Of a stretch of 64,000 bases of DNA, positions 1 through 64,000 are shown one piece after another. The notes beneath the pieces were generated by a model that was given only the letters and a program-made list of their open reading frames with translations, made no database searches and was not told the DNA's origin. Source of the DNA: Amniculibacterium aquaticum (GTDB lineage: Bacteria > Bacteroidota > Bacteroidia > Flavobacteriales > Weeksellaceae); assembly GCF_003852705.1 (NCBI RefSeq), contig NZ_REFA01000002.1, positions 62,001 to 126,000 on the forward strand. The letters run 5' to 3'. The position numbers and the translations under genes are program-made. The number at the start of each line of letters is the position of its first letter. Positions within the stretch are counted from its first letter, which is position 1.

Positions 1-1713
1 TGGTGTACCTTGGTTTTCCGAAAGTACACTTTGTCCCCAAGATCTAATTTTTTTAGGATAACCAATCAGATCTGCTAAAGTTGGGTAAATGTCCATTTGT
101 TGCGTGGTCTTTGTGATGTTTCCCGTCAAGTTGTATTTGGGATTGGGCGAGTAAAATAAAACCGGAATGGCAAAACGATTCATTGCTTTTTCGTATTCTG
201 GATAGCCAATTTGGTTGGTGTGGTCGGCAACCAAAACAAAAATGGTGTTGTGGTACCAAGGCATTTTTTTGGCGGTTTCAAAGAATTTCTTCAAGGCAAA
301 ATCGGTATATCCAATCGGTTCGTGGATTTCTAACGGTCCTTTTTTGAATTTGCCTTTATATTTTTCCGGTACCTTAAAAGGATGATGAGAGGATACGCTG
401 AAAAGTGTGGACATGAAAGGTTGTTTGGTTTTATCCAAATTTTTAGCGAAATATTGGAAGAACGGCTCGTCCCAAATCCCCCAAATCCCATCAAAATCCT
501 GATCGTTGTTGTATTCTGTTTTCCCAAAATAATGTTTGAAACCCAAGATGTTCCCAAAGCCTAAAAATCCCATACTGCCGTTGGAAGCACCGTGGTAAAA
601 CGAGGTGTCGTAGCCCATTTCGTTGGTGATGGAAACTATGGATTGTATTTTTTGATTGGAAAATGGTGAGCTGGTAAATGCATCCGTCAGGCTGGGGATT
701 CCGGCCAGGATAGAACTCATCCCATGGATGGATTGTCTGCCGTTGGCAAAGGCATTGGTCCAGATCATACTGTGTTGTGCAAGGCTATCTACAAAAGGAG
801 TGTAAGAAACAAAATTTTTGATTTTTGTGTCCTTGTTGAAGGCACCGGAATATTCTTTGCCAAAACTTTCTAATATAAAAATGACGATGTTGGGTTTGGA
901 TTCTACATTGCGGGTGGGATAGCTTTTGTACGGGACAATGTTTTGGTCGATGTATTTTTCATCAACAAAATTTACCAATTCAAAATTATTGGTATTCATG
1001 GTTCTGAAAAATGAAAAAACAGAATTAAGAACCAGGTTGGCCTGCACCGGATTTTTGACATAACGGTTGGCATCCACCAGGTTTACAGGTCGTGTGCTGT
1101 GCTTGAAATCGCCCCGGATACCACCTATGGCTAAAGTGACAATGACGCAAAGGGAAACGATGGAGCTGATGAAGTAAGGGATGAGTTTTGTAGGTTTTTG
1201 TTCGTCAACACTTAATTTTTTATAGAGAAATACCCAAATTGACATGCAAAGTACAAAAGCAACAGCAACCGATGGATTTTGAATTAATGAAATCCCAAAA
1301 ACCTTAGAAATATTGGTTTCGTTTTGTGCAACATGAAGGGCAGTGGTGGTCAGTCGTGCTTGTGAAAATTTGAAATAAATAAAATCCCCAAAATTCATGA
1401 TGAAAGCGATTCCGTTGGTGATGAAATACAGCCAAAACAAAAATTTCTGATAGACTTTTTTAGTGTTTATGGTCAACGGCAGGATGCTGAGCAGAATAAA
1501 AAGTCCATTGACATACAGTATGGCGGTGGTATCGAACTGGGTGCCGTGATAGGCCAAACTGAGGTAGTCGGAAACCGAATCGACCTTGATGAGCTCTTTG
1601 TTGTACCACCAAAACAGCAATCTGGCGATTTGATAAAAAACAAAAACTAAAAATATTCTATAAAATAAAAGGACAATTTCCTGTATTCGGACTTCTTTCG
1701 TAGAGATTTTCAT
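1..1713 (-). CDS. LTA synthase family / sulfatase-like membrane enzyme (C-terminus cut off)
   Basis: An alkaline-phosphatase-superfamily enzyme of the LtaS/phosphoethanolamine-transferase type that would act on phosphoglycerol- or phosphoethanolamine-like groups outside the inner membrane. About 570 residues are visible and the frame runs off the window start. The first ~210 residues hold several hydrophobic segments. The periplasmic catalytic domain follows, with an ESFGKEYSG metal-site motif, NGRQSIHGMSS (its Ser, about residue 328, sits where LtaS has its catalytic Thr), SSHHPF and VADHTNQ. The ATG at 1711-1713 is the first good start. Substrate cannot be told from sequence; a teichoic-acid role is unlikely in a Gram-negative. 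Confidence 0.85.
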   Translation of the reverse strand, partial: MKISTKEVRIQEIVLLFYRIFLVFVFYQIARLLFWWYNKELIKVDSVSDYLSLAYHGTQFDTTAILYVNGLFILLSILPLTINTKKVYQKFLFWLYFITNGIAFIMNFGDFIYFKFSQARLTTTALHVAQNETNISKVFGISLIQNPSVAVAFVLCMSIWVFLYKKLSVDEQKPTKLIPYFISSIVSLCVIVTLAIGGIRGDFKHSTRPVNLVDANRYVKNPVQANLVLNSVFSFFRTMNTNNFELVNFVDEKYIDQNIVPYKSYPTRNVESKPNIVIFILESFGKEYSGAFNKDTKIKNFVSYTPFVDSLAQHSMIWTNAFANGRQSIHGMSSILAGIPSLTDAFTSSPFSNQKIQSIVSITNEMGYDTSFYHGASNGSMGFLGFGNILGFKHYFGKTEYNNDQDFDGIWGIWDEPFFQYFAKNLDKTKQPFMSTLFSVSSHHPFKVPEKYKGKFKKGPLEIHEPIGYTDFALKKFFETAKKMPWYHNTIFVLVADHTNQIGYPEYEKAMNRFAIPVLFYSPNPKYNLTGNITKTTQQMDIYPTLADLIGYPKKIRSWGQSVLSENQGTP

Positions 1714-1886
1714 GCTGCAAATTTAGGATTTTACATTGTATTTGAAATTGATTTATGGGTAATAATCTATTTTAGTAATATAAATAATTATAACAATTTC
1801 TGTTTATGTTTTTATGTGTAAGTTCTTGAATATTAATAGGATTGTCTTAAATCTAAATTCAACCTTCTAACTGTCCACTTCTTTTG

Positions 1887-1894
1887 TATTTTTG
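1887..1894 (+). promoter_or_regulatory. Bacteroidota -7 box upstream of the nitroreductase gene
   Basis: TATTTTTG matches TAnnTTTG and ends 18 nt before the ATG at 1913. No clear -33 TTG is seen at the expected distance. Confidence 0.55.
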
Positions 1895-1912
1895 TAAAAA
1901 TTTATTTGAATC

Positions 1913-2431
1913 ATGAACGAAGCAACGATTTTAAAACAAATTATAGAAAATAGAAGAAGCATCTATCCTAAAAATTATAGTTCGAAACCCATTGAGGATG
2001 AGGTTTTGGGGGAGATTTTGTCATCATCAAACTTTGCGCCCAATCATAAAAAAACCAAACCTTGGCGTTTTCATTTGTTGAAAGGCGAAGCATTGACCAA
2101 CTTGAGTTTGGAGATACAAAAAATATACAAAGAAACCACACCGCAACATTTGTTTCTACAAAAAAAACACGACGATTTTGCCCATAAAATAAGTCAGACT
2201 TCAGCAATCATTCCTATCGTTGTTAATTACAGTGGGCTCGTTCCTCAGTGGGAAGAGGTGGCAGCGGTTTCCATGGCGGTACAAAACATGTATCTTACAG
2301 CAACCGCTCATAAGGTGGGATGTTATTGGAGTTCGCATCCCGTTTTTCATCAACTGAAATCGTATTTTGAACTTGAAGAAAATCAAGAATGCCTCGGGCT
2401 TTTCTATCTTGGTAATGTAGCGGAAAATTAA
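1913..2431 (+). CDS. nitroreductase family protein
   Basis: A small FMN-dependent nitroreductase-fold protein of 172 aa, close to the usual size of short YdjA-like members, expected to reduce nitro compounds, quinones or related substrates with NAD(P)H. Family signs are the N-terminal ENRRSIYPKNYSSKPI segment (FMN-phosphate-binding RR), NFAPNHKKTKPWRF, the central AAVSMAVQNMYLTATAHKVGCYW helix region in which GCYW is conserved, and a C-terminal CLGLFYLGNV strand. It stands alone between a divergent membrane gene and rpsP and has its own -7 box. The physiological substrate is unknown. Confidence 0.85.
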   Translation: MNEATILKQIIENRRSIYPKNYSSKPIEDEVLGEILSSSNFAPNHKKTKPWRFHLLKGEALTNLSLEIQKIYKETTPQHLFLQKKHDDFAHKISQTSAIIPIVVNYSGLVPQWEEVAAVSMAVQNMYLTATAHKVGCYWSSHPVFHQLKSYFELEENQECLGLFYLGNVAEN

Positions 2432-2456
2432 AAATAAATTTTAGTCAAAGACTTTG

Positions 2457-2487
2457 TTGTGTGATAAATAAAAAAAACTTATTTTTG
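2457..2487 (+). promoter_or_regulatory. rpsP promoter
   Basis: TTG at 2457-2459, a 20-nt spacer and TATTTTTG at 2480-2487 fit the Flavobacterium consensus TTG-N17-23-TAnnTTTG. About 46 nt separate the -7 box from the rpsP ATG. Confidence 0.7.
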
Positions 2488-2533
2488 CACACTTAAATAT
2501 TAATCGGGACGAGATCCCTTAAAAACAACAATT

Positions 2534-3076
2534 ATGTCAGTAAAAATCAGATTACAAAGACACGGTAAAAAAGGAAAACCTTTCTTTCACATCGTAGTAG
2601 CAGATTCAAGAGCAAAAAGAGATGGTAAATTCATCGAGAAATTGGGAACATACAATCCAATCACGAACCCTGCAACCATCGATTTGAATGTAGATGCAGC
2701 AGTACAATGGTTGAACAACGGTGCACAACCGTCCGATACCGCTAGAGCAATCCTTTCTTACAAAGGTGCTTTGTACAAAAAACATCTTCAAGGTGGTGTA
2801 GCTAAAGGTGCTTTCGACGAAGCTGAAGCTGAAAAAAGATTTGCAGCTTGGGTAGAAGCTAAAGAAGCTAAAGTACAAGGTAAAGTAGATGGATTGGTAC
2901 AATCTAAAGCAGACGCTAAAAAAGCAGCTTTGGAAGCAGAAGTTAAAGTAAACGAAGCAAGAATCGCAGCAGCAGCTCAAGCTGAAGCCGATGCTAAAGC
3001 AGCAGCTGAAGCTACTGAAGAAGTAGTAGCAGAAGAAACTCCAGCAACTGAAGGAGAAGAGCAAGCTGAAGCTTAA
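2534..3076 (+). CDS. rpsP: 30S ribosomal protein S16 with long C-terminal extension
   Basis: Ribosomal protein bS16, needed for small-subunit assembly. The canonical S16 fold is in the first ~80-85 residues (MSVKIRLQRHGKKGKPF, then the conserved VVADSRAKRDGKFIEKLGTYNP). The protein continues to 180 aa, about twice the bacterial norm, with an Ala/Glu/Lys-rich, probably helical tail ending in an acidic stretch. Long S16 tails are known in Bacteroidota. It heads the usual rpsP-rimM pair; rimM follows 70 bp later behind its own possible promoter and hairpin. Confidence 0.97.
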   Translation: MSVKIRLQRHGKKGKPFFHIVVADSRAKRDGKFIEKLGTYNPITNPATIDLNVDAAVQWLNNGAQPSDTARAILSYKGALYKKHLQGGVAKGAFDEAEAEKRFAAWVEAKEAKVQGKVDGLVQSKADAKKAALEAEVKVNEARIAAAAQAEADAKAAAEATEEVVAEETPATEGEEQAEA

Positions 3077-3093
3077 GAAATTATAAAAATAAT

Positions 3094-3127
3094 TATCTTT
3101 GCAGAGACGCGATTTATTCGCGTCTCT
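3094..3127 (+). promoter_or_regulatory. -7 box and perfect hairpin in the rpsP-rimM gap
   Basis: TATCTTTG (3094-3101) matches TAnnTTTG. A perfect 10-bp stem (AGAGACGCGA at 3103-3112, TCGCGTCTCT at 3118-3127, loop TTTAT) follows at once and is trailed by CTTATTTTAT. Either rimM has its own promoter with a hairpin at the very 5' end of the mRNA, or this is an attenuating rpsP terminator. Confidence 0.5.
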
Positions 3128-3146
3128 CTTATTTTATAGATTTATT

Positions 3147-3689
3147 ATGAACAAAAAAGATTGCTATTTTTTAGGCAAAATCACCAGAAAACACGGCTTG
3201 CAAGGCAATGTAATCCTAAAATTAGATACCGACCAACCTTCGCATTACGATCGATTAGAAGGCGTTTTTCTAGAAGTAAACGGATTGTTAGTTCCTTTTT
3301 TTATTGAAAAACAGCAGTGGTCCAAAGACGATACTAAAATTATTTCGTTTAAAAATGCAAGTGAGCAAATGGTGGAACAAAGCATCGGGAAAAATGTATT
3401 TCTCCCGCTATCGACCTTGCCAATATTGACAGGAAAGAAATTTTATTATCACGAAGTTGTTGGGTATTCTATTGTGGATCAAGATGGTACGGATTGTGGA
3501 GTGGTGAAAGAAGTGAACGACCAAACGGCTCAACATTATTTTATTCTTGATTTGGATGGAAAAGAGGTGATCATTCCCATCATCAAAGATTGGATTTTGG
3601 AGGTTAACAGAGACGAAAAGAAAATAAAAATGCAGTTGCCGGACGGCTTGTTGGATGTGTTTCTAACAAAAGCCGTTAGGGACGAATAG
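3147..3689 (+). CDS. rimM: 16S rRNA processing protein RimM
   Basis: A ribosome maturation factor that binds S19 and the 30S head. The 180 aa are normal for the family. The N-terminal RimM beta-barrel begins MNKKDCYFLGKITRKHGLQG (Gly-Lys-Ile...His-Gly-Leu is the signature) and the C-terminal PRC-like barrel contains FYYHEVVGYSIVD and VIIPIIKDWILEVNRDEKKI. I start at 3147, because the upstream in-frame codons run through the hairpin at 3103-3127 and lack family similarity. It follows rpsP as in most bacteria. Confidence 0.95.
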   Translation: MNKKDCYFLGKITRKHGLQGNVILKLDTDQPSHYDRLEGVFLEVNGLLVPFFIEKQQWSKDDTKIISFKNASEQMVEQSIGKNVFLPLSTLPILTGKKFYYHEVVGYSIVDQDGTDCGVVKEVNDQTAQHYFILDLDGKEVIIPIIKDWILEVNRDEKKIKMQLPDGLLDVFLTKAVRDE

Positions 3690-3780
3690 AGAAAAAGATT
3701 GAATGTGCTTTCCGCTCTATAATTTCAATCATTTTGTGCATAGAAATCGCACACTTTACAATAATTAAGCCAAAAATCAC

Positions 3781-3788
3781 TAAATTTG
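3781..3788 (+). promoter_or_regulatory. -7 box for asnS
   Basis: TAAATTTG matches TAnnTTTG and lies 21 nt before the ATG at 3810. It decides the start: upstream in-frame codons beginning at 3786 would overlap the promoter. Confidence 0.6.
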
Positions 3789-3809
3789 CGGTTCATTGAA
3801 TTTTTACAA

Positions 3810-5258
3810 ATGAAAAGACAAACGATAAAATCTTTATTAGCAGATTATAAAAAAGTTCTTCATCACGATATTACCGTGCAAGGTTGGGTTAGAGCATTCC
3901 GTTCCAACCGTTTTATAGCCCTTAACGACGGTTCTACCATCAACAACTTACAAGTGGTGGTGGATTTTGAATCCTTTGACGAAGAAACCATTAAAAATAT
4001 TAAAACCGCCTCTTCTCTAAAAATTGTTGGCGAAGTGGTAGAAAGTCAAGGTGCTGGACAAAATATTGAAATTATTGCCAAGAAAATCGAAATTTTAGGC
4101 GATAATTTTTCTGAAGATTTGGAGAAAACCGTGCTTCAACCTAAAAAACATTCCTTAGAAGTGCTTAGGGATCAGGCGCATTTGCGTTTTAGAACCAATT
4201 TGTTTTCTGCCGTATTTAGAATTCGTCATGCCATTTCTTTTGCCATTCACAAATTCTTCAACGATGGCGAATTTTTCTACATTCACACTCCTCTTATTAC
4301 CGGTGCCGATGCCGAAGGTGCTGGGGAAATGTTCAGCGTAACAGGATTTGACCTGAATGAAGTGCCAAGAACTGAAGACGGATCTGTAGATTACGAGTCG
4401 GATTTCTTTGGTAAAAAAACCAGCCTTACCGTTTCCGGACAGCTCAATGTAGAAACCGCCATGATGGGATTGGGCAGGGTATATACTTTTGGACCAACTT
4501 TCCGTGCAGAAAACTCCAACACCACAAGACACCTTGCCGAGTTTTGGATGGTTGAACCAGAAGTCGCTTTCAACGATTTAGAAGACAACATCGACCTTGC
4601 TGAAGATTTCTTAAAATTCGTTATTTCTTATGTTCTAGAAAATTGCAAAGACGATTTGGAATTCTTGGACAAAAGATTTGCCGAAGAACAAAAACAAAAA
4701 CCAGAAAAAGATAGAGCCAAAGAAGGCCTTATAGAAAAATTGGAGAATGTGGTGAAAAAGAGATTCATGAGGGTTTCTTACACAGAAGCCATAGAAATTT
4801 TGATGAACTCCAAAGAAAATAAAAAAGGAAAATTCCAATTCCCGGTAGAAGCTTGGGGTTGCGATCTTCAAAGTGAGCACGAAAGATATTTGGTAGAAAA
4901 ACATTTCGAAAGTCCAGTGGTATTGTTTGATTATCCTGCAGAAATCAAAGCATTCTACATGAAACTGAACGAAGATGGAAAAACGGTAAGAGCGATGGAT
5001 GTTCTTTTCCCTGGGATTGGCGAGATTATCGGTGGATCGCAGAGAGAAGAAAAACTATCGGTACTGAAAGCCAAAATGGAAAAAATGAAAGTGGACGAAC
5101 ACGAACTTTGGTGGTATCTGGATACCCGAAAATTTGGATCGGTTCCGCATTCTGGTTTCGGTTTGGGATTGGAAAGATTGGTACTTTTCATCACCGGGAT
5201 GACCAACATCCGAGATGTAATTCCTTTCCCAAGAACACCAAAAACGGCAGAGTTTTAA
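3810..5258 (+). CDS. asnS: asparaginyl-tRNA synthetase
   Basis: Class IIb synthetase charging tRNA-Asn. The 482 aa have an N-terminal OB-fold anticodon-binding domain ([20 protein letters not shown], residues ~20-115) and a class II catalytic core with motif 2 ([20 protein letters not shown]) and motif 3 ([20 protein letters not shown]), ending in the family-typical [10 protein letters not shown] lysine-rich insertion around residues 285-310 is common in Bacteroidota AsnRS. It stands alone; rpoN starts 125 bp later behind an inverted repeat. Confidence 0.97.
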
Positions 5259-5283
5259 TTTAAACAAAAATATAAAATTAAGC

Positions 5284-5336
5284 ATTGACCGATTTGTGTA
5301 AAATAGTTGTAAATTTATTTCACCAAATCGGTCAAT
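5284..5336. repeat. 13-bp inverted repeat between asnS and rpoN
   Basis: ATTGACCGATTTG (5284-5296) and its exact complement (5324-5336) enclose 27 nt that include TAAATTTA, one mismatch from a -7 box. No T-run follows, so it is not a simple terminator; paired operator half-sites around an rpoN promoter or a leader hairpin are possible. Confidence 0.5.
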
Positions 5337-5383
5337 TGATATTTTATCATCATCATTTTTCAACAGACAACGATACTTAGATC

Positions 5384-6862
5384 ATGCTAAAGCAACACCT
5401 TCAAATGAAACTCGGGCAAAAGCTCGCACCTCAACAAATTCAGTTGATGAAGCTCATTCAGCTTCATACCCTTGAGTTTGAACAAGAATTGGAGCGTGAG
5501 TTGGAAGAAAATCCTGCTTTGGAAAAAGTGAGCGATGACGACAAAGACGAAAACTTTGACGAGCTGGGTAAAGAATATGAAGAAGAAGGTAACGAAAGCA
5601 TAGAAACCGATTTCGATGTGGACGAATATTTGTACGATGACGAACCTTCCTACAAAACCGCTTCCAGCAACTACTCGGCAGACGATGAAGAGTTTGATAG
5701 CCAAAGTCTTCTGACCGAAGGACAAACCTTGTACGATTATTTGATGGAGCAAATCCACCTGATCCATATCGAAGAAGAAGACCTGAAAATTGCCGAATAC
5801 CTCATCGGAAACTTAGACAACGACGGATATCTGCGCCGTGAACTGAAATCCATTGTCGATGATTTGGCCTTTTCGCAAGGGGTTTATACCAACATCGATC
5901 AAGTGCAAAATGTATTGGAAAATTATGTACAGAAGTTGGATCCATCGGGAGTCGGGGCCAGAAATCTTCAGGAATGTTTGATCTTGCAAATCGAGAAAAA
6001 AGTTGTAGCCGACAAAGCCGTTCAATTGGCAGCCAATATTTTGAAACATCAGTTCGAAGCACTTTCCAACAAGCATTACAATAAAATTATTCAAAAATAC
6101 GATATCGAAGAAGAGGATCTTAAAGAAGCCTTGGACGAAATCGCCCACCTTTCGCCAAAAGTGGGTGGTAATTTTGATACGCAAACCATCACCATCAACC
6201 AAGAAATTATTCCGGATTTTGTCATTCAGATTCGTGAAAATAAAAATGGAAAACCCGAAGTCTTGGCGATGTTGAACAGTAAAAATGCGCCTACACTTCG
6301 CGTTTCTGATGAGTACAAAGATATTCTGACAACCTATTCCCACGATAAAAAATCGACAGAACACAAGCAGGCAGCACTGTTTATTAAACAAAAATTGGAT
6401 GCAGCAAAATGGTACATTGATGCCATCAACCAAAGGCAAAATACCTTGCTGAAAACCATAACAGCAATTGTGAAAATCCAAAAAGAATTCTTCATTACAG
6501 GCGATGAAAAATCCCTGAAACCCATGATTCTAAAGGACATTGCCGAGGATACAGGTTTTGATATTTCCACCATATCTCGTGTGGTAAAAAGCAAATATGC
6601 CGACACACCCAACGGAATTATCTTGCTGAAGGATCTGTTCTCGGACTCTCTCACCAACGACGATGGAGAGGAGGTTTCGACCAAAGAGATTAAGACTTTC
6701 TTGCAAGAAGCCATTGACAACGAAAACAAAAGAAAACCACTCACCGATGATGCATTGGTAGCCGTTCTCAAAGACAAAGGCTATAACATTGCCAGAAGAA
6801 CCATTGCCAAATATCGGGAGCAGCTCAACATTCCTGTGGCAAGGCTAAGAAAGGAACTTTAG
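5384..6862 (+). CDS. rpoN: RNA polymerase sigma-54 factor
   Basis: Alternative sigma factor recognising -24/-12 promoters and needing AAA+ activators. The 492 aa show all regions: the Gln/Leu-rich activator-interacting domain (LAPQQIQLMKLIQLHTLEFE then ENPALE, residues ~12-45), an acidic linker (~45-115), the core-binding domain (LDPSGVGARNLQECL, ~185-200), the HTH (DIAEDTGFDISTISRVVKSK) and the C-terminal RpoN box (ARRTIAKYREQLNIP, ~469-483). No sigma-54 activator gene is seen in this window. A strong terminator follows at 6901. Confidence 0.97.
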   Translation: MLKQHLQMKLGQKLAPQQIQLMKLIQLHTLEFEQELERELEENPALEKVSDDDKDENFDELGKEYEEEGNESIETDFDVDEYLYDDEPSYKTASSNYSADDEEFDSQSLLTEGQTLYDYLMEQIHLIHIEEEDLKIAEYLIGNLDNDGYLRRELKSIVDDLAFSQGVYTNIDQVQNVLENYVQKLDPSGVGARNLQECLILQIEKKVVADKAVQLAANILKHQFEALSNKHYNKIIQKYDIEEEDLKEALDEIAHLSPKVGGNFDTQTITINQEIIPDFVIQIRENKNGKPEVLAMLNSKNAPTLRVSDEYKDILTTYSHDKKSTEHKQAALFIKQKLDAAKWYIDAINQRQNTLLKTITAIVKIQKEFFITGDEKSLKPMILKDIAEDTGFDISTISRVVKSKYADTPNGIILLKDLFSDSLTNDDGEEVSTKEIKTFLQEAIDNENKRKPLTDDALVAVLKDKGYNIARRTIAKYREQLNIPVARLRKEL

Positions 6863-6900
6863 TGCGATTTCAACAATAAAAAATCAAAACAATACAACAT

Positions 6901-6938
6901 AGAACTTTGCATCCGTGCAAGGTTCTTTTTTTTTTTTT
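6901..6938 (+). terminator. rho-independent terminator of rpoN
   Basis: An 11-bp stem (6901-6911 with 6916-6926, one G-U pair), loop TCCG, then about 12 T. Confidence 0.9.
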
Positions 6939-6973
6939 GAAGCATCAAGATTGATCTTATTTTCAAAATTCCA

Positions 6974-7048
6974 CCGGCTGTACGCTGTATCTTTTGTGCC
7001 CAGGCTTTTCCCTTCGCCTACAAAAGGATGCCGCTTCCATCCGGGCTA
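6974..7048 (-). ncRNA. structured intergenic element E1, 3' of uvrC
   Basis: Read on the minus strand, it starts AGCCCGGATGGAAGCGGCAT, has CTTTTGT, a variable 25-nt centre, ACAAAAG and an end with GCG/GCCGG. The two arms form a long imperfect hairpin (6974-6998 with 7020-7045). The same architecture recurs at 15145-15232 (E2). Both copies sit just downstream of a gene on the same strand. From memory, similar AGCCCGGATGGAAGCGG elements are frequent in Flavobacteriia genomes; their function is unknown to me. Confidence 0.5.
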
Positions 7049-7144
7049 GATTCAAAAGTCGAGATTCTTTCAGATTTCCTATTGATGAAAATGTGTCAAA
7101 AAAAAGTTGCAGAAAAAATGTAATTTTCTGTTCGTGGGAAAAAT

Positions 7145-8935
7145 TTAGCTGTTAAAATACTCCCAAATCACTTTGGCTTTGGCTTTGCCTACAATTTCCT
7201 CCAAGGCTTCTATTGTAGATTCTTTTACGCGTTTTACCGACTTTAGTTTTTGTAAAAGTTGCTCAATCGTTTTTTCTCCCACACCCGGAATTTCTTCCAA
7301 TTCGGATTTTATGGTAGAATTTTTTCTGCGGGTTCTGTGGTGCTTTATCCCAAACCGATGCGACTCGTCACGGATGCGTTGAAGGACTTTTAAGGTTTCG
7401 GATTTTTTGTCCAAATACAACGGATCGGGATCGTTCGGGAAGTAGATTTCTTCCAACCTTTTGGCGATACCAATGATGGTGATCTTGCCGTACAATCCCA
7501 ATATTTTCAAACTTTTTATGGCCGAAGAAAGTTGGCCTTTTCCACCGTCAATCAGGATCAGTTGTGGCAAATCTCCGCCTTCATCCAAAAGTCTGGAGTA
7601 CCTTCTGAGGATCACCTCTTCCATGGTGGCAAAATCGTTGGGACCCGCCACCGTTTTTGGGTGGAAAATTCGATAGTCGGCTTTGCTGGGTTTACCATTT
7701 TTAAAAACCACACAGGCCGAAACGGGATTGGTGCCTTGAATGTTGGAGTTGTCGAAACCTTCGATGTGCCGAGGTTCTACAGGCATTTTTAAGAGTTTTT
7801 TCATCTCGGCCATCACACGATTGGTGTGTCGGTCCGGATCTACAATTTGTATTTGTTTTAGTTTTTCAACTCGGTATTCCTTAGCATTTTGTTCGGAAAG
7901 TTCCACAATTCTTTTTTTGTCGCCCATTTTCGGGACCAACAATTTTACATTGGGGATTTCTGTACTCAGGTGGAAGGGCAAGAGGATTTCTTTGGAATTG
8001 GAGTTGAATTTTCTTCGTATTTCAATCATGGCTTCTTCCAAGATTTCTTCATCGCTTTCTTCCAATATTTTTTTTATTTCCGTGGTATAACTCTGTATGA
8101 TGTTTCCGTTTCGGATTTTAAAATAGTTAACAAAAACTGCCGTTTCGTCGCTGCACATCCCGAAAACATCTACATCGTCAATGGTGGGGCTCACCACGGT
8201 GTGTTTGGCTTGGTAGTCTTCTAAAAGTTCCAGTTTTTCTTTGGTCATTTGTGCCTTTTCGAATTCCAGATTTTTGGCAAACTCCATCATTTCTTCCAAA
8301 AGGTATTGTTTTGCGATTCTGAAATCGCCTTTAATAATCCCACGGATGGCCTCAACTTTTTTCTGATAATGCTCCAGGCTTTCCAATCCTTCGCAGGGAC
8401 CATCACAGTTTTTGATGTGGTACTCCAAGCAGACCTTGTATTTGCCTTCGTCAATTTTTTTTTGTGAAAGATCCAGAGTGCAGGTTCGAAGTCTGTAGAT
8501 GTTTTTTATGGTTTCTAGCAGGACTTTTGCGGGTCTTACTTTGGCATAAGGGCCGTAATATTCCGATCCGTCTTTTACCTTGTTTCGGGTAAGGAAAACT
8601 CTTGGGAAATTTTCATTTTTTATACAAATCCACGGGTAGGTTTTGTCGTCCTTCATCATGATGTTGTAGAAGGGTTGGTGCTCTTTGATCAGGTTGTTTT
8701 CTAGTAAAAGGGCATCGTATTCGCTGGGGACAATGGTGGTTTCTAAACGGTGGATTTTCCCAACCATTATTTTGGTTTTGTATCCAGAAACGGTTTTGTT
8801 GAAGTAGGAAAGGACTCTTTTTTTCAGGTTTTTAGCTTTGCCCACATACAACAATTGGTTGTCCTTGTCGTAATATCGGTACACTCCGGGTTCGGAAGAA
8901 AGGGTTTTTAATTGGAGTTCTAGTTGGGCATTCAT
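7145..8935 (-). CDS. uvrC: excinuclease ABC subunit C
   Basis: The nuclease subunit of UvrABC nucleotide excision repair, cutting on both sides of a lesion. The 596 aa match the family. Domains in order: GIY-YIG nuclease for the 3' cut (EPGVYRYYDKDNQLLYVGKA, residues ~15-95), a UVR UvrB-interaction motif (FAKNLEFEKAQMTKEKLELL, ~213-235), the RNase-H-like 5' nuclease (EGFDNSNIQGTNPVSACVVF, ~392-412) and a C-terminal helix-hairpin-helix (LEEIPGVGEKTIEQLLQKL, ~545-565). It appears to be a single-gene unit, with E1 in its 3' region. Confidence 0.97.
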   Translation of the reverse strand: MNAQLELQLKTLSSEPGVYRYYDKDNQLLYVGKAKNLKKRVLSYFNKTVSGYKTKIMVGKIHRLETTIVPSEYDALLLENNLIKEHQPFYNIMMKDDKTYPWICIKNENFPRVFLTRNKVKDGSEYYGPYAKVRPAKVLLETIKNIYRLRTCTLDLSQKKIDEGKYKVCLEYHIKNCDGPCEGLESLEHYQKKVEAIRGIIKGDFRIAKQYLLEEMMEFAKNLEFEKAQMTKEKLELLEDYQAKHTVVSPTIDDVDVFGMCSDETAVFVNYFKIRNGNIIQSYTTEIKKILEESDEEILEEAMIEIRRKFNSNSKEILLPFHLSTEIPNVKLLVPKMGDKKRIVELSEQNAKEYRVEKLKQIQIVDPDRHTNRVMAEMKKLLKMPVEPRHIEGFDNSNIQGTNPVSACVVFKNGKPSKADYRIFHPKTVAGPNDFATMEEVILRRYSRLLDEGGDLPQLILIDGGKGQLSSAIKSLKILGLYGKITIIGIAKRLEEIYFPNDPDPLYLDKKSETLKVLQRIRDESHRFGIKHHRTRRKNSTIKSELEEIPGVGEKTIEQLLQKLKSVKRVKESTIEALEEIVGKAKAKVIWEYFNS

Positions 8936-9063
8936 CTTTCAAAAATAAGAAAAATTGTCCTTTTTATCGGATTGTTAAGATCAAAAATTTCATTTGAAGA
9001 ATTGAAGGAGAATAATTTTATAAGCTCCTAAAAAAGCCGTATTTTTAGCCAAAATTTACAACA

Positions 9064-10557
9064 ATGAAAATTTACGGAATAGATCATTTTTCGATAGAAG
9101 ATGTTTTGGAAATTATCCAAAATCCTAAAAAAGCAAAACTGAATAAAAAATCCAAAGAACAAATCCTAAATTCGTATAATAATGTTCAGAAAATTGTGGC
9201 TTCTGACAAGACCGTTTACGGGATCAATACAGGGTTTGGACCGCTTTGTGATACCAAAATTTCAGAAAATGAAACGGCAAAACTTCAGGAAAATTTAATT
9301 ATTTCTCACGCTGTTGGTGTGGGCAAACCCATTGCTAAAGACTTATCAAAAATCATGATGGTGGCCAAGATCCATGCACTTTCCAAAGGTTTTTCTGGTA
9401 TTTCTATGGATGTGGTAGAGCGAATGATCTTGATGTTGGAAATGGACATTATCCCGGTGGTTCCAGAGCAAGGTTCTGTAGGTGCTTCTGGAGATTTGGC
9501 TCCACTTTCACATTTGGTTTTACCTCTTTTGGGTTACGGTCAGGTTTGGGATGCAGGTGTACCAACCGACACCCTTTCCGTACTTAAAAAACACAAAATA
9601 AAGCCTTTAAAATTACAAGCTAAAGAAGGTTTGGCATTGATTAACGGAACTCAATTTATCCTTTCTCATGCGATTGCTGGTTTGGACAAATTTGGATATC
9701 TATTGGATCTTGCCGATCTTTCTGCTGCCATGTCTTTGGAAGCATACCAAGGTTCTGCCAGTCCTTTCAAAAAAGAATTGCACGAAATTCGTCCGTACAA
9801 GGGGACAAAGAAAGTGGCTGCAAGAATGTTGAAATTTTTAAAAGGTTCAGAGAATTTAAAATACCATGAAGATTGTGGAAGGGTGCAGGATCCGTACTCC
9901 ATGAGATGTGTTCCGCAAGTGCACGGTGCAAGTAGAAATGCCTACGAACACTTGAGAGAAATGGCAGAAATAGAGCTGAATTCGGTTACCGATAACCCGA
10001 TTGTAATCTCCAATGAAGAAGCAATTTCCGGAGGTAATTTCCACGGACAACCCATGGCGATGCCGCTGGATTATGCAACTCTGGCTGCTGCAGAATTAGG
10101 GAATATTTCGGACAGAAGATCCTATCTTTTGTTGGAAGGAAAATACGGTTTGCCAAAATTATTGATAGAAAGTTCCGGCCTCAACTCGGGATTCATGATC
10201 CCGCAGTACACTACTGCAGCATTGGTTACTGAAAACAAAACCCTTTGTTTCCCTGCTTCTGCCGACTCTGTACCAACCAGTTTGGGACAAGAAGATCATG
10301 TGAGTATGGGAAGTATTTCCGGTAGAAAATTCAACCAAGTGTTGGGGAATTTAGAAAATATTTTTGCTGTTGAATTGATGTTTGCTGCTCAAGGTTTGGA
10401 GTTTAGAAGACCTTTGAAATCCTCTAAAATTGTTGAAGAAAATTTCAAAATTATCCGCGAAAAAGTGACTAAATTAGAAGATGACCGATTGATAGGTAAA
10501 GATATTTTGGCAATTGCTGATCTGATCTGCGAAAGAAAATTGAAAGTTACGGTCTAA
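9064..10557 (+). CDS. hutH: histidine ammonia-lyase
   Basis: Catalyses non-oxidative deamination of L-histidine to urocanate, the first step of histidine catabolism. 497 aa, normal for HAL. The Ala-Ser-Gly triad that cyclises to the MIO cofactor is at residues 141-143 in GSVGASGDLAPLSH. Other signatures are YGINTGFGPL (~53), QDPYSMRCVPQVHGA (~280) and the conserved GGNFHGQPMA. No hutU, hutI or hutG genes lie nearby, so the pathway would be dispersed. Relation to aromatic amino-acid lyases is possible, but a HAL call is standard. Confidence 0.93.
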   Translation: MKIYGIDHFSIEDVLEIIQNPKKAKLNKKSKEQILNSYNNVQKIVASDKTVYGINTGFGPLCDTKISENETAKLQENLIISHAVGVGKPIAKDLSKIMMVAKIHALSKGFSGISMDVVERMILMLEMDIIPVVPEQGSVGASGDLAPLSHLVLPLLGYGQVWDAGVPTDTLSVLKKHKIKPLKLQAKEGLALINGTQFILSHAIAGLDKFGYLLDLADLSAAMSLEAYQGSASPFKKELHEIRPYKGTKKVAARMLKFLKGSENLKYHEDCGRVQDPYSMRCVPQVHGASRNAYEHLREMAEIELNSVTDNPIVISNEEAISGGNFHGQPMAMPLDYATLAAAELGNISDRRSYLLLEGKYGLPKLLIESSGLNSGFMIPQYTTAALVTENKTLCFPASADSVPTSLGQEDHVSMGSISGRKFNQVLGNLENIFAVELMFAAQGLEFRRPLKSSKIVEENFKIIREKVTKLEDDRLIGKDILAIADLICERKLKVTV

Positions 10558-10583
10558 AAATACAGACTTCCTAAGTGAATACT

Positions 10584-10617
10584 AAGCCATCTCAATTTAT
10601 CATTAGAGGTGGCTTTT
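10584..10617. terminator. terminator between hutH and the Crp gene
   Basis: A 10-bp stem AAGCCATCTC/GAGGTGGCTT with one G-U pair, followed by TTTTAT on the plus strand; it serves hutH. Confidence 0.6.
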
Positions 10618-10657
10618 ATCTGTAAACTTTCTAACGGAATTGTTTATTAAAAAAATC

Positions 10658-11224
10658 TTATTCTTCAAAGTTTTTCATTGCCCGGTTCAAAGTTCTGACG
10701 GTAATTCCTAAATAAGAAGCCATTTCTTCTTTTGAAAGAGAAATATTTTGTTGGGTCTGCAATTCCATCAGCTTGGTTAAACTATGTTCAACCGTGTATA
10801 ATTGCTGAAATGAAGCTCTGCTTGCAGTATCTACAATTCGTTTTGCAAAACTATCTAAAAGTAGCTGATTCAACTGAATATCTGCTTTGAGAAGTGTTGA
10901 AAAATAAAATTTATCAATAGCGAAATAAGAAATATCCGTCATCGCGTCAACAGTACACAGACATGGAATATTACGAATCAATTCCACTTCTCCAATAATT
11001 TCACCTTTCCCTAAAAATTCAATAATGTATTCTTTGTCGTTATCTTCTGTAAAATAACATTTGGTGATGCCATCAACAATCAGCATTACTTTTGCGAGTG
11101 CTTCATTTTGAGAAAGCAACCTTTCTCCTTTCCTACATTTTTTTAAAATGATAGCTTCTTTACGATTTTGGCTTTCGTAAAGTGCTGATAAATAGCTAAA
11201 AAATGTTTCGTTTGTTTTTAACAT
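10658..11224 (-). CDS. Crp/Fnr family transcriptional regulator
   Basis: A 188-aa regulator with an N-terminal cyclic-nucleotide-binding-like beta-barrel (KKCRKGERLLSQNEALAKVM to FLGKGEIIGEVELI, residues ~27-95), a dimerisation helix and a C-terminal winged HTH (LSKEEMASYLGITVRTLNRAM, ~159-179). No Cys cluster for an Fe-S centre is present, so it is not FNR itself. The ligand is unknown. Its start lies just left of a GGACA-N2-TGTCC palindrome that could be its own operator, and the HAD/GNAT/CAT cassette begins across the intergenic gap. Confidence 0.85.
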   Translation of the reverse strand: MLKTNETFFSYLSALYESQNRKEAIILKKCRKGERLLSQNEALAKVMLIVDGITKCYFTEDNDKEYIIEFLGKGEIIGEVELIRNIPCLCTVDAMTDISYFAIDKFYFSTLLKADIQLNQLLLDSFAKRIVDTASRASFQQLYTVEHSLTKLMELQTQQNISLSKEEMASYLGITVRTLNRAMKNFEE

Positions 11225-11234
11225 AAAACCCTTG

Positions 11235-11246
11235 GGACAAATGTCC
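11235..11246. promoter_or_regulatory. GGACA-N2-TGTCC palindrome upstream of the Crp gene
   Basis: A short inverted repeat 11 bp upstream of the Crp/Fnr start codon. Autoregulation is inferred from position only. Confidence 0.35.
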
Positions 11247-11314
11247 TTTTTACTAAATTTAATTTTGCTGAACTTTGCAATTCACAAGTACTTGACAAAA
11301 ATCTTAACCCATGA

Positions 11315-11410
11315 TAATTTGTTTATTAAACCACATAGTAACATAGTCTAGATAGCAATAAGACTGCATAGTTACACTTAGTATCCGTCAAAGACGGATA
11401 TCTATTGTAT
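11315..11410 (-). repeat. diverged inverted copy of the 215-bp repeat
   Basis: Shares in reverse orientation the order AAACCACATAG, AACATAG, ATAGCAATAAG, GTCAAAGACGGA and TCTATTG with the five tandem units at 12691-13735. With them it brackets the HAD-GNAT gene pair as an inverted repeat. Confidence 0.7.
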
Positions 11411-11450
11411 TTTTTGTCAGATATTAAAAACAAATTTAGCAAATAAAGAA

Positions 11451-12143
11451 ATGAAAAAAGATATAAAAATCATAGCCTTCGATGCCGATGATACCTTATG
11501 GGTAAATGAACCTTACTTTCAAGAAGCCGAAAAACAATTCTGTGCTTTGCTTGAAAATTACCATCCGCAACATACCATTTCGCAAGAACTTTTTAAAACC
11601 GAAATGAAGAATTTACATCTTTACGGTTACGGCATTAAAGGTTTTTTGTTGTGTATGATAGAAACAGCGAATCGAGTTTCTAACAGCACCGTTTCCTTAA
11701 ATATTATTGACAAAATCATTGAAATCGGACACGAATTGCTACAAAAACCTATTGAATTGCTGCCAGGAGTTACCGAAACTTTGGAAGCCTTGAATGGTGA
11801 TTATAAATTGGTAGTTGCCACCAAAGGCGATTTGTTAGACCAGAAAAGAAAATTGAAAAACTCTGGGTTAGAACATTACTTTCATCACATAGAAATTATG
11901 AGTGAGAAAAAAGAGAGTGATTATCAAAAACTGTTCAAGCATTTGGATTGTCAACCCGAAAACTTTTTAATGTTGGGCAATTCCATTAAATCCGACATTA
12001 TTCCGGTTTTAGAATTGGGTGGCAATGCGGCTCATATTCCCTACCATGTAACTTGGACGCACGAACAACACGAAATCAATTTGAAACACGAAAATTTTAT
12101 CCAACTGAAATCAATTAATGAAATTTTAAATTATCTGAAATAG
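11451..12143 (+). CDS. HAD family hydrolase
   Basis: A 230-aa haloacid-dehalogenase-superfamily phosphatase-like enzyme. Motif I is FDADDTLW (residues ~10-17; the first Asp is the nucleophile), motif II VVATKGD (~122-128), a conserved Lys precedes motif III, and motif III/IV is LMLGNSIKSDIIP (~171-183). A helical cap domain lies between motifs I and II (C1 type). The substrate is unknown. The GNAT gene starts 2 bp after its stop, so the two are probably co-transcribed. Confidence 0.85.
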   Translation: MKKDIKIIAFDADDTLWVNEPYFQEAEKQFCALLENYHPQHTISQELFKTEMKNLHLYGYGIKGFLLCMIETANRVSNSTVSLNIIDKIIEIGHELLQKPIELLPGVTETLEALNGDYKLVVATKGDLLDQKRKLKNSGLEHYFHHIEIMSEKKESDYQKLFKHLDCQPENFLMLGNSIKSDIIPVLELGGNAAHIPYHVTWTHEQHEINLKHENFIQLKSINEILNYLK

Positions 12144-12145
12144 CA

Positions 12146-12676
12146 ATGGAAATTAATATTAGACAAGAAACTTCGGCCGATTATCCAATCGTGTTTGATT
12201 TGATAGAACAGGCGTTTCGCGATGAAATTTTAAGCGATAAAAAAGAACAATTTTTGGTGGAAACACTCAGAAAATCCGATGGGTTTATTCCGGAATTATC
12301 GTTAGTCGCAGAAATGAACAACCAAATTGTTGGCTATATTCTGCTTACGAAAATCAGTATTGAAACCAAACCAGAAAGCATCACTTCTTTAGCATTGGCA
12401 CCTGTAGCCGTTTTGCCCACTTTTCAAAAGCAAGGAATTGGAAGTAAATTGATAGTGGAAGCCCATCACATTGCTAAAGACTTAGGCTATGAGTCGGTTG
12501 TTTTATTGGGACACGAAAATTATTATCCAAAGTTTGGATATCAACTTTTACATCATTTCAATATTTCTCTTCCGTTTGAAGCACCCAAAGAAAATTGTAT
12601 GGCGATAGAATTTGTTCCTGATGCTTTAAAAAACAAAGCAGGAAAAGTGATTTACCCAAAAGAATTTTTTGAATAA
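12146..12676 (+). CDS. GNAT family N-acetyltransferase (YhbS-like)
   Basis: 176 aa with the GNAT fold, expected to move an acetyl group from acetyl-CoA to an amine. It begins INIRQETSADYPIVFDLIEQ and has the acetyl-CoA pyrophosphate loop LPTFQKQGIGSKLI (motif A, Q-x-x-G-I-G; residues ~90-103) and ESVVLLGHENYYPKFGY, which is typical of the YhbS group. It is tightly coupled to the HAD gene and followed by the 215-bp tandem repeats. The target is unknown. Confidence 0.87.
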   Translation: MEINIRQETSADYPIVFDLIEQAFRDEILSDKKEQFLVETLRKSDGFIPELSLVAEMNNQIVGYILLTKISIETKPESITSLALAPVAVLPTFQKQGIGSKLIVEAHHIAKDLGYESVVLLGHENYYPKFGYQLLHHFNISLPFEAPKENCMAIEFVPDALKNKAGKVIYPKEFFE

Positions 12677-12690
12677 AAAAACATAACAAT

Positions 12691-13735
12691 GAAATATAAA
12701 CCACATAGACCCATAGGAAGTATTTTTTGCGAAAAGAAATATTTTAGCAACACAATAGAAGTCCGTCTGTGACGGACACTATGTATAGCTATGCAGTCCT
12801 AGTGCTATATGTTCTATATTCCTATGTAGTTTAATCAAATGATTAATTTTGTGTTACAATATATCGTTTTTTGAATGAAAACTTAATGACAAAAAAAATA
12901 ACATTGAAATTTAAACCACATAGACCCATAGGAAGTATTTTTTGCGAAAAGAATTATTTTAGCTACACAATAGAAGTCCGTCTTTGACGGACACTATGTG
13001 CCACTTAACCGCCTTATTGCTATAAGTTCTATGTTCCTATGTGGTTTAATCAAATGATTAATTTTGTGTTACAATATATCGTTTTTTGAATGAAAACTTA
13101 ATGACAAAAAAAATAACATTGAAATTTAAACCACATAGACCCATAGGAAGTATTTTTTGCGAAAAGAAATATTTTAGCAGCACAATAGATGCCCGTCTTT
13201 GACGGACACTATGTGCCACTTAACCGCCTTATTGCTATAAGTTCTATGTTCCTATGTGGTTTAATCAAATGATTAATTTTGTGTTACAATATATCGTTTT
13301 TTGAATGAAAACTTAATGACAAAAAAAATAACATTGAAATATAAACCACATAGACCCATAGGAAGTATTTTTTGCGAAAAGAAATATTTTAGCAACACAA
13401 TAGAAGTCCGTCTTTGACGGACACTATATGCCACTTAACCGCCTTATTGCTATATGTTCTATGTTCCTATGTGGTTTAATCAAATGATTAATTTTGTGTT
13501 ACAATATATCGTTTTTTGAATGAAAACTTAATGACAAAAAAAATAACATTGAAATTTAAACCACATAGACCCATAGGAAGTATTTTTTGCGAAAAGAAAT
13601 ATTTTAGCAGCACAATAGATGTCCGTCTTTGACGGACACTATGTGCCACTTAACCGCCTTATTGCTATATGTCCTATGTTCCTATGTGGTTTAATAAAAT
13701 GATTATTCTTGTGTTACAATTTTGATAATGTACTT
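12691..13735. repeat. five tandem copies of a 215-bp palindromic repeat
   Basis: CCACATAGAC recurs at 12701, 12916, 13131, 13346 and 13561, an exact 215-bp period. Each unit has a ~140-bp palindromic part bounded by AAACCACATAG and CTATGTGGTTT with an inner GTCCGTC-TTT-GACGGAC hairpin, then a ~75-bp AT-rich linker. Copies differ by only a few bases. The period is not a multiple of 3 and no reading frame persists. A sixth diverged copy in reverse orientation is at 11315-11410. This fills the 1,080-bp gap between the GNAT and CAT genes. Confidence 0.97.
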
Positions 13736-13756
13736 AGATAAAAAATAAGATTAAAA

Positions 13757-14383
13757 ATGAAAAAATTAATAGACCTTGATGCTTGGAACAGAAAAGAGCA
13801 TTTCCTTTTCTTCTCAAAATTTGAAGAACCCTTTTTTGGGGTAACTGTAAAAGTGGATTGCACCACTGCCTATCAAAAGGCAAAGGAAAAAGGCATTTCT
13901 TTTTTCTTGTATTACTTATACAGAGCCTTAAAAGCAGCCAATGAAGTAGAAAATTTCAGATACAGAATTATTGAAAATCAACCTTATGATTTTGCAACGG
14001 TAAACGCTTCGCCAACCATCAACCGACCAGACGGAACATTTGGCTTTGCATATATGGATTATTTTGAAGATGAAAATATGTTTTACGAAAAAGCATTGCA
14101 AGAAATTGAAAAGGTAAGAAATTCAAACAGTTTATTACCGGCTGTTTCCGGAGAAAATGTCATTCATTTTTCTGCCGTTCCATGGTTGGATTTTACCAGT
14201 ATTTCTCATGCAAGAAGTTTTTCGCATCCCGATTCTTGTCCAAAAATAACTTTTGGTAAAATGACTGAAAATAATGGTGTGAAAGAAATGTCTGTTTCTA
14301 TTCATGGACATCACGCACTCATGGACGGATATCATGTAGGTCAGTTTGTTGAAAAATTTCAAAACCTCTTAAATGCCGAATGA
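13757..14383 (+). CDS. chloramphenicol acetyltransferase-type acyltransferase
   Basis: A 208-aa member of the classical (type A) CAT family. It keeps the catalytic C-terminal motif HGHHALMDGYHVGQF (HHxxxDG; the His acts as general base), the mid-protein DFATVNASPTINRPDGTFGF segment and FTSISHARSFSHPDSCPKITFGK. Length is slightly under the usual ~215-220 aa. It could acetylate chloramphenicol or another hydroxyl acceptor; CAT-like proteins without resistance activity are common in Bacteroidota. It directly follows the tandem repeats next to a GNAT gene, suggesting an acquired cassette. Confidence 0.85.
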   Translation: MKKLIDLDAWNRKEHFLFFSKFEEPFFGVTVKVDCTTAYQKAKEKGISFFLYYLYRALKAANEVENFRYRIIENQPYDFATVNASPTINRPDGTFGFAYMDYFEDENMFYEKALQEIEKVRNSNSLLPAVSGENVIHFSAVPWLDFTSISHARSFSHPDSCPKITFGKMTENNGVKEMSVSIHGHHALMDGYHVGQFVEKFQNLLNAE

Positions 14384-14538
14384 AAAATATGGAATCGATA
14401 ACGAACAAATTGCAAGAGAGTAGGGAAGTGCTCTGTTAGGAATATTTTAATAAATTTGAAAAGCTGTCCCAGCACGGAATTTGGTTTTAGAAACCCGTTC
14501 CATTGCAAAGTGCACAATTGTAATTAAATAAAATCGTC

Positions 14539-15120
14539 ATGAATATTAAGTTTTTTTTGAGCTTGTTGTTTGCATTTCCGTTAATGATTTTTGGTCAAGA
14601 ACAATTAGAAGCGAAGTTGGTTGTTGAAAAAGGTAAATTTATCTTTGATAAAAAAAGCTATAAGTTGTTGAAAACTCAGGTGGATGAAATTTCAAAACAA
14701 AAAAAAAAGAACGATAGCATGATGAAAATTAATCCGAGCATTTCGTATATGGTTCTTGATTGTAGGGTAACCGAAATTCCGAGATTAAACTCTAAAACGA
14801 CGCATTTTACAGCTTTAGTTAATTCTAATTTGAATTTGAAAAATATAAAACGAGGTAAGAATTTAATGTCTATCGTTGTTAAGAAAAACGGAATAGCGGG
14901 AAGCTTTAAATGCATTGAAGCATCTGATGAAAAAATTTGCAATCAGATAAAAAGAATGTTTAGAAAAGAAGAATTTAAAACCTGGCACAACGCACTATTT
15001 TCTAGTATTGCCGTAGATTATCATTTAACTTTTTCCATTATTGTTGATACCGATTTTACGAATTATAATTTGAGAAACAAGTGGTCGTTGGATAACAATA
15101 TTCAAGATTTTGAAAAGTAG
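14539..15120 (+). CDS. secreted protein of unknown function
   Basis: 193 aa beginning with a signal peptide (MNIKFFLSLLFAFPLMIFGQ, predicted cleavage near residue 20). The rest is Lys-rich with alternating strand-like segments and no recognised domain; two Cys lie near residues 73 and 133. The preceding 155 bp show no gene. The structured element E2 begins 25 bp after the stop on the same strand. I do not recognise a family. Confidence 0.65.
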   Translation: MNIKFFLSLLFAFPLMIFGQEQLEAKLVVEKGKFIFDKKSYKLLKTQVDEISKQKKKNDSMMKINPSISYMVLDCRVTEIPRLNSKTTHFTALVNSNLNLKNIKRGKNLMSIVVKKNGIAGSFKCIEASDEKICNQIKRMFRKEEFKTWHNALFSSIAVDYHLTFSIIVDTDFTNYNLRNKWSLDNNIQDFEK

Positions 15121-15144
15121 ATTTCATTTAATGTGATCTCCCCA

Positions 15145-15232
15145 ACGCAGCCCGACTTGAGTGGAGCTCTTTTTGTGGAGCCCTGCGGAACAAAAAAGCG
15201 GGAACGGAAGGCGGAAAAGCTGCCCTAAAAAA
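15145..15232 (+). ncRNA. structured intergenic element E2
   Basis: Same architecture as E1 at 6974-7048: AGCCCGACTTGAGTGGAGCT, TTTTTGT, a short centre, ACAAAAAA, CGGAAGGCGG, then AAGCTGCCC and an A-run. It lies between the convergent secreted-protein and EamA genes, in the sense orientation of the former. Confidence 0.5.
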
Positions 15233-15240
15233 AATTACAA

Positions 15241-16206
15241 TCAGTCTTTTTTTATTTCTTGTGTACGAATGGTTTTGAGGTTGAAATTGATGTTGAGCAT
15301 GATGATGGCGAGTAAAATGAAAACAACGCCTAACCATTGGGTAGAATTGATGATCTCGCCCAGCATGATGAAGGAAATAACGATGGAAACAGGTAGCTCA
15401 AAAGCTGAAAGAATGCTACCTAAGCCGACACCAACAATTGGAAATCCTTTGTTGAACATGAGCGGTGGAATGACGGTACCAAATAAAGCGATCGGGATCC
15501 CCCATTGATAGAGAATGCTGAAATCCAAAGATCGGTTGCTGATAAAATCTTCGGGAACCCAATGGATGTTGAAATAATAGGGTAGGATCTGTGTTGAAAG
15601 GGTGAGCAAGGCGACAACGATAGCACCGCCAAAAAGCATGACTAAACTTCGTTTTGCCGGGGAAAGATGCAAGGCGATGCTGTTGGTAGAAAGCAAAACG
15701 AGACTGAAACTGATGGCGGCCAAAAATCCGAATATAACCCCTCGGTAATCCAGAGATTGTGTGCCGTTCAGGGCGTTGGTTGCAAGTAGGGTTCCGGCTA
15801 AAACGATAAGTACAGCTGCAGTTTTTTTAAGGTTAGGAAGTTTTTTTTGCTGTATGGATTCGATCACAACCCCGATCCACACGGATTGCATCAGTAAAAC
15901 CACGCCTATGGAAGCCGAAAGAAATCGTATGGAAATGTAGTACAAAACACTGGTGAGTCCAAAACAAATTCCTGCGAGAAGGAGTTTTGTTAAGTCGTCT
16001 TTTTGCATTTTATTGTTGTTTTTACTGAACAAAGTCAGGATGGCAAGGCAAATTATCCCAAGAAGATATTGGGCAAGGGTAACTTCGGCAGTTGAAAAGA
16101 GATTTTGATAGGCGGTCTTTACAAATGTAGCCAACATCCCATAACTAGAGGCTCCAATAAGGACAAAGGCTATTCCATGGCTTAATGATTTCTGTTTGTT
16201 TTCCAT
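15241..16206 (-). CDS. EamA/DMT-family exporter, probably purine-linked
   Basis: A ten-segment drug/metabolite transporter of 321 aa with two EamA repeats (GIAFVLIGASSYGMLATFVK at the N-terminus; the second repeat starts near residue 155). I start at MENKQKS (16204-16206); an in-frame ATG at 16230 is possible but adds an untypical MCNQLRKI leader. A purine riboswitch of adenine type lies 185-257 nt upstream on the same strand, so the transporter may export purines or related bases, as the riboswitch-controlled PbuE pump does in Bacillus. That substrate call is inference. Confidence 0.88.
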   Translation of the reverse strand: MENKQKSLSHGIAFVLIGASSYGMLATFVKTAYQNLFSTAEVTLAQYLLGIICLAILTLFSKNNNKMQKDDLTKLLLAGICFGLTSVLYYISIRFLSASIGVVLLMQSVWIGVVIESIQQKKLPNLKKTAAVLIVLAGTLLATNALNGTQSLDYRGVIFGFLAAISFSLVLLSTNSIALHLSPAKRSLVMLFGGAIVVALLTLSTQILPYYFNIHWVPEDFISNRSLDFSILYQWGIPIALFGTVIPPLMFNKGFPIVGVGLGSILSAFELPVSIVISFIMLGEIINSTQWLGVVFILLAIIMLNINFNLKTIRTQEIKKD

Positions 16207-16390
16207 AATTTTTCTTAATTGATTGCACATTAGACGCTATCGTTTATTCCCAAAAAATGATTTAAAAACACATGGAAATCAACCTTTTTATTGAGGTGAA
16301 AAAGCATGATTAAGAAAAAGGAATTGAAAAAATCAAAGGGTTCAGTTTTCTTATTTAAATCAAAATTTATGCAAAAAAGCGATAAAGTTT

Positions 16391-16463
16391 GGATCTAAAT
16401 AATCAACTATTTGTGGTAGTGGGTAGAAACGCTCAACCGTATTATGAGCTTATATCTATATCC
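16391..16463 (-). promoter_or_regulatory. purine riboswitch aptamer (adenine type)
   Basis: On the minus strand the aptamer has P1 (GGATATAGATA with TATTTAGATCC), J1/2 TATAA-like, P2 GCTCA/TTGAGC closing L2 TAATACGG, the near-invariant J2/3 GTTTCTACC, P3 closing L3 CCACAAA, and J3/1 ATTAT. The base corresponding to position 74 is U, which specifies adenine; guanine aptamers have C. It aligns without large gaps to the Vibrio add aptamer as I remember it. It lies in the ~270-nt leader of the EamA exporter gene. No clear expression platform is visible in the 184 nt that follow. Confidence 0.88.
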
Positions 16464-16474
16464 GAAATCGAGGG

Positions 16475-16482
16475 CAAATTTA
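16475..16482 (-). promoter_or_regulatory. -7 box for the riboswitch-exporter transcript
   Basis: TAAATTTG on the minus strand (16482 to 16475), 11 bp upstream of aptamer P1. No obvious -33 TTG. Confidence 0.55.
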
Positions 16483-16503
16483 GGAATTATTATGAGAAAT
16501 AAA

Positions 16504-16536
16504 AAATCGTTCTTTGCTTTTTACAAAGAACGATTT
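16504..16536 (-). terminator. terminator of the YceI gene
   Basis: A 13-bp perfect stem (16504-16516 with 16524-16536) followed on the minus strand by TTT(A)TTT. It insulates the riboswitch leader from yceI read-through. Confidence 0.8.
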
Positions 16537-16565
16537 CTAAAATAAATGAACGATTGTTGTGGTTT

Positions 16566-17075
16566 TTAGTTTTTGATAAACTGCAGTTCGCCAGCGATGT
16601 TCACGGTATCGCCAACCAAAACGCCGCCCGTTTCTAATGCTGCATTCCAGTTGAGGTCAAAGTCTTTTCTGGAGATTTTTGAAGTAAAGGAAAAACCTGC
16701 TCTGGTATTTCCCCAAGGATCTTTGTTGATGCCTCCGAAATCGACATCCAAATTAATTTCTCTGGTAACTCCGTTGATGGTTAATTTTCCTGCCACCTCG
16801 TCCGTAAGAGAAGTACTTTCGAAAGTAATTACAGGGTTGAGTTCCGTATTGAAAAAGTCGGCGTTTTTCAGGTGGTTGTCTCTATCTGCATTGTTGGTGT
16901 CAATCGAGTTTACTTGCACGGTTGATTGTACTTTTGCTTGGGCAAAAGTATCGTCTTCTGCGATAATTTCCGCATCAAAATTTCTAAATTCTCCTTTTAC
17001 ATTGGAGATCATCATGTGTTTTACTTTAAAGGTAATTTCGCTGTGAGTTGGGTCTAATTTCCAAAGGGTACTCAT
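16566..17075 (-). CDS. YceI family protein
   Basis: A lipocalin-like beta-barrel of the YceI family, known to bind polyisoprenoid-type lipids. 169 aa starting STLWKLDPTHSEITFKVKHM and containing the family pattern NADRDNHLKNADFFNTELNP and ending AGFSFTSKISRKDFDLNWNA. I chose the ATG at 17073-17075; upstream in-frame codons lack similarity and no signal peptide is seen, so it may be cytoplasmic. It is divergent from the peptidase gene. Confidence 0.9.
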   Translation of the reverse strand: MSTLWKLDPTHSEITFKVKHMMISNVKGEFRNFDAEIIAEDDTFAQAKVQSTVQVNSIDTNNADRDNHLKNADFFNTELNPVITFESTSLTDEVAGKLTINGVTREINLDVDFGGINKDPWGNTRAGFSFTSKISRKDFDLNWNAALETGGVLVGDTVNIAGELQFIKN

Positions 17076-17175
17076 AATATTTTGTTTTTTATTGTTATTG
17101 ATGGTGCAAAGATACAAGCATTACGATGGGCTGACATTGATGTAGGTTAAGAAATGATTTTGGAATTAAATTTCC

Positions 17176-17183
17176 TATTTTTG
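17176..17183 (+). promoter_or_regulatory. -7 box for the peptidase gene
   Basis: TATTTTTG, ending 20 nt before the ATG at 17204. Confidence 0.6.
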
Positions 17184-17203
17184 CGATAATTCAAAATTTA
17201 GAA

Positions 17204-19345
17204 ATGAAAATTAATAAAATCTCTTTGTTAATGATGGTTTGGGGCGGATTTGCCTTTGCACAGAACCAAAAATACACCATGGCCGAAGCGGTGAACGGAC
17301 TGAGATCCAACTTGGCCGTTAAAAATATCGCTCAACCTTCTTGGATTCCCGGGAAAAATACTTGGGTAAAAGCCGATAAAAACGCCTACATCTACACCGA
17401 AATGGCAACGAAAAAGTCGGATACATTGGTTTCACTTCACCAAATCAATAAGAATTTTACCAAAGAAAAAGCACTGAAAAGAATGCCTTTCGTGACATTC
17501 CTTTCCGACAATTCGGGGTATTACAAAACCGACTCTACCTATACCAAATTGGATAAGGTAAACGGCGAATGGAAAGTGAAAACCTGGATGGTAATTCCTG
17601 CAAAGGCTGAAAACATCACTGTTTTAGAAGATGTAAATACGGTGGTTTATACTTTAGGCAACAACCTTTACGCCAACCAAAACGGAAAAGCCATCGCGAT
17701 AACCCAGGATAAAAACGAAAACATCCTGAACGGACAAGCGGTACACAGAAATGAATTCGGGATTGATAAAGGAATTTTTGTTTCTCCAGATCATAAAAAA
17801 ATTGCTTTCTACAGAATGGATCAAAGCATGGTTGCCGATTATCCCATCATCGATTGGTCTGTGGTTCCGGCGGTGAATCACAACATCAAATATCCCATGG
17901 CGGGAAGAGCTTCTCACCAAGTTACGCTGGGAGTTTATGACCTTGAAACCGGAAAAACACAGTTTATAAAAACCGAGGGCGACAAAGAACAATATCTGAC
18001 TTCCATTGCGTGGACTCCGGATAATAAGTCTGTATTCATCGGGATTTTGAACCGTGATCAGAACAATTTGGATATGAATTTGTACGATGCGGCATCTGGA
18101 AATTTGGTGAAAAATCTTTTCAACGAAAAGCATCCGAAATATGTTCATCCTACGACTTCCATGATTGCCGTACCTGGATCTTCTGATGATTTTATTTATC
18201 AATCGGAAAAGTCAGGCTTTAATCATTTGTACCAATTCAACCTGAAAAAAGGTTTGAAAAAACAAATCACCACGGGAAACTGGGCAGTAACTTCTGTGTT
18301 GGGCATAGACCCGAAAACCAAAGATATTTTCTTTGTTGCTACCAAAGAATCGCCATTGGAAAAACACCTGTACAAGGTGGGTTACAGCAATTCTAAAATC
18401 ACTCGCTTGGATAAAGAAGCCGGAATGCACAACGGAATTTTGAGTTCAAACTTCGAATACCTCTACGATTCTTTTGCCAATGCCGATACACCGAGAAAGG
18501 TGGACATTATTAATGTTAAATCTCTGGCATCAGAAAATGTCTTGAAGGCTGAAAATCCTTTAACAAAATACGCACAGGCTGAGGTGAAAAATGTTTCGTT
18601 GAAAGCCGATGACGGAACGCCGTTGTACGGAAAATTAATTTTGCCAAAAGATTTTGATCCTTCAAAAAAATATCCGGTTATCGTTTATCTTTACAACGGT
18701 CCGAATGTGCAAATTGTGACCAATTCTTTCCCGGCTTCTGGAAATCTTTGGTACGATTACATGACGCAAAACGGATACATCGTGTTCACCATGGACGGTA
18801 GAGGTTCTTTCAACCGCGGTCTGAATTTCGAAAATGCCACTTTCGGAAAATTAGGAACGGTAGAAATGGAAGACCAACTGAAAGGTGTCGATTATCTGAA
18901 ATCTCTTCCGTATGTAGATGCCAATAGAATGGGCGTTCACGGATGGAGCTTCGGCGGATTTATGACCACCAGTCTTATGCTTCGTCACCCGGATGTTTTC
19001 AAAGTAGGTATTGCAGGTGGACCGGTAATTGACTGGAGTATGTACGAAATTATGTACACCGAAAGATACATGGATACACCAAAACAAAATCCTGAGGGGT
19101 ATAAAAACGCCAATCTATTGGACAAAGTACAAAACCTAAAAGGAAAACTTTTGATGATACACGGTGCACAGGACGATGTTGTTGTATGGCAACATTCTGT
19201 AGATTTTGTAAAATCTGCTGTGGACAAAGGCGTGCAAATCGACTACTTTATGTACCCGGGTCATCCGCACAATGTCATTGGCAAAGACCGCGTGCATCTG
19301 ATGCAAAAAGTGACCGATTATTTTGATCTTTATCTGAAAAAATAA
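17204..19345 (+). CDS. dipeptidyl peptidase IV (S9 family)
   Basis: A secreted or periplasmic serine peptidase removing N-terminal dipeptides, usually Xaa-Pro. 713 aa: signal peptide (residues 1-19, ending FAFA), the DPP4 N-terminal beta-propeller (~90-440, with RMDQSMVADYPIIDW) and the C-terminal alpha/beta-hydrolase. The catalytic triad reads Ser582 in HGWSFGG, Asp657 in HGAQDDV and His689 in GHPHNV. Size and domains are complete. It ends at a terminator whose 50-bp sequence is repeated exactly at 29991, on the other side of the CRISPR locus. Confidence 0.95.
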   Translation: MKINKISLLMMVWGGFAFAQNQKYTMAEAVNGLRSNLAVKNIAQPSWIPGKNTWVKADKNAYIYTEMATKKSDTLVSLHQINKNFTKEKALKRMPFVTFLSDNSGYYKTDSTYTKLDKVNGEWKVKTWMVIPAKAENITVLEDVNTVVYTLGNNLYANQNGKAIAITQDKNENILNGQAVHRNEFGIDKGIFVSPDHKKIAFYRMDQSMVADYPIIDWSVVPAVNHNIKYPMAGRASHQVTLGVYDLETGKTQFIKTEGDKEQYLTSIAWTPDNKSVFIGILNRDQNNLDMNLYDAASGNLVKNLFNEKHPKYVHPTTSMIAVPGSSDDFIYQSEKSGFNHLYQFNLKKGLKKQITTGNWAVTSVLGIDPKTKDIFFVATKESPLEKHLYKVGYSNSKITRLDKEAGMHNGILSSNFEYLYDSFANADTPRKVDIINVKSLASENVLKAENPLTKYAQAEVKNVSLKADDGTPLYGKLILPKDFDPSKKYPVIVYLYNGPNVQIVTNSFPASGNLWYDYMTQNGYIVFTMDGRGSFNRGLNFENATFGKLGTVEMEDQLKGVDYLKSLPYVDANRMGVHGWSFGGFMTTSLMLRHPDVFKVGIAGGPVIDWSMYEIMYTERYMDTPKQNPEGYKNANLLDKVQNLKGKLLMIHGAQDDVVVWQHSVDFVKSAVDKGVQIDYFMYPGHPHNVIGKDRVHLMQKVTDYFDLYLKK

Positions 19346-19353
19346 GAATTCCT

Positions 19354-19403
19354 AAATACTAAAAAACTCCCTCAAAGTCTGTGCTTTGGGGGAGTTTTGT
19401 TGT
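19354..19403. terminator. bidirectional terminator, left copy of a 50-bp direct repeat
   Basis: Stem 19363-19377 with 19384-19398 (15 bp, one G-T pair) with an A-run before and a T-run after. All 50 bases recur at 29991-30040. The two copies bracket the whole CRISPR-Cas locus. Confidence 0.95.
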
Positions 19404-19405
19404 AT

Positions 19406-19465
19406 AAAAAATGCCCCGAAGATAGTCGAGGCTCTAAATGTTTTAGTTCACGAATTTATAATTGT
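19406..19465 (-). ncRNA. tracrRNA-tail paralogue 1 (no anti-repeat)
   Basis: 39 bases (19406-19444) are identical to the tail of the tracrRNA at 19611-19649, including the GCCTCGA/TCGGGGC terminator hairpin and T-run on the minus strand. Upstream on the minus strand is GTGAACTAAAACATTT instead of an anti-repeat. It shares GAACAC...GTGA(A/G)CTAAAACATT with the second paralogue. I see no consensus promoter. Confidence 0.6.
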
Positions 19466-19524
19466 TAATTTGTGTTCCTTAAATTGAAGATTCGACGAAG
19501 TCAAACATTCAAGATATGATTAAA

Positions 19525-19600
19525 CAAAAAAAGACGAGTTGCCCCGTCTTGAATGTTTTAGCTCACATACTTGTTTATTTTTAAATGGTGTTCGTGAAAC
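19525..19600 (-). ncRNA. tracrRNA-tail paralogue 2 (no anti-repeat)
   Basis: The minus strand reads GAACACC..., GTGAGCTAAAACATTC, then a different hairpin AAGACGGG-GCAA-CTCGTCTT and a T-run. It shares body and layout with paralogue 1 and the AAAACATT motif with the tracrRNA, but lacks pairing to the CRISPR repeat. Confidence 0.5.
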
Positions 19601-19607
19601 ATTTAGC

Positions 19608-19690
19608 AAAAAAAAATGCCCCGAAGATAGTCGAGGCTCTAAATGTTTTCACAACGGAATAATCCTTATTGTGAATTGCTTTCAATATGA
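19608..19690 (-). ncRNA. tracrRNA
   Basis: The minus strand starts with the anti-repeat TTGAAAGCAATTCACAA (19685 to 19669), complementary to the 5' part of the crRNA repeat. ATAAGGATTATTCCG, a TTGTGAAAACATTTAGA linker and a 7-bp terminal hairpin (GCCTCGA/TCGGGGC) with at least eight T follow. Length is about 80 nt. The layout matches known tracrRNAs (anti-repeat, AAGGnnnnnCCG nexus-like hairpin, terminator). A perfect -7 box lies just upstream. It fixes crRNA transcription to the minus strand. Confidence 0.9.
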
Positions 19691-19698
19691 CAAATGTA
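19691..19698 (-). promoter_or_regulatory. tracrRNA -7 box
   Basis: TACATTTG on the minus strand matches TAnnTTTG and ends about 6 nt before the anti-repeat. The usual -33 position is occupied by the palindrome at 19710-19743. Confidence 0.7.
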
Positions 19699-19709
19699 AT
19701 ATTTTTATT

Positions 19710-19743
19710 TTATACTTTTTACGGTTAACCGTAAAAAAGTATA
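19710..19743. promoter_or_regulatory. palindromic operator-like site between tracrRNA and cas9
   Basis: TATACTTTTTACGGTT is followed by its near-exact complement (one extra A), so the arms meet at GGTTAACC. The site lies between the divergent tracrRNA start and the likely cas9 -7 region (TATTTTTA at 19756). Dual control by a repressor is inferred from position. Confidence 0.5.
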
Positions 19744-19786
19744 AAAATTATTGTCTATTTTTAAAAAAAAATAAAAACATTTGATA

Positions 19787-22700
19787 ATGGCAAAAAAAAT
19801 ACTCGGATTAGACTTAGGAACAAATAGTATTGGGTGGGCGTACGTAACCGAAGGAGAAACACAAAATGAATCAGAAATAAAGCAGATAGGTGTTCGTGTT
19901 AATCCATTAACAGTTGATGAGCAAACAAACTTTGAAAAAGGTAAGTCAATTACAACCAATGCAGATAGAACGCTAAAACGCGGAGCAAGAAGGAATTTAG
20001 ACCGTTATCAATTGCGTAGAGAAAATTTGTTAGAAGTACTAACCAAAGCAAATATTATTAATGCAACTGCCAAATTATGTGAAGATGGCAAACAAACCAC
20101 TTTTCAAACTTGGGAATTGAGAGCGAAAGCAGCTTCAGAAAAAATTGAACTCAATGAATTTGCACGAGTACTTTTGGCTATCAATAAAAAACGTGGTTAT
20201 AAAAGTAGTCGTAAAGCAAAGAACAGTGAAGAAGGTCAAGCCATTGATGGAATGGGAGTAGCAAAAAAACTATATGAAGAAAATCTTACTCCTGGACAGT
20301 TGGTATATCAAAATTATGAAAAAGGAATTAAAACTATTCCCGATTTTTATCGCTCCGATTTGCAAAGTGAATTTGACAAGGTTTGGAACTTTCAAAAACA
20401 ATTTCATCCTGAAATTCTAACAGACGAATTTTACAAAGAATTGCAAGGCAAAGGTCAAAAAGCAACTTCTGCATTGTTTTGGACAAAATACCAATTCAAT
20501 ACCGCTGACATAAAAGATTTCGAGGATAGTTTTAAAAATCAATTCGCAGCAAAATTTGATACTAGAACCTTAAAGAAAATTCAAGCTTACCAATGGCGAA
20601 GTGAGGCAGTAAGTACGCAATTAGAGAAAGAACAAATGGCTTATGTGCTTACTGAAATAAACAATAATCTCAACAATTCAAGTGGTTACTTGGGTGCTAT
20701 TTCAGACCGAAGTAAAGAATTATTTTTCAATCAAGAAACGGTTGGACAAAATCAATTCAATCAGTTGCTGAAAAACAGACATACAGCTCTTAAAAACCAA
20801 GTTTTTTACCGACAAGATTATTTAGATGAGTTTGAAAAGATATGGACTACACAAGCAAAATATCATGCTCAACTCACTGATAAACTAAAAGAAGAAATTC
20901 GGGATATTGTTATTTTCTATCAACGCAAGCTTAAATCACAAAAAGGTTTAATCAGTTTTTGTGAATTTGAAAGCAAAGAAATCGAGAAAGATGGTAAAAA
21001 GAAAACGGTTGGAATGCGTGTGGCTCCGAAATCTTCGCCTTTGTTTCAGGAGTTTAAGATTTGGCAAATTCTACATAATGTTTTAGTGAAAAAAGCAGGA
21101 AGTAAAAAGAGAAGCGTTAAAAAAGAAAATCAACCCTCCTTATTTGAAGAAGAAAAAGAAATTTTTGAATTAGACTTAGCTGCTAAAAATCAAGTTTTTG
21201 AAGAACTAAACATTAAAGGAGGTTTAAAAGCCAATCAAATTATTGAAATTTTAGGCTATAAACCTAAAGATTGGGAAATGAACTACGCCCAATTAGAAGG
21301 GAATCGTACCAATCAAGCTTTATACAATGCTTATCTTAAAATTTTAGAAAGAGAAGGTTACAATGAAGATTTATTAAAGTTATCTGATAAAGATGAAATC
21401 AATGTCAATGAGCTAAAAACACCGGCTTCTGAAATAAAAGCAATGGTAAAAGCCATTTTTGAAGTATTGGAAATTAATACAGAAATTTTAGAGTTTAATG
21501 CAGAATTGGATGGTAAAGATTTTGAAAACCAAGCCTCTTATCAATTTTGGCATTTACTTTATTCTGCAGAAGATGATACCAAAAAATACAGCCAAGAAGA
21601 TGTTTTACTTTACGGAAACGATAATATCGGACTAAAAAAACAGCTCTGTTCTAAATTTGGTTTCAAGCCAGACCACGCGAAAATATTGGCTAATGTGGTA
21701 TTTCAAGATGATTATGGAAGCCTTTCTACCAAAGCCATGCGAAAGATTTATCCGTATATCAAAGAAAATAAATACAGCGAAGCGTGTGCTTATGTTTCTA
21801 CTGATTATAGTAAATTATCCCAAAGAGAGGATGATATTTACGATAAATTAGCCAAGAACTATCGTCACTCAAAATGGGTTGATAAAACTGAAAATGAAAC
21901 CAGAGCATTAAAATCCAAATTGGATTTATTGCCTAAAAACAGCTTGCGTAATCCGGTAGTAGAAAAAATTCTCAATCAAATGGCAAATGTGGTAAACACC
22001 TTGATTGACAAAGAGAATGATCAATTAAAATCGGAAGGCAAAGAACCTAATTTCCAGTTTGATGAAATACGAATTGAATTGGCTCGTGAATTAAAGAAAA
22101 ATGCTGCCGAAAGAGCTGAAATGACGACCAATATCAATACGGCAAAAACAGCTCACGAGAAAATAGTTAAACTTTTACAAGCAGAATTTGGATTAAAAAA
22201 TCCAACTCGGAATGATATTGTTCGCTATAAATTGTATGAAGAATTAAAAAACAACGGCTACAAAGATTTATACACCGATACTTACATCCCAAGGGAAATT
22301 TTGTTTAGTAAACAGGTGGACATTGAACACATTATTCCACAATCTCGTTTATTTGATGATAGTTTCTCTAATAAAACCGTAGTATATCGAAAAGATAATT
22401 TGGATAAAGGAAATCAAACTGCTATTGAATACATTGAAAATAAATTTGGTGAAACTGGATTAATTTCTTTCCAAGAAAGAATTGAAGCTCTTCATAAGAT
22501 GTGGAACAAAAACAATCCTGAAAATGGTATTACAAAAGCAAAATATCAAAAATTACTAAAACGTTCTTCTGAAATTGGCGAAGGATTTATTGAGCGAGAT
22601 TTGCGAGATAGCCAATACATTGCAAAAAAAGCAAAAGAAATGTTGTTTGGTATTACCCGTTCTGTGGTTTCTACTTCGGGACAAATTACAGATAGGCTGC

Positions 22701-24241
22701 GAGAAGATTGGGATTTGGTAAATATTATGAAAGAACTCAACTTGCCAAAATACCGAGCATTAGGCTTGACCGAAATGGAAGAACGAAAATATGGGCAAAA
22801 GGTTGAAGTGATTAAAGATTGGACCAAGCGAAATGACCACCGCCATCACGCAATGGATGCTTTGACTATTGCTTTTACCAAAAGAAGTTTTATCCAATAT
22901 TTGAATAACTTGAATGCCCGAAGAAATGAGAAATCGGATGATACGATTAGTAATTCTAAAGGTAGAACCAGTATGGATACGTCTAACCTAAAATTATCAA
23001 CTCGTGATGTTTTAGGTATTGAAGAGAAAGAAACAATTATTAGAACTGATGACCAAGGCAATAAAAAACGAGTATTCAAAGAACCGATTACCAATTTCCG
23101 CCAAGTAGCCAAAGAGCATTTGGAAAATGTAATTGTATCCCACAAAGCTAAAAATAAAGTAGTTACAAAAAACAAGAATAAAGTAAGAGGTTCAAATAAA
23201 GTGCAAGAAGCATTAACTCCTCGAGGGCAATTACACAAAGAAACCGTTTATGGCAAATACCAGTATTACGTACAAAAAGAAGAAAAAGTAGGTGCTAAAT
23301 TTGATAAAGAAACCATTGATAAAGTAGGTAATCCTTTATACAAAAAACTTCTATTGCAACGCTTAGAAGAATACGGCAACGATTCTAAAAAAGCATTTAC
23401 AGGAAAAAATACCCTAGAGAAAAATCCAATTTACTTAAATGTAGAAAAAACAGAAGTGCTGCCTGAAAAAGTAAAATTGGTTTGGTTGGAAGAGGATTAT
23501 TCTATTCGTAAAGATGTAACACCAGATTTGAAAATTGACAAAGTAATTGACAAGGGTGTGAGAACAGTTTTGGAAAATCGTTTGAAAGAATTTGGAGGAG
23601 ATGCAAAAAAAGCCTTCTCTGATTTAGATAAAAATCCTATTTGGCTCAACAAAGAAAAAGGAATTGCTATTAAAAGAGTTACCATAAGCGGTGTAAGTAA
23701 TGCCGAAGCTTTGCATTACAAAAAAGACCATTTTGGAAAACCAATTTTAGATGCAAATGGCAATAAAATTGCGGTTGATTATGTACAAACCGGCAATAAC
23801 CACCATGTGGCGGTGTACAGAGATGAAAAAGGAAATTTACAGGAAAGAGTTGTATCTTTGTTTGAAGCAGTGGCTCGAGTGAATTTAGGATTACCCATTA
23901 TTGATAAAACCTACAAACAAAGTGAAGGTTGGCAGTTTTTATTTACCATGAAACAAAATGAACTCTTTGTTTTCCCCAATGAAAAAACTGGTTTTAATCC
24001 TGCAGATATAGATTTATTAGATCCTAAAAACAAAAAGCTGATTAGCCCAAATTTATTTAGGGTGCAGAAAATTGCAAATAAAAATTATTTCTTTAGACAT
24101 CATTTAGAGACTACTGTAGATACTAACCCAGCATTAAAAGATGTAACATATAAGCCTCAGTTAGGATTAAATGCTATTGAAGGAATAATCAAAGTTCGCA
24201 CCAATCATTTGGGAGATATTATTGGGGTGGGAGAGTATTAA
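19787..24241 (+). CDS. cas9: CRISPR-associated endonuclease Cas9 (type II-C)
   Basis: The RNA-guided DNA endonuclease of the locus. 1,484 aa from the ATG at 19787, among the long Cas9s found in Bacteroidota; classical II-C enzymes are nearer 1,000-1,100. RuvC-I begins KKILGLDLGTNSIGWAY with Asp9. The arginine-rich bridge helix is DRTLKRGARRNLDRYQLRR (~65-83). RuvC-II is EIRIELARELKK with Glu764. The HNH domain is VDIEHIIPQSRLFDDSFSNK with catalytic His848. RuvC-III is DHRHHAMDALTIA with His1021 and Asp1024. All catalytic residues are present and the frame is unbroken, so it should be active. Confidence 0.98.
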   Translation: MAKKILGLDLGTNSIGWAYVTEGETQNESEIKQIGVRVNPLTVDEQTNFEKGKSITTNADRTLKRGARRNLDRYQLRRENLLEVLTKANIINATAKLCEDGKQTTFQTWELRAKAASEKIELNEFARVLLAINKKRGYKSSRKAKNSEEGQAIDGMGVAKKLYEENLTPGQLVYQNYEKGIKTIPDFYRSDLQSEFDKVWNFQKQFHPEILTDEFYKELQGKGQKATSALFWTKYQFNTADIKDFEDSFKNQFAAKFDTRTLKKIQAYQWRSEAVSTQLEKEQMAYVLTEINNNLNNSSGYLGAISDRSKELFFNQETVGQNQFNQLLKNRHTALKNQVFYRQDYLDEFEKIWTTQAKYHAQLTDKLKEEIRDIVIFYQRKLKSQKGLISFCEFESKEIEKDGKKKTVGMRVAPKSSPLFQEFKIWQILHNVLVKKAGSKKRSVKKENQPSLFEEEKEIFELDLAAKNQVFEELNIKGGLKANQIIEILGYKPKDWEMNYAQLEGNRTNQALYNAYLKILEREGYNEDLLKLSDKDEINVNELKTPASEIKAMVKAIFEVLEINTEILEFNAELDGKDFENQASYQFWHLLYSAEDDTKKYSQEDVLLYGNDNIGLKKQLCSKFGFKPDHAKILANVVFQDDYGSLSTKAMRKIYPYIKENKYSEACAYVSTDYSKLSQREDDIYDKLAKNYRHSKWVDKTENETRALKSKLDLLPKNSLRNPVVEKILNQMANVVNTLIDKENDQLKSEGKEPNFQFDEIRIELARELKKNAAERAEMTTNINTAKTAHEKIVKLLQAEFGLKNPTRNDIVRYKLYEELKNNGYKDLYTDTYIPREILFSKQVDIEHIIPQSRLFDDSFSNKTVVYRKDNLDKGNQTAIEYIENKFGETGLISFQERIEALHKMWNKNNPENGITKAKYQKLLKRSSEIGEGFIERDLRDSQYIAKKAKEMLFGITRSVVSTSGQITDRLREDWDLVNIMKELNLPKYRALGLTEMEERKYGQKVEVIKDWTKRNDHRHHAMDALTIAFTKRSFIQYLNNLNARRNEKSDDTISNSKGRTSMDTSNLKLSTRDVLGIEEKETIIRTDDQGNKKRVFKEPITNFRQVAKEHLENVIVSHKAKNKVVTKNKNKVRGSNKVQEALTPRGQLHKETVYGKYQYYVQKEEKVGAKFDKETIDKVGNPLYKKLLLQRLEEYGNDSKKAFTGKNTLEKNPIYLNVEKTEVLPEKVKLVWLEEDYSIRKDVTPDLKIDKVIDKGVRTVLENRLKEFGGDAKKAFSDLDKNPIWLNKEKGIAIKRVTISGVSNAEALHYKKDHFGKPILDANGNKIAVDYVQTGNNHHVAVYRDEKGNLQERVVSLFEAVARVNLGLPIIDKTYKQSEGWQFLFTMKQNELFVFPNEKTGFNPADIDLLDPKNKKLISPNLFRVQKIANKNYFFRHHLETTVDTNPALKDVTYKPQLGLNAIEGIIKVRTNHLGDIIGVGEY

Positions 24242-24308
24242 TTATTAGAGTAAAATAAGAAAAGTAAAAAAACAGTAACTTTAAAACTAAAGAAAAATAG
24301 ATAAAACC

Positions 24309-24908
24309 ATGTCACACAAACTAAAAATTACGCTACAACACAGCGAACCTAAAATTACCAGAACAGTAATTATTCCTGAAGATTTCAGTTTTCACCAGCT
24401 GCATACCGTTATCCAATGTGTGATGAACTGGGATAATGCCCATCTGTACCAGTTCAATACCGGTGCGGCTTTCAGAAGCGATACCATTGCATTGGAAGAT
24501 GAAGAAGATGAAGAAGATGATTTCGGATTTTCATTTAATTCTTTCAAAAAAATTAATTCCGAGGAAACCAAAGTGTCAGACTATTTCAATAATAACCTTA
24601 AAAAAATGTTATACATTTATGATTTTGGAGATGATTGGCGACATATTATTTCTGTGCAGAAAAAACCTACAGAAGATGTGTTGTTTCCCAAATGCGTGAA
24701 AGGAGCAAATGCTGCCCCGATGGAAGATTGCGGTGGTATTTGGAGACATGAGAATCTTTTGGAAATTTCTCAAAAAAAAAGAAAATCTGCCGAAGAAAAA
24801 GAAATGTTAGCATGGTATGGAATACCTACTGACAAAACTTTTGAAGAGGTTTATCCTTTTGATATTGATACGGTTAATAAAATTTTATTGAAAGTTTTTT
24901 CTTCTTAA
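24309..24908 (+). CDS. pRiA4b ORF-3 family protein inside the cas operon
   Basis: 199 aa with the PRiA4_ORF3-like pattern: KLKITLQHSEPKITRTVIIP at the start, FHQLHTVIQCVMNWDNAHLY (~25-44), an acidic linker (EDEEDEEDDFGF), LYIYDFGDDWRHIISV (~102-117) and FPKCVKGANAAPMEDCGG (~126-143). The biochemical function of this family is not known to me. It lies 67 bp after cas9 and 18 bp before cas1 on the same strand, so it is probably co-transcribed. This is not a standard type II-C component; an accessory role or neutral hitch-hiking are both possible. Confidence 0.85.
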   Translation: MSHKLKITLQHSEPKITRTVIIPEDFSFHQLHTVIQCVMNWDNAHLYQFNTGAAFRSDTIALEDEEDEEDDFGFSFNSFKKINSEETKVSDYFNNNLKKMLYIYDFGDDWRHIISVQKKPTEDVLFPKCVKGANAAPMEDCGGIWRHENLLEISQKKRKSAEEKEMLAWYGIPTDKTFEEVYPFDIDTVNKILLKVFSS

Positions 24909-24926
24909 TATAAATTCCAAAATACC

Positions 24927-26155
<1,229 letters not shown>

Positions 26156-26212
26156 AATCTTAAAAATGATTGTTTTAAAGAGAAACGGAATCAAAATTAT
26201 CCAACTCTTTTC

Positions 26213-26261
26213 TTATCAAGAATTCAGCGAAAAGAAGGAAAGAAGCCAAAGCAATTCATAA
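26213..26261 (+). repeat. half-copy of the repeat-splitting element, downstream of cas2
   Basis: TATCAAGAATTCAGCGAAAAG, a short spacer, then CCAAAGCAATTCATAAG match the right half of the elements at 27573-27662 and 29496-29585, including the CRISPR-repeat-like AAAGCAATTCA end. The left half is missing. Confidence 0.5.
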
Positions 26262-26349
26262 GTGTAGGGAATTTTGTAGTTACATACCTTTTAAGTTAGA
26301 TGTTTTCTTTTCTAATTCATCTTATATTATTTAGGTAATTAAAAAAATG

Positions 26350-26438
26350 TATATTCGTAAAGGGAAAGTGAGAAGGTTCTAATCCAACCAGCACTCAGAC
26401 TTCCTATTAAGGCAGAGAAATAAAACTCTGTCTTTTTT
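26350..26438 (+). ncRNA. small RNA candidate K (promoter, bulged stem, terminator)
   Basis: TATATTCG (26350-26357, one mismatch from TAnnTTTG) is followed by a ~78-nt transcript. It forms a bulged stem (AAGTGAG with CTC-AG-ACTT), a 21-nt apical loop and a 9-bp terminator stem (26409-26417 with 26426-26434) with six T. Its promoter and layout resemble candidates M and R nearby. No coding frame. Confidence 0.55.
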
Positions 26439-26464
26439 ACGAAGTTTAAAAATAGTTATACGAT

Positions 26465-26524
26465 AATGAAATACTGACTATGGCGTCCCTAAACAAGATA
26501 GTCTATGATATATAGCGTATTAAA
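26465..26524 (+). ncRNA. decayed copy (L) of small RNA R
   Basis: About 59 bases match small RNA R (27276-27335, opposite strand) at roughly three quarters of positions without gaps, mostly by transitions. The promoter box is degraded and changes break pairing in both inner stems, so I read it as a relic. Confidence 0.5.
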
Positions 26525-26636
26525 GAAGCTGGCCAAAAGGACAGCTTCTTCTTGTAACCAAGCATTGGAAGAGGAGGATAAGTCCGCCCAATGTCGCTGT
26601 TATTATACAAATATACAAAACTTATTGAGGACCAAA
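26521..26636 (-). ncRNA. small RNA candidate M
   Basis: On the minus strand TTTG (26636-26633), a 17-nt spacer and TATATTTG (26615-26608) form a consensus Bacteroidota promoter. The ~80-nt RNA (26602 to 26521) folds as TAAC/GTTA, an internal loop, CATTGG/CCAATG and a 19-nt apical loop containing TCCTCCTC. It ends in a strong 9-bp hairpin AAGAAGCTG/CAGCTTCTT with a weak T-run. Confidence 0.6.
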
Positions 26637-26800
26637 TAGGTATTATTTGATAGTTGCGAAAATGAAAATAAACCATCAAAGAAGTTCTTCAAACATCATA
26701 TTTTAAAAAAAGAAGCTGATAAAAGATATAAATATAGTTTAGAATTAAACAGCCAGATGAAATTTGGTTAAATATTTTGGATAATAAAACTAAAACATAC

Positions 26801-26998
26801 ATGAAAAACTACGAAAGAGGTGTGTTAAAAATAGTTGTAAATAAAGACAATGTAGCTGAAAGTTTTTATTTTATTGAAAAGAATGATCCATCACTAAACA
26901 ATAAAATTGGCCAAATAAGGGATCTGTTCCAAAACTTGGGGGAAAAAGAATTTTCTTCATTAGTTACTACTTGTCACATAGAAAATAGGATATATTAA
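26801..26998 (+). CDS. small hypothetical ORF
   Basis: 65 aa from ATG (MKNYERGVLKIVVNKDNVAE...). No recognised domain, signal peptide or consensus promoter box. It lies between small-RNA candidates M and R and may be a gene relic. Confidence 0.25.
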   Translation: MKNYERGVLKIVVNKDNVAESFYFIEKNDPSLNNKIGQIRDLFQNLGEKEFSSLVTTCHIENRIY

Positions 26999-27013
26999 TT
27001 AGATGTATAATTC

Positions 27014-27037
27014 AGCCCGCGGTTTAAACCGCGGGCT
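27014..27037. repeat. perfect 24-bp GC-rich palindrome
   Basis: AGCCCGCGGTTT followed by its exact complement. From memory, similar palindromes are dispersed in Bacteroidota intergenic regions, so it is REP-like. Confidence 0.7.
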
Positions 27038-27244
27038 ATGGAGCAAAATTGTTTTTGTTTGGGTTGAGAAAAAGAATTTTATCCGATAAGATATGTTGGG
27101 TTAAAAGAAGGGTATTAAAATTTCATATTTTGACAGCAAAAATAATTTATATTCTCCAAGAATTTTTATTTGATTACTTTTGTTTAATCCCCCAAGTTTT
27201 GACCTTGATCCCAAATAAGAAAAGGAATACTAATGTTTAGAAAC

Positions 27245-27369
27245 TAAAAAACGAACCATTATGGTTCGTTTCTATTAATGCGCTACATGTTATAGACCGA
27301 TCTGTTGAGGAACGCCATAACCAGCACTTCATTAACATTACAAATATACAAAATTTTTTAATTACCAAA
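27245..27369 (-). ncRNA. small RNA candidate R
   Basis: Minus strand: TTTG (27369-27366), 17-nt spacer, TATATTTG (27348-27341), then a ~90-nt RNA (27335 to 27245). It folds as TTAAT/ATTAA, GAA bulge, GTGCT/AGCGC, internal loop, GTTATGG/CTATAAC and a 19-nt apical loop. A separate terminator hairpin AAACGAACC/GGTTCGTTT with six T follows. Promoter, fold and terminator are all intact. There is no coding potential. Confidence 0.7.
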
Positions 27370-27377
27370 TAACACAC

Positions 27378-27538
27378 GAGGAATTTTATAAACAAATCGA
27401 AAAAAAAGCATCCGAGCTTAAAAATTATGCGACGACAAGATTTTCTTCAAAAGCCAGAAACATTGCTTTGCGGTTCATCAACGGTAATTTTAGAGCTCAA
27501 GGTTTTCAAGGAAACACTTTTAAAAGATGGAAACCTAA
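27378..27538 (+). pseudogene. phage morphogenesis gene fragment
   Basis: The open frame from GAG at 27378 reads EEFYKQIEKKASELKNYATT..., then ALRFINGNFRAQGFQGNTF and KRWKPK. This resembles the N-terminal half of phage virion-morphogenesis or tail-completion proteins common in Bacteroidota prophages. There is no start codon, and the frame runs into the degenerate CRISPR repeat at 27539, ending at 27599. Confidence 0.5.
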
Positions 27539-27672
27539 GTTACGAGACATATCAAATTTAAAAATTTTGAAATCCTTGATGCATGAATTGATCTTATAGG
27601 TAGAAATCTAATTTCATCAAGGATTCAGCGAAAAGCGATGGAAAAGTTTGGGCTGAGCTAAAGCAATTCATC
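27539..27672 (-). repeat. degenerate CRISPR repeat split by an ~90-bp element (left side of array)
   Basis: 27539-27572 matches the first 34 bases of the CRISPR repeat with a few changes. An inserted element (27573-27662) follows, then AAAGCAATTCA. The element starts with an 11-bp stem AATCCTTGATG/CATCAAGGATT and has a second CAGC/GCTG hairpin. The break point in the repeat is the same as in the split repeat at 29462. Confidence 0.75.
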
Positions 27673-27740
27673 TAAATTAGGATTAGAAAATCAACTTATT
27701 TCTTAGAAAAAACAGATGATATCATTATTTTTTTTAATTG

Positions 27741-27786
27741 AAAAAAATCAAATCAATTAACTGAATTTCAGTTAATTGATTTGATT
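27741..27786 (-). terminator. terminator of the CRISPR array transcript
   Basis: 20-bp arms (27746-27765 with 27767-27786) pair perfectly; on the minus strand the hairpin is followed by seven T. It ends 3 bp before the first array repeat, supporting right-to-left crRNA transcription. Confidence 0.85.
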
Positions 27787-27789
27787 GAG

Positions 27790-29431
27790 GTTGCGACACA
27801 TCGCGAATTTAAAAATTTTGAAAGCAATTCACAACTAGAGAAAAGTCTAGTGAAAGAAGGGAAATGTTGCGACACATCGCGAATTTAAAAATTTTGAAAG
27901 CAATTCACAACAAAAACCAACAAGCCTACTAAGGCACTTGAGTTGCGACACATCGCGAATTTAAAAATTTTGAAAGCAATTCACAACTGGAAACACGGTA
28001 TTAATCCAAATTCCTCTGTTGCGACACATCGCGAATTTAAAAATTTTGAAAGCAATTCACAACTGAAGCAGGTTATTGATTTTCAAAGTAAGTGTTGCGA
28101 CACATCGCGAATTTAAAAATTTTGAAAGCAATTCACAACGAATGAATTAACATGTTCTAATGCTTCATTGTTGCGACACATCGCGAATTTAAAAATTTTG
28201 AAAGCAATTCACAACAGCGGTTTAAACTCGAAGGAGTTAGCAAAAGTTGCGACACATCGCGAATTTAAAAATTTTGAAAGCAATTCACAACCTGCAATGA
28301 TTTTACAGTGAAGAGAATAAAGTTGCGACACATCGCGAATTTAAAAATTTTGAAAGCAATTCACAACAAATATTAAAAAAATAAAATAATGGAAAATGTT
28401 GCGACACATCGCGAATTTAAAAATTTTGAAAGCAATTCACAACTCTTTCTTCTGCCGGAATAATATTTTGTAAGTTGCGACACATCGCGAATTTAAAAAT
28501 TTTGAAAGCAATTCACAACTTTGTGAGTATTCGCACCAATAAAGCCAATGTTGCGACACATCGCGAATTTAAAAATTTTGAAAGCAATTCACAACTTTTG
28601 CTTCAAAATTTACCGTGTAACTTTGGTTGCGACACATCGCGAATTTAAAAATTTTGAAAGCAATTCACAACAACAGAGGAAAAATTATCAGTATATGTAT
28701 TGTTGCGACACATCGCGAATTTAAAAATTTTGAAAGCAATTCACAACTATAACGATCTGATTATGAATGATAAAATTGTTGCGACACATCGCGAATTTAA
28801 AAATTTTGAAAGCAATTCACAACGACAGATGGAGTATTAAACCCTTATTTGTTGTTGCGACACATCGCGAATTTAAAAATTTTGAAAGCAATTCACAACA
28901 TTATGTTAGAGGTGATGGTAAAGTATTGAGTTGCGACACATCGCGAATTTAAAAATTTTGAAAGCAATTCACAACGGGAGCAGAAAAATTCACTCTATAT
29001 CCACCGTTGCGACACATCGCGAATTTAAAAATTTTGAAAGCAATTCACAACATGTGATTTAATTAATGTAAATCTTAAACTGTTGCGACACATCGCGAAT
29101 TTAAAAATTTTGAAAGCAATTCACAACCATCTTTGATTTCTCTGATCAGTTTTAGAGGTTGCGACACATCGCGAATTTAAAAATTTTGAAAGCAATTCAC
29201 AACTACTTTTCCTTCTGCTGTTTTTCTGGTAATGTTGCGACACATCGCGAATTTAAAAATTTTGAAAGCAATTCACAACATGAGCATAAACCTCATATAT
29301 TTTTGCCCCGTTGCGACACATCGCGAATTTAAAAATTTTGAAAGCAATTCACAACAGTCTTGAATTTTATTTGAAATCTAAATAAGTTGCGACACATCGC
29401 GAATTTAAAAATTTTGAAAGCAATTCACAAC
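27790..29431 (-). CRISPR. type II-C CRISPR array, 22 intact repeats
   Basis: 46-bp repeats start at 27790 and recur every 76 bp up to 29386, giving 30-bp spacers; they read as identical. A 23rd, split repeat starts at 29462, so 22 spacers lie between repeats. On the plus strand the repeat starts GTTGCGACACATCGCG and ends GAAAGCAATTCACAAC. The crRNA sense is the minus strand (GTTGTGAATTGCTTTCAA...), from tracrRNA pairing. In that sense bases 2-4 (TTG), a 20-nt spacer and TAAATTCG at 25-32 nearly match a Bacteroidota promoter, so each repeat may start its own crRNA. Confidence 0.98.
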
Positions 29432-29461
29432 AGTTTGGCAAGACTAAATAAATTCTTGATA

Positions 29462-29597
29462 GTTGCGACACATCGCGAATTTAAAAATTTTGAAATCCTT
29501 GATGCTTGAATTGATTTTATAGGCAGAAATCTAATTATATCAAGGATTCAGCGAAAAGCAGTGGGAAAGAAAAGGCTGAGCTAAAGCAATTCACAAC
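29462..29597 (-). repeat. last CRISPR repeat split by a 90-bp insertion
   Basis: Bases 1-34 of the repeat (29462-29495), an insertion (29496-29585), then the remaining GCAATTCACAAC. AAA occurs at both junctions, consistent with a 3-bp target duplication around an 87-bp element. The insert is the same element as at 27573-27662, with an AATCCTTGAT/ATCAAGGATT stem. In crRNA sense this is the leader-proximal repeat. Confidence 0.85.
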
Positions 29598-29990
29598 TTG
29601 GTTTGTAGACGGCACGCCAAATAAGAATATAACAACGCAATGAGCTGATAAGAGCTTTTTTCTCTCAACTGGAGAAAAAGAACCCCAATTGGTGTTTGTC
29701 GGTTCTTTTGGTAGAAACGGCAAATAAAAACTTTTCGTCATTGTCGGTAAACATCGTGTCAGCCATCCTTAACCACAACGGCATCTACAACGATCTGAAA
29801 GACCAACCAAAAATGCTAAGTTTGTCTGATGAGATATAGATAATAGTTGTATATTCGCAAGGTCAGACATACTTCTGTCGGGTGTTCCTCAGGGATGAAT
29901 TGTTTTAGAATTAATATTGTTTTTCGAATAAATTCTATTCTTAATCCTTAACATATCGATAGGTATTAATTCGCTATTGTAATGCAATCC
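29598..29990. other. leader-side region of the array, no gene recognised
   Basis: 393 bp of AT-rich sequence without a supported gene. A plus-strand frame reads SVNIVSAILNHNGIYNDLKD and may be a gene relic. TATATTCG at 29850-29857 and GTTCCTC at 29884 recall parts of small RNAs K and R. In crRNA sense this should be the leader. Confidence 0.4.
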
Positions 29991-30040
29991 AAATACTAAA
30001 AAACTCCCTCAAAGTCTGTGCTTTGGGGGAGTTTTGTTGT
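29991..30040. terminator. bidirectional terminator, right copy of the 50-bp direct repeat
   Basis: Identical over all 50 bases to 19354-19403. It serves the convergent permease-thioredoxin gene ending at 30096. Confidence 0.95.
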
Positions 30041-30095
30041 TTTGAATCTTCAAAAAAAGTAAGAATTTTGAAGAACTGAATGGACGGTAGTGGTT

Positions 30096-32318
30096 CTAAA
30101 AATTGTAAATCCTTACGGTTTTGTTTGAGATTTCATTGATGATTTCATCAAATTGCGAGTCATAAGGAAAAGGTAAATTGGCATTGTAAATTTTCCCTTC
30201 AGGATCTACCAACATAAATCTTGGGATACCGTTGATGCCCAATAGTTGCATAATTTCTTTGTTTTTTAGCCACATTTGTACTGCCTTGGATTTGTTGTTT
30301 TTTACATTCATCTTCCAATTGTTTTTATTTTCATCAACACTTAGGGAGAGGAAGACCAAATTGTTGTTGTAGCTGTACTGTTTGGCCAGATATTCAAATT
30401 TTGGTTTGGTCTCTCGGCACGGTCCACACCAAGTGGCCCAAAAATCGATGACTACATATTTGCCTTTGTATTTTTTCAGGTCAAAGGATTTGCCCAATGC
30501 ATCTTCAAAAGTTATTGTAGGCATTGGTTTTCCTTTTTGTTGGTTGTTGATGACGAATAATTCTTTGGCTACAAAATCTCTAAATCGGGTATCCGAAAAC
30601 TCATTCATCCTGCTTTCAAAAAGTTGATTTCTCTTGTTTTCGTCGTTGGTCATCTCAAAATAACTGAGCAATTGGGTTTTCAAAAGTCGGTCTTTTTCTT
30701 TGCTTTTCGGCATCGTGTTCAGCTTGGCCATGATGGTGCTGTCCGGATTTTTGGATCCTTCTTTTGGCAGCAATTGGTTCAGTTTCATTTTTGTGAAATC
30801 TTTGGAAGCCATTAGCATTTCTGTTGGATTTTTTATGATTTCGTTCAGCTCTTTGGTTAGTGCTGTAGGTGCAGCATTCTTCTTGTCATTGGCTAAAGAA
30901 ATGGTCTGGAAATCGTGCAGCGCATTGATCATTTTTGCTGCATTTTTCTGCTTCATGTATTCGTAAAAATCTCTTCCAAAATAAATGTTTTCTTCGGTTC
31001 TGTACTGGTCTAAGTGTTTTTTGCTGTCGTTCCATTCTTTTTCTGCTGCGTCATAGAAATATTCGGGCTTGTCCAAATATTCTTCTTTGTTGTTTACAAA
31101 ATAACTGTAGAATTGCCCTTCATTCATTTGCTGTTTTAGGTAATTAAATTCAGCATTTCTACTGCCAGTAATATTTACTTCAGACTGTTTTTCATCGGCA
31201 TTAAATTGTATTTTCAAATGATCCCCTTTGGACAAAATTGCTCCAAATTTATTACCACCCAAATTGAAAGTATATTCGCCTAAAGGTAAATTTTCGGTAC
31301 TTTCCCAAAAGAATTTTCCGTTTTTAATAGGAATTTTGGCAACAGGTAAGTTGAGCTCGTTAGAATACAGGCTGATTTCTTTATGCTTTTTTACCGTATT
31401 TACGGTGCCTTCTATGATGGTTTTTCCGTCCAACTTTTCAGGGTATATCGGGCTTGTGATTCCAAAATATATTCCAACAGCAACAGTCAGTCCCACCAAG
31501 GTTTTTGCAATGGTTTTTCCATTTTTAAAAAAAGCAGCTTTTACACCACGGTTGGCATAGATTGTATAGCCGATAACGAAAAACAAAACTGCCCAAAAAA
31601 TACTGAGATACTCCGTGTAATTCAGGAAATGACTCATCATCGAAGAGTCTTTTAGTTTGACAGCTGTAGCCAAATTGTTGTACGGGATATAGTCGTAGGT
31701 TTCTTGCCTGATTTGACCGGTGATGTTGATGACAAATCCCATAACTCCAATAACAAAAGGCCAGATAAATCCTCGAATAACTACAGAAAGCATCAGTTGT
31801 AGCGAGACAATCCCTAAAGATAAAATGATCAAACGAATGTAAGTGTGGATGATGAAGGAGAAATCTATGCTTAAACTCAATGCTTTTTGAGGGAAGATTA
31901 GTTGTTGTAAAGAACTGATTGCAACGGATGATACAATAAAAGTAGTGATGCAAATGAGGGTTAAAGTCATTGCAGAAAGAAATTTTCCGGTATAAATGCT
32001 CAACTTACTCAGTGGTTGAGATTCCATAAAAACCCAACCGTTGTTTTTATGGTCGGTTTGGCAAATTCTAATGGCAGCAATGATGATGAAAATAACCATC
32101 ATGAAACTTCCAAACCCGGAAAAAAAAGTTTGTATGGACTCTGTGGACACTTCGGAAGGAAGTCCTGTGTATTCTCTGGCTTCTTCAACAAAAAGAGATA
32201 CGGTGAGCAGTATCAGAGGGAGCAATGCTCCAAGGATTATGGATAAAATAAGCAATCCCAAACCTTTGGTTTTCAGCCATTCGGATTTGAAGGCTTTTAT
32301 AAAATAATTGATGTTCAT
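30096..32318 (-). CDS. ABC-2 permease fused to a TlpA-type thioredoxin
   Basis: 740 aa. Residues ~15-290 form an ABC-2-type permease with about six membrane segments (starting EWLKTKGLGLLILSIILGAL). A DUF4369-like region follows (GKTIIEGTVNTVKKHKEISL, ~310-400), then a helical linker. The C-terminal ~140 residues are a TlpA/ResA-like thioredoxin with WATWCGPCRETKP and the cis-Pro segment GINGIPRFMLVD. The ATPase gene 32329-33225 lies 10 bp upstream on the same strand, so both form one exporter. Thioredoxin domains are normally separate proteins; the frame is continuous, so this looks like a true fusion. Confidence 0.88.
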   Translation of the reverse strand: MNINYFIKAFKSEWLKTKGLGLLILSIILGALLPLILLTVSLFVEEAREYTGLPSEVSTESIQTFFSGFGSFMMVIFIIIAAIRICQTDHKNNGWVFMESQPLSKLSIYTGKFLSAMTLTLICITTFIVSSVAISSLQQLIFPQKALSLSIDFSFIIHTYIRLIILSLGIVSLQLMLSVVIRGFIWPFVIGVMGFVINITGQIRQETYDYIPYNNLATAVKLKDSSMMSHFLNYTEYLSIFWAVLFFVIGYTIYANRGVKAAFFKNGKTIAKTLVGLTVAVGIYFGITSPIYPEKLDGKTIIEGTVNTVKKHKEISLYSNELNLPVAKIPIKNGKFFWESTENLPLGEYTFNLGGNKFGAILSKGDHLKIQFNADEKQSEVNITGSRNAEFNYLKQQMNEGQFYSYFVNNKEEYLDKPEYFYDAAEKEWNDSKKHLDQYRTEENIYFGRDFYEYMKQKNAAKMINALHDFQTISLANDKKNAAPTALTKELNEIIKNPTEMLMASKDFTKMKLNQLLPKEGSKNPDSTIMAKLNTMPKSKEKDRLLKTQLLSYFEMTNDENKRNQLFESRMNEFSDTRFRDFVAKELFVINNQQKGKPMPTITFEDALGKSFDLKKYKGKYVVIDFWATWCGPCRETKPKFEYLAKQYSYNNNLVFLSLSVDENKNNWKMNVKNNKSKAVQMWLKNKEIMQLLGINGIPRFMLVDPEGKIYNANLPFPYDSQFDEIINEISNKTVRIYNF

Positions 32319-32328
32319 TTTTTGTGTA

Positions 32329-33225
32329 TTAGTTTTGTTTTGTAATTTCCATAAACCATTCTTCTAGACCTCCTACGGCAGATATTTGGTAGATTTCTGC
32401 TCCTTTTTCAATTAAGGTTTTGTTAATTTTTGCCACATCTGCAGAACTGTTGGTGTTCACCAAAAGCTCTCGGTTGTTTTTCAGTTCAGCATTTTCGACA
32501 TATGGCAAATATTTTTCGGCATCGTTCATGGAGAATTTTGTCTTTTGAAATTGAAACATTTGGTTCAGCTCTTCTCGGCTGCCTTCAAATTTCATTTCAC
32601 CATGAGAGATGATGCCCAAATGCGTCACCATCTTGTCGATTTCTTGTAAAAGATGACTCGAAATAAATATGGTAGTGCCTTTTTCACGGTTTAGTTTTAC
32701 CAAAAGTTCACGGATTTCCATCATTCCGTTGGGATCAAGGCCGTTTACAGGTTCGTCCAAAATCAGTAATTCAGGATCAGAAATCAACGCTAAGCCAATG
32801 GCCAATCTCTGTTTCATTCCCAAAGAATATTTTTTCATTTTGATGTCTTTGGCTTCGGAAAGTCCTATGAGTTCTAATGTTTCTGTGATTTTAGATTCAC
32901 TCAGATTTCGGATTTCACAAACAATTTTCAGATTGTCATAACCCGAAAGATGATCGTAAAAAGCAGGGTAGTCGATCAATGAACCGATATTTTTTAATCC
33001 TTCCGGGAAAAATGAGGATACCGAATTTCCAAAAAGTTTTATGCTGTCGTTTGCCTCGTTTTCCAGTCCCATAATCAGCTTCATGGTGGTGGATTTTCCT
33101 GCGCCATTGGCTCCCAAAAAACCGTAAATAGAACCTTTTGGAACTGAGAGGTTAATGTTCTTCAGAATCTGCTTTTTAGCGTCAAATCCAAAATTAAGAT
33201 TCGAGATTTCTATGATGTTTTTCAT
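32329..33225 (-). CDS. ABC transporter ATP-binding protein
   Basis: 298-aa ATPase of the bacitracin/antimicrobial-exporter type. Walker A is GANGAGKST (residues ~38-46), the signature YSLGMKQRLAIG (~133-144), Walker B LLILDEPVNGLDP (~154-166), then the H-loop SSH. The ~80-residue C-terminal extension is typical of this group. It drives the permease-thioredoxin fusion encoded directly downstream. The substrate is unknown; lantibiotic or peptide self-protection is a common role of relatives. Confidence 0.93.
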   Translation of the reverse strand: MKNIIEISNLNFGFDAKKQILKNINLSVPKGSIYGFLGANGAGKSTTMKLIMGLENEANDSIKLFGNSVSSFFPEGLKNIGSLIDYPAFYDHLSGYDNLKIVCEIRNLSESKITETLELIGLSEAKDIKMKKYSLGMKQRLAIGLALISDPELLILDEPVNGLDPNGMMEIRELLVKLNREKGTTIFISSHLLQEIDKMVTHLGIISHGEMKFEGSREELNQMFQFQKTKFSMNDAEKYLPYVENAELKNNRELLVNTNSSADVAKINKTLIEKGAEIYQISAVGGLEEWFMEITKQN

Positions 33226-33347
33226 GAATAATTTTAAAATATTAGTCCGTATATTAATCTAATTGTTACAATTTGTTGTGTTTTTTTTAATAAATTATTA
33301 TTTTGAACTAATCGTATAAAAGGGTAGTAAATATTTTATAATTTCCT

Positions 33348-33355
33348 TAAATTTG
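33348..33355 (+). promoter_or_regulatory. -7 box for alaS
   Basis: TAAATTTG, 64 nt upstream of the ATG. The leader holds a small hairpin (GTTTCGG-GCAA-CCGACAAC, 33387-33405) with a GNRA-type loop. Confidence 0.6.
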
Positions 33356-33419
33356 CAATCTTATAAAAATCAACATTTAACAAATGGTTTCGGGCAACCG
33401 ACAACAGCTAAAATAAATT

Positions 33420-36023
33420 ATGACTTCACAAGAAATTCGCCAAAAATTTTTAGATTATTTCCAAAGCAAAGGTCACCTCATTGTTCCTTCGGCACCCATC
33501 GTCCTGAAAGACGATCCAACCCTGATGTTTTCCAACTCCGGAATGACGCAGTTCAAAGATTATTTCTTGGGCTACAAAGAGCCTAAAGCACCTAGGATTG
33601 CAGATACTCAAAAATGTCTTAGGGTTTCCGGTAAACACAACGATTTGGACGATGTGGGCAGAGATACCTACCACCACACCATGTTCGAGATGCTTGGAAA
33701 CTGGTCTTTTGGTGATTATTTTAAAAAAGAAGCCATTGGTTTTGCTTGGGAATTGCTAACCGAAGTCTATAAAATCCCGAAAGAAAATCTCTATGTAACC
33801 ATCTTCGAAGGCGATGATAAAGAAAACCTAGAAAGAGACCAAGATGCCTACAACTTCTGGAAAGAACATATTGCCGAAGATAGAATCATCAACGGAAACA
33901 AGAAAGATAATTTCTGGGAAATGGGCGAATCCGGACCTTGTGGACCTTGCTCAGAAATCCATGTTGACCTTAGATCCGAAGAGGAAAAAACCAAAGTTTC
34001 AGGCTTGTCTTTGGTTAATAACGACCATCCTCAAGTGGTGGAAATCTGGAACAATGTATTCATGGAATTCAACCGTAAAGCCGACGGAACTTTAGAAAAA
34101 CTTCCTGCTCAGCATGTGGATACCGGAATGGGCTTCGAGAGATTGTGCATGGCTTTGCAAGGCAAAACTTCCAACTACGATACCGATGTTTTTACACCGC
34201 TTATCGCTAAAGTTGAAGGCTTGACCGGAAAAAAATACGAGGGAATTTTAGAAAACGAAAAAGACATCGCCATCCGTGTGGTAGTCGATCATATCCGTGC
34301 AGTTGCTTTCGCTATTGCCGATGGACAGCTGCCTTCCAACGGAGGTGCCGGTTATGTGATCCGAAGAATTTTGAGAAGAGCGATTTCTTACGCCTACCGT
34401 TTCTTGGGTGCCAAAGAACCTTTCTTGTACCAATTGGTTGCCGTTTTAAAATCTGAAATGGGCGCTTATTTCCCTGAAATTGTAAAACAGGAAAATCTGG
34501 TAACCGAAGTGATCAAAGAAGAAGAAGCTTCTTTCCTAAAAACCATTGAACACGGTTTGGTTAGGTTGGATGTCATCATAAAAGATACTTTGTCTAAAGG
34601 CGAAAAAGTACTTCCTGGTGCTGAGGTTTTCGAATTGTACGATACCTACGGTTTCCCTGCGGATTTGTCCAGAATTATTGCCGAAGAAAAACAACTTACG
34701 GTGGACGAAATCGGTTTTGAAGAGGAAATGCAAAAGCAAAAAAATCGTTCTAAAAAATCATCGGCTCAAAAAGTGTACGATTGGGAAGTGGTGGCAGAAT
34801 TGCCTGAAAACTTCGTGGGCTACGATAAAACCGATAACCAAGTAAAAATTACCCGTTACCGAAAAGTGGAAAACAAAGACGGTGTTTTCTACCAAATCGT
34901 ACTTAACGAAACGCCTTTCTATCCAGAAGGTGGTGGACAAGTGGGTGATAAAGGGACTTTAGAAAATATCGAGGGTCAATTTGAAGTCTTAGAAACCAAG
35001 AAAGAAAATGGATTGGTGATTTCGCTTATTCAAAATTTACCACAAAATATTTCTACAGAATTTACTGCAAAAGTAGATACCAAAGATAGAAAAAACACCC
35101 AAGCCAACCACTCGGTAACTCACTTGTTGCACGAGGCTCTGAGAACGGTTTTGGGAACGCATGTAGAGCAAAAAGGATCTTTCGTAGGACCGGATTATCT
35201 GCGATTTGACTTTTCGCATTTTTCAAAATTGTCCGAGGACGAATTGTCCACGGTTGAAGCTATGGTGAATGCTAAAATTAAAGAAAATATCGCCCTACAA
35301 GAATTCAGAAACATCCCGATTGCCGAGGCAATGGAAAAAGGAGCTATGGCGCTTTTTGGAGAAAAATACGGCGATAGTGTTAGGATGATTCAGTTCGGTT
35401 CTTCCAAAGAATTGTGTGGAGGTACCCATGTGAAATCTACCGGAGAGATTGGTCATTTCAAAATTATTAACGAAAGTTCAACTGCTGCGGGCATCCGAAG
35501 AATTGAAGCCATTTCTGGAGATAAAGCCAATGAATATTTCCAAAATTTGGAGAGCCAATTGAAAGAAATTTCAACTTTGTTAAAGTCTAAAGATGTGGTG
35601 AAATCCATTGAAAAATTGATGGACGATAACGCAACCTTAAAAGCCGAAGTAGAAGCCTTGAAAAAGGAAAAAGCAAAAGGTGAAATTTCCAATTGGAAAA
35701 ATGATTTTGTAGAGGCCAACGGCAAGAAACTTTTGGTGAAGAAATCATCTATGGATGCAGCGTCCATCAAGGATATTGTTTTTCAATTGAAGAAAGAAGT
35801 GGCGGGTGCTGTTGTTGTGATCATCTCGGATGCCGGTGACAAACCAATGATTACCGTTGGCGTATCCGCAGATTTAGAAAACAGCCATAATGCAGGAAAT
35901 ATCGTGAAAGACTTGGCTAAAGAAATCCAAGGAGGTGGTGGTGGAAACCCAGGTTTTGCTACGGCAGGAGGTAAAAACCTTGCCGGTATCGAAAATGCCT
36001 ACCAAAAAGCCTTGGCTTTGTAA
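33420..36023 (+). CDS. alaS: alanyl-tRNA synthetase
   Basis: Charges tRNA-Ala and edits misacylated Ser/Gly. 867 aa, complete. The class II core is N-terminal ([20 protein letters not shown], then [18 protein letters not shown] and the [16 protein letters not shown] region). The editing domain carries zinc-binding HSVTHLLH (~563) and CGGTHV (~662). The C-Ala oligomerisation domain ends [16 protein letters not shown]. Ordinary in sequence; a terminator follows. Confidence 0.98.
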
Positions 36024-36056
36024 CAGCAATTCAATAATCATTACAGAATACCATCA

Positions 36057-36084
36057 AAAAACCTCGAATCTTTCGAGGTTTTTT
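36057..36084 (+). terminator. terminator of alaS
   Basis: Stem AAAACCTCGAA/TTCGAGGTTTT, loop TCT, then a T-run. Confidence 0.9.
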
Positions 36085-36160
36085 TGATGATGCATCAAGC
36101 GTTTCTAATAAAAAAAGGAACTTTAGAAAAGCTCCCTTGTGTGTGTTTTTACGAGAAGGA

Positions 36161-36646
36161 TTAGTTAATTACTTTTATTCCTTTTGCCAAAACTCTGATT
36201 TCGGTTTTAGGCTCGGTGATCTTTGCAATTTCTGCTGCCGGTTTTTTAGCATCTTCGGCATAATGTCTCAGCTCTTCTACAGAAGTTGTTTTCAGCGTTG
36301 CATCGGCATTCAACAAAACGGTTTTTCCCATGGCAGATTGGGGTAAGAAAAAAGCATAATCCTTCATTTTTACAAAAACCCTCTTATTTTTAGAATTGGC
36401 AAGGGTAAGCCAACATCCTTTTTTCTCGCAAACTCCGGTAATGGTTGCTTTGATGACGATGTCTTTCAGCTCTGCACCTTTGTCTAGACTGGCAATTACT
36501 TTGTCGGTGTCATAGACATTAAAACTTTTGTCTTCGGGTACTCCGGCGCCGTATTCCGTACCCGGAACAGCTTCTGCTATTTGGTTTTTCTGTGCAAATG
36601 CAATCGTACTGATGGCCATTGCGCCTAATAAAATAAGTTTTTTCAT
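36161..36646 (-). CDS. DUF4920 domain protein, exported
   Basis: 161 aa with a signal peptide (MKKLILLGAMAISTIAFAQ). The mature part has the DUF4920 pattern: GAGVPEDKSFNVYD, IVIKATITGVCEKKGCWLTL with two conserved Cys (CEKKGC), and VFVKMKDYAFFLPQSAMGKT. The Cys pair suggests metal or redox chemistry, but no function is established. It lies 28 bp downstream of the di-haem peroxidase gene on the same strand and is probably the last gene of that cluster. Confidence 0.8.
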   Translation of the reverse strand: MKKLILLGAMAISTIAFAQKNQIAEAVPGTEYGAGVPEDKSFNVYDTDKVIASLDKGAELKDIVIKATITGVCEKKGCWLTLANSKNKRVFVKMKDYAFFLPQSAMGKTVLLNADATLKTTSVEELRHYAEDAKKPAAEIAKITEPKTEIRVLAKGIKVIN

Positions 36647-36674
36647 AGTGGATATTTTTTAATTGATTTTTTTT

Positions 36675-37823
36675 TTAATTCACAGGAAATTCTGGTCTTC
36701 TCATTTTGAAGGTGGTTCCCGTCATCGATTCTAGGAATTTTACCACGGCTTGGGTTTCTTCTTTGGTAAGATCCAATTTTTTTAATAGAGGGTCGGTAAC
36801 GGGATAGTTAGGATCTTTTTGTTTTTGATCGGGTTTGGGATCGTTCATGTGCATCCCGCTGTTGTAGAGGTTTACAATGCCTTCAAGATCATCAAACAAA
36901 CCGTTGTGCATCCAAGGTCGGGTAATCATCAGATCACGAAGTTGTGGCGTTCGGAATTTGCCCACATCTTCCGGTTTTTTGGTGATGGCATATACGCCAA
37001 GATCTTCATATTTTCTTTTGTAATAAGTTAGACCGATGTTGTGGAATTTTTCATCGGTCAGGTATTGTCCGTTGTGGCAGTTCATGCATCGTGCTTTGGT
37101 ACGGAAAATGTGCATGCCGTAGATTTCTTGGTCGGACAAGGCATTGTATTTACCATCCAAAAACTGATCAAAACGACTCGGCTGGCTGTTTACGGTTTTC
37201 TGAAATTCGGCCAAAGCTTCGGTAATGCGATCCATGTTGATTTTTTCGTCACCATAAGCGGCTTTGAATAATTTTTTGTATCCATTGATCTTGGATAATT
37301 TTCCCGAGAGGAATGGCGGTTCCATATTCATTTCATGATGAGCCGCAATGGGATTGATGGCCTGGTCCTCTAGCGTTTCCGATTTCCCGTCCCAGAATAA
37401 AGTTTTTCTGGCACCTACATTTAATATCGTTGGTGTATTTCTGCTTCCTTCGAGGTGGTCATTTCCCAAGGAAACACGGCGTCTGTCGGTCCAGCCAATT
37501 TCCGGATCGTGGCAAGAACTGCAAGAAACCTGGTTGCTGCCGGAAAGTTTAGGATCGAAAAATAACATTTTTCCCAAGATCACTTTGGGCTTTTCTTGGT
37601 TGATGAAATAAGCAGAATCTCTTTTGATCGGGGCAAACTCTTTCCAAGCGACACCTTCATCAATATTGGGTTTTGGCCACTTCGAAATTTCTTTTTTATA
37701 ACTGTTGATGATGTCTTGTATCGCAGGATCGTGCACATCCAAAAGGTTGTTGCTCACCTTTGGTGTAAAACTTAGCAAAAACAATAGCATTGCAGCCGTT
37801 CCTATTAAAATGATCTTCTTCAT
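36675..37823 (-). CDS. di-haem cytochrome c peroxidase
   Basis: A periplasmic CcpA/MauG-type protein reducing H2O2 or oxidising a partner. 382 aa with a signal sequence or N-terminal anchor (MKKIILIGTAAMLLFLLSF). The two haem-binding sites are SCSSCHDPEIGW (~101-112) and ARCMNCHNGQY (~255-265), both CxxCH. Further conserved elements are KLSGSNQVSC and FRTPQLRDLMITRPWMHNG. It starts 3 bp after the DUF6850 gene within the TonB-receptor operon, suggesting work in metal or haem handling at the envelope. Confidence 0.92.
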   Translation of the reverse strand: MKKIILIGTAAMLLFLLSFTPKVSNNLLDVHDPAIQDIINSYKKEISKWPKPNIDEGVAWKEFAPIKRDSAYFINQEKPKVILGKMLFFDPKLSGSNQVSCSSCHDPEIGWTDRRRVSLGNDHLEGSRNTPTILNVGARKTLFWDGKSETLEDQAINPIAAHHEMNMEPPFLSGKLSKINGYKKLFKAAYGDEKINMDRITEALAEFQKTVNSQPSRFDQFLDGKYNALSDQEIYGMHIFRTKARCMNCHNGQYLTDEKFHNIGLTYYKRKYEDLGVYAITKKPEDVGKFRTPQLRDLMITRPWMHNGLFDDLEGIVNLYNSGMHMNDPKPDQKQKDPNYPVTDPLLKKLDLTKEETQAVVKFLESMTGTTFKMRRPEFPVN

Positions 37824-37826
37824 GAC

Positions 37827-39347
37827 TTAAAATGTAATTCCCAGAATGATTTGTGTAAAATTATTGTTTTTTTCTTGAATACGCGCCTGTTTCCAACTTC
37901 CAAGAACATAAAATGCGGGTAAATTTTGTAATTGAATATCGTATCTCAAACTGGCACCCATCTGCAAATAACCACTGGTCAAATACTTATAATCTTGCAT
38001 CAACCAATCGACGATGTTACTTTTTATGTCGGTGTTGATGGCATTAACACCAGAATTGATGTGCTTTTGCGAAACATGTGCGGAAAGGCTGAGCATTTGG
38101 TTTTTCGTAATTTCTTGTTTGTAGAATGTTTCTAAACCCATGCTGTAAGCCGTAAATTTTTGTCCACTAAATGGATATTTTCTTTTTTCTGTAAATTCTT
38201 GATACTGAAAAACAGGTACTACGCCCGCTACAAAACGATCTGCTTGGTATTGATACATCAATTTTACCGTGGTTTGGTAGTCTTCTTTTTTGTACGATTT
38301 TCTTTTGTAGAGTGGCTCAATAATTTGGGTATTGTTGGTGTAACCGTATTCGGCACCTGTGAAAATATGGGCTTGATATTGGGCAACAGCTCCCAAACGA
38401 TGTTGGTTGATATTAAAAAATTTTGCTCCTTCAACTTCGTAAATGGTTTTGTCCAAATCTGAAATATCAAAATAACGATTGCTAGGATTGACACTTTTCA
38501 AATTCTGAGCTTGAGAAAGGCTTCCGGTCAAATAAAATGGATTTTTAGAATTTCTAAAAACTTGTGCTCCGGTTTTGTACCCAAATTCTTCGTAAATAGC
38601 CGCAGGACTTCCACCGTTGAAAAAATAGTTAGAAAACCCGAAACCCGTCATTTGATACATTAAAGCTTGACCCAATTCGCTCACAAATGAGATGGAAGTA
38701 TTTTGAGTGTATTTGTTGATCTGTCCGAAAACTCCAACTTCATAATCTTTGTAAAAACGGTAGTTGGCGCCCAGATTTATGTATAGGTCAGAAGTGGTGC
38801 TTTTTTGTCTGGGATCTCGGTCTCTAGAGCCGAGTTGAGCGGTGTAATCTGCACTAAGTCCCAATGTCCAACGATTGAGTTTTTGAGAAATCCCACCTCC
38901 AAAACTATAGCGTTCTAATTTCGTATCACCACCTGCAGAATCCGCAATTGTATAAGGTGCTATTCGGTCATAATCCAAATTTTCATTCCATTTCACCGAT
39001 TTTAATTTCATATTTTGATAACCGGCATTTCCCCAAATACTGCGGTTTTCATTGGTTTTTTGGAAAGAATTTACCTTGATGCTCAGGTTTTTCTCACCAG
39101 AACCTTCTTGCTGTCTGTAGATTTTTTTTTCTTCGTTCTCGTAACCGATGTTTAGATCCGAGAAAGAAAATTTACCATAACCCAACATACTTGCTGGGTT
39201 ATGATAAAATTGAGGAAGAAGTTGTCGTTCTGTGCTGTATTGATGTTCTAATTTTTGAAAAAGTCTAAGACTGTCTTGGGCTTTTAAGCTGAAAGACGAT
39301 AGTCCCAAGAAGGGCAAATAGAGCAAAGTGAGATAGCGAAACTTCAT
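37827..39347 (-). CDS. DUF6850-type outer-membrane beta-barrel protein
   Basis: 506 aa with a signal peptide (ending SFSLKAQ). The remainder alternates short amphipathic strands with aromatic ends (SIWGNAGYQNMKLKSVKW, RYSFGGGISQKLNRWTLGLS) and finishes with a C-terminal Phe (IILGITF), as expected for an outer-membrane barrel. I place it in the DUF6850 family from order and pattern. It lies between the peroxidase and the DUF4876 lipoprotein genes, 12 bp from the latter. Confidence 0.75.
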   Translation of the reverse strand: MKFRYLTLLYLPFLGLSSFSLKAQDSLRLFQKLEHQYSTERQLLPQFYHNPASMLGYGKFSFSDLNIGYENEEKKIYRQQEGSGEKNLSIKVNSFQKTNENRSIWGNAGYQNMKLKSVKWNENLDYDRIAPYTIADSAGGDTKLERYSFGGGISQKLNRWTLGLSADYTAQLGSRDRDPRQKSTTSDLYINLGANYRFYKDYEVGVFGQINKYTQNTSISFVSELGQALMYQMTGFGFSNYFFNGGSPAAIYEEFGYKTGAQVFRNSKNPFYLTGSLSQAQNLKSVNPSNRYFDISDLDKTIYEVEGAKFFNINQHRLGAVAQYQAHIFTGAEYGYTNNTQIIEPLYKRKSYKKEDYQTTVKLMYQYQADRFVAGVVPVFQYQEFTEKRKYPFSGQKFTAYSMGLETFYKQEITKNQMLSLSAHVSQKHINSGVNAINTDIKSNIVDWLMQDYKYLTSGYLQMGASLRYDIQLQNLPAFYVLGSWKQARIQEKNNNFTQIILGITF

Positions 39348-39359
39348 GATGTTTTTATT

Positions 39360-40586
39360 TTAGTGAACGATACCGTTTTTTAGACTTGGTTCAGCATTTT
39401 TAGTGAAATCTTCTGTAGAGTTATTGGTGTCTTTGTAGATGTTTTTTCCTGTGCTGGTTACGCCCAAAGTCTTTCTACGCACGGATTTTCCTAATCTGGC
39501 AGGATCATTCCAAAATGCACCAACACCTGTCCATCCAGAATCTATAGAACTACCGGTGAGGAGGTGTAAAAATTTATCTTGAACCGAATTATTCATTCCG
39601 TCCAAGATCCAAGAATTTGGGATGGCATAGGCGGATTTGTTGGTGGTGTTACCAGCCGCGTTGGTGTAAGAATAGTTGTATTTATGATTTTGCAAGAAGG
39701 TTGTCGCATTTTCACCTGCTGGGAATCTTGCGATCACATAAGACTCTACACCGCTGCTGTGCAAGAAGATCATGTTGTAAGTCATGGTGGTGAAAATCAC
39801 ATTCACATTCGGTACAGACGGGTTATCTACTTGTCCCAAAGTTGGGTTGGTCGAAGGGAATTCGAAATCGGCATTATGCAAATCGAAAGCATTGGTGGTT
39901 ACCGCATTGTGGTTAATGGCATTGTCTGCCACTACGATAAAATCTCCGGGTTGCACAGGATATTGGTTTCCGGTTCCTGGTAATACCATCACGCCTTTTA
40001 CGGCAAATTTCTCATTCGGATTGTACGGGGTAACATTGTTATTAACAGATGTTAAAAATTCTGACTGTCCGATGATCAGTTGATCCGCATACAACACTTT
40101 ATCGGTATTGTTCACCAATTTAAAATATCTGCTGGAGTTGTAATTTTTTCCGTCTGCCGTTTTCACTCCGGTATAAAATACTTCTTCAATAATGAAATCT
40201 TGACTGAATTGTTTGATAAACAAAGGAATATTAATGCTTGAAGTGGTGGTGTTGATGTCAATAATCCCGCTTCCTGCTACGGAAAAAGTTCCGTTGGTAT
40301 TGGTGATGACGGATCCGTTGGCTGTGATTTTGTAAGATCCATAAGCTAAATCCAGCTGCAGGGTGTTGAGGTTAGAAATGGATTTTTTTATTAAACTTCC
40401 GGTATTCACCTCTAAGATTTCTATTTCCAAATTGCTGTAGGTAGCCACATCATCTGCAGTGAAAGTCATGTTTAGGTTACTTTTTTGAGTCACTTCGGTT
40501 CCGAAATCATCGTCTCTAGAACAAGATACCAAGCTGGTGGTGAGGGTGAGTCCCAACAAACTCAGGATAAGAAAGTTCTTTTTCAT
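39360..40586 (-). CDS. DUF4876 lipoprotein
   Basis: 408 aa. A lipoprotein signal ends in the lipobox LVSC (Cys ~22), followed by SRDDDFGTE. The first half is an Ig-like or carboxypeptidase-like domain (LNMTFTADDVATYSNLEIEI). The second half carries FIIEEVFYTGVKTADGKNYN and YFKLVNNTDKVLYADQL, typical of DUF4876. It follows the TonB-receptor gene by 18 bp and may be its surface-exposed partner, by analogy with SusD-like lipoproteins; that role is inferred. Confidence 0.78.
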   Translation of the reverse strand: MKKNFLILSLLGLTLTTSLVSCSRDDDFGTEVTQKSNLNMTFTADDVATYSNLEIEILEVNTGSLIKKSISNLNTLQLDLAYGSYKITANGSVITNTNGTFSVAGSGIIDINTTTSSINIPLFIKQFSQDFIIEEVFYTGVKTADGKNYNSSRYFKLVNNTDKVLYADQLIIGQSEFLTSVNNNVTPYNPNEKFAVKGVMVLPGTGNQYPVQPGDFIVVADNAINHNAVTTNAFDLHNADFEFPSTNPTLGQVDNPSVPNVNVIFTTMTYNMIFLHSSGVESYVIARFPAGENATTFLQNHKYNYSYTNAAGNTTNKSAYAIPNSWILDGMNNSVQDKFLHLLTGSSIDSGWTGVGAFWNDPARLGKSVRRKTLGVTSTGKNIYKDTNNSTEDFTKNAEPSLKNGIVH

Positions 40587-40604
40587 GTTTTTATTATTTA
40601 AATG

Positions 40605-43355
40605 TTAAAAATTATAATTGATTTCCATCCCAAAATAGGGTGTACTTAGATTTTTTCTTTCGATCTTGATCCCGTTCATGTAATAAGGATGGGCATAGCC
40701 GAAAAGTTTATTTACAAATAGAGAGGTTCTGATGGATTTATAAATTTTTTTGGTCACCTTGAAATTGGCATTCAAGGTATAGGTGTATCGGGTTTGCATA
40801 TTATCGGTCACCGAAACATTGCGCACCAACCATTGTTTGTACAGATCGGTTTTATCAGCCTCGGTGAAAGGATGGATTACACCATCCAATCCGTAATAAG
40901 AAATGGGTTCGGCTATTCGATGATCTTTTTTTCGGTGATCGAACAATGTTCCTTGGAAAGAAGCTGAAATCGTCAAATCCATTTTGGGTAAATAAGTATC
41001 GACCAAAAAGTTGTAGTTGAGGTTAGAATTGATGTATCCATCATCGTTTTTATAAATTCCGTAATACGGAAAATTTTGTCCCGCAATGGAGGTACTCGGC
41101 TTATAATGAATGGGAATGGTATTTCTGTATTCCGTCTTGAACCAGGCTCCGGTAAGGGTGAATCTGGTATTGATACCTTCAAAACGAGGTGAGCTGTACC
41201 CGAATTCTATTCCTCTTTTCAAGGTAGCACTTCCGTTTTCGGTGATGGAATAATTCCCAAATTCGGTCATCAGTTGATAAGGGACATTGGCTAGATTCGG
41301 ACCGTTGTTCCAATCGTTGAGATCAACAGAAGCTGCATCGTATTTTTTATAGGTATGAAAAGCGGTTTGCAAGGTATTTCTAAAACCGTTGCTCATTTCT
41401 TCTTGAAAATAAGTCAGAAAGATTTCGTGATTTCTGTAGCTAAGATCTATTCTGGTTTCGTACTTTGTATTTTTAGCGGCAGTAAGATTTTTATTTTCCA
41501 AAGACTGAACATAGGTCATGAAATTGACATATCTGTACTTTTCATCGTTGTGATAATAGTTCAGTTGGGTATAATCGGTATATTTCAGATTTGGATACAA
41601 CATCAACAGAGTAGGTTGTTTATAAAACTGTCCAAATCCTAAGGTGATATCAGCTTTCAAAGCATGATCTCCAATAAAAATTTTCGGCAATCCGTATTGG
41701 AAATTCAGTCGAGGTTCAACAAAAATTTTATTTCTAATGCTGAAGCTTGGGTCTATTCCTATTAATTTTGAAGTTCTGATACCAGCATAAAGGCTTAGTT
41801 TATGCTCTTCTAATTGATACGACATTTGGTCACCTACAAATGCGGCCATATTTTGCCAAGCCGGGATATCGTCATAGGTTCTGGGTCTTGTCGTCATGGT
41901 AGCGGTAGGTGGCGTGAGCATATCATATTGTTGCCCTTTGCCAAAATTTTTAGAAAATCGCCAATCCAATCCGGCTTCGTATTGATGGAGGATATTTCCC
42001 CATTTTTTCACCCCATTCAGTTGGATTAGAGCGGATAGATCCATTGGTTTGCCATCGGTAGAAGATTCTGAAATGTATCGTAATTGTGGGAAAATCCCTA
42101 TATTTTCACCTTGAGTGGTCGCGAAAGAAATAGATCTAGGTCCGGATTGTTGTACCAATTTGGTTTGTTCAATCTTATCAAACCCTTGTCTGATGGCGGT
42201 ATTTAGGGTAAGTTTATTAAAGAAATTTTCCTTTCCCAAAAGATAAACGAAATTGTTGCTAAGGCTGAGTCTTCTGTTGTTGTTTTTGTACACATCTACA
42301 CTGGGATATCCGGTGTCCGGATCGTACTTTTCTTTGTCCAGATTGTTAGAAAAATCTATGGTCGATCGCCATTCCAAATGTTTTCCCCAAAGATTGGTTT
42401 TCAATCTGGATCGTAATGAAGCGGTGATTCTTTGATAATTTTCAAACTGATTGGTAGGATCTGCCTGAGCATCAAGATAATCCATGCTGGCGGTCATTTG
42501 CCAATTTTCTTTCAAGGCAAAACCTTTGCTCAGATAATATTGTTTGCTAAATCCATCTGCTTTGAATCTGGCTTGTAGCGGAGTTTTCCCAATCTTTCTA
42601 TCGATTTTTATCACCCCAGAAGTCAGGTCGCCATAAGCTGCAGAGGGTATCCCTCGGATGATTTCTACGCGTTCGATATCGTTGGTAGAAAGGGTTCTCA
42701 TGTCCACACCAATTCCTGCGGAAGCTTTAGAAGCCGGACCACCAAGAAACTGACTGTCGTTTACAGAAAGTTGAAGATCGGCGTTGGAGTTCCAAATGTT
42801 ATTATCGATGATGAATTGCGTTCCTAAAGCTGAAGTGTTGTAACCACTAGGCATAGCATTGGGATTTTCTCGTAGGGCAACTCGGTTGGAGGCCATCAAA
42901 CTTGGCGTTTTAGAAAGTCCACCCGGTAACAATTCCATAAGATCGGCAAAGCTAGAAGGTTGCAAATGTTCCATTGCTTTTGCATTGATGACGGATTTGC
43001 TGGTGAGACCTTTACCTTCTTTGGCGGTAACGATAACTTCTTGGATTTTATTTTCTGCCTGAAGAACAATATTGATTTTCTGTTGATGATTGGGCAGAAT
43101 CTTGATGACTTTATCTTGAAAATGAGGATGGGAAACCACTAAGGTATAGGTTTTATCTTGATCAAGTTTCAGTTTTGCTTCGCCATTTTGGTTGGTGGTG
43201 ATAGATTTTTGTCCAATTATTTTTACCGTAGCACCAGAAATCCATTTGCTTTTACTTGCACCAGAAACCACGATGTCTAAACTAACATTATGATTTTGAG
43301 CAGAAACAATCCCTAAGCCACCGACTAAAAATAACAAACTATAAATCTTCCTCAT
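40605..43355 (-). CDS. TonB-dependent outer-membrane receptor
   Basis: 916 aa. Signal peptide (residues 1-19), an N-terminal carboxypeptidase-regulatory-like domain (SLDIVVSGASKSKWISGATV, ~24-100), a plug domain (IQEVIVTAKEG to IERVEIIRGIPSAAYGDLTSGVIKI, ~104-250) and a 22-strand barrel ending in a terminal Phe (MEINYNF). The substrate is unknown. It is the first gene of a cluster with the DUF4876, DUF6850, peroxidase and DUF4920 genes. The company of a di-haem peroxidase suggests iron, haem or other metal uptake, but this is inference. Confidence 0.94.
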   Translation of the reverse strand: MRKIYSLLFLVGGLGIVSAQNHNVSLDIVVSGASKSKWISGATVKIIGQKSITTNQNGEAKLKLDQDKTYTLVVSHPHFQDKVIKILPNHQQKINIVLQAENKIQEVIVTAKEGKGLTSKSVINAKAMEHLQPSSFADLMELLPGGLSKTPSLMASNRVALRENPNAMPSGYNTSALGTQFIIDNNIWNSNADLQLSVNDSQFLGGPASKASAGIGVDMRTLSTNDIERVEIIRGIPSAAYGDLTSGVIKIDRKIGKTPLQARFKADGFSKQYYLSKGFALKENWQMTASMDYLDAQADPTNQFENYQRITASLRSRLKTNLWGKHLEWRSTIDFSNNLDKEKYDPDTGYPSVDVYKNNNRRLSLSNNFVYLLGKENFFNKLTLNTAIRQGFDKIEQTKLVQQSGPRSISFATTQGENIGIFPQLRYISESSTDGKPMDLSALIQLNGVKKWGNILHQYEAGLDWRFSKNFGKGQQYDMLTPPTATMTTRPRTYDDIPAWQNMAAFVGDQMSYQLEEHKLSLYAGIRTSKLIGIDPSFSIRNKIFVEPRLNFQYGLPKIFIGDHALKADITLGFGQFYKQPTLLMLYPNLKYTDYTQLNYYHNDEKYRYVNFMTYVQSLENKNLTAAKNTKYETRIDLSYRNHEIFLTYFQEEMSNGFRNTLQTAFHTYKKYDAASVDLNDWNNGPNLANVPYQLMTEFGNYSITENGSATLKRGIEFGYSSPRFEGINTRFTLTGAWFKTEYRNTIPIHYKPSTSIAGQNFPYYGIYKNDDGYINSNLNYNFLVDTYLPKMDLTISASFQGTLFDHRKKDHRIAEPISYYGLDGVIHPFTEADKTDLYKQWLVRNVSVTDNMQTRYTYTLNANFKVTKKIYKSIRTSLFVNKLFGYAHPYYMNGIKIERKNLSTPYFGMEINYNF

Positions 43356-43657
43356 TCTTATTTTTATTTAGTTTAAATAAGGTGGCAAATATAATAAGTT
43401 GTTTTCACAAAAACTTTATTTTTCCGAAAAAAGAGATTGGGTTTAAAAAAAGTAAAGCAATATTGTCTTAAAATAATTAGAACAGTATTGATGAAATCTG
43501 AGAAAATACTGTTATTTTTGAATCTGAAAGAGGTTTTATGTTCCAGTATGTTTTCTTAATTTATGAGTGTATTGTATTTTAAAAAGTAATAATCGGATAC
43601 TCTTTTTTTTATTTCTAAATGACAACTCGGTTTGTTGTCTATATCAATTTATAGATC
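43356..43657. promoter_or_regulatory. divergent promoter region, TonB receptor / asparaginase
   Basis: 302 bp of AT-rich DNA. A TATATTTG box on the minus strand (43393 to 43386) lies 31 nt before the receptor start. No convincing box for the asparaginase and no other gene or repeat is seen. Confidence 0.5.
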
Positions 43658-44752
43658 ATGCGAAAATTTTTCATTATTTCTATTGGATTTATTTTATCAA
43701 TCCACATCCAAGCACAAGTAGCCACAGCTACTCCTACAAGAATACAGACCACTCAAGTTCAAACCAAAACTCAACCTAGAGTCATCATCCTTGCAACCGG
43801 TGGTACCATTGCTGGTGCTGGCGAATCGGCTACCAAAGCAGCTTATACTGCTGGCCAGGTTCCTATTGATGCCTTGTTGAATGCGGTGCCGGAAATGCAT
43901 CAGTTGGCCAAAATTAAAGGCGAACAAATCGCAAATATCGGTAGTCAAGATATGAATATCGATACTTGGCTAAAACTTAGCAAAAGAATCAACCAGATTT
44001 TTGATCACAACGAAGCCGATGCCGTAGTGGTTACCCACGGTACCGATACTCAGGAAGAAACGGCATATTTCCTAAGTTTAACCGTTCAGTCAAACAAACC
44101 TGTGGTTTTGGTGGGCGCCATGAGACCTTCTACCGCCATGAGCCAAGATGGTAACCGTAACTTATTGGATGCCGTGATGGTTGCTTCTTCTCCCAATTCT
44201 AGAGGAATAGGAACCGTTGTTGCAATGAACGAATTGGTTTTTGCTGCTAGAGATGTGACCAAAACCGTTACGACAAGTACTGCGACTTTCCAATCTAGAA
44301 ATTTTGGACCTATCGGATTAATTTATGATGGAAAAGTAAGCTACTATTACCAATCTCTTCGTCAGCCACAGAAGAAATTTGATGTGAGTACATTGAACAA
44401 ACTTCCACAAGTGGAAATAGTCTATGGATATGCCGGAGCAAGTTCAAAAGTGATTGATTGCATGGTTACCGATGGCGTAAAAGGAATTGTCTATGCCGGA
44501 ATGGGAAATGGTAACTTTAATGCACCGGTCGGTAAAGCGTTAGAAAATGCTGTAAAAAGCGGAGTAACCGTAGTTCGTTCTGCCAGAACCGGCGGTGGTA
44601 GAATAACCTTACACAACGAGGTGGATGATGAGAAACTGGGTTTTGCCGTAGCAGATGATCTTAACCCTCAAAAAGCGAGAGTCCTTCTCATGTTGGCGCT
44701 TACAGAAACTATAAATGTGAAAACCATTCAAGATATTTTCTTTAAGTATTGA
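43658..44752 (+). CDS. type II L-asparaginase
   Basis: Hydrolyses asparagine (often also glutamine) to aspartate and ammonia. 364 aa with a signal peptide (cut after HIQAQ), a Thr/Gln-rich spacer, then the asparaginase fold. Active-site blocks are ILATGGTIAGAGES with the nucleophile Thr (~52) and VVTHGTDTQEETAYFL with the second Thr and Asp (~127-129). The export signal points to the periplasmic high-affinity class. The gene is flanked by a divergent receptor gene and a strong terminator. Confidence 0.94.
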   Translation: MRKFFIISIGFILSIHIQAQVATATPTRIQTTQVQTKTQPRVIILATGGTIAGAGESATKAAYTAGQVPIDALLNAVPEMHQLAKIKGEQIANIGSQDMNIDTWLKLSKRINQIFDHNEADAVVVTHGTDTQEETAYFLSLTVQSNKPVVLVGAMRPSTAMSQDGNRNLLDAVMVASSPNSRGIGTVVAMNELVFAARDVTKTVTTSTATFQSRNFGPIGLIYDGKVSYYYQSLRQPQKKFDVSTLNKLPQVEIVYGYAGASSKVIDCMVTDGVKGIVYAGMGNGNFNAPVGKALENAVKSGVTVVRSARTGGGRITLHNEVDDEKLGFAVADDLNPQKARVLLMLALTETINVKTIQDIFFKY

Positions 44753-44773
44753 GGTTATTTAGAATTAAAAAAT

Positions 44774-44809
44774 ACCGCCCCAAAATTTCGTTTCGGGGCG
44801 GTGTTTTTT
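44774..44809. terminator. terminator after the asparaginase gene
   Basis: GC-rich 8-bp stem ACCGCCCC/GGGGCGGT, then GTTTTTT. Confidence 0.9.
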
Positions 44810-44827
44810 GTAGAACTTTAGAATCGA

Positions 44828-45214
44828 TTAGAGCCTCTCAATTTTATCGGTTAGTGCGTCGATAAAGTTTTTCAAAGGTTTTTCAACCATCATTTTTATG
44901 AAAGGATTGAACTGCCCTTCAAACAATAACTGAACCTCGGTTTGGCTTTCATTTAGAGGGTTCATCATTCCTTTTAAAGAAAACTCCAAGCTGGAGCTGG
45001 CAGAGCTTAGCGTTACTTTTTCAGGAGTTACGGATTCTATCTTCAATGCGATTTCCGGCATTCCTTTTAGTCCAAATTTGAAGCCGTCTTCTCGAGCTTC
45101 AAATTTTTGCAAAGACTCTGGCATCAGTTGTTCATAGTCTTTTGGGGATTTCAAAAGTTCTTGAAGTTCTTGTGATGATTTATTTACGATGATTTTTCTT
45201 CCTTCTAAATTCAT
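44828..45214 (-). CDS. SRPBCC-like small protein
   Basis: 128 aa resembling the START/SRPBCC lipid-binding fold: an N-terminal helix segment (VNKSSQELQELLKSPKDYEQ), LMPESLQKFEAREDGFKFGL, then strands and a long C-terminal helix (MMVEKPLKNFIDALTDKIER). No signal peptide. It is divergent from the NUDIX gene, 37 bp away; I recall the same pairing from other Flavobacteriia, often next to pyrE. The ligand is unknown. Confidence 0.7.
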   Translation of the reverse strand: MNLEGRKIIVNKSSQELQELLKSPKDYEQLMPESLQKFEAREDGFKFGLKGMPEIALKIESVTPEKVTLSSASSSLEFSLKGMMNPLNESQTEVQLLFEGQFNPFIKMMVEKPLKNFIDALTDKIERL

Positions 45215-45221
45215 TTTTAGT

Positions 45222-45229
45222 TATTTTTG
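45222..45229 (+). promoter_or_regulatory. -7 box for the NUDIX gene
   Basis: TATTTTTG, 22 nt before the ATG at 45252. It excludes an upstream start within the divergent gene. Confidence 0.65.
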
Positions 45230-45251
45230 TAGAGTTAAAAGTGTCCTACAA

Positions 45252-45857
45252 ATGTATAAAGTTTTTATCAACGAGAAAAGATTATTGTTTTCTAAAAGTC
45301 CGCAAAGCATAGAGAAAAAAATTTTATACGACGGTTCTATCAGTTTAGAAATTGCTCTCGATCTATTGCAAAATACTTCCTGCCAAGAAATTAACATCTA
45401 TGGTGAAAATTTAGAGGAAATTTGGGAAGATTTTATTCATTTTTTTAAAATTGTTGAAGCCGCTGGTGGTATTGTTTATAATGACCAATATGAAATTCTT
45501 TTTATCAAAAGATTGGGTCGTTGGGATCTGCCGAAAGGAAAAGTTGAAAAAGGAGAATCTCTTGATCAAGCGGCTCTTAGAGAGGTTGAAGAAGAAACCG
45601 GCCTCAGCGATTTGATTTTGGAAAAGTTTGTAAACAGTACCTTTCATATTTATACCGAGAGAAATGGTGAACGGATTTTGAAAACAACATATTGGTACAA
45701 GATGTCGTATTTTGGAAAAGATCAGGCCATTCCACAAATTGAAGAAGGAATTACAGAAGTGGATTGGAAGGGACAAAAGGAAATAGAAGATGTGGTCTAT
45801 CCATCGACATTTAAGAACATTCAACTTATTTTAAATGACGAATCGTTGACCGATTAA
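45252..45857 (+). CDS. NUDIX hydrolase
   Basis: 201 aa. An N-terminal ~65-residue region (MYKVFINEKRLLFSKSPQ) precedes the NUDIX domain, whose box GKVEKGESLDQAALREVEEE plus TGL matches GX5EX7REUXEEXGU fully (residues ~96-118). It would cleave a nucleoside diphosphate linked to X; the substrate is unknown. Start 45252 is chosen from the -7 box 22 nt upstream; upstream codons overlap the divergent SRPBCC gene. Confidence 0.92.
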   Translation: MYKVFINEKRLLFSKSPQSIEKKILYDGSISLEIALDLLQNTSCQEINIYGENLEEIWEDFIHFFKIVEAAGGIVYNDQYEILFIKRLGRWDLPKGKVEKGESLDQAALREVEEETGLSDLILEKFVNSTFHIYTERNGERILKTTYWYKMSYFGKDQAIPQIEEGITEVDWKGQKEIEDVVYPSTFKNIQLILNDESLTD

Positions 45858-45867
45858 CGATAAAAAG

Positions 45868-45900
45868 AATAGCCCTCAATTTTTTCTGAGGGCTATTTTT
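45868..45900. terminator. bidirectional terminator, NUDIX / murF
   Basis: Stem AATAGCCCTCA/TGAGGGCTATT with a T-run on the plus side. Both convergent genes end within 12 bp of it. Confidence 0.85.
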
Positions 45901-45903
45901 GTG

Positions 45904-47175
45904 TTAAAGAAAATCTATGATTTTCTCCAATGCGATGCCTCTAGATCCTTTTAGTAAGATATTATCTGAAGTGATGGTGTTGCATTTTAAATGTTCAATC
46001 AATTCCGAAGAATCGCTAAATGCAGTTGAATTTTTATTGCATTCTTTGAATCGAGGTCCAACGGTGTAGATTTCATTAAATTCCAAAGCTTGTGCAAGTT
46101 CTAAAATGAGACGATGTTCCTGATGGCTTTCTTCCCCTAATTCCAGCATATCGCCCATAATTACAGTTTTACTGCCCTCAAAAGTGCTGAAGTTTTTCAA
46201 CGATTCCGACATGGAACTTGGATTGGCATTGTAGGTATCCAAAACCAAAGTTTGATCGCCTTTTTTAACAATCTGAGATCGCATGTTGGTGGGTGCATAC
46301 TCTTCGATTGCCGTTTTTATTTTTTCGATTTCTATTCTTAAATAAAGTCCCAAACTTACGGCTGCACAAATGTTCGTGAAGTTATAATTTCCAGTAAGTT
46401 GAGAAATGATTTTGGTGTTTTTATAATTCAAACCAACGAAATGTTCATGGGTGCAGAGTTCAAATTGATAGTTTGAATTTTCTTTGCCAAACGAAATGGT
46501 GTTGAAGTAATTTTTTACTTTTTCCACTTGAATTTCATCGTTGGCGTTGACCAATATTTTTTGTTGATGGTTTTTTAGATAATCAAACAATTCGGATTTC
46601 CCTTTTATAACTCCTTCATATCCACCAAAGCCTTCTAAATGGGCTTTGCCAAAGTTGGTTATGTATCCTATGGTTGGCTGTGCTAGGGATGCTAACATTT
46701 CGATTTCTTTTTGATGATTGGCACCCATTTCTATCACGGCTATTTCGTGTTCGGGTTGTATAGAAAGAAGGGTAAGCGGAACACCAATATGGTTGTTGAG
46801 GTTCCCTTTGGTAAATTGCGTGTTGAATTTTTTGGAAAGTACTGCATGGATCAATTCCTTGGTGGTCGTTTTTCCGTTACTTCCTGTTAATCCGATAATC
46901 GGAATGTTGAGCTTGCTTCTGTGCAATTTAGCCAATTCTTGTAAAAAAAATAGAGTAGAGGGAACATAGAAAATATTTTTATCTACATTTTCATATTCCT
47001 TTTGTTCGACAATAACAGCAAGAGCACCTTGGTCTATTGTTTTTTCTGCGAGGCTGGCTGCATTAAAATTTTCACCGGAAAATGCAAAAAAAACATCTCC
47101 GGGTACTACTTTTCTATTGTCGATTTCTACTTTATTTGATTTTAAAAATAGAGGATAAAATTGTTCTGCATTCAT
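45904..47175 (-). CDS. murF: UDP-MurNAc-tripeptide--D-Ala-D-Ala ligase
   Basis: The last cytoplasmic amino-acid ligase of peptidoglycan precursor synthesis, adding D-Ala-D-Ala. 423 aa with an N-terminal UDP-binding domain (NRKVVPGDVFFAFSGENF), the ATP-binding loop GLTGSNGKTTTKELI (~94-108), the central NNHIGVPLTLL and VIEMGANHQKEI motifs, and a C-terminal domain beginning with LVLDTYNANPSSM. It lies away from other mur genes, next to gldJ, and appears to be transcribed alone. Confidence 0.96.
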   Translation of the reverse strand: MNAEQFYPLFLKSNKVEIDNRKVVPGDVFFAFSGENFNAASLAEKTIDQGALAVIVEQKEYENVDKNIFYVPSTLFFLQELAKLHRSKLNIPIIGLTGSNGKTTTKELIHAVLSKKFNTQFTKGNLNNHIGVPLTLLSIQPEHEIAVIEMGANHQKEIEMLASLAQPTIGYITNFGKAHLEGFGGYEGVIKGKSELFDYLKNHQQKILVNANDEIQVEKVKNYFNTISFGKENSNYQFELCTHEHFVGLNYKNTKIISQLTGNYNFTNICAAVSLGLYLRIEIEKIKTAIEEYAPTNMRSQIVKKGDQTLVLDTYNANPSSMSESLKNFSTFEGSKTVIMGDMLELGEESHQEHRLILELAQALEFNEIYTVGPRFKECNKNSTAFSDSSELIEHLKCNTITSDNILLKGSRGIALEKIIDFL

Positions 47176-47190
47176 GATTCAAAAATAAAA

Positions 47191-47220
47191 AAAAAACCTT
47201 CCAAAAGAGGAAGGTTTTTT
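47191..47220 (-). terminator. terminator of gldJ
   Basis: Perfect 12-bp stem AAAAAACCTTCC/GGAAGGTTTTTT, loop AAAAGA, T-run on the minus strand. Confidence 0.9.
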
Positions 47221-47236
47221 GAAAATATAATAAGAA

Positions 47237-48826
47237 TTATCTTCTTGTTCTACCTTTGCTAATTTCTTTAGCATCTTGAGCTACACGGAATCCGATCCAT
47301 CCATAAGCTGAGTTTTGGTTTTTGTATCTTCTTTGTCCCGGATCCAACCAATAGGCTGTATCTTGCCAAGAACCACCTTTTACCACTCTAATGTTGTTAG
47401 AGATTGCAGATGTTCTTTCTTTGGAATCTTTTTGAAGGATCACCTTACCTTTACCATCTACGATAAATCTTTGAACAGGTCCGTTGTACATGTTATACGC
47501 ATCTGTGCTATCGGTGTTTCCTCTGTCATAATCCAGAGAAGATTGTTTGTCACCGTCTCTGAAGTTAGAGTAATCGGCAATTGTTTTTCTTTCGAATTTT
47601 CCAGGAAGTGCTGTGTAAAGTTTTCTTCCATCGGCTAAAGTGTCGTATTTGATGCTTCCATCGTCCACTTTTTTATTTGTACCGTCTCCGTTTTTAACAA
47701 TTGTTTTTACTTTGCTACCTCTAAAGTAGTTATAGTCACTGTATTCGGCATCAACAACCGGTCTGTAAACATCGGCAGTCCATTCAGAAACATTTCCAAA
47801 CATACCGAATAAACCTAGGTCGTTAGCTGGATATTTTTTAACATCCGCAGTTTGAGCAGAACCGTCGTCTTTCCATCCTGGGATACCGGAATAGTCACCT
47901 TTTCCATTTTTGAAGTTAGCCAACAATTGTCCGTGCTTACCTCTGATTTTATCCAATTCAGGTTTTTTGTTATCGTAGTTGTTGTACTGTCTGTTTTTTT
48001 CCATACCCAAAGCAGCATATTCCCATTCAACTTCTGTTGGTAATCTGAATTCGGTTACCATGTTGGCGTTAGGTGCTCTGTTTACAGCAAGAACTCTTTG
48101 GCTTCTTGTTCTGATGCCATTTTTGTTTTGCATTCTTTGAGTGTTGATGTATGCTTGCATATCCGGATCGTTCGATTTGAATTTGTCCATGTTGAAAGCA
48201 GTACCACCTTGGTTGTTAGAATCGTTGATGTACAAGTCTTTAGAAATGATACCTGCATCCATCAATGCTTTTTCATTTGCTCTATCGGTCAACCAATCGC
48301 AATATTTATTTGCTTGGCTCCAAGTCACACCTACTACCGGGTAATAGTCGTATTCTGGAGATCTAAAATACATTTCAGCATTGTCATTTCTAGACAATTT
48401 ATTATCCCACATCAAAGTGTCCGGCAATGCACCGCTATAGATTTCTTTGAAGGTAGGGTCGTTTGGTGGAAATACATATTTCAACCAAGTTGTATATTCA
48501 CGGTATTCGTAGTTGGTGATTTCTGATTCGCCAAGGAAGAAAGAGCTTACCTGCATTCTATGAGGAGAGTTGTTCCAGTCTTTCAAGACATCGTCTTTTA
48601 CAGCACCCATAGTAAAGGTACCTCCTTCTACATAGACCATTCCTGGCCATCCTTTTTGTTTTTGAGTTTTTCCTGTAAAGAACCAACCTTTTTGGTCGTT
48701 TGGTTTCCATCCAGTTTTGCTGACAAATCCTTTGGTGCCACCTCCACTTTTACCACCACCTCCACAGCTGGTGAGTGCAAGGGTGGAGCTTAGGGCTATT
48801 AAAGAAAATAACTTTAGTTTTTTCAT
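47237..48826 (-). CDS. gldJ: gliding motility lipoprotein GldJ
   Basis: An essential lipoprotein of Bacteroidota gliding and type IX secretion, stabilising GldK and the motor track. 529 aa from the ATG at 48824-48826; upstream codons would put a second hydrophobic stretch before the true signal. The lipobox is LTSC (Cys ~21). The FGE/SUMF1-like domain starts at GMVYVEGGTFTMG (~63) and ends with VVKGGSWQDTAYWLDPGQR and GWIGFRVA. It is divergent from porU, the usual arrangement in this class. Confidence 0.95.
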   Translation of the reverse strand: MKKLKLFSLIALSSTLALTSCGGGGKSGGGTKGFVSKTGWKPNDQKGWFFTGKTQKQKGWPGMVYVEGGTFTMGAVKDDVLKDWNNSPHRMQVSSFFLGESEITNYEYREYTTWLKYVFPPNDPTFKEIYSGALPDTLMWDNKLSRNDNAEMYFRSPEYDYYPVVGVTWSQANKYCDWLTDRANEKALMDAGIISKDLYINDSNNQGGTAFNMDKFKSNDPDMQAYINTQRMQNKNGIRTRSQRVLAVNRAPNANMVTEFRLPTEVEWEYAALGMEKNRQYNNYDNKKPELDKIRGKHGQLLANFKNGKGDYSGIPGWKDDGSAQTADVKKYPANDLGLFGMFGNVSEWTADVYRPVVDAEYSDYNYFRGSKVKTIVKNGDGTNKKVDDGSIKYDTLADGRKLYTALPGKFERKTIADYSNFRDGDKQSSLDYDRGNTDSTDAYNMYNGPVQRFIVDGKGKVILQKDSKERTSAISNNIRVVKGGSWQDTAYWLDPGQRRYKNQNSAYGWIGFRVAQDAKEISKGRTRR

Positions 48827-48991
48827 AGTCGTTATTAATATTTTCAAAGTACAAAGAAAAAATAAATAATTCAATTAATCAAGTAAAGAGTTGATTTTTT
48901 TGCAAAACGATTTCAAATTAATTTTATGGTATCGCATCATTATTATAAAATTTTCGTTTATTTTGTAACCGAAACAGTTGATGTCAATATT

Positions 48992-51900
48992 ATGAAACCT
49001 AAATATTTTGCTTTAGCTTCTTTGTTAATCTGTTCTTATGTGTCTTCTCAGAAAATTACAATGAACTGGGAAGGTGCCAAAGTACAGCAATACAATGAAA
49101 CCAAACTCAATCTTCCTTTTGTAAAGAATTATGATTTTTCATTTGACCAAAATAATATAATTATTCATACCAAACAAAAAATTGGTGAAAAACAATTGAA
49201 AATTTCTAATTATGTGTGGGAAAATGTTAATCAAAAGGAAGTGTACGACCTTAATCCTTTTGCTTTTCCAGAAGATGCAGTAGGCGATATTAATTATATA
49301 TATAATAAGGATGAGAGAAGCAACCTTGCGCTAATCCATGTTAATGCATTTCGTTGGTACAAAGGAAGCATACAAAGATTGAAGTCTTTTGATCTTAGCA
49401 CTTCCGATCAACCAATTGGTTCTCATTCAGTGGATAGAATAGGGACATCCAATAATCCTTTGGCTTCTGGAAATTTTTTTAAAATTAAAGTAGATCGCTC
49501 TGGAGTTTTTAAAATTACCAAACAGTTTTTACAAAGCAACGGACTGAATCCGGCAAACATCAATCCTAAAAATTTTAGAATTTATGGAAATGGTGGTGTC
49601 ATGTTGCCGGAATTCAACCAAGATGCTCGATACGATGCGCTGCAAGAAGACGCCATACAAGTTGTAGGCGAAGAGGATGGCGTGTGGAACGATGGAGATT
49701 ATGCCTTATTTTACGCTCAAGGTCCGCAAGGATACAATTTGTACGACCAAACCAACGGTGCAGGAATAAAAAGAGTTGAAACCAGAACCGATAAAGCGCA
49801 ACACCTGAAAAACATTTATGAAGACCATGCGTATTATTTTATAAATTTTGATATCGGGCCTGGGAAAAGAATTCAAACGGTGGACGAAACTTTGCCTGCC
49901 AATTTAATTTCTCGTTATGATGAATATCAATATGTGGATAATGATGAGAAAAATTTATTGAAAGTAGGACGAATTTGGGTGGAAAATACACCGTTTACTT
50001 CTGCAAAAAGTATCGTGTTCAATACCAATTCGCCCATACAGAGTGCTGATAATATAAAGTATAGAGCCAATGTAGTGTCTTATCTTTCACAAGGGAACTC
50101 TGTGGTTTTTAATATCAACGGACAAAATTCCAGTAACCAACCAACTGCAATTACCGGACAAGACTTCGAGGTGAAACGATATTCAGGAAGCATCAGCAAC
50201 CTTTCAGGAAACTCGGTAACCGTTAATATAACACCCAATATTTCTACCAATCCCAACGGATTGTACTATTTTGATTATGCCGAAATTCAGTATAAAGAAA
50301 ATTTGAATTTCAACGGCAGTCAGATGAATTTTAGAGACTTTTCTGTGGTTACAGGCGGGCAGCAGAAATACGGATTTTCCATTTCCAATTCCTCTGCCAT
50401 CGAACAAGTTTGGGATGTTTCGGATGTGACCAACCCGACAAAAAGGGTCAACAAAAGTACCGGTGGTAACTTTAATTTCGCTTTTGTAGCCAATAATCCT
50501 GATTTCAATAACGAATTTGTCGCATTCAAAGCCGATGCTGCATACCAACCCGGTTTTGTAGGCAAGGTGGAAAATCAAGATTTGTCCGGACTTCAAAATA
50601 TCGATTATTTGATCATCACGGCTCCTGAAATGTTTTCCCAAGCTCAACGATTGGCGCAGTATCATCAGACCAAGAGTAATTTTACCACGAAAATTGTAGA
50701 TGTCAATGCCATTTATAATGAATTTAGCAGCGGTGGTAAAGATTTGACGGGCATTCGTGATTTTATTACCAAATTGAATACTCCGGCAGGAAGTCTAAAA
50801 TATGTCTTACTTTTAGGCGATGCTACCTACGATTACAAAGATCGAATCTCCAACAACTACAACAAAGCCATAGGTTACATCAGTGAGGAGAGTAGCAATT
50901 TGGTGAGTTCTTTTATTACCGATGATTATATCGTGATGACAGAACCTCAAAATGCAACCTATTTGGGGAATATTTTGCCGGATATCCCTGTGGGGCGTAT
51001 TCCTGCGGCGACAGTAGCTGAAGCGACCACGATGGTGGATAAAACTTTGGCTTATTACAATGCCAAATCGGGACAGTCCAGTCCTTTTGGTGAATGGCGC
51101 ATGAAAATGGATTATGTTGTAGATAATGACGCCGATGGAGGCGAACCTTTCCACAACATCATGAACCAAGCTTTGGTTGATGTGTTTGAAGGTGCCACCG
51201 ACAAACCGGAATACAACATCAGAAAACTGTATTTGGATTCCTTTCCTGCTGTCAGTACTTCTGGTGGTATCCGATTTCCACAGGTAAACCAAGCCATCTC
51301 CAACGATATTGGTAACAGTTTGTATCTGTTTTATTTTGGCCACGGTGGTATCAACGGTTGGGCACAAGAAAGGGTGCTGACCTCGCAAGAAGTTCAGGCG
51401 GCCAATAACTATTCGCCGGTGTACTCTCGTTTCCCATTGGTTTCTACCATTACTTGTGAATTTACACTTTGGGACGAACCCGGAACTTTTTCCGTGGGCG
51501 AACAATTTATCAAACACAAACAAGGTGGTGCTGCAACCATGATTACCTCCAGCAGAGCCATCGCTGTGGATTACGGTATAAAATTCACAGATTTCCTGAC
51601 CAAATCCATGTTTAAGCTTACCAACGATCGTTTCGATACTTTAGGAAATGCCTATTTGGATGCTAAAAAGGAATTCAATCTGATGTACTCTCCGGGAAGC
51701 AATCACATGAAAGTGAATTATTTGGGAGATCCCGCCATGATACTTAGTCGCCCCAAAAGATTGTTGGTGGTCGATCAAATAGAATCTCCAGTACCTGGAC
51801 TTATCAGAGCTTTGGATTTTGTTAAAATAAAAGGACATATCAATAAGGACAACGGTACTTTGGATACTTCCTTCAACGGAAGAGTGGTCATCAACATCTT

Positions 51901-52873
51901 CGATAAAAGATTAAACAAACACAACCTGACCATGCAACCCATCTTGAATTACACCGAAGAGGGTAGTGCCATTGTAAAAGCTTCCGGAACGGCTGTTAAT
52001 GGCGTATTTACGGTTGAATTTTATGTCCCTAATGATATTAATTATACCGTAGGAACGGGAAGAATGCTGGGCTATGCCGATAATAAAATTTTTGATGTGT
52101 TTAATAACCAAGCGGTACAAGTTGGGGACATCAACCCAAATGGAGTGAACGACAACCAACCGCCAAAAGTAAAGTTGTACATGAACAATACCAACTTTGC
52201 TAACGGTGGAATTACCAACCAAAATCCCATGCTTTTGGCTTGTATAACAGATGATACAGGAATTAATTCGACTGGTGCTGGTATCGGTCACGATATTACC
52301 ACTTATTTGGATGGCGAAATTGTAAACACCGTTGTTCTCAACGATTATTATTCGCCGGGCGAGGGTAACGGTTGCTTGGCACCGGGTTTGGCCGATTATC
52401 AAAAAGGAAATGTAACCTATCCGTTCAGGAATTTGGCACCTGGAGAACACACTTTAACATTTAAAGTTTGGGACATCAACAATAATTCGACAACAGAATC
52501 GTTAAAGTTTGTGGTGAAGGATGAAACCAACCAACATTTGGTCATCAACAGACCTCTGAATTGGCCCAATCCATTTACCGACAAAACCTATATTCAGTTC
52601 GAGCACAATTGCGATGATATCTTGGATGTGAATGTACAAATCTATACCATCACCGGAAAATTGGTGAAAACCATCAGTCAAACCGTAATGGCAGAACCTT
52701 TTTTACAAGGATTCAGAACACCAAAACAAGCGATTGAGTGGGACGGTAGGGACGATTTTGGTGATGTTGTAGCAAAAGGAACTTATATCTTTAAGATTTT
52801 TGCCAGAAGTCAAAATCAAGAAAAATGCAAAGGTTCGGCTACAGCAGTAGAAAAAATGGTTTTGTTAAAATAA
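48992..52873 (+). CDS. porU: type IX secretion system sortase PorU
   Basis: A surface C25-family cysteine peptidase that removes T9SS C-terminal signals and attaches cargo to A-LPS. 1,293 aa from the ATG at 48992 (signal peptide ending YVSSQ). The gingipain-like domain has the catalytic pair His784 in YFGHGGINGW and Cys822 in VSTITCEFTLWD. Late beta-sandwich domains end in a FlgD-like region (QIYTITGKLVKTI, WDGRDDFGDVVAKGTYIFKI). porV follows 43 bp downstream with its own -7 box. Confidence 0.96.
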   Translation: MKPKYFALASLLICSYVSSQKITMNWEGAKVQQYNETKLNLPFVKNYDFSFDQNNIIIHTKQKIGEKQLKISNYVWENVNQKEVYDLNPFAFPEDAVGDINYIYNKDERSNLALIHVNAFRWYKGSIQRLKSFDLSTSDQPIGSHSVDRIGTSNNPLASGNFFKIKVDRSGVFKITKQFLQSNGLNPANINPKNFRIYGNGGVMLPEFNQDARYDALQEDAIQVVGEEDGVWNDGDYALFYAQGPQGYNLYDQTNGAGIKRVETRTDKAQHLKNIYEDHAYYFINFDIGPGKRIQTVDETLPANLISRYDEYQYVDNDEKNLLKVGRIWVENTPFTSAKSIVFNTNSPIQSADNIKYRANVVSYLSQGNSVVFNINGQNSSNQPTAITGQDFEVKRYSGSISNLSGNSVTVNITPNISTNPNGLYYFDYAEIQYKENLNFNGSQMNFRDFSVVTGGQQKYGFSISNSSAIEQVWDVSDVTNPTKRVNKSTGGNFNFAFVANNPDFNNEFVAFKADAAYQPGFVGKVENQDLSGLQNIDYLIITAPEMFSQAQRLAQYHQTKSNFTTKIVDVNAIYNEFSSGGKDLTGIRDFITKLNTPAGSLKYVLLLGDATYDYKDRISNNYNKAIGYISEESSNLVSSFITDDYIVMTEPQNATYLGNILPDIPVGRIPAATVAEATTMVDKTLAYYNAKSGQSSPFGEWRMKMDYVVDNDADGGEPFHNIMNQALVDVFEGATDKPEYNIRKLYLDSFPAVSTSGGIRFPQVNQAISNDIGNSLYLFYFGHGGINGWAQERVLTSQEVQAANNYSPVYSRFPLVSTITCEFTLWDEPGTFSVGEQFIKHKQGGAATMITSSRAIAVDYGIKFTDFLTKSMFKLTNDRFDTLGNAYLDAKKEFNLMYSPGSNHMKVNYLGDPAMILSRPKRLLVVDQIESPVPGLIRALDFVKIKGHINKDNGTLDTSFNGRVVINIFDKRLNKHNLTMQPILNYTEEGSAIVKASGTAVNGVFTVEFYVPNDINYTVGTGRMLGYADNKIFDVFNNQAVQVGDINPNGVNDNQPPKVKLYMNNTNFANGGITNQNPMLLACITDDTGINSTGAGIGHDITTYLDGEIVNTVVLNDYYSPGEGNGCLAPGLADYQKGNVTYPFRNLAPGEHTLTFKVWDINNNSTTESLKFVVKDETNQHLVINRPLNWPNPFTDKTYIQFEHNCDDILDVNVQIYTITGKLVKTISQTVMAEPFLQGFRTPKQAIEWDGRDDFGDVVAKGTYIFKIFARSQNQEKCKGSATAVEKMVLLK

Positions 52874-52890
52874 AATTAAAATAATTATCA

Positions 52891-52898
52891 TATATTTG
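52891..52898 (+). promoter_or_regulatory. -7 box for porV
   Basis: TATATTTG, 18 nt before the ATG at 52917. It suggests transcription of porV in excess of porU, in addition to any read-through. Confidence 0.6.
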
Positions 52899-52916
52899 GA
52901 AATTAAAAATAACTGT

Positions 52917-54065
52917 ATGAATTTTACTAATAAATTATTGATAGGCTTAGGGATTAGTTTAGGGACTATGGCGTTTGCACAAGGTCCAGTTCTCACCGGT
53001 GCTCCGTTTCTTAGAATTGCTCCCGATGCACGATCAGGAGGTATGGGAGATCAAGGGGTAGTAACTTCTCCAGATGCTTTCTCACAATTTTGGAATGCAG
53101 CAAAATATCCGTTCAGCAGAACCAACTCTGCAGTCGGTTTCACTTATACTCCATACATGAGTAAATTGACCAACGATACTTTTTTGGTGTACGGTGCTTA
53201 TCATAAATTTTTAGGTGAAGAAGAAAGATCAACCATTTCTGCCAGTGTATATTATTTCAATATGGGACAGGTAGATCTTACAAGAATTGTAGGAACTGAA
53301 GTGGTACAAGAAGGTATAGCAAAACCTAACGAATTTGCAATTGATGTAGCATACGGACTGAAATTATCGGATACTTATTCCATGGCCGTTACAGGTAGAT
53401 TTGTTCGTTCCGATTTAGCAGGAGGTTTCAATACCGATACAACTCTAAAACCGGCCAACTCTTTTGCAGTGGATATTTCAGGTTACTATACTTCACCTCG
53501 ATTTAACGGATTTGGGAATATGGAAAACCGTATCAATGCAGGTTATGTAGTTTCTAACTTAGGACCAAGATTGGATTATACGGGAGACGAAAACTCGAGA
53601 TCTTATTTGCCAACAATGGCCAGATTGGGTCTTGGATATGAAGTCTTTATCGATGATCTGAACAAAGTAACCGTTTCAGCAGAAGCTTCAAAGCTTTTGG
53701 TTCCTGGTCCTGAAGTGGTGGGTCTAAATCCTGTTAACAATCAGCCAATTTATGATGTGCCTAATGTTGGGGTAATGCAAGGAATTGGAAAATCATTCAA
53801 CAATAAAAAAAGCATGATGTACAGCGGTGCTATGGAATATTCTTACGACAATATGTTTGCTGTGAGAACCGGTTATTTCCACGAATCCGAAGAGCAAGGT
53901 GCAAGACAATTTGCAACTGCAGGTATTGGGATCAAGTATCAATCTTTTGCTTTGGATGTGTCTTACCTAATCAATACTTCTAAAGTGAACTCTGCTTTGG
54001 ACAATACTTTGCGTTTCGGTCTTACTTGGAATATTGGTGACGAAACTTCAAATGCCGATTACTAA
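52917..54065 (+). CDS. porV: type IX secretion outer-membrane protein PorV
   Basis: A FadL-like 14-strand barrel that shuttles cargo from the SprA translocon to PorU. 382 aa from the ATG at 52917, with a signal peptide ending MAFAQ. The signature start of the mature protein, TGAPFLRIAPDARSGGMGDQ, is followed by TSPDAFSQFWNAAKYPF; the protein ends NTLRFGLTWNIGDE. It is paired with porU as in other Flavobacteriia. Confidence 0.96.
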   Translation: MNFTNKLLIGLGISLGTMAFAQGPVLTGAPFLRIAPDARSGGMGDQGVVTSPDAFSQFWNAAKYPFSRTNSAVGFTYTPYMSKLTNDTFLVYGAYHKFLGEEERSTISASVYYFNMGQVDLTRIVGTEVVQEGIAKPNEFAIDVAYGLKLSDTYSMAVTGRFVRSDLAGGFNTDTTLKPANSFAVDISGYYTSPRFNGFGNMENRINAGYVVSNLGPRLDYTGDENSRSYLPTMARLGLGYEVFIDDLNKVTVSAEASKLLVPGPEVVGLNPVNNQPIYDVPNVGVMQGIGKSFNNKKSMMYSGAMEYSYDNMFAVRTGYFHESEEQGARQFATAGIGIKYQSFALDVSYLINTSKVNSALDNTLRFGLTWNIGDETSNADY

Positions 54066-54087
54066 AATAGTTTAGATGATTATAATT

Positions 54088-54126
54088 AAACAAGGGTTTC
54101 ATTTTGGTGAAACCCTTGTTTTTTTA
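54088..54126. terminator. terminator after porV
   Basis: Perfect 14-bp stem (54088-54101 with 54108-54121) followed by T7 on the plus strand. Confidence 0.9.
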
Positions 54127-54141
54127 TAGTAATTGTTTGCT

Positions 54142-54909
54142 TTAGACCATTTGGAAAATTCTTAATGCATTTTCAGAAGTCATCTTTTCAATGGTTTTAA
54201 AATCCATTTGATAGAGATCTACCAATTTGCCTAAGACCAAATCCAAATAGGCAGACTCGTTTCTTTTACCTCTGAACGGGACTGGAGCCAGATAAGGGGA
54301 GTCGGTTTCTAAAACGATGTGCTCTAAAGAAATTTCTTTTAAAAATTGATCTATTTTTCCATTTTTAAAGGTGACAACTCCACCAATGCCTAAAGCAAAT
54401 CCTAATGCGATTGCTTGTTGCGCTTGTTGTAGATCGCCTGAAAAACAATGGAAAATGCCTCGAAGTTTAGGATGTTTTTTTCTTTCCAAAACTTCAAAAA
54501 TCTCATCAAAACTTTCACGACTGTGGATTACAATGGGCAGATCTCTTTCAATCGCTTGGTCTATTTGCCATTCAAAGGCTTTTATTTGGATGTCCAAGGT
54601 GCTTTTGTCCCAATACAAATCAATCCCAATTTCGCCAATTGCGCAAAATTTTCTTTTATTTAAAAAATTTTCAACAATGGAGAGTTCTTTTTCCCAAGAC
54701 TCGGGTTTTACATAACAAGGATGCAAGCCCATCATGGCATGGATTTGTTCAGGAAATTCGGTTTCCAGAGCCAACATTTTCTCATGAGATTCTGAGTCGA
54801 TGGCCGGGAGAAAAAATTTGTCAACTCCTTTGTCTATGGCTCTTTTGATGGCTTCGGCTCGGTCGTGGTCAAATTCCTCTGCATAGAGGTGGGTATGGGT
54901 ATCGATCAT
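54142..54909 (-). CDS. TatD family metal-dependent hydrolase
   Basis: A TIM-barrel metallohydrolase of 255 aa, probably a DNase or exonuclease. Metal ligands are visible at IDTHTHLY (residues ~2-9), the Glu of AIGEIGIDLYWD (~91-102), VIHSRESFD (~126-134), FHCFSG (~153-158) and ETDSPYLAPVPFRG (~201-214). GSCFA, polyprenyl synthase and this gene run in one direction with gaps of 7-15 bp and probably form an operon. Confidence 0.94.
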   Translation of the reverse strand: MIDTHTHLYAEEFDHDRAEAIKRAIDKGVDKFFLPAIDSESHEKMLALETEFPEQIHAMMGLHPCYVKPESWEKELSIVENFLNKRKFCAIGEIGIDLYWDKSTLDIQIKAFEWQIDQAIERDLPIVIHSRESFDEIFEVLERKKHPKLRGIFHCFSGDLQQAQQAIALGFALGIGGVVTFKNGKIDQFLKEISLEHIVLETDSPYLAPVPFRGKRNESAYLDLVLGKLVDLYQMDFKTIEKMTSENALRIFQMV

Positions 54910-54923
54910 GAAAAAAGGTTTTA

Positions 54924-55907
54924 TTAACGGTCAGAGTGATTCATCGTCAAGTGTTCAACAAAAATTTTATGACTTGCCTTGGTTTGTTGCTCTGAAATTT
55001 TTTGTTTTAAATTTCGTAAAAACTCTTGATATTTTGGATGATTATCGTCCGAAGGTCGGTGTTGCAAGGCTTGGGTTATTTTAAAATTTTCTGCCATAAA
55101 TTCTTGTGCACGATCCGAAAAATAGGCTTTTGAGAACTTCTCAAAAATATAATTCACGGCTTGTTTGCTGGGATGTAAAAGATCTTCTTTGTAGAAACGA
55201 TAGTCTCTAAGTTCGTCCATCATGATCTCGTAAATGGGTAAATAATGGCAGTTCTCATTTTTCTCAATGGCTTCGTGTATTGCCGAAATTAATAAAGATT
55301 TGCTGCGATTGTTCTCAACGAAACCGTCCTTTGAATGCCTCACAGGAGAGATGCTGAACAGGATTTGAACATCAAATTTGCAAATGCTTTTGATGCTCTT
55401 GATGGTTTCGGAAATGGATGTTTCAATTTCTTCAGGCGTAAGCAATCGCTTTTTGAAGAATTTACCCGGAATTTTATGGCAATTGGCAACCAACTTTTGT
55501 TTGGGCAAAAATTCATAGATGAACGAAGTTCCGTAGGTGATGATCACAAATCGACAATCTCGCAAAAATGCATTTCCCAACTCGATTTTATGGTTTATTT
55601 TGTCCAGCGTTAGGTCTATATTTCTACTGTTGAAAGAGGTGTGGTGGTCCAAAGAAATATACTCGTCCTGATAGGCGATAAGGTCTTCTTCTGTATATTT
55701 TTTATTTTTTTGTAAAATGGTCAATTCTTGGTTGATGGACCAAGGATTGAACAGTGTCCCGAAAGGATTGTTCAGGGTTTGCCATTGTGCATTGGAAAGT
55801 AAGTCGTGCATTTCTGTGGCAAAACAAGATCCGATACTGAATATTTTATCGTGAATTTCTATTCGTTTTGTATTGGATTTTATTTCGACTTCTGTAGAAA
55901 ATTTCAT
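54924..55907 (-). CDS. GSCFA domain protein
   Basis: 327 aa from the ATG at 55905-55907. The GSCFA signature is SIGSCFATEMHDLLS (~23-37), followed by NPFGTLFNPWSI (~45-56). Later motifs are SLDHHTSFN and LFSISPVRHSKDGFVENNRS, and a His-containing C-terminal block (LLHPSKQAVNYI). The family is SGNH-hydrolase-like (GSC nucleophile region, DxxHPS end), so an esterase-type activity is possible; the substrate is unknown. It lies between the polyprenyl synthase and TatD genes. Confidence 0.9.
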   Translation of the reverse strand: MKFSTEVEIKSNTKRIEIHDKIFSIGSCFATEMHDLLSNAQWQTLNNPFGTLFNPWSINQELTILQKNKKYTEEDLIAYQDEYISLDHHTSFNSRNIDLTLDKINHKIELGNAFLRDCRFVIITYGTSFIYEFLPKQKLVANCHKIPGKFFKKRLLTPEEIETSISETIKSIKSICKFDVQILFSISPVRHSKDGFVENNRSKSLLISAIHEAIEKNENCHYLPIYEIMMDELRDYRFYKEDLLHPSKQAVNYIFEKFSKAYFSDRAQEFMAENFKITQALQHRPSDDNHPKYQEFLRNLKQKISEQQTKASHKIFVEHLTMNHSDR

Positions 55908-55950
55908 GAAGATGTATAAAGTTGATGATAGGTTATTTTGCAATTAATTT

Positions 55951-56922
55951 TTAGAATTCTCTTTTCAATAAGAAATTAGCCAATTCTATAAATGGTTTTT
56001 TCTTCTCCTCATTAATGTTTATTTTCTTTAAATAATTTTGGGCAATATCGTTGTGTTTTTGGATGAGTTGTTGCACTCTAACATCAGCTTTTGTTCTTCT
56101 GAAAATCTTCTCAACGCAGTAGATTTTGTCCAAATTATCGGTCTTTTTAGAGTACCAAAACTCCAATTCTTTTAATTCGTCCGGGCTGGCATTTTCCTTG
56201 GCCAAGAGGTATAAAATTGTTTTTTTATTTTCGAAAATATCTCCAGCATGTTTTTTACCAATCTGAGCATTGTCGCCGTAAACATCCAAATAGTCATCCA
56301 TCATTTGGAAGGCAATCCCAAGATGTTTTCCGTAGTTGAAAATGGCTTTGGCATCTGCCGTACTGGCGCCGGCAATCATGGCTCCAATTTGAAAAGACGA
56401 TGCGCTGAGAACTCCTGTTTTATAGGTGATCATTCGGATGTAGTCGTCGTAGCTAACATCTTTTTTTGTTTCAAAATTGATGTCGTATTGCTGTCCTTCG
56501 CACAATAAAAGTCCGGTATGGGTAAAGACTCTTAGACAGGCTTTGTACAGCTCAGGATCTAGATCTTCGAAATAGGTGTAGGCCTTAAGCAGCAAACCGT
56601 CTCCAGAAAGTATTCCTGTATTTACTCCATACACCGTATGTATGGTAGGGGTGTTTCTTCTCATAGGAGCCTCGTCCATAATATCGTCGTGGATCAAGGT
56701 GAAATTGTGGAAGTATTCTATCGCCAATGCAGGTTTCATCGCTTTTTGCAAATCGCCACCAAACAAATCGGTTGCCAACAATACCATGACCGGTCTCAAT
56801 CTTTTACCTCCGTTTCGGATGATGTAATTCATAGGTTCATACAGTTCTGCAGGCTTGTCTCTGAAGGTATATTTCTCTATTGCTTGAGATACCATTTTGT
56901 GGTATTGGTCTAAAAATTCCAT
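55951..56922 (-). CDS. polyprenyl diphosphate synthase
   Basis: Trans-isoprenyl diphosphate synthase making long-chain precursors, most likely the menaquinone side chain. 323 aa from the ATG at 56920-56922. The first Asp-rich motif is LIHDDIMDEAPMRR (~80-93) and the second is FQMMDDYLDVYGD (~209-221). GGKRLRPVMVLL is the conserved basic segment. Chain length cannot be fixed from reading alone. It is the first gene of the run with GSCFA and TatD. Confidence 0.93.
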   Translation of the reverse strand: MEFLDQYHKMVSQAIEKYTFRDKPAELYEPMNYIIRNGGKRLRPVMVLLATDLFGGDLQKAMKPALAIEYFHNFTLIHDDIMDEAPMRRNTPTIHTVYGVNTGILSGDGLLLKAYTYFEDLDPELYKACLRVFTHTGLLLCEGQQYDINFETKKDVSYDDYIRMITYKTGVLSASSFQIGAMIAGASTADAKAIFNYGKHLGIAFQMMDDYLDVYGDNAQIGKKHAGDIFENKKTILYLLAKENASPDELKELEFWYSKKTDNLDKIYCVEKIFRRTKADVRVQQLIQKHNDIAQNYLKKININEEKKKPFIELANFLLKREF

Positions 56923-56975
56923 AAAATTTCGTTTGCGCAAAAATACAATTTTAAAACAGTTTTGTCTGATGAAAA

Positions 56976-57007
56976 AAAAAACTTTGCCTAGAAAAGCAAA
57001 GTTTTTT
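56976..57007 (-). terminator. terminator of the phosphate transporter operon
   Basis: 12-bp stem AAAAAACTTTGC/GCAAAGTTTTTT; the T-run on the minus strand ends the transcript 27 bp after the transporter stop. Confidence 0.85.
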
Positions 57008-57033
57008 ATGATAAATGGTATTCAGCTTGATTT

Positions 57034-58179
57034 TTATCCTAAGAAAGTTACTACAAGATATGTTAATCCCGCCATTAATGCAGAAATAGGAATGGTTAAG
57101 ATCCAAGCCCAAAGCAAATTAATGGTAACTCCCCAACGGACTGCAGAAATTCTTTTGGTAACTCCAACTCCGATGATGGATCCCGTTACGGTATGGGTTG
57201 TAGAAACGGGAATACCAAAATGATCCGTGATGAACAAAGTCAATGCTCCTGCGGTTTCGGCACTCACACCTTCTAGTGGAGTAACCTTGGTGATTTTTGT
57301 ACCCATGGTTTTTACAATTTTCCACCCTCCACTCATGGTACCAAGACCAATGGCCAAGAACGATACCAAAGGTACCCAATAATAATCGGATGTAAAGTGG
57401 TTGAAACGATCTTCGTGAGGCATAATGGCATACGGATCACTACCACCAATCATACTAACATGGTAGTAGATTACTGCAGCCCCAATGATACCCATTACTT
57501 TCTGGGCGTCATTCAAACCGTGACCCAAACTGAAAAGTGCAGAAGACACCAACTGCATTTTTTTGAATGCTCTATCGGCTTTATGAGGATTGGTTTTCTT
57601 ATAAATCTGAATGATCAATAAAGTGATGATGATGGAAATGATCATCCCGATAAGTGGTGCCATGAAGATGAATAAGAAAATTGGGATGACTTTACTGAAC
57701 TTTACCACATTTTGTTGTGAAAGTTGTGAGAAAGCTAACTTTAATTGTTCCATAATCCCCAAGTCCGGATGTGCCTGTGCCACATGTTGGTAGTCCAAAT
57801 ATAAGGCGTGCATCAGGGCTGCCCCCAAAAAACCACCAATAAGCGTGTGCGAAGAAGAGGAAGGGATACCAAACCACCAGGTTAATAAATTCCAAACAAT
57901 TGCGGCAACCAAACCAGAGAAGATGACCTCTAGAGTGATGAAGTTTTCGTTGACGGTTTTGGCAATGGTGTTCCCGATTTTAAACTCGCCAATGATATAC
58001 ATGGCGATGAAGAATGCAGCAAAGTTCCAAAGTGCAGCCCACAAAACAGCTTGAAATGGGGTGAGTACCTTGGTAGAAACAATGGTTGCAATGGAATTGG
58101 CGGCATCGTGAAACCCATTAATATAATCGAATACTAGGGCTAAAGCGATGATGACAATTAGCAATATAGGTAAGTCCAT
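57034..58179 (-). CDS. Pit-family inorganic phosphate transporter
   Basis: A low-affinity, cation-coupled phosphate permease of 381 aa. The two inverted PHO4 repeats show as DYINGFHDAANSIATIVSTK (~18-37) with its second-half counterpart GLNDAQKVMGIIGA (~228-241), plus GIPSSSSHTLIGGFLGAAL and GIPVSTTHTVTGSIIGVGV. It has 10-12 membrane segments. The DUF47 gene precedes it by 20 bp; this pair is widespread. Confidence 0.95.
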   Translation of the reverse strand: MDLPILLIVIIALALVFDYINGFHDAANSIATIVSTKVLTPFQAVLWAALWNFAAFFIAMYIIGEFKIGNTIAKTVNENFITLEVIFSGLVAAIVWNLLTWWFGIPSSSSHTLIGGFLGAALMHALYLDYQHVAQAHPDLGIMEQLKLAFSQLSQQNVVKFSKVIPIFLFIFMAPLIGMIISIIITLLIIQIYKKTNPHKADRAFKKMQLVSSALFSLGHGLNDAQKVMGIIGAAVIYYHVSMIGGSDPYAIMPHEDRFNHFTSDYYWVPLVSFLAIGLGTMSGGWKIVKTMGTKITKVTPLEGVSAETAGALTLFITDHFGIPVSTTHTVTGSIIGVGVTKRISAVRWGVTINLLWAWILTIPISALMAGLTYLVVTFLG

Positions 58180-58199
58180 CTATTATTTTTTTGGCGTGA

Positions 58200-58838
58200 T
58201 TATGCGTATTTAATAATGATGTTCTCCATGATATTTGCAACATCTTCTGCTTTGTCGGTCACTTCTTCTAAATAATTAAGTACGGATTGTACCTTAATGA
58301 TTCTTATGGGATCGTTGGTCTCGAAAAGATTCATCAATGCTTTACTTAAAACATCGTCTGCAAGGTTTTCGTAAGAATTGATCTTAATGCACGATTCTTT
58401 TACTGCTACTGGATCTTTAAAATCTTTTAAATTTTCAATGGCATTTTGGATTTCCAGACACGCTTTATGCATTAATAAAGAAAAATCGGCATACTCCTTA
58501 GTTTCTGGTGTTTTGTACAGGTAAATGTACTTTGCAGATGCATACATATAATCTGCAATGTCATCCAATTTGTTGGCAAGGGAAGTAATGTCTTCTCTAT
58601 CAAATGGAGTGATGAAGTTCTGTCCCAATTCAACAAAAATTTTGTGAGTGAGCTCGTCGTTTTTGTGCTCGAAATCACTAATCTTTTTGATGAAACCATC
58701 GTTGTTTAGGTCAAATTCCTGAATGCCTTCATGGAAATATTTTGACATTTCTACTAGGTTTTGAGCTACTTGGTCAAACAATACAAAAAACACTTTGTCT
58801 TTTGGTTGGAAGGCTTTAAAAATATTACCGAGTCCCAT
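58200..58838 (-). CDS. DUF47 (PhoU-like) Pit accessory protein
   Basis: A 212-aa all-helical PhoU-like protein beginning MGLGNIFKAFQPKDKVFFVL, with repeated helical-bundle motifs (KNDELTHKIFVELGQNFITP, EDITSLANKLDDIADYMYAS) carrying the acidic D/E-xxx-D metal-site pattern. It is thought to modulate Pit transport and is the first gene of the pair. No pho-type regulatory site is evident upstream. Confidence 0.93.
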   Translation of the reverse strand: MGLGNIFKAFQPKDKVFFVLFDQVAQNLVEMSKYFHEGIQEFDLNNDGFIKKISDFEHKNDELTHKIFVELGQNFITPFDREDITSLANKLDDIADYMYASAKYIYLYKTPETKEYADFSLLMHKACLEIQNAIENLKDFKDPVAVKESCIKINSYENLADDVLSKALMNLFETNDPIRIIKVQSVLNYLEEVTDKAEDVANIMENIIIKYA

Positions 58839-58936
58839 TTTATTATTTTTTTTATTAGATTTTTATTTTTGCAAATATCCGAAAATACTGTGCTTGTGTA
58901 ATTTTTTTTTTGTTAAGTTTTATTAACATGATTTTT

Positions 58937-59656
58937 TTAATCGGCCACAGGAATGTGGTGTGTTTCATTGAATTTTAATCGGTCAAATGTGAAATTTAAT
59001 GAAAGATAGATAAAGTGGAGGTTCTTGTTGCCCGAGTTGGAAAATTCTTTTTGGAAAATATACCCCAGATTGGTCCCTACATATGGGTTGAATTGGTATC
59101 CCAAACCGACAAAGGTTCGGCTTCTTTTAAAGAAAGGATCTTTTGGCCCTACAAAAACCTCTTCAAAAGCATTGGCATAAAGCGCTCCGGGTTCTACTTT
59201 GTCTTTATTTAAGGGTAGAGTAGCTGCTAATCGATAACGATAGCGTTCGGTATTGTCGTGCGAATCGGTGTTTGGATAATAGAAAAATCTTTTCTCAGCA
59301 CGAACTCTATGATCCAATTTTACCTTTCCAAATTGTTGACTATAAATGTATTGCAACCAGAATCTGAATTCCTCTTGATTGATGTGTTCGTTTTTATAAG
59401 TTCCATAGCGACCAATACCTACAAAAGCCTGATTGTTTTTATTGAAATTGTAGCCAATCCCCCCTTTAGCTTCGTAATAATCGGGTGTGGTAAAGTCTTC
59501 AATGGATCTCAATTGCAACTCCAGATAGGCCGACCATTGTTTGTCGTGCTTGTAGCTAAAGGACATCATGTTGTAATTGGAAAACTGATCCTTCGTTTGA
59601 GCAAACGAAACCGTAAAGATTCCCATTGCAAACATAAAAGTTAATATTCTTTTCAT
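58937..59656 (-). CDS. DUF2490 outer-membrane-like protein
   Basis: 239 aa with a signal peptide ending VSFAQ. The DUF2490 pattern is clear: KHDKQWSAYLELQLR, RFWLQYIYSQQFGKVKLDHR and AEKRFFYY, followed by barrel-like strands (TFVGLGYQFNPYVGTNLGYI). Probably a small outer-membrane barrel; function unknown. It lies between a terminator and the DUF47 gene. Confidence 0.85.
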   Translation of the reverse strand: MKRILTFMFAMGIFTVSFAQTKDQFSNYNMMSFSYKHDKQWSAYLELQLRSIEDFTTPDYYEAKGGIGYNFNKNNQAFVGIGRYGTYKNEHINQEEFRFWLQYIYSQQFGKVKLDHRVRAEKRFFYYPNTDSHDNTERYRYRLAATLPLNKDKVEPGALYANAFEEVFVGPKDPFFKRSRTFVGLGYQFNPYVGTNLGYIFQKEFSNSGNKNLHFIYLSLNFTFDRLKFNETHHIPVAD

Positions 59657-59732
59657 ATAGATTTAATTTCTGGGCAAAAATATTTATTTTAAGAAAGGTC
59701 TGTGTGAACGGAATATTAAATTTATGATACAT

Positions 59733-59764
59733 AAAAAAACCGAACAATTTTCATTGCTCGGTTT
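59733..59764 (-). terminator. terminator of the DEAD-box helicase gene
   Basis: 12-bp stem AAACCGAACAAT/ATTGCTCGGTTT with one mismatch; T7 on the minus strand. Confidence 0.8.
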
Positions 59765-59771
59765 CGTAATT

Positions 59772-61469
59772 CTAGTTGGCCACTTCGGCACGCATGTCTT
59801 TTCCTTTAAATTTCATTGAAGAAATGTTGTTCAGGATTTCTTGCTTAAAGTTTTTATCAATTTCAAAGAAAGTGAATTTGTCCAAAATTTCAATATCTCC
59901 GATATCGGCTCTTTTCTTGGTTTTAGCAGTAGCTTTGTTGATGATTTCCAACATATCTACTTTCTTTAGACTGTCTCTTTTTCCTAGGTTAAAGAAAAAA
60001 CGAGTCATGTTTTCGTTGTTTCTTTTCTTGCGATCGCCTCTTCTTTCGCCATCTCTTCTTTCACCACGGTCACGATCTCTTCTTTCGCCACGGTCACGGT
60101 CTCTTCCTCTTTCTCTTCTGCTGCTTGGGATGTCGCTGTCTTTGGATAGACGCATTTCTTGCAAATCGTTACGATCTTTATAGAACATTGCAATTTCTTT
60201 CAGTTGGAATTGCAACATTTGGTGTACCAATTCTTCTTTGGTGAAAGCCGATAGATCAGGAATTAGACTGTTGTCAAACTCAAAGAAATCTTCGTGTTCG
60301 GTAAAGAGTTTTTCGAATACACCACCCACTTGGGCTTTTACAATCTCTTCTCCAGTAGGAATTTTTTTCTCAGTGATCTCAATTTTTGTTTGAGATTTAA
60401 TTTGCTTCAGTTTTCTGGTTTCTTCTGGTTTTAAAAGTGCCATGGAGATACCGTCTTTACCTGCACGACCAGTTCTACCGCTTCTGTGTACGAAAACTTC
60501 TGGATCATCAGGAAGTGAAAAATGGATAACATGCGTAAGAGAGTCCACATCCAGACCTCTTGCAGCAACATCGGTAGCAACAAGAATTTCGATGTTTTTC
60601 AATCTGAATTTCTTCATAACCGTATCTCTTTGAGCTTGAGAAAGGTCGCCGTGAAGGGCATCTGCAGCATATCCATTTTGCATTAAGAAGTCGGCAACCT
60701 CTTGGGTTTCCATTCTTGTTCTACAGAAAATAATGGAGTACTGATTGGGGTTGGCATCCAACAATCTTTTTAAAGCCTCCTTCTTTTGTCGATATCCGAC
60801 AACATAAAATTCGTGAGAAATATTTTTCTTAACCGCATTGATGCTTCCTACAGAAATTTTGTGAGGATTGGTCAGGTAGTTTTTAGAAATTCTTTCCACT
60901 TCCTTGTTCATCGTTGCGGAGAATAAGAAAGTTTGTTTTTCAGCAGGCGTTTCGCTAAGGATGGTTTCCAAATCGTCTTTGAAACCCATAGAAAGCATTT
61001 CATCGGCTTCGTCCAAAACCAACCAATGGATTTCGGAAAAATCCAAAGCTTTTCTTCCGATCAAATCGATAACCCTCCCCGGAGTTCCTACAATAATTTG
61101 CGGTTTTTCTCTTAGAGATCTGATTTGTTCAGAAATGCTACTTCCACCATAAACTGCTGTAGTTTTCAGATGAGGAAGGTATTTTGTATAGTTTTTAATG
61201 TCTTTGGTAATCTGAAGGCAAAGTTCACGAGTAGGGCAAAGCACTAATAACTGGATTTTACGACTGCTGTCGTCTATCATATCCAGAATAGGAAGCGAAA
61301 ATGCTGCTGTTTTGCCTGTTCCTGTTGCCGCAAGTGCGATAAGATCGCGAATATCCGAAAGGATAAAAGGAATAGTCTGTTTCTGGATTTCGGTCGGTTG
61401 TTCGTAACCGAGTTCGCCAATTGCCTTGAGAATATCAGGACTTAAATTGGATTCCGTAAATAAATTCAT
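59772..61469 (-). CDS. DEAD-box ATP-dependent RNA helicase (DeaD/CsdA-like)
   Basis: 565 aa. Motifs in order: Q-motif (YEQPTEIQKQTIPF), I AATGTGKTAAFS, Ib TPGRVID, II VLDEADEM, III FSATM, V VATDVAARGLDVD and VI HRSGRTGRAGKDG. An Arg-Asp/Glu-Arg-rich linker with repeated RDRGERRD (residues ~450-490) joins the helicase core to a C-terminal DbpA-type RNA-binding domain (MTRFFFNLGKRDSLKKVDML). It is likely to act in ribosome assembly or cold-stress RNA remodelling. The basic-acidic repeat is low-complexity and typical of the group. Confidence 0.94.
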   Translation of the reverse strand: MNLFTESNLSPDILKAIGELGYEQPTEIQKQTIPFILSDIRDLIALAATGTGKTAAFSLPILDMIDDSSRKIQLLVLCPTRELCLQITKDIKNYTKYLPHLKTTAVYGGSSISEQIRSLREKPQIIVGTPGRVIDLIGRKALDFSEIHWLVLDEADEMLSMGFKDDLETILSETPAEKQTFLFSATMNKEVERISKNYLTNPHKISVGSINAVKKNISHEFYVVGYRQKKEALKRLLDANPNQYSIIFCRTRMETQEVADFLMQNGYAADALHGDLSQAQRDTVMKKFRLKNIEILVATDVAARGLDVDSLTHVIHFSLPDDPEVFVHRSGRTGRAGKDGISMALLKPEETRKLKQIKSQTKIEITEKKIPTGEEIVKAQVGGVFEKLFTEHEDFFEFDNSLIPDLSAFTKEELVHQMLQFQLKEIAMFYKDRNDLQEMRLSKDSDIPSSRRERGRDRDRGERRDRDRGERRDGERRGDRKKRNNENMTRFFFNLGKRDSLKKVDMLEIINKATAKTKKRADIGDIEILDKFTFFEIDKNFKQEILNNISSMKFKGKDMRAEVAN

Positions 61470-61530
61470 GTAAATGATCGTCTATAATTTGCTGCAAAGA
61501 TACAGAATTTATTTTTTCTATCCCTAAGTT

Positions 61531-62307
61531 TTAATCCATTAAAGTTTTTCTATTGATTTTCAAAGGCCCGTCAAAGTGCTGTGGCTTTGATGGCTTGCCA
61601 TTAAAATATACTTTCAAAGTCGATTGGGGTAAGCAAGGATTGGGGTTGTTGATGCATTTTTCTCTTTTCTCTAAGAAAGTTTTTTTATCCAAATGGGTTG
61701 ATATTGGATAGTGTACATTGTCAATAATTTCTGTGGTTTTACTCATGCCAATAGCGGTATATTGTATGACTTTATCTTCACTATAGACCTCTAAGACAAG
61801 ACCCGGTAAGCCTTTGAATCGAGATGGTCCTTCTGGGATTGGGAAGTCCGTTGTGTACCATGCGTAAAAAACACGACCGGATTCATTCTTTGTTTTTGCC
61901 AGTTGACAAGTAACGGTATTGAATTTTTTTGTTTGATTTTTAATAAGTTCCCATTCCAACTGTGGTTCTTCAAAATAATACATTTCATAAAGAATTGGTA
62001 TGAAAGAATATATTTTGCCGTTCTTTTTGTACACGCTGTATTTTTCGGAAGGTGGTACCCTGTTGATGCTACCTAATTCTGGCATGTAGCTGGAATTGTA
62101 ATACGAATAGGCGTCTGCATTAACAAAGATAGAGTAGTTGTTGTTTAGTAATAATGTGAACTCTACATTTTTATGATTGTTATGTATTGAGTCGATTACT
62201 TTGTACTCGTAAACAACTCGAAGATTTGCAATGTTCGAGTTGTTTTGAGCCTTGAAGTTATGTGTTGATAAGAATAATAGGATAAATAAAATAGAAAATT
62301 TCATCAT
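61531..62307 (-). CDS. GLPGLI family protein
   Basis: 258 aa with a signal peptide (ending HNFKAQN). The family hallmark FKGLPGLVLEVYSEDKVIQY is at ~167-186, after the WELIKNQTKKFNTVTCQLAK and AWYTTDFPIPEGP segments. The function of GLPGLI proteins is unknown; they are exported and restricted to Bacteroidota. Two consecutive ATGs make the start uncertain by one codon. A small secreted-protein gene lies 11 bp upstream on the same strand. Confidence 0.88.
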   Translation of the reverse strand: MMKFSILFILLFLSTHNFKAQNNSNIANLRVVYEYKVIDSIHNNHKNVEFTLLLNNNYSIFVNADAYSYYNSSYMPELGSINRVPPSEKYSVYKKNGKIYSFIPILYEMYYFEEPQLEWELIKNQTKKFNTVTCQLAKTKNESGRVFYAWYTTDFPIPEGPSRFKGLPGLVLEVYSEDKVIQYTAIGMSKTTEIIDNVHYPISTHLDKKTFLEKREKCINNPNPCLPQSTLKVYFNGKPSKPQHFDGPLKINRKTLMD

Positions 62308-62318
62308 TTGTGTTTAGT

Positions 62319-62657
62319 TTATGCTTCTGTAAAACCTTTTTTTACAGGTGCATTTGCACATAATTCTAGATTTTTACCTTCTAATTTTGAATCTAATTCC
62401 AGTTGTTCATCTTTGGTTAATTCTGTAATCGGTTTATCCAAAGTGATGTAAAAAAATATCCCACAGGTAGATTTGTAAAGATATTTCCAAACCCATGCGC
62501 CTTGAGCGGCACTAGAGTCCTCTATAACAGCCGATATCAGAGTGGGAGGATTTACCGGTCCGTTTGTGGAGTTGTTAATGCTAGAAACACTTTTACTACT
62601 TTTTGCAAATGCTAAACTTGCGCATCCTATCAAGAGGACTGTAATTACTTTCTTCAT
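62319..62657 (-). CDS. small secreted protein paired with GLPGLI
   Basis: 112 aa with a signal peptide (MKKVITVLLIGCASLAFA). The mature ~90 residues contain WVWKYLYKSTCGIFFYITLD and a second Cys near the end (LELCANAP), so one disulphide is possible. No family is recognised. It is probably co-transcribed with the GLPGLI gene. Confidence 0.7.
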   Translation of the reverse strand: MKKVITVLLIGCASLAFAKSSKSVSSINNSTNGPVNPPTLISAVIEDSSAAQGAWVWKYLYKSTCGIFFYITLDKPITELTKDEQLELDSKLEGKNLELCANAPVKKGFTEA

Positions 62658-62840
62658 AATAATTGATTTTGTTTAGTTGTTATTTGTTAATGATTTAGTG
62701 ATGTAAAGATATAAATATTTGTTTAAAATGCAAATTTATTTTCAAATATTTAAAATGAATATTGGTTTTGTTTAGAATATTGAGATAAAAATATCTTATT
62801 AGGTTGATTTTCCAATATTTACAAAAAAATTAAGACTTTA

Positions 62841-62872
62841 TTTGTGTGAGCAGTTTTTTAAAATTAATTTTG
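62841..62872 (+). promoter_or_regulatory. purA promoter
   Basis: TTTG (62841-62844), a 20-nt spacer and TAATTTTG (62865-62872): a full match to the Bacteroidota consensus, 24 nt before the ATG. Confidence 0.8.
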
Positions 62873-62896
62873 CAACAATCTAAAAAAGTAAAAAAT

Positions 62897-64000
62897 ATGT
62901 CAACTTATGTTGTTGTCGGACTTCAGTATGGAGACGAAGGAAAAGGTAAAATAACCGATGTTTTATCTGCAAAATCAGACTATGTAGTTCGTTTTCAAGG
63001 TGGTGATAATGCTGGACATACCGTATATGTAGGCGATGAAAAGTTTGTGCTTCACTTGCTTCCATCGGGGGTACTTCAGTGCAAAGGAAAATGCATTATT
63101 GCCAACGGTGTTGTGGTAAACCCAAAATCTTTTATCAAAGAAATTGGACAGATTGAAAGCAAAGGCCTAAAGACGGATCATGTTTTCATCAGCAAGAGAG
63201 CACATGTGATTATGCCGTACCACATCATGTTGGATACTTATAGAGAAGAAGAAGCTGGTGGGACAGAGATTGGGACGACCAAGAAGGGGATAGGCCCTTG
63301 TTATGAAGATAAAATTGCCAGAGTCGGAATCCGAATGGTCGATTTGCTAAACCCAGAAATTCTTCGTGAAAAAATTGAAAAAAATCTGAAAGTGAAAAAT
63401 GCTCTTTTCGAAAAGTATTTCGAAAAAGAAGCCATGGATATCGAAGCGATCTATAACGAATATCTTGAAATCGGTAAACAATTAAAAGATAGAATTGTGG
63501 ATACGGAAGTGGAATTGAATGACGCCATTAAAGCGGGTAAAAATGTACTTTTCGAAGGTGCTCAAGCCTTGATGTTGGATATTGATTTTGGTACTTATCC
63601 TTTTGTTACCTCTTCATCTCCATCTACAGGTGGTGTCTGTGCCGGTGCCGGTGTGCCTCCAACGGCTTTGCAAAATTTAATTGGTGTTTCTAAGGCCTAT
63701 ACCACAAGAGTCGGAAACGGTCCTTTCCCATCGGAATTGCACGATGATTTGGGAGAGCATATCCGTAAAATAGGCCATGAGTTTGGTGCAACAACAGGAA
63801 GACCAAGAAGAACAGGATGGTTGGATCTTGTGTCTTTGAAACATGCGTGCATGATCAACGGTATTAATAATTTGGTCATTACCAAGCTGGATGTTCTTTC
63901 CGGAATAAAACCGTTGAAAATCGTTACCCATTACAAAACAGAAGACGGGAAAATCATTGACTATTTCACTTCTTCAACAACAAAACTCTACGATTACGAG
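62897..64000 (+). CDS. purA: adenylosuccinate synthetase (3' end outside window)
   Basis: Catalyses the GTP-dependent IMP plus aspartate step of AMP synthesis. 368 residues are visible and the frame runs off the window; the family has about 430. It opens VVVGLQYGDEGKGKITDVLS with the P-loop GDEGKGK. Other hallmarks are GGDNAGHT (~35-42), GTTKKGIGPCYEDK (~130-143) and TTGRPRRTGWLDL (~298-310). It has a consensus promoter. Another purine-related element, the riboswitch, lies far away at 16.4 kb. Confidence 0.97.
   Translation, partial: MSTYVVVGLQYGDEGKGKITDVLSAKSDYVVRFQGGDNAGHTVYVGDEKFVLHLLPSGVLQCKGKCIIANGVVVNPKSFIKEIGQIESKGLKTDHVFISKRAHVIMPYHIMLDTYREEEAGGTEIGTTKKGIGPCYEDKIARVGIRMVDLLNPEILREKIEKNLKVKNALFEKYFEKEAMDIEAIYNEYLEIGKQLKDRIVDTEVELNDAIKAGKNVLFEGAQALMLDIDFGTYPFVTSSSPSTGGVCAGAGVPPTALQNLIGVSKAYTTRVGNGPFPSELHDDLGEHIRKIGHEFGATTGRPRRTGWLDLVSLKHACMINGINNLVITKLDVLSGIKPLKIVTHYKTEDGKIIDYFTSSTTKLYDYE

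What the first reader, a model, noticed from the sequence alone, without database searches (positions are those of the whole stretch)
26281..27372. Cluster of look-alike small RNA genes between cas2 and the CRISPR array
Seen directly: three non-coding units (K 26350-26438 plus; M 26636-26521 minus; R 27369-27245 minus) share a TATATTTG/TATATTCG -7 box. M and R also share TTTG with an identical 17-nt spacer. All three have a bulged stem closing a 19-21-nt apical loop, followed by a separate hairpin like a terminator. Primary sequences differ, loops most of all. Inference: a small RNA family with interchangeable loops (M has TCCTCCTC, R has GTTCCTC) carried by the CRISPR locus. It may be a target-recognising RNA set or a known family such as Flavo-1 that I cannot identify by eye.
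Basis: partly seen in the sequence, partly recalled or inferred. Interest (0 to 1): 0.85.

Follow-up and report, generated by a model that had tools for sequence, protein, structure and literature searches.

The report
Phage toxin-linked RNA units beside CRISPR
The small RNA genes beside this CRISPR array are remnants of a virus of bacteria; in related viruses such RNAs sit next to an RNA-cutting toxin and are usually missing where the toxin's active site is lost, so they may act as RNA antidotes.

Summary
R lies in the gap between broken Mu F-like and G-like genes; a fourth unit, N (26458-26523 +), is a close relative of R. Part of the cas2-to-array stretch is a prophage relic. In related (pro)phages the same slot, antisense to the head genes, holds an RNA-like unit with a host-type promoter box (43 of 46 distinct gaps antisense, 0 of 46 sense). 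It follows a MuF protein ending in a PBECR2 (colicin D-like RNase) domain and tracks that domain's His/Arg motif: gap of 60 nt or more in 56 of 56 loci with the motif, no such gap in 19 of 23 without; independent tree contrasts 6-7 to 0. R-type stems covary around a conserved loop; Rfam has no match. Best reading: immunity (antitoxin) RNAs for virion-borne PBECR2 RNases; here relic or orphan copies. The association is shown; expression, toxicity and neutralisation are inferred. K and M are only weakly tied to the family. Anticodon mimicry was tested and is not generally supported.

The parts
27274..27348 (-). Unit R: -7 box 27348-27341, conserved structured RNA 27340-27274
27246..27273 (-). 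Hairpin and T-run after R (terminator-like)
   Evidence: sequence, fold
26458..26523 (+).
26523..26550 (.). Hairpin shared by N (+) and M (-), weak T-runs
26524..26615 (-). Unit M: -7 box 26615-26608, RNA from about 26602; weak member
26350..26438 (+). Unit K: -7 box 26350-26357, stem-loop, hairpin plus T-run; weakest member
26613..26920 (+). Broken MuF toxin end (two frames: 26613-26762 and 26744-26920)
   Evidence: tblastn
26920..27212 (.). MITE-like insertion in the MuF relic: inverted ends 26919-26943/27188-27212, AAATAAG on both sides by eye
27212..27241 (+). Last MuF codons (QIRKGILMFR), weak match (E 0.09)
27378..27548 (+). First part of a Mu G-like gene (residues 4-60, 68% identity)

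Best explanation
The units come from Mu-like (pro)phages. Such phages carry a MuF head protein (alone or fused to the portal) whose C-terminal PBECR2 domain is a predicted colicin D-like RNase, proposed in the literature to be injected with the DNA. Directly downstream, on the opposite strand, lies a short structured RNA unit with its own host-type promoter, so it could be made in a lysogen without late transcription. I propose that the RNA is the immunity factor: it protects the producing or lysogenic cell, most likely by binding the PBECR2 domain (type III-like), less likely by pairing with the F-G mRNA (type I-like). Where the active site is lost the RNA is lost too. In this window the phage is decayed; R and N, and perhaps M and K, are relic or orphan copies. 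Shown: the slot, the promoter box, covariation in two RNA groups, the tie to catalytic residues. Inferred: expression, toxicity, neutralisation, delivery.
For: Slot: R homologues at 73%/70%, both between F and G and antisense. Spread: of 14 genome loci found with the G protein, 7 have the unit (L083, L085, L088, L091-L094), 1 an antisense ORF (L086), 5 no gap (L082, L084, L087, L089, L090), 1 (L095) is no MuF context; also viral contigs, a Porphyromonas phage and Flavobacterium phage fF4. Tie to catalysis: 80 loci, 79 with a measured gap: motif kept 56 of 56 with gap >=60 nt, motif lost 19 of 23 without. Independent contrasts 6-7 same way, 0 opposite, 2-3 no difference (p 0.016-0.031); with promoter box 7-8 to 0 (p 0.0078-0.0156). 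Near relatives: L118/L142-145 (His to Asn, gap 4-5) beside L110/L111/L113/L139/L140 (gap 130-154). Promoter box 43 of 46 antisense, 0 of 46 sense, 5.9 expected from shuffles. Covariation: R-type 8 pairs changed on both sides, shuffled 3.7, 0 of 500; second group 10 of 26 pairs. The active-site His was named beforehand in PMC5512222 section 19. Fold: colicin D first, Z 6.4.
Against: No expression, toxicity or binding data. Loci without the motif but with a gap: L228, L127, L128 (the last two seem filled by a plus-strand ORF, by eye) and L100 (the alignment shows His and Arg, my motif rule does not; under the Pfam cut-off). L129 (65% GC) had gap -4 under the first start estimate and 83 under the second. 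Terminator-like sites are not above shuffled (21 of 46 against 18.4). RNA groups differ so much that one family is not shown by sequence; two groups show little or no covariation. Loss of activity and of RNA could be one cassette event. Foldseek has no match at E <= 0.001 and Z is under 8. Near-copies remain in the 80 loci.
Confidence: 0.6

Rival explanations
1. Cis-antisense control: the unit is transcribed against the F-G late mRNA and lowers translation or stability of the toxin-bearing message (type I-like) or blocks late read-through in the lysogen.
For: Antisense position and own promoter box; tie to an intact toxin.
Against: It covers the intercistronic gap rather than the F reading frame, and two groups show covarying structure that simple antisense would not need.
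Confidence: 0.18
2. An RNA moron: an independent small RNA carried in a late-gene gap that regulates the host, lost together with the toxin by cassette exchange.
For: Own promoter, short gap, variable sequence.
Against: In L118/L142-145 the toxin domain is still there with a changed active site, yet the unit is gone; several independent contrasts.
Confidence: 0.12
3. Decoy of the nuclease's tRNA target: the loop imitates an anticodon loop, e.g. tRNA-Arg.
For: R-type phage RNAs share TTCCTAAAC with tRNA-Arg(CCU) (4 of the 7 RNAs with p <= 0.05); colicin D is known from memory to cut tRNA-Arg.
Against: 38 of 45 RNAs show nothing above shuffles; the shared letters are not in a 7-nt loop closed by a 5-bp stem.
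Confidence: 0.06
4. In this window the units are only decaying leftovers without function (compatible with the main explanation for the phages).
For: MuF and G are broken, a MITE-like element sits in MuF; N has a poor promoter box.
Against: R keeps promoter box, stems and terminator-like hairpin.
Confidence: 0.7

Closest known systems
Type III toxin-antitoxin systems (recalled)
   Same: An RNA would neutralise an RNase toxin.
   Different: The toxin is the end of a phage head protein; the RNA unit lies downstream on the opposite strand with its own promoter box.
MuF polymorphic toxins of temperate phages (PMC5576092, passages seen)
   Same: MuF protein with a variable C-terminal toxin domain.
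   Different: An RNA-like unit occupies the slot behind the toxin; the passages seen speak of no RNA immunity.
Prophage-encoded polymorphic toxin Bxa with two immunity proteins (PMC11699363, abstract and outline seen)
   Same: Prophage toxin of Bacteroides with cognate immunity.
   Different: Immunity there is by proteins.
PBECR2 domain (PF18810; PMC5512222, passages and section 19 read)
   Same: Same domain and active-site His.
   Different: Section 19 names no linked RNA.
Type I antisense antitoxins (recalled)
   Same: Antisense orientation beside a toxin gene.
   Different: Lies in the gap between two genes and shows covarying structure.

Membership tests
PBECR2 on MuF | Pfam PF18810 and PF04233 above cut-off | tested here: met
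   L012, L110, L121, L264; the window's own 73-aa fragment has no Pfam match
PBECR2 on MuF | active-site His and Ser/Thr | tested here: met
   24 aligned domains: H90 and R99 invariant, T149 nearly so; roles of His and Ser/Thr from PMC5512222
PBECR2 on MuF | RNase activity | not testable with these tools
   fold resembles colicin D, Z 6.4, rmsd 3.1 over 88 residues
Type III toxin-antitoxin | RNA neutralises the toxin by binding | not testable with these tools
   genetic association only
Type III toxin-antitoxin | tandem-repeat RNA upstream of the toxin, same strand (recalled) | tested here: not met
   unit is downstream and antisense; no tandem repeats seen by eye in the printed gaps
Flavo-1 (RF01705) | model match at gathering score | tested here: not met
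   none in 26281-27372; found at 6967-7051
Any Rfam 15 family | match at gathering score | tested here: not met
   window; 15 and 11 further loci gave one hit, RT-17 in L047 10942-11022, away from the F-G gap
tracrRNA | anti-repeat to the CRISPR repeat | tested here: not met
   best anti-repeat with a tail is at 19689-19670 (-), upstream of cas9; none of the listed repeat matches falls in K, M, N or R except a 15-nt AT-rich one in R's promoter

The most novel reading that the evidence does not exclude
The slot behind MuF toxins is an exchangeable RNA-immunity locus, with a different RNA for each injected nuclease; and the units beside this CRISPR array are a kept orphan island of RNA immunity that shields the host from nuclease-injecting phages.
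Probability: 0.12. Interest if true: 0.92.

Novelty: new variant of a known kind. Interest (0 to 1): 0.8.

Why it matters
Immunity to polymorphic toxins is known to me as protein-based. An RNA antidote to a virion-carried RNase would join toxin-antitoxin biology with phage-borne polymorphic toxins, add structured RNAs that Rfam 15 does not match, and suggest how a lysogen survives a toxin built into its own phage head. It gives direct predictions for many phages, some of them named records.

Tried and rejected
Flavo-1 and other Rfam families: no match at the units. CRISPR role: the tracrRNA-like sequence is upstream of cas9. tRNA anticodon mimicry: 45 RNAs against 28 distinct anticodon arms of the own genome (from 30 of 42 tRNA places), 40 shuffles each; 7 of 45 reach p <= 0.05, 4 of them the R-type lineage with tRNA-Arg(CCU); no general signal. 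Terminators: crude scan not above shuffled. CRISPR spacers: 22 spacers against the loci in the Python box gave only 15-16-nt matches (some loci were shadowed there by alignment rows of the same name). The K/M hairpin count used a register chosen by eye, so I do not lean on it; the model search without K and M is fairer and weak. R1 search of 320 genomes found only G180, G052 and the own genome (R, N), under strict filters, and missed G279, which has an R-like unit (L052), so it is not exhaustive. Two RNA groups gave little covariation. The INPHARED search with the R-type toxin end gave nothing; with the L121 end 12 records. PADLOC: no match for two MuF proteins and the PRiA4_ORF3-like protein.

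Print searches: (PMC open-licence papers only, listings). No title or abstract start in those lists names an RNA immunity factor for MuF or PBECR toxins; two searches returned no paper. Papers opened: PMC5512222 (passages, section 19), PMC5576092 (passages), PMC11699363 (outline, abstract).

Full report
What is there. The window holds a type II-C-like CRISPR-Cas locus: cas9 19781-24241, a PRiA4_ORF3-like gene, cas1, cas2 25817-26155 (Pfam run for cas2 and the PRiA4 gene; cas9 and cas1 named by eye) and 22 identical 46-nt repeats from 27790. A fourth, N (26458-26523 +), is 75% identical to R over 60 nt.

A prophage relic. A search of 320 genomes of the family with window 26262-27400 gave matches at E <= 0.01 in 157, mostly short. 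The long ones to R were G180 (73% over 147 nt) and G052 (70% over about 141 nt). In both the R-like stretch fills the gap between a MuF gene and a Mu G-like gene and points against them; for the G052 copy Pfam names Phage_Mu_F and PBECR2 in the first, Phage_tail_S in the second. The window itself has the MuF toxin end in two frames (26613-26920), a MITE-like insertion (26920-27212, inverted ends, target repeats by eye), a short weak match to the last MuF codons, R, and 57 codons of G. So R is in its phage slot; N and M lie left of the toxin relic, K further left.

The slot elsewhere. Loci came from the G protein, a promoter-loop pattern (two contigs) and PBECR2 ends (6 of 395 genomes of the class; viral contigs). 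From the loci held I kept reading frames of at least 100 codons with P[DSHNG]E[VILS]W near the end, and dropped exact repeats of a 320-nt key: 80 loci, near-copies remaining; one (L179) has no measured gap. G starts were re-estimated from homologues; this lengthened the gap of L058, L094, L105, L106, L112, L114, L115, L117, L119, L129, L134 and L178 relative. For L119 it stays negative (-4); for L129 it turns -4 into 83, which favours my reading and is uncertain.

Association. Motif kept: a His followed by one of TISVAL and an Arg 5-24 residues on; L092, whose His is one place off, was labelled by hand. Kept: 56 of 56 have a gap >= 60 nt, 53 of them with a TAnnTT[TC]G box antisense (no box: L199, L088, L133). 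Lost: 19 of 23 have no such gap; exceptions L228, L127, L128 and L100. L100 fails the rule although the alignment shows His and Arg, so it may be mislabelled. On a quick tree of the MuF part without the toxin end (78 rows), of 9 contrasts on supported branches 6-7 go the same way, 0 the opposite way, 2-3 do not differ (p 0.016-0.031); with the box required 7-8, 0 and 1-2 (p 0.0078-0.0156). Some long branches meet in this tree (L127/L128 with L133/L228). The clearest case is L118, L142-L145 (Asn in place of His, gap 4-5) beside L110, L111, L113, L139, L140 (His, gap 130-154). Domains that lost NPDEVW-like letters are under-sampled.

Promoter and structure. Of 46 distinct gaps of 60-260 nt with the motif kept, 43 have the box antisense, 0 sense; shuffles give 5.9. 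Of the 43, 41 start 11-42 nt into the stretch that begins 12 nt inside G, 2 at 73-74. Terminator-like sites were 21 against 18.4 shuffled. R-type set (R, N, L057, L103, L050, L080): 84.8% of cells paired, 8 pairs changed on both sides (shuffled mean 3.7, 0 of 500 as high), slid registers 34-49% paired; the structure was drawn from a fold of one member, which favours it over slid versions. Another group (L122, L178, L180, L188): 10 of 26 predicted pairs double-changed. Two further groups: 5 of 23 with a covariation term of +0.25, 3 of 26.

Toxin. AlphaFold2 on 24 aligned PBECR2 ends: mean pLDDT 84.5. Foldseek: no match at E <= 0.001; best a CdiA system chain 0.011, colicin D 0.068. VIA-align: colicin D Z 6.4, CdiA NC101 5.5, a sequence-specific ribonuclease end (3ao9, colicin E5 as I recall) 4.2; Z under 8 may be a common arrangement. 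[quoted passage not shown] The residue tested was therefore named before these data.

Other toxin ends. L047, L067, L077 and L078 have MuF without a PBECR2 match (L078 a sub-threshold CdiA_C match), and by eye an antisense promoter-like box and hairpin in the slot. L086 has an antisense 82-aa ORF there without a Pfam match. These are few and uncounted.

Mechanism. A unit that goes with an intact injected-type RNase and is gone with dead ones, separately promoted and, in two groups, structured, is best read as the cell's antidote to its own phage's toxin. Binding the domain is the step I prefer; antisense control is the rival. The target of the RNase is unknown; tRNA is suggested by the fold alone.

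K and M. A model of five phage RNAs (L058, L088, L105, L106, L107) ranks M first in the window (16.8 bits, E 0.018), just above an unrelated site (16.3 bits, E 0.025); N has E 2.3 and K E 3, among 16 hits with E up to 10. M is possible, K is open; both share the promoter type with R.

Not known. No transcript, toxicity or binding has been seen, and whether the units still do anything for this host cannot be told from sequence.

Noticed in passing
window 29462-29597, 27539-27671, 26203-26260: The last CRISPR repeat carries an insertion of about 86 nt; a decayed repeat left of the array carries a similar one, and a shortened copy follows cas2.
   Followed up: partly
window 27746-27786: Perfect 20-bp inverted repeat just before the first intact CRISPR repeat.
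   Followed up: no
window 19400-19690: tracrRNA-like locus (-) upstream of cas9, anti-repeat 19689-19670, with two decayed copies of its tail by eye near 19400-19450 and 19540-19580.
   Followed up: partly
window 29850-29905: TATATTCG box followed by GTGTTCCTCAGGGATG, like the loops of the units; perhaps a further decayed copy right of the array. The R1 and R2 model searches list no hit there.
   Followed up: partly
window 27014-27037: Short perfect palindrome inside the MITE-like insertion; similar stretches recur in G002 and G204.
   Followed up: no
window 6967-7051 and 16380-16477: Flavo-1 RNA and a purine riboswitch at gathering score.
   Followed up: no
L086:2230-2478 (-): Behind a MuF with a HEFGH motif (by eye) the slot holds an antisense 82-aa ORF, perhaps a protein immunity gene; a 58-aa ORF overlaps on the other strand.
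   Followed up: partly
L264:2930-3183: Porphyromonas phage record: the slot is 254 nt long with an antisense promoter-like box; the record annotates a small plus-strand hypothetical gene there.
   Followed up: partly
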